A stretch of 28,890 bases of DNA. Source: a virus. Below, one piece after another: positions 1 to 28,890 of the stretch. The first letter of the stretch is position 1. Every line of letters starts with the position of its first letter. The notes under the pieces are model-generated. The model searched no databases, was not told the DNA's origin, and saw only the letters and a list, made by a program, of their open reading frames with translations. Made by a program: the position numbers and the translations under genes. The DNA lies in IMG/VR virus record IMGVR_UViG_3300005617_000292, positions 1 to 28,890 of that record; one strand, written 5' to 3'.

Positions 1-1160
1 TAGAGCCAGAGGCGCTCGTTGATTTGCTCGATCTCGTCGACCACGTGAGCGACCGTGTTGATCGCCCAGAGCGCGCCGCTTTTCGGGTCGGCATGGCCGC
101 GCACTGCGCACGTGTAGTCGAGCGTCTTCTTCAGCCGCTCCGCGACCATCTTCTTCAGCCCGTACTCCAGCTGCTCTTGAGTCTTGGAGTCCTTGTCCTG
201 GTAGAACAGCGGCTTATAGACGGGCGGCGAGAATGCGTAGAGCGTCGGATCGGGCTTCTTCAGGTCGAACCGCTGCTCGCGAATCAGGCTGCCGACGCCG
301 TTGTCCGGGAAAATGACTTGCCGGATCTCCGGGATCTTGGTGATCGGATTGAGCGTGTCTGTACCGAACGTCGCGAACTCGTGGCGCGTGCCCTTCACGT
401 CGGTGTTCGGGTCGCCTGCGCGCCCGCGCGCAATCGTGACGGTGGGCACATCGGTGTAGTCGCGCGTCGCCCGTGGCGGCGGGTTGGCGATGATGTTGCC
501 CGGCCGCGATAGCTCGTACTGCGGGTCTTGCAGGTCGTGAGGTTCGAAGACGCCGATCGTTCCGCGGTTGTCCGCCGGCTGAATCGAAAACCCGTGACGG
601 GCCACGATCTTCTCCGCGAACTGGAACACGCCCTGGTTTTCTTCGGGCTTGAACTCGTCCGGATGCGCGGCTTTGAAGTTCTTCCGCGGCTTGCCACGGA
701 GCGCCGAGACACCCGTCAGGATGTTGCGCGTGAGGTTGTACTCACCAAGAATTGTGACGATGCCGAAGGGGCGAAAAATCTCGAGCATCGCCGCGCCGAG
801 ATCCATCTCTTTCTTGATTTGGATCGCCGGGTCGACGGTGCCGTCTACCGCATCAGCCAGGTAATCCCGGCCGGAAACCGTCAGCGCCGCGCCGCTCTCG
901 CCCGCGCTTTCGATCCTGTCGATGCGCCCTAAGATCTGCTGCTGCCCGTTGATCTCAAGCTTGATGGGCTGCCAGGGGCGGAAGATCGTGCGGAGCGCTG
1001 CCGGGTTCTCGTTGTCGTAAACCGTGAAGCTCCAGCCGTCGGTGGGCGTGAGCCAGGAGCTGTTGATTCGATATTCCTCGATGCCCTGGCCGGACTTGTA
1101 AACCTTGCCGCTGGCTTCGAGCGTGACGGTCAAGCCGTCTTCTTGCGGATCGACGGCCAC
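1..1160 (-). CDS. Baseplate hub protein (Mu gpP/gp44-like), cut by the window edge
   Basis: The frame from GTG 1160 is open to base 1 (386 codons), so the C-terminus is off the window. The product begins MAVDPQEDGLTVTLEASGK and contains beta-barrel-type sequence: LTPTDGWSFTVYDNENPAAL, PIKLEINGQQQILGRIDRI, and SGRDYLADAVDG, matching the pattern of Mu gp44/P hub proteins (x-G-x-I-(D/E)-x-W ... SGRD). A second domain (FQFAEKIVARHGFSIQPAD, IIANPPPRATRDYTDVP) and the helical C-terminal region follow. The hub caps the tail tube at the baseplate. The next gene would be the spike. Starting GTG lies just after the gpN stop. Confidence 0.78.
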   Translation of the reverse strand, partial: MAVDPQEDGLTVTLEASGKVYKSGQGIEEYRINSSWLTPTDGWSFTVYDNENPAALRTIFRPWQPIKLEINGQQQILGRIDRIESAGESGAALTVSGRDYLADAVDGTVDPAIQIKKEMDLGAAMLEIFRPFGIVTILGEYNLTRNILTGVSALRGKPRKNFKAAHPDEFKPEENQGVFQFAEKIVARHGFSIQPADNRGTIGVFEPHDLQDPQYELSRPGNIIANPPPRATRDYTDVPTVTIARGRAGDPNTDVKGTRHEFATFGTDTLNPITKIPEIRQVIFPDNGVGSLIREQRFDLKKPDPTLYAFSPPVYKPLFYQDKDSKTQEQLEYGLKKMVAERLKKTLDYTCAVRGHADPKSGALWAINTVAHVVDEIEQINERLWL

Positions 1161-1163
1161 GGG

Positions 1164-2081
1164 TCACTTCTTGGGAGGCAGCGCAGTATCGACGTAGCGG
1201 CGAATGGGCGTGCCCGCTGGCACGAGGGGCGACCGCGCGAGCCTGGGGTTCTCGCGGATGAACTGCTGAACGGTCATGCCCATCGACGCCGCCATGGCCG
1301 ACAGCGACTTGTTCGCGGTTGTGGTCGTGCGCGTGAGCGGGTGAACCCCAGTCACATCGGTGCTGTCTTCCATGCGGAAGATCGCCGCTTGAAGCCGGCG
1401 AGCCTGCGCTCGCAGTTGGGCCGTGTCGGGGTTCTTGAGCCGGTCGATCGTGTCGACGGTCTTCTCGAGCCGAAAAGCCGTATCAGCGAGCGCCGCGGTC
1501 ACCTTGCCGCCAGCTACCTCGATCTGATTGCCGATGCCGCTCACGAAATCGAGCGGGCTGACCGTCGGCTCTGGCGGAGGCAGTTGTCGCCAGTCGACCT
1601 TTTTGATCTCGTCATCGAGCCGCCGCGCGTCGTCCGCCGCGCCCTGCAACGTCTTGATTTGCGTGCCGAGGTCGTTAGCGATCTCGGACTCGAGCGGGGC
1701 AATGATCCACTCCGCTTCAACGTCGATGCCGTCGCGCTTATTGACGTCGAGGTCTTCGGCCAGTGAAACGAGCTTGCAGTTCACGTCGCCGTGCACCGGG
1801 TCCGAGAGCACGCCGCGCGTGCGGTCCAGGCATGCCGCCAAGAACTCGGGATAGACCTCGGTGAACAGGTGCTTGTACGGCCCCTTGGCGATGTCCTCGC
1901 GGAATGGGATCGTGTAGCGGTAAGTCGGGTTCTCGGTACCGAGCGACTCAATCAGCTGCTGGTCGCGGAAAATGTACCGGTGGCGCGCCTGCTCCTGCTG
2001 AAACCCGTATTTGCGCGCGGTGATCGGGAACTCGATGAAGCGCCACGCCGTGCGCTGCATCTGAATGAGTACGTCGGTCAC
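1164..2081 (-). CDS. Mu gpN-like DNA circularisation / tail protein with LysM-like C-terminus
   Basis: The N-terminal 130 residues match the DNA circularisation protein N-terminal family of Mu gpN: WRFIEFPITARKYGF, the QEQARHRYIFRD strand and YRYTIPFREDIAKGPYKHLF, then GVLSDPVHGDVNCKL. In contractile-tail phages this protein sits at the tail tip and hub. The middle is helical (residues 175-245); the end (SLSAMAASMGMTVQQFIREN, VPAGTPIRRY) resembles a LysM peptidoglycan-binding repeat. Start GTG 2081, coupled to the tape measure stop region. Gene order tape measure, N, P matches Mu. Confidence 0.78.
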   Translation of the reverse strand: MTDVLIQMQRTAWRFIEFPITARKYGFQQEQARHRYIFRDQQLIESLGTENPTYRYTIPFREDIAKGPYKHLFTEVYPEFLAACLDRTRGVLSDPVHGDVNCKLVSLAEDLDVNKRDGIDVEAEWIIAPLESEIANDLGTQIKTLQGAADDARRLDDEIKKVDWRQLPPPEPTVSPLDFVSGIGNQIEVAGGKVTAALADTAFRLEKTVDTIDRLKNPDTAQLRAQARRLQAAIFRMEDSTDVTGVHPLTRTTTTANKSLSAMAASMGMTVQQFIRENPRLARSPLVPAGTPIRRYVDTALPPKK

Positions 2082-2083
2082 AG

Positions 2084-4288
2084 CTAATTTCTGGAGACAA
2101 TTGGGCTGTTGCGAGCCGGGCTGTTCGCGGCAATTTTGTCGGCGGCTCCTGAGATCTTGGTCGCGGCGATCCCGAGCTGCTTGGCCGCGTCGTCCATGAT
2201 CAGGAACTTCTCGGCTTCGGCTTTGCCTTTGACGATATCGTCCCCATAGGCCTGGCTGCGGTCGACGGTCTTTTGGATGTGCCGATCGTCGAACATGGTC
2301 GGTCCAAGCAGGCCGCCCGTGTACGTATTCAGTACAGCGCGACCTGTGCTGACTCCTGCGAGCGGATCGCCTTCGTCGCTCAGGCGCTTCTGTTCACGCT
2401 CCCGAAGCTTCTCTAGCCGCGAGCGCGTTTCCGGTGATAGGCGCCCGGTTGTCCCGAGCTCCTGCGCCGCCTGAGTGCGAATTTCTTCCGAGTTCTGCGC
2501 CATCGCGCTGGCGCGCCGACCCGCATCGACCTCTTTCGAGGCCTGGATCATGTTCAGAATGCCGGCCGTCACGGCCGCAGTACCGATCACGATGCCGCCG
2601 CCCATGCCAACGCTCGTCGCTAGTGCCTTGGTAATGGCTTGACCGATGAGGGCCGAGCCGATGTCTTTCACGACGGCGGCGGTTAGCGCGACACCGATCC
2701 CAGACAGCGGATTGCTAGCCGCCCAGGTCGCTATCCCAGCGAAAGACTCGGTGACCGATGCGATCTTCGGAATGAGCGCCTCGAACTCGGGCATCATCCG
2801 CTCGATTGCCGGGAGCAGGCTGGACGAGAATGCTTCGCGCAGCCGCGTATTGATTTTCTCGAGCTTTACCGCGTCGGACTTGGCAACGTCGGCTGCATCC
2901 CGCTCGACCTCGGTGAAGTAGGCTGCCGCGTCGGAAGCGTCGGAGATGGTCTTGAGGACGGCGGCTTTGCCGGCCGCTTCCTTCTCCGCCGCCGTGCCCT
3001 TCGTTGAGTCTGCGGCGCTTCGGTATGCGCTGATGAGCGGGGATGCTGCGCGCACGCCGCGCACATCGAATAGGTTCCCGAGCTGCGTCAGGTTGCCGTG
3101 TGACTTCGAGATGATTTCCGCGAGCACTTGGCGGATGTCGCGCGCGCTCTTGGTGGCGTCTCCGCCTTCGAACACGTTGACCTGCTTACCGCCGAGCGCT
3201 TTGCCGCTCTTCAGATCGCCAGCGCTGGCAATCATCTGCGTCATCATCATCTGAACAGCGGTCGACGCTTCCGCGCCGCCACCGGTCGATGTGCGCGCCA
3301 GCTGAGCCAGCCCGCCGAGAGTCTTCATGCCGCCCACGCCGGTCATGCCCGCGCGCTGGGCCGCTGCCGCCATCTCGGGGAAGCTGTTGGCCATGTCGCG
3401 GAGCTCGAAGGCGCCGCGCTTGCCCTGGAAGGCGAGGACCGCGAATGCGTCCGCCATCTCCTTGGGCTTGGTGATGTTGAATTTCTGCGCGAGGTCCGCG
3501 GCGGTGCTGGCCACATCCTCGACGCTGGCGCCGGTGGCCATCGCGACGGTAGCGAACGTCCGAAGGTTCTCCGTGGCCGTCTTGATGTCGCCGGTACGCG
3601 CCGTATAGGTCTCGACGGCACCGACGAGGCCAGACTCCGAAGCGCCGGTGGATAGCGCCGTCTGCCGTACCGTATTGCGCAGCGCGCGCGGGTCGGTGGC
3701 CACTTCGCCCGACTGCCGAGCGTTCGCCGAGACCTGGCGGATCCGCTGGTCGATCCCGATCTCCTGCGAGACCGCCTCGCCAGCTCCCATCGCCCCGACC
3801 GCGCCGAGGATGGTGCCGCCGATCGTGGCGATGCCGCGCGCCGTGTTCATGACGCTGCTGCCAACGCCACGGGCAACGCTTTGGCCGGTCTTGGTCCAGG
3901 AAGCTTTCGAGGCCTTGGTGTCGGCCTTGATTTTCTGCTGCGCCTTTTGGTTCTCCTGGACCTCGATCTGGGCGAGCCGGCGCGCGTTGTCGGCCTTCTC
4001 CTGCCAAACCTTGCGCTCTGCCGCGAGCTTTTCGCGCTCGGTTTTCTTGGTAGCCGCCGCCTCTTCCTTGGCGATGCGCCGCTGCGCCGCGATGGCTTCG
4101 CGCTCGATCTTCCGCTGCGCCGCGATCGTCTCGCGCTCGGTCACGCGACGCGCAGTGGCGCCACCGGGCATCTTGTCGGCTTTGACGGCCGCGCGCTTGC
4201 CAGCAGCGGCTACCTCCGCCTCGACACCGCGGAATGCCCGCCGGATGTTTTGCTCACCCGTGACGGTGATATCGTACCTGAGATCCAA
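2084..4288 (-). CDS. Tail tape measure protein
   Basis: The tape measure sets tail length and is ejected with DNA. The N-terminal third is a long coiled coil with repeated Ala/Glu/Arg blocks (around RETIAAQRKIEREAIAAQRR, residues 52-115). The TP901-type core follows (about 140-420: GTILGAVGAMGAGEAVSQEI, LSTGASESGLVGAVETY, MANSFPEMAAAAQRAGM), then hydrophobic segments around 540-600 (GSALIGQAITKAL and GGGIVIGTAAVTAGILNMI), typical of membrane-penetrating parts. It has 734 residues, which would correspond to a tail of roughly 1 Angstrom-and-a-half per residue by the known rule. The start appears to be TTG 4288. It ends just before the gpN-like gene. Confidence 0.88.
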   Translation of the reverse strand: MDLRYDITVTGEQNIRRAFRGVEAEVAAAGKRAAVKADKMPGGATARRVTERETIAAQRKIEREAIAAQRRIAKEEAAATKKTEREKLAAERKVWQEKADNARRLAQIEVQENQKAQQKIKADTKASKASWTKTGQSVARGVGSSVMNTARGIATIGGTILGAVGAMGAGEAVSQEIGIDQRIRQVSANARQSGEVATDPRALRNTVRQTALSTGASESGLVGAVETYTARTGDIKTATENLRTFATVAMATGASVEDVASTAADLAQKFNITKPKEMADAFAVLAFQGKRGAFELRDMANSFPEMAAAAQRAGMTGVGGMKTLGGLAQLARTSTGGGAEASTAVQMMMTQMIASAGDLKSGKALGGKQVNVFEGGDATKSARDIRQVLAEIISKSHGNLTQLGNLFDVRGVRAASPLISAYRSAADSTKGTAAEKEAAGKAAVLKTISDASDAAAYFTEVERDAADVAKSDAVKLEKINTRLREAFSSSLLPAIERMMPEFEALIPKIASVTESFAGIATWAASNPLSGIGVALTAAVVKDIGSALIGQAITKALATSVGMGGGIVIGTAAVTAGILNMIQASKEVDAGRRASAMAQNSEEIRTQAAQELGTTGRLSPETRSRLEKLREREQKRLSDEGDPLAGVSTGRAVLNTYTGGLLGPTMFDDRHIQKTVDRSQAYGDDIVKGKAEAEKFLIMDDAAKQLGIAATKISGAADKIAANSPARNSPIVSRN

Positions 4289-4291
4289 AGG

Positions 4292-5044
4292 TCACTTTTG
4301 CGGGTTCGTGATCCGCTTCGAAGCCTCTTTGGCCTCTTCCGCGGTCATGATGTGGTCGGTCGGTAGCGGCTCACCGTTTTCCGCCTGCGCGGTGGGCAGC
4401 TCGGAGAAGCTCCCAGTGATGCCAGTCGAGCTCGCCGGGTCGGATTCGGAAGAATCGGGCGAGGTCGAGAGCGGAAGTCCGAGTCGCGATCTCAAGTCCT
4501 GCGCCTCCTGCGCCAGGGCGAAGATCAGTTGTGGCCAGTGACCGGAGTCCAGCAGCGACAAAAAAAAGGGGCCGCGCAGCTGGTCCGCGAGCCGCTCTCT
4601 CCAGAGCGCAAGTTCGTCGTCTTTGAAGCTCTCGATCGCGCCGTACTTGCCCTTCACGAGCTCGTACATGTTCAAGCACTGCGCCATCTCGGGCGCCGTG
4701 AACGATGCGCGAAGTTGCTTCGGGTCGGTGAACAGCGGCGGGTAGTACCGGGTGCCATCGGGCAGCTGCTGCTCTTCGGTGCGGCAGAGTGCCAGCGTCA
4801 GCATCTCGACCGCCTGCGCCTCGCGGTAGATGTCGCCGTACGTCCCCGGCGCCTCGCCCTGAGTCTTGGCGTAGGTCTGCGCGTCGCGCAGGACTTGGTG
4901 GTTCTGCTCGAGCCGAAGTAGCTTGACGCGGATCGGGTAGTCCTTGACGGACCCGTCCGGCTGCACCTTTTTGAAGCTGAACAGCTCGCTCGGGACGCCT
5001 TTCAGCAGCCCCAGCACGAGATCGTCAGCGTTGCCGATCTGCAT
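4292..5044 (-). CDS. Tail assembly chaperone (tape-measure chaperone)
   Basis: Placed between tail tube and tape measure, where tail assembly chaperones that coat the tape measure always lie. It has 250 residues, mostly helical and charged (VLRDAQTYAKTQGEAPG, FTAPEMAQCLNMYELVKG), with a disordered C-terminal quarter (STSPDSSESDPASSTG). A run of eight T (4567-4560) lies at the codons for PFFL, near residue 160. Many chaperones use a programmed -1 frameshift to make a longer form; here the -1 frame ends at 4371, so the shifted product would be slightly shorter with a different end. Start ATG 5044 has GAGGG upstream. Confidence 0.7.
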   Translation of the reverse strand: MQIGNADDLVLGLLKGVPSELFSFKKVQPDGSVKDYPIRVKLLRLEQNHQVLRDAQTYAKTQGEAPGTYGDIYREAQAVEMLTLALCRTEEQQLPDGTRYYPPLFTDPKQLRASFTAPEMAQCLNMYELVKGKYGAIESFKDDELALWRERLADQLRGPFFLSLLDSGHWPQLIFALAQEAQDLRSRLGLPLSTSPDSSESDPASSTGITGSFSELPTAQAENGEPLPTDHIMTAEEAKEASKRITNPQK

Positions 5045-5048
5045 CGTC

Positions 5049-5137
5049 CCTCAAAAACGGCGAAAGCCTCCGGTCCCGAGTGGGAGTCCGGAGGCTCAAA
5101 CAATCAATCGCGCGCGCTCGGTCCGCCTCAAAAACGG
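5049..5137. repeat. Two copies of a 12-bp direct repeat
   Basis: CCTCAAAAACGG occurs at 5049-5060 and 5126-5137, one on either side of the hairpin between tube and chaperone genes. Exact 12-base identity around a hairpin suggests a duplicated element or regulatory site. Confidence 0.6.
5053..5096 (-). terminator. Strong hairpin, probable (partial) terminator between tail tube and chaperone
   Basis: On the minus strand AGCCTCCGG (5096-5088) pairs perfectly with CCGGAGGCT (5073-5065), with an inner TCCC/GGGA pair and loop. TTTTT follows eight bases further on (5057-5053). The displaced T run suggests incomplete termination, which would lower expression of the genes beyond the tail tube. Confidence 0.55.
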
Positions 5138-5170
5138 AGCGCTCACAGTCGGCGGCGTGGCCGCCCTACG

Positions 5171-5542
5171 TCACTTCGGCTTGCTGAATTCGCCGGTCCA
5201 CTCGAACGAAAACTCGGTGCTTTGATTCACCGACTGGCCGATTTCGGCGGACTGGAACCAGCCATTGCCGATATACGACTTCACGCCGAACGGCACTTGG
5301 GCTTGGTGGTATCCGCCTTCGACACAGGCCGTGAAGAAGTCGAACTCAGGACCGCCGATCGGCACCGCGCACGTGCCAGTGATCTTGCACTTGCCGGATC
5401 CTGGCGTTTTGCCAGCGAGCCCTTCGAGGGTGTCGACCTCTTGGGCGCCGGAATCGAGCGAGACTTTGATGGTCGACGGCTTGACCTGAAATACACCATC
5501 GAACAGCAGCTTGAGCCGCAGGTGATCTTCTAAAGCAGGCAT
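5171..5542 (-). CDS. Tail tube protein (Mu gpM-like)
   Basis: The 123-residue protein directly follows the sheath gene and has the size of Mu-type tail tube subunits, which stack inside the sheath. It is beta-rich (LLFDGVFQVKPSTIKVSLD, then PEFDFFTACVEGGYHQAQV), with Gly-rich turns and a terminal FSFEWTGEF strand. Start ATG 5542 has AAAGGGA upstream. It is followed by a strong hairpin that may limit downstream transcription, as useful for a protein needed in many copies. Confidence 0.75.
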   Translation of the reverse strand: MPALEDHLRLKLLFDGVFQVKPSTIKVSLDSGAQEVDTLEGLAGKTPGSGKCKITGTCAVPIGGPEFDFFTACVEGGYHQAQVPFGVKSYIGNGWFQSAEIGQSVNQSTEFSFEWTGEFSKPK

Positions 5543-5553
5543 TGCAATCCCTT

Positions 5554-7110
5554 TCAGCCCGGGGTCGTCTCAGAGAAGACGAACGTCTGCTGATGCAGAA
5601 TGTCGGCGGTGCGCCCGCTTGCGCTCGCTTCGTTGCGAGAGATGTTGTTCGGATCGATCGCGTCGTTGAGCGACGCCAACCAATCGTCGAGCCCTTGGAG
5701 CACGCCCGCGTCCACGAACTCCTCGATGATTTTCGCGACGAACGGCTTGTAGAGCGATGGCGTCGTGGTCTTCGGCGGAACCTTCTGGTTCGTATTGACC
5801 GAGCCGTCTGCCAGCTTCTGATCGGCTTGCAGCTTGAAGCCCGCGTACTGCTGCACGTGACGCAGCAACACGGTGTCTCCGAATTCATCCATGAACGAAA
5901 CGCGGTGAGTCTCGGTCGCACGGAAGTCGTCGATGGCGCCCGTCGCGTCTTTCGACCGCGAGTTGACGCTCATCACCATGAACGAGCCGATTTGGTCGGA
6001 CCCAATCTGGATAATGCCGTCCGTCACCGAGTCGTTGATTTCGGTACCAGTCGGCGCATCCGCGGTGTCGTAGACGGCCGGGCACATCCAGTCGGCGTCG
6101 CGGTAGTTGTCGTGCACGAATCCGCCGCGCACAGATTCCGCCTTCTGATGCACAGCGACCGCGTTGCCCACCAGATCGGCGACATCCCACTCGCTGTTCT
6201 CTTGGTGAACGAAGTGGCGCCGCTCGTGGTTCGCGGCGATTGCGAGCGTTTGCAGCGCCGTGAGCGTGCCGGTGTAGCCGGTGAATGCGCGGCTGCGTAG
6301 GCCCGGGTTCGCTTCGCTCTTGTTGGAGATATGGGTCTTGATGATGGCCAGCGAGGCCGAGTCCCAAGCCGAGAACCCCATGTAGTAGTAGCGAATGTTC
6401 GTGATCGTATTGAGCGCGGCAGTCAGGCCGGAGACCTCGGTCGTCGCGCCATCTGCGCCTGCGACACCGGTGCCGAGTCCGAGCGCGGCGCCGGAGGTCG
6501 CCACGGCGACGTTCTTACCCGGGTCGGGAGCGCTGCGGAAACGGAGCACGCCTACCGTGCCGTTGCCTTGCGAGGCGCCGGCGATCTTGGCCGTCAGCGT
6601 AACCACGCCGCCCGAGGGCGAAGCGGTAACCGGCAGCCAGGTCTTGGTGTTGATCTGGTCAGCGAGCGCCGACGCGATGGTGGCAATCGTGTCCGACGTG
6701 TTGAACGCGGTGGTGATGTACTCGCCGCAAACGTAGGTCGTCACGTTGCCAGTCGCGGTCGGGTTGCTGCCCGACGACATCGTGACCGTGATCGTCCCGG
6801 TCGCGGTCGCAACGCCTGAGCCGGAGCTCGCCGCGTGTGCCGATGCTGCGATCGCCCCGTTCTTGTTCGCCATCAGGTGGCGGCGACACATGCGGTGCAC
6901 GGGAGAGCCCGCGCCGAACAGCGTGATCGCGTCGGATTCGCGCGAAATCGTGTAGCGCGTGTTCGCGGTGGCGGTACCGCTAGACGTCTTGGGGCCGCAG
7001 TAAAACGTGGTGCGCGGGCCGCTGGGAGCGTTTGACGGCCCCTGCCCGAATCGCAGCTCGACGGCCGCAAATGGAGCGCGGTAGCTGCTCGGATAGCCTT
7101 GGATCGACAT
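5554..7110 (-). CDS. Contractile tail sheath protein (Mu gpL-like)
   Basis: The sheath contracts to drive the tail tube through the host envelope, so this gene marks the phage as a myovirus. The N-terminus SIQGYPSSYRAPFAAVELRF has the pattern of Mu-type sheaths (I-x-x-x-P-S-x-x-R-x-P, then an AxE strand). The central Thr/Ala/Gly-rich insertion (residues 90-230) corresponds to the outer domain; the C-terminal half has ITNIRYYYMGFSAWD, and EINDSVTDGIIQIGS, then DDFRATETHRVSFMDEFGD. The length, 518 residues, fits the family. Followed after 11 bases by the tube gene, the invariable order. Start ATG 7110. Confidence 0.8.
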   Translation of the reverse strand: MSIQGYPSSYRAPFAAVELRFGQGPSNAPSGPRTTFYCGPKTSSGTATANTRYTISRESDAITLFGAGSPVHRMCRRHLMANKNGAIAASAHAASSGSGVATATGTITVTMSSGSNPTATGNVTTYVCGEYITTAFNTSDTIATIASALADQINTKTWLPVTASPSGGVVTLTAKIAGASQGNGTVGVLRFRSAPDPGKNVAVATSGAALGLGTGVAGADGATTEVSGLTAALNTITNIRYYYMGFSAWDSASLAIIKTHISNKSEANPGLRSRAFTGYTGTLTALQTLAIAANHERRHFVHQENSEWDVADLVGNAVAVHQKAESVRGGFVHDNYRDADWMCPAVYDTADAPTGTEINDSVTDGIIQIGSDQIGSFMVMSVNSRSKDATGAIDDFRATETHRVSFMDEFGDTVLLRHVQQYAGFKLQADQKLADGSVNTNQKVPPKTTTPSLYKPFVAKIIEEFVDAGVLQGLDDWLASLNDAIDPNNISRNEASASGRTADILHQQTFVFSETTPG

Positions 7111-7115
7111 TCAGA

Positions 7116-7481
7116 TCACTCCGATTTGGAAGAAGGCTTGGCGGCAGACGCGGGCGACAGATCCGGGATCCACTCAGCCTGCGCGTCGTCGAACTTGAGC
7201 TTTGCGAACGGGACGCCGGCAGCGCTCGCGGTCGCTTCGTCGGCAGGCCAGAGTCCGCCCTTCGCGCAGTAGCGCAGGAGCTGCATCGCCTCCGGGCCTT
7301 CGGAATCGAAAACGGCCGGCTCTTTGAGGGCGACGTGTTGGCCAGCTTTGCCGGTCTTTTTGCCTTCCTCGTCATCGAGGCGCACGAATCGACGACCCAC
7401 GTACTGATGCACTTGGCCGATCATCTTCGGCCCAGGCCGGTGCACGACGTGATCGGGCTTCGCGTAAAACTTGAGCTGCAT
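7116..7481 (-). CDS. Hypothetical tail-region protein, 121 aa
   Basis: Start ATG 7481. The N-terminal half is beta-rich and basic (QLKFYAKPDHVVHRPG, QYVGRRFVRLDDEEG), the C-terminal half acidic with a Ser/Lys tail. It directly precedes the tail sheath gene (five bases between). Mu-like phages have a small gene at this place too, but no sequence similarity could be established by eye. Confidence 0.65.
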   Translation of the reverse strand: MQLKFYAKPDHVVHRPGPKMIGQVHQYVGRRFVRLDDEEGKKTGKAGQHVALKEPAVFDSEGPEAMQLLRYCAKGGLWPADEATASAAGVPFAKLKFDDAQAEWIPDLSPASAAKPSSKSE

Positions 7482-7566
7482 AGTGGTCCTTCGCGTGCGC
7501 GACTGCGCCGCATGAGAGGTCCGTCTGCGCGAAAGCGCGCTTCGCTCGACGGCTAGCGAACGAAGA
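7482..7566 (-). other. Short gap with two small hairpins
   Basis: On the minus strand TTCGCT/AGCGAA encloses an eight-base loop, and a little further GCGCG/CGCGC encloses CTTT. Neither is followed by a T run. The gap separates the tail completion gene from the next and may hold a leader or attenuator. Confidence 0.3.
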
Positions 7567-8043
7567 TCAGAAACGCGCTGCGAGCTCAGTCATGCCGCGG
7601 TTCAGCTCGTGGCCGAGAACGCGATACGCAGAGTCGGTAGCGTTGTAGAGGAACTTGTAGGGGCGTGTTCCGGGATGCTTCACGCGCCGCGCGAACACCA
7701 TGGCTCCGCCGCGCCCGCGAAATGCCAGGACTTGCCCGCGCACCATTCGCCCGCCAGAAAACGTCTGCTTCGGGTAAATCATGTGCGCCTTCGATCCGGT
7801 ATCGATCGAAGCGGCGTAGGGCATCGGGTTGCTGATGCGCAAAAGCTTGCCGCCCGCGGTACGGATGACGCGGTAGCGCGTCCGGTCCTGGAGCTTTCCG
7901 GTGCGGCGCTTGAACTCTGAATGAAGCTGGACGTAAGTGAGCGCGTGACGCCCGGCCAGCTCCTCAGACTCGCCGATTAGGCGCGCGTTGCCGGCGAGAA
8001 ATCGCTCGTGCCCGCGGCGCACTTCGTCGAGGTTGGTGATCAT
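7567..8043 (-). CDS. HK97-gp10-like tail completion protein
   Basis: The 158-residue protein has the features of HK97 gp10-type proteins, which join head and tail. An N-terminal helical stretch leads to LQDRTRYRVIRTAGG, then NPMPYAASIDTGSKAHMI, with the typical YA-x-x-x-(E/D)-x-G pattern, then a basic beta segment (MVFARRVKHPGTRPYKF, with the family's H-PGT-P-x-F motif) and a C-terminal helix. ATG 8043 overlaps the preceding stop (ATGA). Confidence 0.75.
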   Translation of the reverse strand: MITNLDEVRRGHERFLAGNARLIGESEELAGRHALTYVQLHSEFKRRTGKLQDRTRYRVIRTAGGKLLRISNPMPYAASIDTGSKAHMIYPKQTFSGGRMVRGQVLAFRGRGGAMVFARRVKHPGTRPYKFLYNATDSAYRVLGHELNRGMTELAARF

Positions 8044-8837
8044 GGCGTGGTCTCGCCGCCACCATCAGCGGGCAGCGGAATCGCAGTATCGAGATTGACC
8101 ACCACACCCGGCTCCGGCTGGTCGAGGTCTTCGCCGAAGGCGATTGATGCGCCGGTGTACAGCACGGCGTCCGCATCAGAGATCGAGTCCAGCTCGGTCG
8201 TCTGCAGCGTCATGGTCAGAGCGTGGTACTTCGGTCCGCCTTGCGAGAATGCCGCGGCGCCGCAGATGAACGACGAAATCCCGATGGTCGAGAACCCGCA
8301 GCAGCCTGTTCCTGGGCCAAGCACTTGCTTCGCGCAGGTCAGCGGGTCGCCGGTGGTGGGTGTGACGAGGGTCGTGGCCGCGTAGGCCTTGTGCCCGCCG
8401 TTGCGGATCACGGCAGCGATGATTTTGCCGGCCGCGATGAGGACGTCACCCAGCTTCAGCTGGTCGCCAATCTCGAGCGGGCCGAGCACGTAGTCGATCG
8501 ACCACTTGCTGGTGATTCGATTCTGCCAGAGCGTAAATTCGTCTTCTTGGTTGGGCTCAATCGACCGAGCAACAGCCAGCATTGGCCAGGCGGCTTTTGC
8601 TTGCCGCATTGTGTCAAGGTCGGGCAGCGCGGGAAGCTTGTGGGCCACTGGGATGGGCGTGAGCAGGTCGATTCCGCCTGCGGCTGCCGCCCATGCGTCC
8701 TGCAACTCGCTGTTCAACGCCGCGGCGAAAAGCTCGAGCAGAATGTCGCGTGCTGGGTCGAGCGAGGCGAGGTCGGTTCCGATAGCAGTCGCTGGTAGGG
8801 AGAGCCCGCCCCAAGTGATGGCAAGCGAATCACTCAC
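8040..8837 (-). CDS. Virion protein of unknown role (265 aa)
   Basis: Start GTG 8837 (GTGA overlap), end in ATGA overlap with the gp10-like gene. Residues 30-150 are helical and amphipathic (ILLELFAAALNSELQDAW, EFTLWQNRITSKWSIDYVL), followed by a Thr/Gly-rich part with CCGFSTIGISSFICG and a C-terminal acidic tail. It stands between neck and tail genes and so probably belongs to the neck or tail terminator. The assignment is by position only. Confidence 0.55.
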   Translation of the reverse strand: MSDSLAITWGGLSLPATAIGTDLASLDPARDILLELFAAALNSELQDAWAAAAGGIDLLTPIPVAHKLPALPDLDTMRQAKAAWPMLAVARSIEPNQEDEFTLWQNRITSKWSIDYVLGPLEIGDQLKLGDVLIAAGKIIAAVIRNGGHKAYAATTLVTPTTGDPLTCAKQVLGPGTGCCGFSTIGISSFICGAAAFSQGGPKYHALTMTLQTTELDSISDADAVLYTGASIAFGEDLDQPEPGVVVNLDTAIPLPADGGGETTP

Positions 8838-9286
8838 GGCCCCATCTCGCTCACCGGCTCAGCCGTCAGCATGTAGTGCAGGGCGTGATCGGTCTGCACG
8901 TCCTTGATCAGGAAGCGCGCCCCGTTCGGATACTCAGGCCCGGTCACCATCACGTGCACGGTCTGACCCGCTGCAACGCATGGCTTGATGCGCTCGATCG
9001 AGGTGCCGCCACCCGGGAAGTCCGGGGTGATTGGCCCGATCCGCAGCGAGCCCTTGCCGAGGTTGCCCAGCGCCAGCTCCTCGGTGTTGAGCTGCCGGAC
9101 CTTGGGAGGTTGGCCCCCCGCTTCGGTGATCGGGAACTGCTCGACGAGGCGATCGCCGCGACCAGTATAGGCGCCGGTTGAGGTGCCAACGAGGATCGAG
9201 ACGGTGTAGGGCCTGATCCCCAGCAGTCCAGGTATTGCCCGAATCGAGTTGATGGCAGGCAGCAGCGCGTCGCGCAGCGTCCCCAT
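8834..9286 (-). CDS. Neck or head-completion protein, unassigned (150 aa)
   Basis: Start ATG 9286 overlaps the preceding stop by one base; the end overlaps the next GTG (GTGA). The sequence is beta-rich with Gly/Pro turns (PYTVSILVGTSTGAYTG, LRIGPITPDFPGGG, FLIKDVQTDHALHYML), consistent with a small barrel such as a head-closure or stopper protein. That fits its place between connector and tail completion genes, but no conserved motif was identified. Confidence 0.55.
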   Translation of the reverse strand: MGTLRDALLPAINSIRAIPGLLGIRPYTVSILVGTSTGAYTGRGDRLVEQFPITEAGGQPPKVRQLNTEELALGNLGKGSLRIGPITPDFPGGGTSIERIKPCVAAGQTVHVMVTGPEYPNGARFLIKDVQTDHALHYMLTAEPVSEMGP

Positions 9287-9885
9287 CAGTACGCCTCAAG
9301 CTGAGCACGCCCGCCGCCTTGGTTGAGCCACTGCGGCTCGAGCCGAACGAGCGAGCTCAGTTGGAGAACGATGTTCTTGTACTGCGACAGCCGGTCCTTG
9401 AGGACCTGGAAGCCGCCGAAGAACTCGATCTCGTCGACCTTCTTGATGCCCGCTGTGCCGCCGATGTTTTGGCTCAGGCACGCATCCCAAGCCTTCTCGC
9501 ACTGGTGCAAGAGCTGCCTCAGCCGAGTCTGCCCGCTCGAGACGCACACTGGATAGCCACCCGAATGCGCAAGCGTAAAGCGGGCTATGAATGCTGAGAC
9601 CGTAACCGCACTGACCACGACCGTTTCGGCCATGTCGCCGACATCAACCACGAGCCGCGACTGTACCTCGATGCCATCCATCGAAACTGGGGTCACGGCT
9701 ACTGCCGCGCCGGCCACAATGTTCGTGGTCGCCGTGGTCTCCGCACCGATGGTCAAGTTCGGCGCTATTACGTCGCGGAAGATCTGCTTGAAACCGTCAG
9801 AAGTATAGGGATAGGCGCCAAAATCGAGGTTGCCGTAACCAAGATGGAAGCGGGTAGCCTCGATTTCAGCGTCCGTCATCGCCAT
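9286..9885 (-). CDS. Head-tail connector-like protein (199 aa)
   Basis: The position directly after the head genes, the length and the mainly helical ends (DAEIEATRFHLGYG; TRLRQLLHQCEKAWDACL; FQVLKDRLSQYKNIV) resemble gp6/gp15-type connector proteins that bind below the portal. Residues about 45-110 are beta-rich, which is longer than the simplest connectors. Start ATG 9885 has AAGGGG upstream. Its stop TGA shares a base with the ATG of the next gene. Family not certain. Confidence 0.5.
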   Translation of the reverse strand: MAMTDAEIEATRFHLGYGNLDFGAYPYTSDGFKQIFRDVIAPNLTIGAETTATTNIVAGAAVAVTPVSMDGIEVQSRLVVDVGDMAETVVVSAVTVSAFIARFTLAHSGGYPVCVSSGQTRLRQLLHQCEKAWDACLSQNIGGTAGIKKVDEIEFFGGFQVLKDRLSQYKNIVLQLSSLVRLEPQWLNQGGGRAQLEAY

Positions 9886-9895
9886 TGGCGACCCC

Positions 9896-10276
9896 TTACT
9901 GCGTACCGCGGCGCAGGTAGCGGTAGGTTAGCGTGGCGCTCGAGCTCGTAACCGTGCCAGTGCCCTGGACGGAAGCGCGGAAGTACTTCCAACCGGCGAG
10001 ATTGCCGGGGGAGTAACAGCGCGTTGCCGTAGCAGTGACCGTTTCGGTCATCAGCGCGCCCGTGTCAGCGCTGACGGGGTAGTAGTTGGTTCCGTCCATG
10101 CTCACGTAGAAACGCACCACCACATTGGTGAGCGATCCAATCGTGAAATCGAGTTGGACGGTGACTGCTGAGGCGAAAGCCTCGTTGAGGTCGAACGCCG
10201 TCGCGGCAACTTCACCCGTGGTGAGGATTGCCGCAGCGCGTGCCGCGATAGACTTGTTTGGTGATCCGCTTGCCAT
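9896..10276 (-). CDS. Small beta-rich head protein (126 aa)
   Basis: After an Ala-rich N-terminus, the protein is a Thr/Val/Tyr-rich beta domain (VTVQLDFTIGSLTNVVVRFY, SATLTYRYLRRGTQ), reminiscent of immunoglobulin-like or decoration folds found next to capsid genes. Start ATG 10276 has GGAG upstream. It lies between capsid and connector genes, so a head decoration or neck role is likely, but there is no specific signature. Confidence 0.65.
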   Translation of the reverse strand: MASGSPNKSIAARAAAILTTGEVAATAFDLNEAFASAVTVQLDFTIGSLTNVVVRFYVSMDGTNYYPVSADTGALMTETVTATATRCYSPGNLAGWKYFRASVQGTGTVTSSSATLTYRYLRRGTQ

Positions 10277-10315
10277 TCTAGCTTTGCTCCGTTTTCAGGT
10301 TGGAAGCCGGACGGC

Positions 10316-11491
10316 TCAGGTCTGCCAGAAGATGCGTTGGCAGCCGCGGGTGTCGAGCGTCTGGAAGGCGTGGAGCGCGTACCAGATCACCTTCGCGACG
10401 GTCCCGTAGTTGGTATCGTCCGCCCAACGGCACTCGGGGCCAACGGCGCCCGTCTGCTCGTTCGAGGCCGTACCGATGCCGACCACGCCGGGGCCAAACA
10501 AGAGCGCTTCGTTCACGGTCACGCCAGAGCCGACGGTCGAGCCATTGATAGCCGTGTCGGTGGCGCCGGTGGTCGCGTACGTGGCCAGCGTGGTGACCTC
10601 GAAGAAGTCGATGTCTTGAACCGATCCGACGTACCCGTACAGCAGGTTGCGTCGCGCGTCGTGGAACTTGGACAGCTCCCGATAGTCGACGTCGCCCAGC
10701 ATCTGAGTGTTGAAGCTCGTGGGGACGAGGCACATGTAGCGCCCGTTCGCGAACTTCGACCACTCGCGGTCGCTGATGGCTTTGCGGGCCGCCATGATCT
10801 GCTCCAGCGAGACGTATGCGGTCCCACCAGAAGCGAACGCTGCGGCGTTGGCAATGCCCGTCGGGAACGTGACGTTGGTGTTCCCGCTCGTGCCGTTGCA
10901 GCGGAAGCGATCGCGCACCACGGAGTCGAGCCACTTCACGTAGTCGCGACCGAGGTAGCGAGTGACCTTGCTGGCCAGCTGCTCCTTGTTGCGGCGGTAT
11001 TTGGCGTCGAAGTCCTTGATGGCGTACGGCGCCACGGCAGTCCCGGCGGCGTTCGAGGGGCCATAGAACTCCTTCAGCACGACCGCGATTTCCTCGGCCT
11101 TAATGTTCTGGCCGGTGGTCGAGATGGTTTGGTCTTCGCTCAGAAGACGACCGGCTTCGGTGTAGAGGCCGCCCTCGTACACGTCACGGAACATCTTGAT
11201 CGTGTCGCCGGCGTTTTTGCCGAAGTCGTCGAACGCCTTCACGCACTCGGGGTACGCATCGGAGGCGCGCACCATTTCGTCGAGGCCCGGATCCAGGATG
11301 GTGCCGCCGCCAGCGATGGAGACGAATTGCTGCGCAGTCGGCACGCCGGCGTTGAGCGCGGCCAAGCTGATGCGCGACCCGAGCGCCATCTTCGCGAAGA
11401 AGTATTGGGGCTCGGGAGTCACCAGCCGCATGCCGGTCGACGTGGAGTCGAGGAAGTTTTGAGGTAGGGAACTACGAGAAATCAGGCCCAT
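10316..11491 (-). CDS. Major capsid protein
   Basis: The head shell subunit. It has 391 residues, stands directly after the scaffold gene and has a strong ribosome site (GGAAGGAAA), as expected for the most abundant virion protein. It begins MGLISRSSLPQNFLDST and contains long mixed alpha/beta regions, for example VSLEQIMAARKAISDREW and GRYMCLVPTSFNTQMLGDV, resembling capsid proteins of HK97 fold. The C-terminal part is beta-rich (VTVNEALLFGPGVVGIG, AKVIWYALHAFQTLD). The name rests mainly on position and size. Confidence 0.8.
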   Translation of the reverse strand: MGLISRSSLPQNFLDSTSTGMRLVTPEPQYFFAKMALGSRISLAALNAGVPTAQQFVSIAGGGTILDPGLDEMVRASDAYPECVKAFDDFGKNAGDTIKMFRDVYEGGLYTEAGRLLSEDQTISTTGQNIKAEEIAVVLKEFYGPSNAAGTAVAPYAIKDFDAKYRRNKEQLASKVTRYLGRDYVKWLDSVVRDRFRCNGTSGNTNVTFPTGIANAAAFASGGTAYVSLEQIMAARKAISDREWSKFANGRYMCLVPTSFNTQMLGDVDYRELSKFHDARRNLLYGYVGSVQDIDFFEVTTLATYATTGATDTAINGSTVGSGVTVNEALLFGPGVVGIGTASNEQTGAVGPECRWADDTNYGTVAKVIWYALHAFQTLDTRGCQRIFWQT

Positions 11492-11505
11492 GATGGGTTT
11501 CCTTC

Positions 11506-11547
11506 CGCGCCCGGGAGAGCGCTAAATCGTTGTTTGAGCCGGGCGCG
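11506..11547 (-). promoter_or_regulatory. Inverted repeat in the leader of the capsid gene
   Basis: CGCGCCCGG (11506-11514) and CCGGGCGCG (11539-11547) are perfect nine-base arms around a 24-base loop. It lies 15 bases upstream of the capsid ATG, just before the ribosome site GGAAGGAAA. It could be an mRNA leader structure or an operator; no T run makes it a terminator. Confidence 0.45.
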
Positions 11548-11556
11548 CGACGAGCG

Positions 11557-12210
11557 TCAGACTGACGGGCGCGTACGTTCGATTTCGGTCTTGTTGTTTT
11601 GGTAGAAGATGTCGCCGAGCACTGGGCTGCGACCATTCATCTGCTGCCACTCTTGGAACTTGGTTGCCCCACCACTCGGCGGAGGCGCGGGCGGGGTAGC
11701 GACGGTCGTTGGCGCCGGCTTCGGCGGCACAACCGGTGGCGCATTCGGATCGGGTGCCGAAGCCGCCTTGATGAGCTTCATCGCAGCGAAGCGCTTGGCG
11801 CTGTCACCCTTCGCGTCGGCGTCGATTGCCGCTTGAACATGCGCTGGCAGAGCGGCGAACTGCTCCTCGACGACGGCCTTCAGCAGCTCAGCAGTCGTGG
11901 TGCCTGCGGCGACCTGCGGCTCGAGCTCTTTGATTCGCTTCTCGAGCTTTTCCTTCTCGCTGAGCGAGTCGGTTTCGAGCTTCTTGAGCTTGGCGATCGC
12001 GCTTTTCGCGTCATCCGCTTTCTCGAATCCGAGCTCCCTGAGGAGCGCGGACATGCCGCTGTTCTTGGACTCGGCGAGGCGCTGAGCGAGCTGCTCACTC
12101 GTCAGATTCACCGGGACTGCTGGGGCAGGCGCCGGGGTCGGCGGCGCAGCGGGTGACGCGGGCGGGTTCACCGGCGAGGCCGGCGGAACGGGATCGGGTA
12201 CTCCGGACAT
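11557..12210 (-). CDS. Head scaffolding protein
   Basis: Scaffolding proteins guide capsid assembly and then leave. This 217-residue protein sits immediately before the capsid gene, has a Pro/Ala-rich disordered N-terminus (residues 1-35) and a long, highly charged coiled coil (about 36-100: around KSAIAKLKKLETDSLSEKEK). A Pro-rich linker and a short C-terminal capsid-binding-like segment (FQEWQQMNGRSPVLGDIF) follow. Start ATG 12210 has AGGAGA upstream. The pattern (disordered ends, coiled coil, position) is standard for scaffolds, though no enzymatic motif exists to check it. Confidence 0.75.
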   Translation of the reverse strand: MSGVPDPVPPASPVNPPASPAAPPTPAPAPAVPVNLTSEQLAQRLAESKNSGMSALLRELGFEKADDAKSAIAKLKKLETDSLSEKEKLEKRIKELEPQVAAGTTTAELLKAVVEEQFAALPAHVQAAIDADAKGDSAKRFAAMKLIKAASAPDPNAPPVVPPKPAPTTVATPPAPPPSGGATKFQEWQQMNGRSPVLGDIFYQNNKTEIERTRPSV

Positions 12211-12315
12211 TCGTCTCCTACATCGCGATGACGGACGCGAGGGCCGATTTGGAGATTGCGCGCTGAGCTACGCAGTCGACGCGGCGCGCGGTGCGCGTCG
12301 GCTGCGATTTGCGGA
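12211..12315. other. Gap without gene (105 bases) before the scaffold gene
   Basis: No convincing frame or terminator is visible. It holds the scaffold ribosome site (AGGAGA) at its left end, and GC-rich partly self-complementary sequence (GACGCGGCGCGCGGTGCGCGTC region) near 12280, which may fold. Confidence 0.35.
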
Positions 12316-12720
12316 TCAGGATTCGTAAAACGCCACGACAATACCGAACGGACGGTCCTGCGCAGGCATCGCCGCGCCCGCAAGTTCAGTCGTCGCATGG
12401 TTGTCGGTGATCTCGAAAGTCACATCGGCGGTCGAGATCGCGACGGTCTTCAAGCCAAAGAACTTCGTTCGGTCGGAGTCCTGCGACGCCGATTGGCTAG
12501 GAGCTACGCCTAGCAGATTGACGGTCTTGCCGTTGCGACGGCTCGCGGCAATGAGCGCAGCCACACCGGTCAGAATGCCATTGTCGGCCTGCGCGTAGGT
12601 CTCCGTGGTCGGGATCGTGAACAGCACTTCAGCGAGCTGCACGGAGCCCGCGCCAAGGGCACCGATGTAATCGGACTTGAGCGTTTGCACGCTGTGAACT
12701 ACTGCGGTTGAAACTGCCAT
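12316..12720 (-). CDS. Hypothetical head-region protein, 134 aa
   Basis: Start ATG 12720, with GGAG upstream. The sequence is beta-rich with Thr/Ser/Val stretches (VQLAEVLFTIPTTETYA, KTVAISTADVTFEITD) and lacks Cys, signal peptide or membrane segments, the composition of a virion structural protein. It lies between the MuF gene and the scaffold. A capsid decoration or stabilising protein is a reasonable guess from position; no sequence signature proves it. A 105-base gap without a gene (12211-12315) separates it from the scaffold gene. Confidence 0.65.
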   Translation of the reverse strand: MAVSTAVVHSVQTLKSDYIGALGAGSVQLAEVLFTIPTTETYAQADNGILTGVAALIAASRRNGKTVNLLGVAPSQSASQDSDRTKFFGLKTVAISTADVTFEITDNHATTELAGAAMPAQDRPFGIVVAFYES

Positions 12721-12732
12721 GTGAGGGCTCCG

Positions 12733-12924
12733 TTACTTGCGCGCCGACTTGTGCGGAGCGACGTTGGTTTCGGGCGCGCTCTCGGGAGCGGCCGGTGGTT
12801 TTTCTACGTGCGGCTCGATGGGCGCAGGCTCGACGGGGGGCGCGCTGGTTTCGGGCGCGCTCTCGGGAGCGGCCTCGGGGTTCAAGCGCTCACCGGTGAC
12901 TGGATGAAATTGGACTGCCGACAT
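12733..12924 (-). CDS. Small Pro/Ala/Glu-rich protein (63 aa) with internal duplication
   Basis: It begins at ATG 12924, with AGGAAA upstream, 14 bases after the MuF stop. The product is low complexity and contains AAPESAPET twice, encoded by a perfect 29-base direct repeat (12765-12793 and 12846-12874). The N-terminus MSAVQFHPVTGERLNP and basic C-terminus HKSARK are conserved-looking ends of small head-associated linkers. No function is known; a disordered head-assembly linker is plausible. Confidence 0.5.
   Translation of the reverse strand: MSAVQFHPVTGERLNPEAAPESAPETSAPPVEPAPIEPHVEKPPAAPESAPETNVAPHKSARK
12765..12874. repeat. 29-bp perfect direct repeat, 81 bp period
   Basis: Identical 29-base copies stand at 12765-12793 and 12846-12874. 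The 81-base spacing equals 27 codons, so the duplication is in frame within the small Pro-rich gene. It probably arose by local duplication. Confidence 0.85.
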
Positions 12925-12937
12925 GGGGGTTTCCTGT

Positions 12938-14014
12938 TCAGCGGTGGCGCTTGGCGCGCTTTACCGCGATGACTTTCTGCTCACCAATGCCGGCTGGTCT
13001 GAGCGGCACCTCAGCCTCGGTGTCCAGCTTAATTCCGCCGCGCCGGCCCTCGACGAGCACTCTCGCTGCGAGCACTTCGTCTCCGCGCTCGCGCGCCAGC
13101 GTGATGCGATGGCGACCGTCCACGATCTGCACGCCACCGTCGGCGCGGATTTTGAGGGTTGGGATGCCGCCGTGGACTGCTCCACCAGCGCGAAGATGCG
13201 CGAACGATTCGGGGCGCAGACCGGATTGTGGGATCGCGCCACTGAATCCATCGCGAAGCAGGTGATCCAGCTGCGGATTCTTGCTGAGCGTTATAGGTTG
13301 GGCTGGAACAGCGATCGGTGACGGCTTCGCTACTGGCAGCGAAATGACCTTCGCCGGCTCCTTGGGCTCGATCAGCCCTTCAGAACCGCGCTCACTGAAT
13401 TGCAGCACCTGCCAGGTGCATCTGCACCACGGATGGACAGCGCCGGGCGTCCCGTACGGGAACTTCTCTTTGATGCCGACGATCGTCCCGTCAGCCGCAA
13501 AGCAGACCGGGCAAGTGAGCTTGTCGAGCGTCGAATCCCAAACCTTGAGCAGCGAGGTGGTCGCTTGCGGAAGCGCGTCCGCGACCTCCGCCTTGCCACC
13601 GTTGAAAGCCTCGGCCGACTCGGTGACGGCGATGCGTTCTAGGTCCGGCTTGAGCTTGGTGAGCGCCGCCGAATCACTGAGTGACTCCCGTGCTTTGGTG
13701 AGTCGCTCGCTAAAACGGGTCGAAATCGTCTTGGCGCGCAGCCAGTCGCGAGTAACGGCTGCGGTCGGCGCGAGCGGCTCAACCGCAACACGGACCTCGC
13801 TTAATTCCGCGATCGCCGAACTTGCCCCGATGGCCCGAGAGCCACCGCGAAGCGTCATGATCCGCCGGCTGAGATGCTGCTCAACCGAGCGAGAGCGGAA
13901 TGCAGATACCAGTGCGGGGAACGCCAGCAGACCGAGCGCGGCGCGCTCAGCTCTTCGAAGCGCTTGGCGGTTTTCCTCCGCCTGCTCCTCGATCTGCTTT
14001 CGGCTTCGTGACAC
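12938..14014 (-). CDS. MuF-type head morphogenesis protein with ParB-like C-terminal domain
   Basis: MuF-type minor head proteins are packaged in the capsid. The start at GTG 14014 was chosen because GAGG stands six bases upstream; GTG 14020 is in frame too. It overlaps the portal gene by 68 bases. The MuF domain (about residues 85-205) includes AVTESAEAFNGGK, the cysteine motif DKLTCPVCFAADG and HPWCRC, a probable zinc site. After a Pro-rich linker, residues about 250-325 form a second domain with VQIVDGRHRITLARERGDEV, matching the DGxHR region of the ParB/sulfiredoxin-like fold. MuF proteins often carry such exchangeable effector-like C-termini, so this half may be an enzymatic or toxin-like part; that is inference. 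Confidence 0.75.
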   Translation of the reverse strand: MSRSRKQIEEQAEENRQALRRAERAALGLLAFPALVSAFRSRSVEQHLSRRIMTLRGGSRAIGASSAIAELSEVRVAVEPLAPTAAVTRDWLRAKTISTRFSERLTKARESLSDSAALTKLKPDLERIAVTESAEAFNGGKAEVADALPQATTSLLKVWDSTLDKLTCPVCFAADGTIVGIKEKFPYGTPGAVHPWCRCTWQVLQFSERGSEGLIEPKEPAKVISLPVAKPSPIAVPAQPITLSKNPQLDHLLRDGFSGAIPQSGLRPESFAHLRAGGAVHGGIPTLKIRADGGVQIVDGRHRITLARERGDEVLAARVLVEGRRGGIKLDTEAEVPLRPAGIGEQKVIAVKRAKRHR

Positions 14015-15680
14015 CAGCACCCTCAGCCGCGGCGTGGTACGCGGTCGCTTCGTTCGTCGCTGCCGTCAGCGCGCGCTCTTCAGCGGCGTCGCGGTCCTCT
14101 TCGATCTCCTCGATCGCCTCGTTCGTGTCTTCGCGGCCGTAGTAGGGCAGGATCGCCTTGATCGCGTCCTTCTCGGGCACGAGATGAGCGTCCTTGGCAG
14201 CGGTAGCGGCGGCGACGGCTTGAGTGATTTCCTCAGCGCCAGCGCTGAAGTACTCGCCCCAATTCGGCACCATCTTCGGCGCGTACCAGATCTGTCCGTC
14301 GTTCGTGTCGACGTAGAACTTGGCGAGGATCGGCGCGGCTTTCTCAGCGCCAGGCAAGAGCAGGCCCTTGCCGTCAATCTTCATGACCCATTGGAGCATC
14401 AGCTCAATCAGTGGCTTGAGCGCGCCATCCCACCACGTGCATCGCATCTCATCGACGAGAGCGAGCAGCGGCTCATAGGCGAGCTCCAGGAACTTGGCCG
14501 ACATCTGGCCGGCCCCCGTGCGCCCCATGATTTCGGAGACGCTGACGAGCACCACGCCCATCGACTCGAGCAAGCGCGATCGGACGTCGTTGACGTGGGA
14601 CGTAGCCGCTTCGAAGGCCTTGCCGGTGGTCTCAATGAGGCCAACTTGTGCCTTGTCGTTGCGGTAGCTCCACATCTGGCCCGCGCCGCTCTTGCGGGCT
14701 GGCTTCGATGCGACCTCGCCGTGCTCAGGCTTGTCACCGCTCGGCGAATACCCAGTCGCTATGCGGCCCGTTGCGCCGGGCCCGTCGTCTTCTTCGACGC
14801 CGGTCTCGTACGGCTGCGGAACACCGAGAATATTGATGCCGCGGTGGCGCTGCGAGAGCGCGAAATTCAGCGCGTCGAACTCGTCCAGGAATTCGCCGTA
14901 GAGCGAAAACCCGTCGATGCTCGTTTCGCCTTCACTGCTCGCGTTGCGGATCCAGCGTGCCGGCACGAACCCGAGGTTGTGCGGCGTGGTGTTCTCGACC
15001 ACCCAGATCGGAGCCTCGTTGACTCGCGACTCGACCTGGCGGTACTCGATGAACGCTTGAGTGTCGATATCCTGGCGATACCAGTACTTCTTCGTCTCCG
15101 GCTTGCCATCGGCGCCAGTGACGGTCTTGTCGAACGTGTAGCACCAGGTGATGCTTTCGAGCTCTGCACTCGGGTCGCCGCCTTTGAACGTCGGGTAGAC
15201 GTCTTCAGCGTTGGCGAGCTCGATGCAGAATCGGCCCGCCTTGAGCTTGATGATCGCGAGCGTTGCACCAATCGCGAGCCCTTGCCGCATGGTGCGGCGC
15301 ATGCCTGGGCGTAGCCGCGAGTTCTCGATCAGCGCGTCGATGAAGCCTTCGAGGAACTCGGCATCGGTCTCGCTGACGGTGATGCCGGCGACCGCATCGT
15401 CTTCATCGACCTTCGAAACGCCGATCGTAGGAAAGCGCTGCTCACCAAACGTGAACTTGACGACCTGCTCGACGCATCCACGCGGCATCGGGTAGATGAC
15501 GCACGGCTTCCGCTCTCGGAGCGGCACCTCTTGCCCGTCCTTCAGGCCGGTGAAGAAGTCGGGGCGCCCGTCGTACTGTTCGCCCTTCAGGTACTTTCGC
15601 AGCTGCTGCAGCGCCTTGTAACGCGGCAACAGGCAAAGGTACTCGGGCTTGACGGGTGAATCGTAGGTGGTGGCAGCCAT
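13947..15680 (-). CDS. Portal protein
   Basis: The portal forms the ring at the capsid vertex through which DNA enters and leaves. The 577-residue protein directly follows terminase and precedes the MuF-type gene, the standard order. Features typical of SPP1/Mu-type portals include an N-terminal YLKGEQYDGRPDFF segment, the acidic central region GFIDALIENSRLR, a stem/wing region with HRGINILGVPQPYETG and SYRNDKAQVGLIETTGKAFEA, the helix EIMGRTGAGQMSAKFLELA, and a Glu/Ala-rich C-terminus (EAIEEIEEDRDAAEERAL). Start ATG 15680. The assignment is by gene order, length and these patterns. Confidence 0.85.
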   Translation of the reverse strand: MAATTYDSPVKPEYLCLLPRYKALQQLRKYLKGEQYDGRPDFFTGLKDGQEVPLRERKPCVIYPMPRGCVEQVVKFTFGEQRFPTIGVSKVDEDDAVAGITVSETDAEFLEGFIDALIENSRLRPGMRRTMRQGLAIGATLAIIKLKAGRFCIELANAEDVYPTFKGGDPSAELESITWCYTFDKTVTGADGKPETKKYWYRQDIDTQAFIEYRQVESRVNEAPIWVVENTTPHNLGFVPARWIRNASSEGETSIDGFSLYGEFLDEFDALNFALSQRHRGINILGVPQPYETGVEEDDGPGATGRIATGYSPSGDKPEHGEVASKPARKSGAGQMWSYRNDKAQVGLIETTGKAFEAATSHVNDVRSRLLESMGVVLVSVSEIMGRTGAGQMSAKFLELAYEPLLALVDEMRCTWWDGALKPLIELMLQWVMKIDGKGLLLPGAEKAAPILAKFYVDTNDGQIWYAPKMVPNWGEYFSAGAEEITQAVAAATAAKDAHLVPEKDAIKAILPYYGREDTNEAIEEIEEDRDAAEERALTAATNEATAYHAAAEGAGVTKPKADRGAGGGKPPSASKS

Positions 15681-15694
15681 CGGCGGCTTCGCTT

Positions 15695-16111
15695 ATGCTT
15701 CCCGCTATGCTGCTAGGATCAGTCGCTCACAGCCGCGCAAACCAGATAACTGCTTTACGCTTGAGCTTTCGCGACCTTCGCGGCTTCCGCGGGATCGCTT
15801 GTTTGCTTGGCTCAGACAATAAGCGTGACTGGTATCCAATCTCTACGGCGGCGGTTAGTAGCAGCACCGGAGAATTGCTGATTGCCGTGCCCGTAGTCGC
15901 TCTTGCGTGGCGAATTCTAGGCGCTGAGCTCTCACCGCTTCATGAGAGCAAACCGACGAATGGATTCGGCAGCTGGTCTTTCCTCTCGAACCGCCGCGCT
16001 ATCTGCGCTGGACGTTTCGAGGTATCGCGAAGCGGCATTTACAGTGCCGACCCTGGATGCGCTCCGCCACCAGAGGGGCGCGCGCTGCGCAGCGGGACGC
16101 TGCTTTACTAG
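15695..16111 (+). CDS. Possible opposite-strand gene between terminase and portal
   Basis: This 138-codon frame fills the only sizeable gap of the late region and runs against all neighbours. It ends within the terminase stop region and starts just beyond the portal start (ATG 15695 or 15707). All three minus-strand frames are broken by stops here. The predicted product has protein-like stretches such as ALRLSFRDLRGFRGIACLLG and ELLIAVPVVALAWRIL, the latter possibly a membrane helix. GC by hand count is about 57 percent (15721-16020), slightly below the portal gene. There is no good ribosome site and no recognised family. If real it resembles a moron, an independently expressed accessory gene. 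Confidence 0.35.
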   Translation: MLPAMLLGSVAHSRANQITALRLSFRDLRGFRGIACLLGSDNKRDWYPISTAAVSSSTGELLIAVPVVALAWRILGAELSPLHESKPTNGFGSWSFLSNRRAICAGRFEVSRSGIYSADPGCAPPPEGRALRSGTLLY

Positions 16112-17550
16112 CCCAGGGCTTCAGCGGGAGTGCCACCGCGGCGGCGATCGGGTCCGCCGAAGCGGTTGAAAATTGCGTAGCGGAGAGCGTCGGGCCCGTG
16201 GTTGTCGCGGTCGACGATCTCATCCGTGTAGCGGTCAGGGTCTTTGGGATCAGCTCGGCGCTTGTACAGACCAAGCTCACGCACAAGATTGGTACAGCTT
16301 GGGCTGACGTATAGCCGCGCTGTGCGGCTGATCAGTTCGGCCTCAACCCCGTTCACAGGGTCAGGCTCGGACCAAACCTCGCGGACGATGAACCGGTCAG
16401 CGACGCCCGCAACTCCGTCTTCGATCGAATTGTCGACCTCTTGGACGCGAGCGTGGCAGTCACGTCGATACGCCTCGATCCGAGCAGGCATCGACGGGTC
16501 GCCGTAGAACTTCGCAACCGGGTACCAGCTGAGCCACTTCTTTAGCTGCAGCTTCCACCAGTCCTCGGTTTTGTGCTGAGCGTAAACCTCGTCGAGCACG
16601 TAGCAAACGGCATCGCGGCCGCTGCCCAGTACTCCGATCAGAAGGAAAACGCCGGGGTCTTCGTAGCCATGATCGCAACCGATCAGGATCTCAGACCACT
16701 TCGCGTTTGCGGGAGGTTTCTTGACGTGAAAGCGCTCATCGAACGCTCCACCGTAAACCAAGCCCTCGCCAGCGTCGAAATCGCATTCCCACTCGCGAGC
16801 GAAAACGCTCGGCGTCGTGGTGGCTTTCGCCTTTGCGACCGCCTCTGCTGCCACAATCTCCGGAACGTCCCGGAACGTGGCGTAGAGAGAAAAAATCTTT
16901 TTGAACTCGGCGATCTGGAACGGCTGTAGACCGCTCACTTCCTCGCCGAGCCGGAGCCGCTTGCCGTATCGCCCGTCCCGGTACTGCCGATAAAGCAGGC
17001 CATGACGACCACGGCGCGGCGTTCCGCCGATCACCTCGAGACCAAGCGACCAAGTGGCGCTCAGCCAAGGAACGGCAACCGAATCATAGACGTTGCGATC
17101 GATGTCGTCCGCTTCGTCAGCGCACAGCAGATCGCAGCGTAAACCGCGCGCTGTTCGCGAGTTGTACTCGGAGGCCGGGACCGGCTTGACCCAGCTGCCG
17201 CCAGGGAAGGTGACGGCTCCGGTCTGCTTGTCGATCTTGGCGCCGAGAAAGTCCCAGCGTCCGCCGGGCTCAAGCTCGTTCAGGATGCCAGCGAGATGAA
17301 CGTCCTTGAATTGCTTCAAGGTTGGCATCAGCACGACGATGCGCACGCCCTTGAACGGATCCAACGCCTCACGGAGCTTGTTGTCCCACTTCGCGACTAG
17401 CCCCCACCAGAGCTGGCGAACGAACCACGATTTCCCAACACCGCGACCCCACGCGAGAACCAGCGTGCGGCGGCATGCGCCGGTGAATATCTTGTTCGCC
17501 CGAAACTGCGGCGTGTTCAGCGCGAGCTGGACATCAAGCCGGGCGTTCAA
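16108..17550 (-). CDS. terL: Terminase large subunit (packaging ATPase-nuclease)
   Basis: This motor pumps DNA into the prohead and cuts it. The ATPase half shows Walker A AWGRGVGKS (33-41), IVVLMPTLKQF, and Walker B LLCADEADD with Asp-Glu (141-149). The nuclease half has acidic residues in LIGCDHGYEDPG (Asp 293), KFYGDPSMP (Asp 351) and IVDRDNHGPDALRYAI (Asp 454). Its 480 residues are the usual length. The start is TTG 17550, overlapping the small subunit stop. It ends 428 bases before the portal start, an unusually large gap for this genome, occupied by a possible opposite-strand gene. Confidence 0.93.
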   Translation of the reverse strand: MNARLDVQLALNTPQFRANKIFTGACRRTLVLAWGRGVGKSWFVRQLWWGLVAKWDNKLREALDPFKGVRIVVLMPTLKQFKDVHLAGILNELEPGGRWDFLGAKIDKQTGAVTFPGGSWVKPVPASEYNSRTARGLRCDLLCADEADDIDRNVYDSVAVPWLSATWSLGLEVIGGTPRRGRHGLLYRQYRDGRYGKRLRLGEEVSGLQPFQIAEFKKIFSLYATFRDVPEIVAAEAVAKAKATTTPSVFAREWECDFDAGEGLVYGGAFDERFHVKKPPANAKWSEILIGCDHGYEDPGVFLLIGVLGSGRDAVCYVLDEVYAQHKTEDWWKLQLKKWLSWYPVAKFYGDPSMPARIEAYRRDCHARVQEVDNSIEDGVAGVADRFIVREVWSEPDPVNGVEAELISRTARLYVSPSCTNLVRELGLYKRRADPKDPDRYTDEIVDRDNHGPDALRYAIFNRFGGPDRRRGGTPAEALG

Positions 17551-18008
17551 TCGCCGTTCTCGACGCCCGTCAGATCTTCGCGCGTGGTCGTGATCGTGAC
17601 GTGAACCTCGGTCGGCTTGCCCGCGTCAGGAGCCTCGGCCTTTGCGAGATTGTGCGCGTTCTTCTCGGCGTCGAGCACGAGCTTTCCGTAGTCGGCGCGC
17701 TTGTCGATGATCACGACACTCGCGTCCTCGCTCAGGGCTGCAGGCGCCTCGAGCGCTCCACTGAATCGGTCGAGCGCAGTTTGCGCAACGCGCATCCGCA
17801 TCGCAACCAACTCCTCGAGCGCGGTCGCGCGCATTTGGCGGCGAGCCTCGGTGAAATCTGGGTCCTGTGACAACTCCCGAGCGATGTCTCGCCCGGTCCG
17901 CTCATTGAGCCCAGTCTCTCGCGCAGACTCCGCCGCGTTCCCCGAATACAGGTAGTGCGCTCGGAACTCTGCTACCGCCGCTTCTGGCGTTACGACACCT
18001 CGTGTCAT
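17547..18008 (-). CDS. terS: Terminase small subunit
   Basis: The small terminase recognises the phage packaging site and hands DNA to the large subunit. The 153-residue protein has the expected N-terminal helix-turn-helix (AAVAEFRAHYLYSGNAAES, then TGLNERTGRDIARELSQD), a central helical oligomerisation region (about 55-115) and a disordered tail. The stop overlaps the TTG start of the large terminase (TTGA), the classical gene pair. The start at ATG 18008 has GGGAG nearby. The assignment depends on this context as well as on the domain pattern. Confidence 0.8.
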   Translation of the reverse strand: MTRGVVTPEAAVAEFRAHYLYSGNAAESARETGLNERTGRDIARELSQDPDFTEARRQMRATALEELVAMRMRVAQTALDRFSGALEAPAALSEDASVVIIDKRADYGKLVLDAEKNAHNLAKAEAPDAGKPTEVHVTITTTREDLTGVENGD

Positions 18009-18055
18009 TGCTACTTGCTCCCGTTACGGCCGATTACGCCCGGTCGAGGCGAGGG

Positions 18056-18069
18056 AGCGCTTTCGCGCT
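18056..18069 (-). other. Hairpin with GAAA tetraloop before the terminase operon
   Basis: On the minus strand AGCGC and GCGCT enclose GAAA, a stable GNRA tetraloop. No T run follows, so it is not a standard terminator. It lies 47 bases upstream of the small terminase start and could be a leader structure. Confidence 0.35.
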
Positions 18070-18086
18070 GTGGTCTGGTTTTGGTG

Positions 18087-18326
18087 CTACCGCCGCGCCC
18101 ACCGCTGCACGTCCCTGAATTCCTGCGCTACCTCACGCTGGAGTCGGGACAGTGGCCTAGGCGCCGCTGGCTTGGGTGGACCCATCATCACCGCGAGAAT
18201 CAACCGCGCGGCTTCTGAGTCGTCGGGCTCCCAGCTGCCAGAGCTCTCGTTGAACCGCACCGGGTTGCGGCACTGCCGCCGCTCGTCGAGCTGGATTAGG
18301 CCCGTAGTCGAACTGGATAACTGCAC
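18087..18326 (-). CDS. Possible small protein (79 aa) upstream of terminase
   Basis: An in-frame stop lies just before, so the frame can only start at GTG 18326. The second half is charged and helical (ARLILAVMMGPP, then RLQREVAQEFRDVQRWARR), which looks protein-like. No good ribosome site is visible, and the N-terminal part is ordinary. It would be the first gene of the late module if real. No family was recognised. Confidence 0.42.
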   Translation of the reverse strand: MQLSSSTTGLIQLDERRQCRNPVRFNESSGSWEPDDSEAARLILAVMMGPPKPAAPRPLSRLQREVAQEFRDVQRWARR

Positions 18327-18568
18327 TGTCGATCGATTCTGCGCTCACTGGCCCATCGCTTGCTTAGCGAACCCGCATGAGGGATCCCGTTTGCCGCGCC
18401 CGCCTACCGCTCCACACTCAGCACGTCGGCAGCCCGACTGCCGGAAACGGCTCAGCCTGGCTGCTACGTGCGATTCGTCGGAGGCGCCAGTGACCCCCGT
18501 GACCGGCTACTGGGGACTTGCCCAGCGGCTCGGACGCGCGATGCAGAGGCGGTACGGAGAGCGTCCGG
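18327..18568. other. Stretch without a convincing gene at the early/late boundary
   Basis: No reading frame here has a plausible start, ribosome site and composition. A six-pair hairpin CGGCAG/CTGCCG with loop TCGGG (minus strand, near 18426-18442) is the only structure noted, without a T run. A late promoter or a packaging site would fit the position, but no clear promoter boxes were seen. Confidence 0.4.
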
Positions 18569-18817
18569 TTACGCCGCGACAGGCTCGCCCGTCGGCGTCG
18601 TCTCGTCGGTGAGCTCTTGCGGGCTCGGGGAGCAGGTCTTTCCCACACGGTACCCCGCTGGCACCGTGTGCTGGCCGCGAGCAGCGCAGGCCTCGCACAG
18701 CACCGTGTAGCAGTCGGGGCAGGCGTTCGTGGTCGCCGGAGCGATCTCACATTCGCCACACGTCCACTCACCGCCGAGCGGATGCTCGACTGCTAGGAGC
18801 GTGTGCGCGCGACCCAT
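18569..18817 (-). CDS. Small zinc-ribbon protein (82 aa)
   Basis: The start at ATG 18817 (MGRAHTLLAVEHPL) was chosen because the coding character begins there; the frame extends upstream into the previous gene. Four cysteine pairs or near-pairs occur at about residues 20-45: CGEC, CPDC and CEAC, a zinc-ribbon or RING-like array. The C-terminal 25 residues are Thr/Pro/Glu rich and probably disordered. Function unknown; zinc ribbons of this size often bind nucleic acid or mediate protein contacts. Confidence 0.55.
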   Translation of the reverse strand: MGRAHTLLAVEHPLGGEWTCGECEIAPATTNACPDCYTVLCEACAARGQHTVPAGYRVGKTCSPSPQELTDETTPTGEPVAA

Positions 18818-18860
18818 AAATAGGTGCCTGGCGGACCTGAGACGCCGTGAGACAATTTGG

Positions 18861-19172
18861 CTACACACGCACACCTGCCTTTTGGGCGAGTGCAAACACG
18901 CCACGAGTGAGGCGCTCTAGTACCTGATTTTGTGCCTCGATTGCGTCGTTGATACTCTGCAATTCTGGCACAATTGGCAGTTCTCCGAGGCGGTCGTTCG
19001 CGATTAGTTTGAACACCCGCGCGGAGTCCACTTCGAGGGGACTACGGGGACCATCGGAAAAAACTGCGAACTGTCTCAGTCTCCGATACGCCGAAGCGCG
19101 GGAGCACCCGAGCATTTTCGCCGCAGCCGCCAGGCGGATCCGAGTCGGGGTCACGTGCCGGATGGCGCTCAC
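18861..19172 (-). CDS. Small helix-turn-helix DNA-binding protein (103 aa)
   Basis: Residues about 10-33 (RIRLAAAAKMLGCSRASAYR) have the look of a helix-turn-helix or MerR/excisionase-like recognition motif. A C-terminal amphipathic helix (SINDAIEAQNQVLERLTR) could dimerise. It could regulate the early-to-late switch that lies just downstream, or act as an excisionase; position near the late operon favours regulation. It begins at GTG 19172 in a GTGA overlap. The fold is a motif-level reading only. Confidence 0.6.
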   Translation of the reverse strand: MSAIRHVTPTRIRLAAAAKMLGCSRASAYRRLRQFAVFSDGPRSPLEVDSARVFKLIANDRLGELPIVPELQSINDAIEAQNQVLERLTRGVFALAQKAGVRV

Positions 19173-19699
19173 TTTCCGAACTCCCGGTCGAAGCGGGCCA
19201 TGAGGCTGTTCAGTCGGCGCGGGCGCGCGCGGGCTGGGGTCATCTGCGCCGCCTTCAGGTAGGCCGCCTTGGCCGCCTTAAGTAGGTGCTCACCGCCGGG
19301 CGCCGAGTCGTCGTACTTGCACGCCTGAGTGCCGTACGCCGCGCGCAGCACCTGGCTCGCGCTGGGTCGGTCCTTGCCTTTCGGTACCTGCGCATCGATC
19401 TTGGACGGACCCCAGATGGTGGGCGTCTCAACCACATGCAGCTCGTAGCGCACGGTCTGCATCGGCATGAGCTGGTCGGCAACGCGAAAACGATCGAGTA
19501 CCGTGCCCATCGTGGTCGCGTCCGCGCCGGGCGAGTAGCTGTGCATCTTCGATTCGAACCCACCACCTCCGTTCGAGTCTAGGTTGCAGCTCGCGGTCCC
19601 TGGCTCGTGCCAGCAATAGTGCGCAACCTCGGGCTCGACGTCGGACCATGTTTGGGGTTGACGCGGTGCGCGAATATTTCGGGCTGTTTGTCCAGACAT
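19169..19699 (-). CDS. Hypothetical protein, 176 aa
   Basis: It begins at ATG 19699 with a clear ribosome site (AAGGAG) ten bases upstream, after the first real gap of the early region, so it may head a separate transcription unit. It contains cysteines (HYCWHEPGTASCNL, about residues 27-40), a Gly-rich turn and a C-terminal basic, Ala-rich helix (HLLKAAKAAYLKAAQM). No known domain was recognised. It ends in a GTGA overlap with the helix-turn-helix gene. Confidence 0.7.
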   Translation of the reverse strand: MSGQTARNIRAPRQPQTWSDVEPEVAHYCWHEPGTASCNLDSNGGGGFESKMHSYSPGADATTMGTVLDRFRVADQLMPMQTVRYELHVVETPTIWGPSKIDAQVPKGKDRPSASQVLRAAYGTQACKYDDSAPGGEHLLKAAKAAYLKAAQMTPARARPRRLNSLMARFDREFGK

Positions 19700-19741
19700 T
19701 GGCGTGCTACTCCTTGTGAATCGGCGGCAATCGATCCAAGG

Positions 19742-19765
19742 AGCTCAGCGCAAGCTGGGCTTTTT
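19742..19765 (+). terminator. Rho-independent terminator reading rightward (against the genes)
   Basis: On the plus strand GCTCAGC (19743-19749) pairs with GCTGGGC (19754-19760; one G-U), extended by an A-T pair. The tetraloop is GCAA and TTTTT follows. On the minus strand no T run follows, so it would stop rightward transcripts only. It stands between the early membrane-protein gene and the next leftward gene. Confidence 0.55.
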
Positions 19766-19770
19766 GCGTA

Positions 19771-20016
19771 TCAATTCACCGAATACGCCTCGCGCAAACA
19801 CCGCGGGCACTGACATTCCACGTCCACGTCGAGCGGTTCTTCCTCGTCCTCGGACAACCGGCTCTCGATGATATCGTCGCGGTATTCGATGGCGCTCCTG
19901 AGCTCGACATTCTCGGCCGCGAGTGCGTAGCACGCGCGCGACACGATCCAGACCGCGGGCATGGCGAATGCGAGGAGGACGAGCAGAGCGGCGATTGTGG
20001 CGATGGCGTAGGTCAC
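19771..20016 (-). CDS. Small membrane-anchored protein (81 aa) with acidic and cysteine-rich tail
   Basis: It begins at GTG 20016, coupled to the preceding gene. Residues 3-25 (around AIATIAALLVLLAFAMPAVW) are a hydrophobic helix, probably an uncleaved signal anchor. A helical stretch (ENVELRSAIEYRDDII), an acidic run (SEDEEEPLDVDVE) and CQCPRC near the C-terminus follow. It pairs with the preceding membrane protein, possibly as a complex. This is the last gene of the coupled early run; a 71-base gap follows. Confidence 0.6.
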   Translation of the reverse strand: MTYAIATIAALLVLLAFAMPAVWIVSRACYALAAENVELRSAIEYRDDIIESRLSEDEEEPLDVDVECQCPRCLREAYSVN

Positions 20017-20234
20017 GGGTACGGACTCCCATCATCGTGAAATGGACAAAACCTGCGCGCCGCGTACTGCCAAGGCTTGCGCCAGCGCCACTGGAGACGG
20101 CGCCCGCACTGCTGGCAAAACCGCGAGCGTGACCACGCTGCCAGCGCAATGAAGGCCACCAGAAACACGAATCCAGCGAGCTCGGCGATCGCGCTTGTCG
20201 CCAGGTAGCTGCCCCAGGTGATCGGCTCGTTCAT
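20013..20234 (-). CDS. Small single-pass membrane protein with cysteine/histidine tail (73 aa)
   Basis: Residues about 10-34 (around AIAELAGFVFLVAFIALAAW) form one clear transmembrane helix. The C-terminal 38 residues are basic and Trp-rich and contain CQQC and CPFH, a possible zinc site. Basic residues just after the helix suggest the tail lies in the cytoplasm. It begins at ATG 20234 and ends in a GTGA overlap with another small membrane protein. It is too far from late genes to be called a holin; superinfection or membrane-anchoring functions are possible but unproven. Confidence 0.6.
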   Translation of the reverse strand: MNEPITWGSYLATSAIAELAGFVFLVAFIALAAWSRSRFCQQCGRRLQWRWRKPWQYAARRFCPFHDDGSPYP

Positions 20235-20458
20235 TCTTCCGACTCCACCGGCGCTTCATCAGGAATCGGTGTGCCGGTTAGACCGTTGCGGTGACCGAAT
20301 GCGAGCTGCCGTTGAGCCCACCCAAAGAAGACGCCGATCCTAGTCAGGCTTACCGCCGCGCGCGCACGATACTCGCCTGTGCGGTCCGCTCCATCGACTA
20401 TCACCCTGAACTTCGGCGTGAGCTGTACGAGCACGCTCGGCATGGTGAATATTTTCAT
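20231..20458 (-). CDS. Hypothetical small protein, 75 aa
   Basis: The gene begins at ATG 20458 (ATGA overlap upstream) and ends in an ATGA overlap with the next. The product begins with beta-strand-like sequence (VLVQLTPKFRVIVDGADR) and has an acidic tail. No motif, signal peptide or membrane segment is visible. The coding call rests on the two coupled junctions and ordinary codon use. Confidence 0.6.
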   Translation of the reverse strand: MKIFTMPSVLVQLTPKFRVIVDGADRTGEYRARAAVSLTRIGVFFGWAQRQLAFGHRNGLTGTPIPDEAPVESEE

Positions 20459-20772
20459 TCGATCTCCGGGTCTGGTCCGGGCTCGTAGTTGCTCGCCAGC
20501 GTCGCCGTCAGCTCGGCTTGGGTTGGGGGCGGCGGCCGCGAATCGCGCTTCGATGCGGCTGCCGACGAAAGCCCGAGAGCGTGACCGCGCACTACGATCG
20601 CCATCGACGTCAGCGACTCGGCGAGCGCTCCGCAGATCGCCGCAGAGCCTCCGATCCGAATCATGTCGCGATCGATGATCCCGTATTGGTCCGGCCTGCC
20701 GAGGTAGATCCCGCCGTCGCTCCGCAGTACCAATCGCAGGTCGCCGACTTTTTCTGTGTGGATAGTCTTCAT
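20455..20772 (-). CDS. Hypothetical protein, 105 aa
   Basis: The start at ATG 20772 is supported by GGAGGGAGAGG just upstream; a longer frame exists but lacks such a site. The N-terminal 60 residues form a compact beta-rich domain (KVGDLRLVLRSDGGIYLG), followed by an Ala/Ile-rich helix and a disordered Pro-rich C-terminus. No family was recognised. It follows the primase-helicase after 40 bases and is coupled by ATGA to the next gene. Confidence 0.65.
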   Translation of the reverse strand: MKTIHTEKVGDLRLVLRSDGGIYLGRPDQYGIIDRDMIRIGGSAAICGALAESLTSMAIVVRGHALGLSSAAASKRDSRPPPPTQAELTATLASNYEPGPDPEIE

Positions 20773-20812
20773 TGCCTCTCCCTCCAGTCGTCGGGTGGTT
20801 CGTGGGCGGCGC

Positions 20813-22720
20813 TCATGGGTATCTCGCGCTTCCGTCGTCAAAATCGCCATCGAACTGCTTTACGTACTCGGGTCGCTCATCCAACGACTTACCCGTGAAG
20901 CTTGCCGTGACCTGGTTGAACTGCAGCTCGCACCAGTCGACAACCACAGGGCCGTCCTTGTTCTTTGGCACGTTGTACATGCGTGAGACGTTGTTCTCTC
21001 CGCTCGCGCCTGGCTTGATTTTACGCCAACCGAGCATGATGTGCTCAGCCATATTCTCGACGTCGCCAGATTCTTTCATGTCCTCGATCGTCGGTGGCTT
21101 GTCTTGAATTCGCTTCAGTTGCGAGAACACTACGCCCGCTGCAGCCACGTCGAGCTTCGTTCCCGGCGTCGACTTCTTGATCGCGTCGCCGATGATCTCG
21201 GCAGCTCGACTCACCTCGTTGCGCCGATCCTGCATCGGCCTCTTGGTCCGCATCCTCTGCAGGTAGTCGACGAGCACGAGCTGCGTTCCGATCTCTTCAC
21301 GACACGCCAGGATGGCTTCCGCAATCTGCTCCGCTGGCATCCCCATCGCATTCAGCAGCACGTAATTATGCGATGCAGCCGTGCCAATCTGCGCGATTCG
21401 CCCGATTTCGCGCGCGTCCAATTCGCCGTCTCGGACCCGCAGCGCATTCAGCTCACCCCTGCGGCACACGATGCGGCGCCCGTACATCAACGGCTGATCC
21501 TCGTTGACGACAACCAGGCACTTCACACCGAGCGGCAGGTTTTCTTCTAGGATCATCGTCGCCATGGTGCTCTTGCCCCAAGACGTCTGCGCCCCGACGC
21601 ACAGGATCATTCCCGAGCGCAACCCACCCAGCAGGCCATCGAGTTCTTTCACGCCCGTTGTGAACCCGCGCTTCGGCTTGTCCGAGGTCACGTGGTCGAA
21701 GACCTGCTTGATCAGTTGCCGTTCAGTGAACAGCGGGTAGCGTTCATGGATCGGCTTGGGCGCCTTCGGCCCGGTCGCTGTCTCCTCGTGCGAACTCTCT
21801 GGTTCAGGCCGATCCGCCTCGGCTGAAGGCTCACTCGGATCCGCTGCCGGCGGCGCCGCCACGCGCTGGGCTGGAGCCCACTCACGCTCCTCGCGCAGGA
21901 GGTAGCCGCGTTCGAGTCGCGAGTTTTGGCGCGCCTGCTTCGCCTTGTGGCGCAGCTCTTTCTCCGACCAAGCCGGCTGACAGCGGCCGTTGTAGTCGTT
22001 CCAGAGGATTCGAAACGTCGTGTCTTCGCTCAGGTCAAATCCGCATGCGAGCGCGCAGGCCACCTGCCACGTCGCGTCGTGCCCGTGCTGCCCAGCGATG
22101 GCGTCGGGCATCTTCGCGATGTACTTGAGCGCGCGCAGCTCGGCATTGCTCGGGTCAGATGCCCGATCGATCCGCTTTGGTTGCGCGGACGGCAACTCAC
22201 GTTTGAGCCATGCGTCGACGTTCATCGGGCCCGGCCCAGCGAGCAGTTCCGCACGAAACTCGCCGCCGGGTTTGGTGCCGGGCAGAAACCAAAATCGGCC
22301 CGGATCCTTTGTCGACGGGTCGACGTTTCCGCACCAAAGAGCGACGCGCTGCCAGAGCGCCTGGTGCTCGAACGCGCTCACTGCGCGCGAAAGGGGCAGC
22401 ACAACTCGGAACCGGTGCAACTCCGGAGTGTGTTTGCGGGTCGTCTGGACGAGCCCTTGGTAGGCCGCAAACTTCTCGAGCGCCCACTCGATGCTGCACC
22501 CGCCGTCGAAGTCCAGGCACAGCGCGTAGAGCTGCTGGACATGCTCCGCGGCGCGCTCACAAGGGCTGAATCGTCCCGGGGACCAACCTGGGTGCTCGCG
22601 GTCGCCTATGAATTCTCGACGCTGCGAGAGCCGCCTCAGGACGGTTTCCCAGTCGGGCGCCTCCCACTCGGAGCCCTGCGTGTCGACGAGGTTTGGCCAG
22701 AACGTGACTACGGGCTTCAT
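20813..22720 (-). CDS. Primase-polymerase / DnaB-type helicase fusion
   Basis: This 635-residue protein joins two replication activities. The N-terminal part is an archaeo-eukaryotic-type primase-polymerase: LCLDFDGG with the metal-binding Asp pair (70, 72), HRFRVVLPLSR (102-112), and DPGRFWFLPG (139-148). Residues about 205-265 (WQVACALACGFDL, LWNDYNGRCQPAW) resemble the PriCT helical domain. After a Pro/Glu linker (290-325) comes a RecA-fold helicase: Walker A GAQTSWGKST (376-385), Walker B LVLVDYLQ (481-488), FSQLKR (532-537) and KESGDVENMAEH (549-560), as in DnaB/RepA-like helicases. It should prime and unwind phage DNA. ATG 22720 overlaps the initiator stop. One protein supplies both functions, so the phage may not need host primase. 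Confidence 0.85.
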   Translation of the reverse strand: MKPVVTFWPNLVDTQGSEWEAPDWETVLRRLSQRREFIGDREHPGWSPGRFSPCERAAEHVQQLYALCLDFDGGCSIEWALEKFAAYQGLVQTTRKHTPELHRFRVVLPLSRAVSAFEHQALWQRVALWCGNVDPSTKDPGRFWFLPGTKPGGEFRAELLAGPGPMNVDAWLKRELPSAQPKRIDRASDPSNAELRALKYIAKMPDAIAGQHGHDATWQVACALACGFDLSEDTTFRILWNDYNGRCQPAWSEKELRHKAKQARQNSRLERGYLLREEREWAPAQRVAAPPAADPSEPSAEADRPEPESSHEETATGPKAPKPIHERYPLFTERQLIKQVFDHVTSDKPKRGFTTGVKELDGLLGGLRSGMILCVGAQTSWGKSTMATMILEENLPLGVKCLVVVNEDQPLMYGRRIVCRRGELNALRVRDGELDAREIGRIAQIGTAASHNYVLLNAMGMPAEQIAEAILACREEIGTQLVLVDYLQRMRTKRPMQDRRNEVSRAAEIIGDAIKKSTPGTKLDVAAAGVVFSQLKRIQDKPPTIEDMKESGDVENMAEHIMLGWRKIKPGASGENNVSRMYNVPKNKDGPVVVDWCELQFNQVTASFTGKSLDERPEYVKQFDGDFDDGSARYP

Positions 22721-23748
22721 GCGGCACCTGCCGGCATCTTCTTCATCCGATCGATCATCGCAGTCGGCGATTCGCGGTTCAGCGCGGATTCGCGCTTCAA
22801 TGCGCTTGCCAGGATCCGCGTGAATGCCGCCTCGTTGCCGAAGATGTACCCGACGCTCGCGTGTGGGATCTTGTTGTCGTCGGCCCGGCCCGAAACCATG
22901 TCATCGTCCGGCGCATACTTCGCGACCAGAAGGCAGTGATCTAGCCCGTGATGGTCGAGCGCCGTGGACAGCTTTAGGGCCTCGCCGCCAGCCCAATCGT
23001 CGCGCAGTTCGAGTTCAGGCGGGTGTCTGAAAGCAGCCTTCCAGGCTGCGTACACCGCCTGAACGTCGGGTCTTCTTGCTGGTGAGCCAACGGTGAGCGA
23101 ATCCAGGCACCGCTCGCCGGCGCCGCTTCTGGCCTTGGTCGGCGGGGGCGGGAGATCTTTTCTCCCGGAGGTTGGGTTGGGTTGGGTTGGGTTGGGGATA
23201 GGCGCGTGCGCGCCCTCGCGCGCGCGTGTGCCCGCCCGCGGGCGAGTCCCGCTGGGACTGTCCCCGGACTGTCCCGTCTCGCTTGTCCCGTCTTGTCCCG
23301 TCTTGTCCCACGGGACAGTCCCGTCAACTTGTCCCGTCTTGTCCCGTCCGGATCTGAGCGCCTCGAGCTCCTTGGCCTTCTGCTCGCGCCATACTCGTTT
23401 GCGCTCGCGCTCTTTCTCTCGTCTGAGCTGCTCTTCAGCGACACTGTTCGCATGGTCGTCGTAGTCGTGCAGTTGCCACCCGAACTCTGTTCGGTGCACG
23501 AGCCCATCACCCCTATCACCGCTTGGGTTGATACGTCCGCATTTCAGCAGCGCCTCGAGCGCTTTGGCTGGCCGCCTCGGGGCGCCGGGTAGCTTCTTGA
23601 TTTCTTCCTCGGGCACGAATCCGCCTGTCAGGTGCTGCGCCGCGTACCGCTTCAGCGCGAGCCACATCAAGATCGATTCCCCGCCGCCGAGCTCGACCGC
23701 TCTGACCCACTTATCGCTCCCGACGAACTCTTCTTTGATCGTGATCAA
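22717..23748 (-). CDS. Replication-initiator-like protein with internal repeat tract
   Basis: The start is TTG 23748, inside the HNH stop (TTGA); the frame is open further upstream but only opposite the HNH gene. Of 343 residues, about 1-80 look like a winged-helix, replisome-organiser-type domain (ITIKEEFVGSDKWVRAVEL and ALKRYAAQHLTGGFV). Then come a charged helix (about 95-118), a low-complexity linker with DKTGQ repeats and NPTQPNP repeats, and a C-terminal helical domain from about 235 (VQAVYAAWKAAF, HASVGYIFGNEAAF). The gene sits directly before the primase-helicase, with an ATGA overlap, as lambda O and similar initiators do before their helicase genes. Iteron-like DNA repeats lie inside the linker coding region. 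A helicase-loader role is an alternative. Confidence 0.6.
   Translation of the reverse strand: MITIKEEFVGSDKWVRAVELGGGESILMWLALKRYAAQHLTGGFVPEEEIKKLPGAPRRPAKALEALLKCGRINPSGDRGDGLVHRTEFGWQLHDYDDHANSVAEEQLRREKERERKRVWREQKAKELEALRSGRDKTGQVDGTVPWDKTGQDGTSETGQSGDSPSGTRPRAGTRAREGAHAPIPNPTQPNPTSGRKDLPPPPTKARSGAGERCLDSLTVGSPARRPDVQAVYAAWKAAFRHPPELELRDDWAGGEALKLSTALDHHGLDHCLLVAKYAPDDDMVSGRADDNKIPHASVGYIFGNEAAFTRILASALKRESALNRESPTAMIDRMKKMPAGAA
23171..23197 (+). repeat. G-quadruplex-type GTTGG tandem repeat
   Basis: Five tandem GTTGG units give four GGG tracts and a final GGGG, separated by TT loops, on the plus strand. This is a classical G-quadruplex motif. It lies about 70 bases from the iteron-like repeats and encodes the NPTQPNP stretch on the opposite strand. 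Confidence 0.6.
23269..23348. repeat. Iteron-like direct repeats, candidate replication origin
   Basis: The plus strand carries the ten-base unit TTGTCCCGTC exactly at 23283-23292, 23293-23302, 23329-23338 and 23339-23348. There is one variant CTGTCCCGTC at 23269-23278 and a degenerate copy at 23303. Between the copies lies an inverted repeat TGTCCC/GGGACA (23304-23317) with a two-base spacer. The repeats lie within the initiator-like gene, as the lambda ori iterons lie within O. They encode DKTGQ repeats in the protein. Confidence 0.5.
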
Positions 23749-24212
23749 CGGGACCCCTTCATCTTGCGCTTGATTCTCGCCATGGTGAGAGCGAGCACGA
23801 GTCTCACCGATACGGGTTGATCTCCGAGCCCGAGGTTGCACGTGCTGCACATCGCCGCGAGGTTGTCTGGATGGTTCAGATCGGCATCGGTCAGCCCCTC
23901 GGCGCGGCCGGCGGCGACGCTCAGTAGGTGGCCAACGTGAAGCTCCGCGCCCATGTTGTGGCAGATCTCGCAGCAGCCACCGGCGCGCTCGAATAGGATT
24001 TGGGCGCGTAGCCCGGGCGAGATGTCGACGTCGCGAGTCGAGCGCACGGATCGCACCGGTTTGCCAGTCTCTGCACGCGGGGCGTTGTACTGGAACCGAT
24101 CGCATCCGAGGCAATAGACGCAATCCTGCGCACCCGTCTCCTTGATGCGACCTGTCGTGCCGCCGCACTGAGAGCATGGGTTTCTTAGTGGGTAGGGTAT
24201 TCGCTCGTTCAC
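23745..24212 (-). CDS. HNH endonuclease with N-terminal zinc ribbon
   Basis: The N-terminal 40 residues contain a zinc ribbon (CSQC at 13-16, CVYC at 31-34). The HNH core follows: CEIC (81-84), ELHVGHLLSV with the catalytic His pair (92, 95), then HPDNLAAMCSTCN with the Asn and second cysteine pair (114-126). HNH proteins nick or cut DNA; in phages they may help packaging, recombination or replication, and some are homing enzymes. It begins at GTG 24212, coupled to the VRR-NUC gene, and ends in a TTGA overlap with the replication gene. Because it lies among replication genes, not beside terminase, a packaging role is less likely. Confidence 0.85.
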   Translation of the reverse strand: MNERIPYPLRNPCSQCGGTTGRIKETGAQDCVYCLGCDRFQYNAPRAETGKPVRSVRSTRDVDISPGLRAQILFERAGGCCEICHNMGAELHVGHLLSVAAGRAEGLTDADLNHPDNLAAMCSTCNLGLGDQPVSVRLVLALTMARIKRKMKGSR

Positions 24213-24592
24213 GCCTTCACCTCTCCAAATCGAAACACCGCCTCAACCGCCTCGCCCACACTCCGCACCACCGCCACCCGCACACCGTTCACCCGCGCCC
24301 ACTGATGCCACGCGGCCTGCTCTTTGGTGAGCGCGCCGGTTGGCGTCTTCACCTCGAGAAACGTCAACTCCGCGGCCCGCAATCTCGACCGCGAGAGCAT
24401 GGGCGTGATCGCGAGCAAGTCGGGCGTGCCATTTGGAGCGCAGTGCACGTACGCTGTCTTGCCGCCCTTGAGCACAGGCAGAATGCCAGCCTGGATCCGG
24501 ATCACTTTGATCCCTTTGAGCGTGAGCGATTCCTGGATCGCCTTCGAAAGGGTCGTTTCGCTCGCGCGGCTTTTCCGTCTCGTCGGCATCAC
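24209..24592 (-). CDS. VRR-NUC domain nuclease
   Basis: The whole 127-residue protein is a single VRR-NUC domain, a PD-(D/E)XK-type nuclease common in phage replication regions and thought to resolve branched DNA. Visible motifs are NGTPDLLAI (Asp 58), FLEVKTPTGALTKEQ with the E-x-K pair (Glu 80, Lys 82) and Gln 92, and VRVAVVRSVGEAVEAV near the end, the VRR-like strand and helix. The N-terminal helix SETTLSKAIQESLTLKG is also typical. It starts at GTG 24592 (or ATG 24589) in a GTGA overlap and ends in a GTGA overlap with the HNH gene. The length fits a stand-alone VRR-NUC protein. Confidence 0.85.
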   Translation of the reverse strand: MMPTRRKSRASETTLSKAIQESLTLKGIKVIRIQAGILPVLKGGKTAYVHCAPNGTPDLLAITPMLSRSRLRAAELTFLEVKTPTGALTKEQAAWHQWARVNGVRVAVVRSVGEAVEAVFRFGEVKA

Positions 24593-24756
24593 TTCATCCC
24601 TCCCACCACAACCTCAATCCTCCGAAACGCCTCCGCCAAGTCTTCGCGGCCGTGACGGGACCACTCGTTCTGCCGCTGGCGGAGCTCGAAGGTGGTGAGG
24701 TCGATGGCGAGGGGCATGGCTGGCTCTCGTTGCGGCTCGGGGTTACTCGGCTGCAT
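24589..24756 (-). CDS. Small protein (55 aa) of unknown function
   Basis: The start at ATG 24756 was chosen because GGACGGAGG stands just upstream; it overlaps the methyltransferase 3' end by 14 bases. The C-terminal half is a charged helix (around IDLTTFELRQRQNEW and EDLAEAFRRIEVV), the N-terminal part is Pro/Glu rich. The stop overlaps the GTG of the VRR-NUC gene (GTGA). No domain was recognised. It sits between a methyltransferase and a nuclease, so an accessory role is possible but unsupported. Confidence 0.55.
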   Translation of the reverse strand: MQPSNPEPQREPAMPLAIDLTTFELRQRQNEWSRHGREDLAEAFRRIEVVVGGMK

Positions 24757-25729
24757 TGGGGCCTCCGTCCTGAGCTGCTCTCGACGACTCACGAGTACTT
24801 GAGCGACGTCCGCTCGAGCAGGGAGCGACGTCGCTAGCGCCGGCGTGAGCGACGCCCTCATCACCGGGCGACGCCGCCGGCGCCGAACGACGAGCGTCGC
24901 GACCTGGACCCAGCGCCACTTTCGAGGCCTTCAGCGACGCCGCGTCCCCACGCGTAGAGGGCGACACGCGCTTAAATTCCGCGAAGGCGCGTCCCACGAT
25001 CCCCGTTCCTGGAAACACATCGTCGAGCTCGTCGACGGGCGACGCCCCGAGCAGCCGAAACAGGAACGCGCAGAACGCCAGCGGCTTACGGCCAGGAAGG
25101 GTGCCCCCACCGCGCGCCGGGAGGGCTGTCAGGAAGTCCGGGAAGCCAGGCTGGCGAAGCCGCGCCGGCTTGTAGATGATCGGCTCCCAAGCGTTGTGCG
25201 CGCCCCGAGTCTTCGAGCTGACCCCGTGCGGCTTGCCCCAGGCAGCGATCCGCACGTCCGGCGGGCACAGTGACAGCACGTATTGGAGCGTCTTGGCCGA
25301 CGTCGAAAGCGCCCAACCGTCGAAGCCTTCCATGCGCGACAGCAGTTCGGCGTGGTCGACTTCCCCAGCGTAGCTGGGCTGGTCGCCGTAGTACTTGCGC
25401 GACATCCCAGGGTAGGGCGGGTCGGCGTACCGGAGCCGCATCGGGGTGTCGCCGAGGTCCTCGACGACGGCCAGTTGTCTGGAACGGAATGCCGTCTGCC
25501 GGCACTTTTTCGAGCACCAGCGCAGCTGCGTCACCTCGAGGGGGGAGCGACACCACAGGCAAAGTCGCTCGGAGCAGCTCCCGACGTCGCCCGCGGCCGC
25601 GCTGGACGGTTCGGTGTCGCTGATGGAGGAACTTCGCGCCGGTACCGCAGCGACGGCCCGGGTGTCGTTCGGCGCCGTCGCGGTTGCCGTCTGCCGACGG
25701 TCGCTGATTGATCGAGCGGACGGGCTCAA
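24743..25729 (-). CDS. DNA methyltransferase, DPPY type, with N-terminal zinc finger
   Basis: This is probably an adenine-N6 (or N4-cytosine) DNA methyltransferase using S-adenosylmethionine. Catalytic motif IV YADPPYPG lies at residues 101-108 and the cofactor-binding motif VFPGTGIVGRAF at about 238-249, so the order is motif IV before motif I, as in the beta-type arrangement. Residues 57-76 hold a CxxC-x11-CxxxC zinc finger (CLWC ... CSKKC). The first 50 and last 75 residues are low-complexity Ser/Ala/Arg. The start is TTG 25729, overlapping the preceding small ORF; a later GTG start before the zinc finger is possible. It may protect phage DNA from host restriction. No cognate restriction gene is certain, though the MmcB-like protein is next door. 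Confidence 0.75.
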   Translation of the reverse strand: MSPSARSISDRRQTATATAPNDTRAVAAVPARSSSISDTEPSSAAAGDVGSCSERLCLWCRSPLEVTQLRWCSKKCRQTAFRSRQLAVVEDLGDTPMRLRYADPPYPGMSRKYYGDQPSYAGEVDHAELLSRMEGFDGWALSTSAKTLQYVLSLCPPDVRIAAWGKPHGVSSKTRGAHNAWEPIIYKPARLRQPGFPDFLTALPARGGGTLPGRKPLAFCAFLFRLLGASPVDELDDVFPGTGIVGRAFAEFKRVSPSTRGDAASLKASKVALGPGRDARRSAPAASPGDEGVAHAGASDVAPCSSGRRSSTRESSRAAQDGGPNAAE

Positions 25730-25929
25730 GACACCCTCCGAACCGCGGCAACAATGTCGCCAGATGTGCGTGCGTTCAGTTGCGAGGGTAAATAAAAAGG
25801 CCGCAAGGAAGCAGCGAGAGCCCGGAACTCCGCCAGCAAAACAGCCGACCTCCTCATCACCTCCCCAGCTCTTGAGAGGGCTAGGGAGTGGTGGGAGAGG
25901 AAGAGGGGAGTGGGGATGCCGCAGCTCAT
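25726..25929 (-). CDS. Doubtful small ORF (67 aa) between nuclease and methyltransferase
   Basis: The frame has an ATGA overlap with the upstream nuclease gene and a TTGA overlap with the downstream methyltransferase start, the same pattern as real junctions here. An internal ATG at 25857 has a better ribosome site (GGGGAGG a few bases upstream) and would give 43 residues. Against it: the composition is not distinctive, and a small hairpin followed by a T-rich run lies inside it (25790-25815). It may be a real small gene or simply the one larger untranslated gap of the early operon. Confidence 0.3.
   Translation of the reverse strand: MSCGIPTPLFLSHHSLALSRAGEVMRRSAVLLAEFRALAASLRPFYLPSQLNARTSGDIVAAVRRVS
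25790..25815 (-). terminator. Weak terminator-like hairpin
   Basis: Read on the minus strand, GCTGC and GCGGC (one G-U pair) flank the loop TTCCTT, and C then TTTTTATTT follows. The stem is only five pairs, so any termination would be partial. It lies between the MmcB-like gene and the methyltransferase, in one of the few AT-rich patches of the early region. Confidence 0.3.
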
Positions 25930-26750
25930 TCCGCAGCCTCGGTTCCGCCTAGCGCCTTGACCGCGGCCTTGATCGCCTTTGCCTCGCCGCGCAGCTGGTC
26001 GGCGGCGTACTTCGCTTGCTGCTCGATACGAGCGGCGGTTAGCTCGAGCTCTTCCGCTGGGTTGCTCTGGTGGCCGTAGCGCTGCACCTTCATCAGCATC
26101 TTCACAGCGTCGCCGATGTGGCCTGCGTCCCAGGTGTTGAGCTTCAGCCCCGACCGTTCTTCGAACGTCGCGATCGCTCTCTTCTCGTGGGCGTTTGCAT
26201 TTTGGAGCTGGGTTATCTGCTGCTGATGCTCGGCCGGTCCGCGCTGCTCGCCCTGCAGTACGCCTTCGGCGCGAGCCTCAGCCTTGGCCCGATCTAGACC
26301 TTCGGCCGCGCGCCGAAGTATCGCCGCGAGAAACCCCTTGGGCGTGCCTTCTGGCTCGAGTTTTGGCGCTTCCGTCTTGCAGACCATCTTGCCAGCCTTG
26401 AGCACTAGAAGGCCCCAGGACGCGGGAAGCTCGCCCGGCTGAACGATCGCCTCGTCGCCAACGGCCAGCCACCAGCGATCGCAAAACTGCGCGATGGCGT
26501 CTGCCTTCTTGGGATTCTTCAGCTCGCTCAGCCAGTCCGAGCGGGAGACCTTGATCTCGATGCCCTCAATCAAAAGCCCTCGGGAAGGCCAAAGCCCGAC
26601 CGCCACGGCGTCAGCATGGCGCTCTGTGCGCGCGCCGGTGGCGTTACCGACTTCTTCGAAGAACCCGAAGGCGTCGCTCGGGTAACGCAGCCGCAGGGCC
26701 GCTTTGACGTCGGCGGATGTGACGTGCGATGTCGGCGATTTCTTTGCCAC
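25926..26750 (-). CDS. MmcB-like PD-(D/E)XK nuclease-fold protein with C-terminal coiled coil
   Basis: Residues 40-115 match the pattern of MmcB-type DNA-repair proteins of the restriction-endonuclease-like fold: RHADAVAVG (candidate Asp 47), EGIEIKVSRSDWLSEL with the E-x-K pair (Glu 65, Lys 67), then FCDRWWLAVGDEA and SWGLLVLKAG. The rest, about residues 140-270, is Ala/Glu/Lys/Gln-rich and predicted helical or coiled coil, longer than a bare MmcB domain. It starts with GTG 26750 directly at the stop of the previous gene. A role in DNA repair or cutting of foreign DNA is likely, but whether it cleaves is unknown. It could also be a distant restriction-endonuclease relative, since a methyltransferase gene lies just downstream. 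Confidence 0.7.
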   Translation of the reverse strand: MAKKSPTSHVTSADVKAALRLRYPSDAFGFFEEVGNATGARTERHADAVAVGLWPSRGLLIEGIEIKVSRSDWLSELKNPKKADAIAQFCDRWWLAVGDEAIVQPGELPASWGLLVLKAGKMVCKTEAPKLEPEGTPKGFLAAILRRAAEGLDRAKAEARAEGVLQGEQRGPAEHQQQITQLQNANAHEKRAIATFEERSGLKLNTWDAGHIGDAVKMLMKVQRYGHQSNPAEELELTAARIEQQAKYAADQLRGEAKAIKAAVKALGGTEAAE

Positions 26751-27046
26751 TACTTTTTCCTCCCAATCTCTCCCGCGTCCCGCTTCTCACTCACCCGGCG
26801 ACGAATGGCGCGGTCGGTGAGAAACTGTGGCTTGTCCTTGCACTCGTGGCAGTAGTCCTTGCGACTAAACGGCTCCTCGACACGCACAAGCTTCCACCCG
26901 GGCGGGGCTTTCCCGTCCTGAGCCCAGGCGTATGGCATCCCGCTCGAGCGAAGACACGACACCCGCGCATCACAGCCGTTGCAGGTGACGTGGGGCTCGC
27001 GCGGCGGGAGGCCGAGGCCAGGGGCGATTCCGGCGTGGTAGGTCAT
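26750..27046 (-). CDS. Small cysteine-rich protein (98 aa), probable zinc binder
   Basis: The gene begins at ATG 27046 (ATGA overlap upstream) and ends with TAG sharing its last base with the GTG of the next gene. The protein has two cysteine pairs, CNGCDARVSC around residues 22-31 and YCHEC around residues 66-70, spaced as in a zinc-binding treble-clef or ribbon fold. The C-terminal 30 residues are strongly basic (RAIRRRVSEKRD, then GRKK), compatible with nucleic-acid binding. No named family was recognised. Together with the neighbouring DnaJ-type protein it forms a pair of small zinc proteins in the early operon. Confidence 0.7.
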   Translation of the reverse strand: MTYHAGIAPGLGLPPREPHVTCNGCDARVSCLRSSGMPYAWAQDGKAPPGWKLVRVEEPFSRKDYCHECKDKPQFLTDRAIRRRVSEKRDAGEIGRKK

Positions 27047-27381
27047 CGGCTGGCCTCTCTCCCGCGGGGCGTCATGGGCGGAGACCCATCCGCCCGAAGC
27101 TCACCCGACCCCAGACACCGCCGACACGGGTAGATCGAAACCTCCCCGAGCCCTTTGCAGTCGGGACAGGTGTGGTTGCGGTCCGGCGTGCCGAGCGCGC
27201 CGCTGGACTTCGCCCGAGCTTCGATCGGGAGCTCGGCGCGTCGACAGGGACAGCCGTCCCACATAAACGTGTGGCGCACGTGATCAGCGCGGAGACACGG
27301 AAGCAGGGTGACGCCATCACGAGTGACCGGCCCGGGTGGCCTCGCTAGCAGGCTCGCGACGGCCTCGGTGGGGCGGGTCAT
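27043..27381 (-). CDS. Small DnaJ-type zinc-finger protein (112 aa)
   Basis: The start at ATG 27381 was chosen because it overlaps the preceding stop as ATGA; the frame runs further upstream but only opposite the previous gene. Near the C-terminus two CxxCxGxG repeats occur (CPDCKGLGEV and CRRCLGSGEL, about residues 74-99), the signature of the DnaJ central zinc finger, here without a J domain. A CPCRR group lies earlier, around residue 45. Such stand-alone DnaJ-like zinc fingers occur in phage early regions and probably mediate protein or nucleic-acid contacts; no specific function can be given. It ends in another ATGA overlap with the next gene. Confidence 0.75.
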   Translation of the reverse strand: MTRPTEAVASLLARPPGPVTRDGVTLLPCLRADHVRHTFMWDGCPCRRAELPIEARAKSSGALGTPDRNHTCPDCKGLGEVSIYPCRRCLGSGELRADGSPPMTPRGREASR

Positions 27382-27932
27382 TTGGACACCGCCTCTCCGA
27401 GCTTTAGCTCGAGCTGGCTCGGCCCCTTCGGAACCCACGGGTTGGCCTCGTAGCTGAACGTGAACAGCCCGCGCCGACCCTGGACGGTGCGGAGCTTTTC
27501 GCGGTCGTGCGGCGGTGGCCACTTCTTGCCACCACCGCGGTCTTTGGGACCGCCGACCCACATGCTGCCCGCCGCGAACTTCTCAGGCGCGCCGTGGTCA
27601 GGCTCGAAGATGAAACACCAGTTGTCGAACTCGTCGAACCAATCGACGAGCCAACCAGCACGGCCGTCCACCGCGATGATCCGGTCGTGGCGCTTACCGT
27701 GGTCTCGACCAGTCTGCTCAAGCTCGACTTTGGAACCATCAGCCAGAAAACCGAAGGTGTAGGAGTACGGCGGAGGACCGGAACGCGACCCGCCGAAGGC
27801 GACCTTTTCGAAGGCGACAACTTCGCCCGAGTCGGCCGTGAACGACGCCGGGCCGTTCCGATGGACGAGCGTCCCTTCGCCGAACTCGTGGTGTCGGACC
27901 CGCGCAACCGTTTGGCGTTCGCCCGGAGTCAC
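27378..27932 (-). CDS. Hypothetical protein, 184 aa, with an N-terminal H-x-x-FGEG motif
   Basis: The function is unknown. The protein starts at GTG 27932, coupled to the preceding gene, and ends in an ATGA overlap with the next one. Residues 12-23 read VRHHEFGEGTLV, resembling the short Tudor-like beta module found, for example, at the C-terminus of UvrD-type helicases, where it contacts partner proteins or nucleic acid. The middle is rich in Trp, Phe and Asp (WLVDWFDEFDNWCFIF near residues 94-109) and the C-terminal third is Lys/Pro/Gly rich. It is soluble, with no signal peptide or transmembrane segment. The Tudor-like reading is a weak motif resemblance; the coding call itself rests on length, coupling and codon use. 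Confidence 0.75.
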   Translation of the reverse strand: MTPGERQTVARVRHHEFGEGTLVHRNGPASFTADSGEVVAFEKVAFGGSRSGPPPYSYTFGFLADGSKVELEQTGRDHGKRHDRIIAVDGRAGWLVDWFDEFDNWCFIFEPDHGAPEKFAAGSMWVGGPKDRGGGKKWPPPHDREKLRTVQGRRGLFTFSYEANPWVPKGPSQLELKLGEAVSK

Positions 27933-28096
27933 GCTCCACCTCCCACCCCAGCCACGAACCTGGTGGGGTGGCGACGGCGACGCAGAGAGAACTCTCCCGT
28001 GCCAGCCTTGACGCGGGCGGTCAGGTCAGGCCACTTGGCCGCGTCTCGCTTGGCTTCGCGCAGCGCGCGGATGAGCCAGCCTTTGCGGAGGGTCAC
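27929..28096 (-). CDS. Small basic protein (55 aa) of unknown function
   Basis: This short frame exactly fills the space between integrase and the next gene. It starts with GTG inside the integrase stop (GTGA at 28096-28093), and its TGA overlaps the next GTG start (27932-27929). Both junctions match the 4-base coupling seen throughout this operon, which is the main reason to accept it. The product begins MTLRKGWLIRALREAKRD and is rich in Arg and Lys, with an RRRRH stretch near residue 40. It has no membrane segment and no recognised domain. A small DNA- or RNA-binding role, perhaps accessory to integration, is only a guess from charge and position. Confidence 0.55.
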   Translation of the reverse strand: MTLRKGWLIRALREAKRDAAKWPDLTARVKAGTGEFSLRRRRHPTRFVAGVGGGA

Positions 28097-28890
28097 GACG
28101 CGCCTCCCGTTGACCGCTTGCGAGCGACGTAGGGCGCGGTGGTTTTGCGGAGCTCTCGCGCTAGCTCGGCTGGGCGGCCTCGGTCCGACTCCTCGCCAAT
28201 GGCGAGCAGGAAGTCGCGCTCCTCGGATTCTTCACTCGCGTCCAAAGTCGCCTCCAGCGCATCGGTGGCGCTGGTTTCGTGAGCCTTGTTCGCGCCGCGC
28301 TTGCGCGCTGAGGCGCTAGATTCCGCCGGTTCTCCGCGGTTCTCCCTGGTTCGAGTCCTTGAGTCGGAGCCACTTTCCAGCATCTTTTCTGCCTCCGTAT
28401 TTTCTGAGTCAAGCGGTGCGACAAGAACCGAGTAGGTCGGCAGACGGAGCATCGCCGCGCAAAACTCATCCCATTCGCGGTGGGTGTAGTGGTCGATCAT
28501 CTTTCCCGAGGCGTTATGGGTGATGCGCTCGACCACCTTCTGGTCGGCCCCGCCGCGCTGGATGGCGCTGATGAAGGTGTGGCGGGTGGCGTGCATGCCG
28601 CGACAGGTCACGCCGGCGCGTGTGCAGTCCGCAACGATGGCCTTGTAGGCGCCGGAACGGCTCAGTGGGTTGGTCAGCCTGGGGAACGCCGGCACGATGA
28701 AGTCGTCGGGCTTGGGCTTCCGGAGGTAGACGATCTCGAAACCGGTCAACCACCACTCGGTGAGGATGCGCCCGAGCTCGGGGTGGATCGGCGCCTTCCG
28801 CGGGTTGTCGGTCTTGAGCGGTTGGTCATTGTACTGGGTGCCGATGGTCATGCAGCCGAGTGGAGCTGACCGTTCCAGGTCACGCCAGCG
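28093..28890 (-). CDS. int: Tyrosine site-specific recombinase (phage integrase), 5' part beyond the window edge
   Basis: This is the catalytic and C-terminal part of a phage integrase, which recombines phage attP with host attB. The reading frame stays open to base 28890 and begins with RWRDL, typical of the segment just after the first catalytic arginine, so the true start is to the right; the ATG at 28851 is internal. Visible signature: HATRHTF (catalytic His and Arg, codons near 28593-28582), then ITHNASGKMIDHYTH with the third-box His and the nucleophile Tyr at 28488-28486. About 130 residues follow the Tyr, an unusually long, charged, low-complexity tail, and its coding DNA contains a tRNA 3'-end-like sequence (28348-28372) that looks like attP. 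The stop overlaps the next start (GTGA). Family assignment is firm; the substrate tRNA is inferred. Confidence 0.9.
   Translation of the reverse strand, partial: RWRDLERSAPLGCMTIGTQYNDQPLKTDNPRKAPIHPELGRILTEWWLTGFEIVYLRKPKPDDFIVPAFPRLTNPLSRSGAYKAIVADCTRAGVTCRGMHATRHTFISAIQRGGADQKVVERITHNASGKMIDHYTHREWDEFCAAMLRLPTYSVLVAPLDSENTEAEKMLESGSDSRTRTRENRGEPAESSASARKRGANKAHETSATDALEATLDASEESEERDFLLAIGEESDRGRPAELARELRKTTAPYVARKRSTGGAS
28348..28372 (+). other. attP: Putative attP core inside int: 3' half of a tRNA gene (tRNA-Asn-like)
   Basis: On the plus strand this reads as the end of a tRNA. A seven-base T-loop TTCGAGT (28350-28356) is followed by the 3' T-stem CCTTG (28357-28361), a seven-base acceptor strand AGTCGGA (28362-28368), discriminator G and CCA (28370-28372), in exactly canonical spacing. 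The 5' half of a tRNA is absent to the left, and the 5' T-stem CCTGG does not pair fully with CCTTG, as expected if homology starts near 28348. An acceptor beginning TCCGACT with discriminator G fits tRNA-Asn best. Integrase coding sequence lies on both sides, so the site appears uncut. Confidence 0.65.

Follow-up and report, generated by a model that had tools for sequence, protein, structure and literature searches.

A probable attP site, copied from the 3' end of a tRNA-Asn gene, lies antisense within the integrase gene of a metagenomic myovirus

Why should the integrase gene of a phage contain the end of a tRNA gene? We analyzed a virus contig of 28,890 bases (the whole stretch is called the window here), which has head, sheath, and tape-measure genes as well as an Mx8-like tyrosine integrase gene (int; 28093..28890, minus strand). 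The int ORF is open at the end of the contig, so the N terminus of the integrase (Int) is missing; 265 residues are present. These match PF00589 (E = 2.3e-8), a PHROG integrase family (6.9e-14), and the integrase of Mx8, which is the only phage that Int matched (32% identity, E = 1e-14). The codon for the catalytic tyrosine (28486..28488, minus strand; motif DHYTH) aligns with that of Mx8 (DAYTT) and of other relatives. Downstream of this codon, and antisense to int, is the 25-base sequence GGTTCGAGTCCTTGAGTCGGAGCCA (28348-28372, plus strand). We propose that these 25 bases are very probably the attP core of a temperate myovirus, copied from the 3' end of a tRNA-Asn(GTT) gene, and that integration would exchange the C terminus of Int. 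That the site is attP seems almost certain, given its match to tRNA-Asn, the antisense-tRNA architecture of related integrases, and the in-frame tails at the far ends of integrated elements.

The core contains a T-loop (TTCGAGT, 28350-28356), the 3' half of a T-stem (CCTTG, 28357-28361), an acceptor strand of seven bases (AGTCGGA, 28362-28368), the discriminator G (G73, 28369), and CCA (28370-28372), all on the plus strand and exactly in the register of a tRNA. A strict pattern for tRNA 3' ends (GGTTCRANTCC-N11-CCA) matched once in the 28,890-base window, and 100 shuffles gave no match; this search found no second tRNA-3'-end-like site in the window. The bases upstream of the core do not complete the 5' half of the T-stem, the remainder of the tRNA is not present, and ARAGORN found no tRNA at the site. 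A core without the rest of the tRNA is as expected for attP. We found no terminator or promoter at the core site. From the tyrosine codon to the CCA end of the core is 116 bases, and the core corresponds to residues 173-181 of the 265, with 84 codons remaining before the stop. A sequence-only reading of the window had described the tRNA parts as perfectly spaced within the integrase, had put them about 115 bases past the tyrosine codon, and had expected about 84 downstream residues to be replaced upon integration. The pattern search, the measured distance, and the residue count bear out the spacing, the position, and the length of the tail, and the replacement is predicted by in-silico integration of the window phage (below).

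We searched 379 genomes from one bacterial phylum for near matches to the core, allowing up to three mismatches. Of the 15 near matches, 14 were the 3' ends of tRNA-Asn(GTT) genes, in exact register, while a reversed control pattern had 2 matches. By these comparisons, the identity of the core as tRNA-Asn(GTT) is confirmed, and so is the origin that had been suggested before any search. Two genomes, G482 and G485, have intact tRNA-Asn(GTT) genes that are identical to the core over 23 bases (GGTTCGAGTCCTTGAGTCGGAGC) and whose stems pair fully (CAAGG/CCTTG and TCCGACT/AGTCGGA). After these 23 bases, they have AA or AG where the phage core has CA. Hence these genes end in GCAA or GCAG, without an encoded CCA, and the phage core supplies it. 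The expected bacterial tRNA-Asn with the same ending was thus found for 23 bases and nowhere for all 25: the exact 25-mer had no match in the viral and bacterial genome collections, either in another virus or in any genome. The lack of CCA in the best candidate host genes would account for this. No Mx8-like integrase lies within the flanking stretches that we examined around the tRNA-Asn genes of G482 and G485, so these genes look like empty attB sites. (Relatives in the family do encode the CCA of tRNA-Asn, though G485 [L159] and G482 [L160] do not.)

In our model, Int would recombine the core with the identical bases of the host's tRNA-Asn gene. The phage core would restore a complete tRNA 3' end and would add the CCA that is missing from the candidate host genes. 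Indeed, when we fused the 5' part of the host gene to the core from the phage in silico, the product was a perfect tRNA-Asn of 76 bases in which CCA is encoded. After integration, int would run antisense into the tRNA, and its stop codon would fall inside the tRNA. In the in-silico lysogen, about 14 residues (LDPAVNSRLLYQLS) take the place of the 84 that follow the core in Int, and the predicted lysogen form ends in RTRTLDPAVNSRLLYQLS. Because the core lies after the catalytic tyrosine, only the C-terminal tail would be exchanged and the catalytic part would stay whole. The prophage would keep the detached tail of 84 residues at its far end, and the phage form of Int would return upon excision. 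By analogy to the report on Mx8 (PMC6070905), the two forms may differ in activity. We did not find an integrated copy of the window phage in the genomes that we searched.

The phage-form tail (84 residues plus the stop codon; 28093..28347, minus strand) looks like real coding sequence by its codon usage. In the frame of int, its log-odds score is 0.124, which is the best among the six frames, while 95% of wrong-frame windows score below 0.031. Since the frame of int runs on past the core into coding sequence, attP appears to be uncut. The sequence-only reading had reached the same conclusion from phage genes on both sides of the core. That argument fails, as there are phage genes only to the left; to the right is just the remainder of int, which is cut off by the end of the contig. 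Its interpretation of the site as attP is supported and can be refined in two respects: the orientation is antisense to int, and CCA is not encoded in the host genes that we found.

The closest known system is phage Mx8, whose attP is within int, and whose integration alters the specificity of Int without inactivating it (reviewed in PMC6070905). The annotated attP core of Mx8 (D86464, 2387-2415) lies inside int and consists of the 3' end of a tRNA-Asp in antisense orientation. The integrases of Mx8 and the window phage are related, albeit at only the 32% identity given above. In both phages, the core is an antisense tRNA 3' end inside int, downstream of the tyrosine codon, and has the same polarity relative to int, which vindicates the likeness to Mx8 that had been noted from the letters alone. 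Integration rewrites the C terminus of Int in Mx8 and, by prediction, in the window phage. The gene order is also shared: int is followed by genes for an HNH endonuclease (23745..24212, minus strand, in the window) and for a replication initiation protein (22717..23775, minus strand, for the part of the ORF that was scanned; PHROG 2447, E = 9.9e-19). The two phages differ in their targets (tRNA-Asp for Mx8, tRNA-Asn for the window phage) and in their tails: Mx8 is podovirus-like (PMC6070905), while the window phage, with its sheath gene, has a contractile tail.

Two other kinds of integration system share part of this arrangement. The suicidal integrases of SSV-type archaeal viruses also have the recombination site inside the integrase gene, and integration inactivates the gene (PMC8371274). 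But SSV-type integration splits off the catalytic part of the integrase, whereas the core of the window phage lies after the tyrosine codon and recombination there would not detach the catalytic part. In ordinary phages and islands that integrate into tRNA or tmRNA genes (the Islander type), a core from the tRNA 3' end restores the target gene (PMC4383910), as in our model for the window phage; however, their attP is normally outside of int. The Islander authors did mention that the integrases of Mx8 and SSV extend across attP (PMC4383910).

We then considered Mx8-like integrases in chromosomes (E ≤ 1e-20; 26 of 27 were examined). All of the counts are based on an alignment of real sequences only (A3); another alignment (A2), in which one row was an invented consensus and not a real sequence, was the seed for one viral search only. 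In 18 of the 26, the ORF extends at its 3' end into a tRNA gene (Asp, Glu, Pro, Ala, Leu, or SeC) or a tmRNA gene on the opposite strand; this overlap is absent from the other 8. In contrast, among longer integrases of a generic kind, also from this order, just 3 of 20 overlap an antisense tRNA gene. (We dropped the top matches to PF00589 as a control, as by our reading these were mostly Xer-like, and used the longer integrases instead.) In an Mx8-like prophage (L014), for instance, the integrase has already been rewritten, and its last residues come from antisense tRNA-Asp (ARSTGLEPVASGVTGRRSNQLN). In the predicted host family, Mx8-like integrases also target tRNA-Met and tRNA-Cys. Across the phylum, the targets that we saw comprise tRNA-Asp, Ala, Leu, Glu, Pro, Cys, Met, and SeC, tmRNA, and now tRNA-Asn. 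We rejected L006 as a further case: a tRNA-like end follows its int on the same strand, which is the ordinary arrangement.

In eight integrated elements, the core is repeated at the far end (the repeats are about 18-29 bases), and reading on from the far-end repeat in the frame of int gives an open tail, roughly 55-115 residues long. These open tails are the displaced C termini of the predicted phage forms of Int. The repeats are at the corresponding place in int, which is where the attP reading of the window had implied that they should be. It is possible, although we suggest it tentatively, that integrases whose C termini are rewritten at tRNA or tmRNA genes are a phylum-wide strategy, and that the removable tail acts as a heritable switch that reflects the integration state. 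Alternatively, the replacement of the C terminus could be a neutral by-product of having attP within int, and the tail could have no regulatory role. We see this as a serious possibility that falls somewhat short of an even chance; it bears only on what the tail does and does not conflict with the site being attP. Neutrality would fit with how greatly the tails vary between elements, and the window tail has no significant similarity to any of the other displaced tails. (We rejected a family-wide tail motif: the similarity between AELAREL in the window tail and AELARAL in the tail from G453 is not above that of shuffles.) On the other hand, the far-end tails have kept an open int frame in all eight elements, two of them share a zinc-ribbon-like end, and the rewritten integrase of Mx8 is reported to have altered specificity (PMC6070905).

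The only element that we found in a tRNA-Asn gene is from G453 (L070; G453:C538, 2215-10060). This element is 7.6 kb and has perfect 25-base repeats, which are the same 25 tRNA bases as the window core and end at the same GG of the 5' T-stem. Although the integrase here belongs to another, canonical type, it too shows antisense rewriting, and its displaced tail lies in frame at the far end of the element. We found no Mx8-like integrase that is rewritten by tRNA-Asn. Could the core of the window phage then be a fossil, left from an earlier specificity or from capture of host DNA, while the phage now integrates at another site? We consider this quite improbable. In favor of a fossil, the exact 25-mer was found in no genome, and no lysogen of the window phage was found. 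But the exact 23-base match to tRNA-Asn is in the same family as the closest relatives of Int, the core extends just as far as it does in integrated relatives, its distance from the tyrosine codon (116 bases) is near the usual range (mostly 148-285 in relatives), and the window has no other tRNA-3'-end-like site. Finally, the idea that the coding sequence of the integrase resembles a tRNA end by chance has a negligible probability and is refuted in practice: T-loop-like motifs with at most one mismatch do occur randomly (six in the window, versus 2.6 expected by chance), but the full pattern is absent from the shuffles, 14 of the 15 near matches elsewhere are tRNA-Asn in exact register, and relatives have the same architecture.

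If the core is attP, as we propose, then its target bears on the host. The closest integrases to Int are from G446 (51% identity) and G119 (47%), which belong to the family of G482 and G485. Relatives of the window's terminase large subunit (16108..17550, minus strand) are also found in prophages of this family. Together with the match to tRNA-Asn, these similarities indicate one host group, and this bacterial family is the probable host. (In a related prophage, L191 [G496:C221], genes for tRNA-Asn and tRNA-Met lie near the terminase gene, at 15323-15506.) The terminase of MW202476 (L013), a circular phage of 77 kb, is 70% identical to that of the window phage. We set its integrase aside as a comparison, as it is unrelated to Int and has no such core site. 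As the terminase is shared and the integrase is not, integration modules seem to be swapped between these phages.

The Int and attP of the window phage are probably a further case of the Mx8 kind, and the breadth of the arrangement may be what is new. We did not find any open-access paper that describes a phylum-wide spread of integrases whose C termini are rewritten (most subscription papers were outside our search). For an otherwise anonymous metagenomic phage, our analysis names an integration target and a probable host group. Furthermore, Mx8, the single textbook case, now belongs to a large set of cases open to comparison, in which both tails (phage form and lysogen form) and the target can all be read from the sequence. 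With many natural variants, it could be tested directly whether replacing the C terminus of Int sets the direction of integration.

We also noticed other features of these integrases. The displaced tails from G379 and G190 (L088-L090 and L100-L102) share a zinc-ribbon-like CxxC...CxxC end (LHCPECGEP...CEPCG and LHCADCGAP...CSVCG), and integration would remove this segment from Int. Near the far end of the element in G180 (L095-L097) are three copies of the core, 97 bases apart, and G190 (L100-L102) has three copies within 4 kb near its far end, as if from successive integrations. In another virus contig (L015, at about 6530), an antisense T-loop-like stretch lies within int, about 200 bases past the tyrosine codon; it lacks a clear CCA but is possibly another attP within int. 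At L016 (G007:C90), two related integrases are in tandem, and the second runs antisense into a tmRNA gene. Lastly, in L053, L014, and the int of Mx8 (L002, about 3520-3570), a GC-rich hairpin and a run of Ts follow on the tRNA strand, just beyond the CCA and inside int, so the tRNA gene seems to receive a new terminator from the element.
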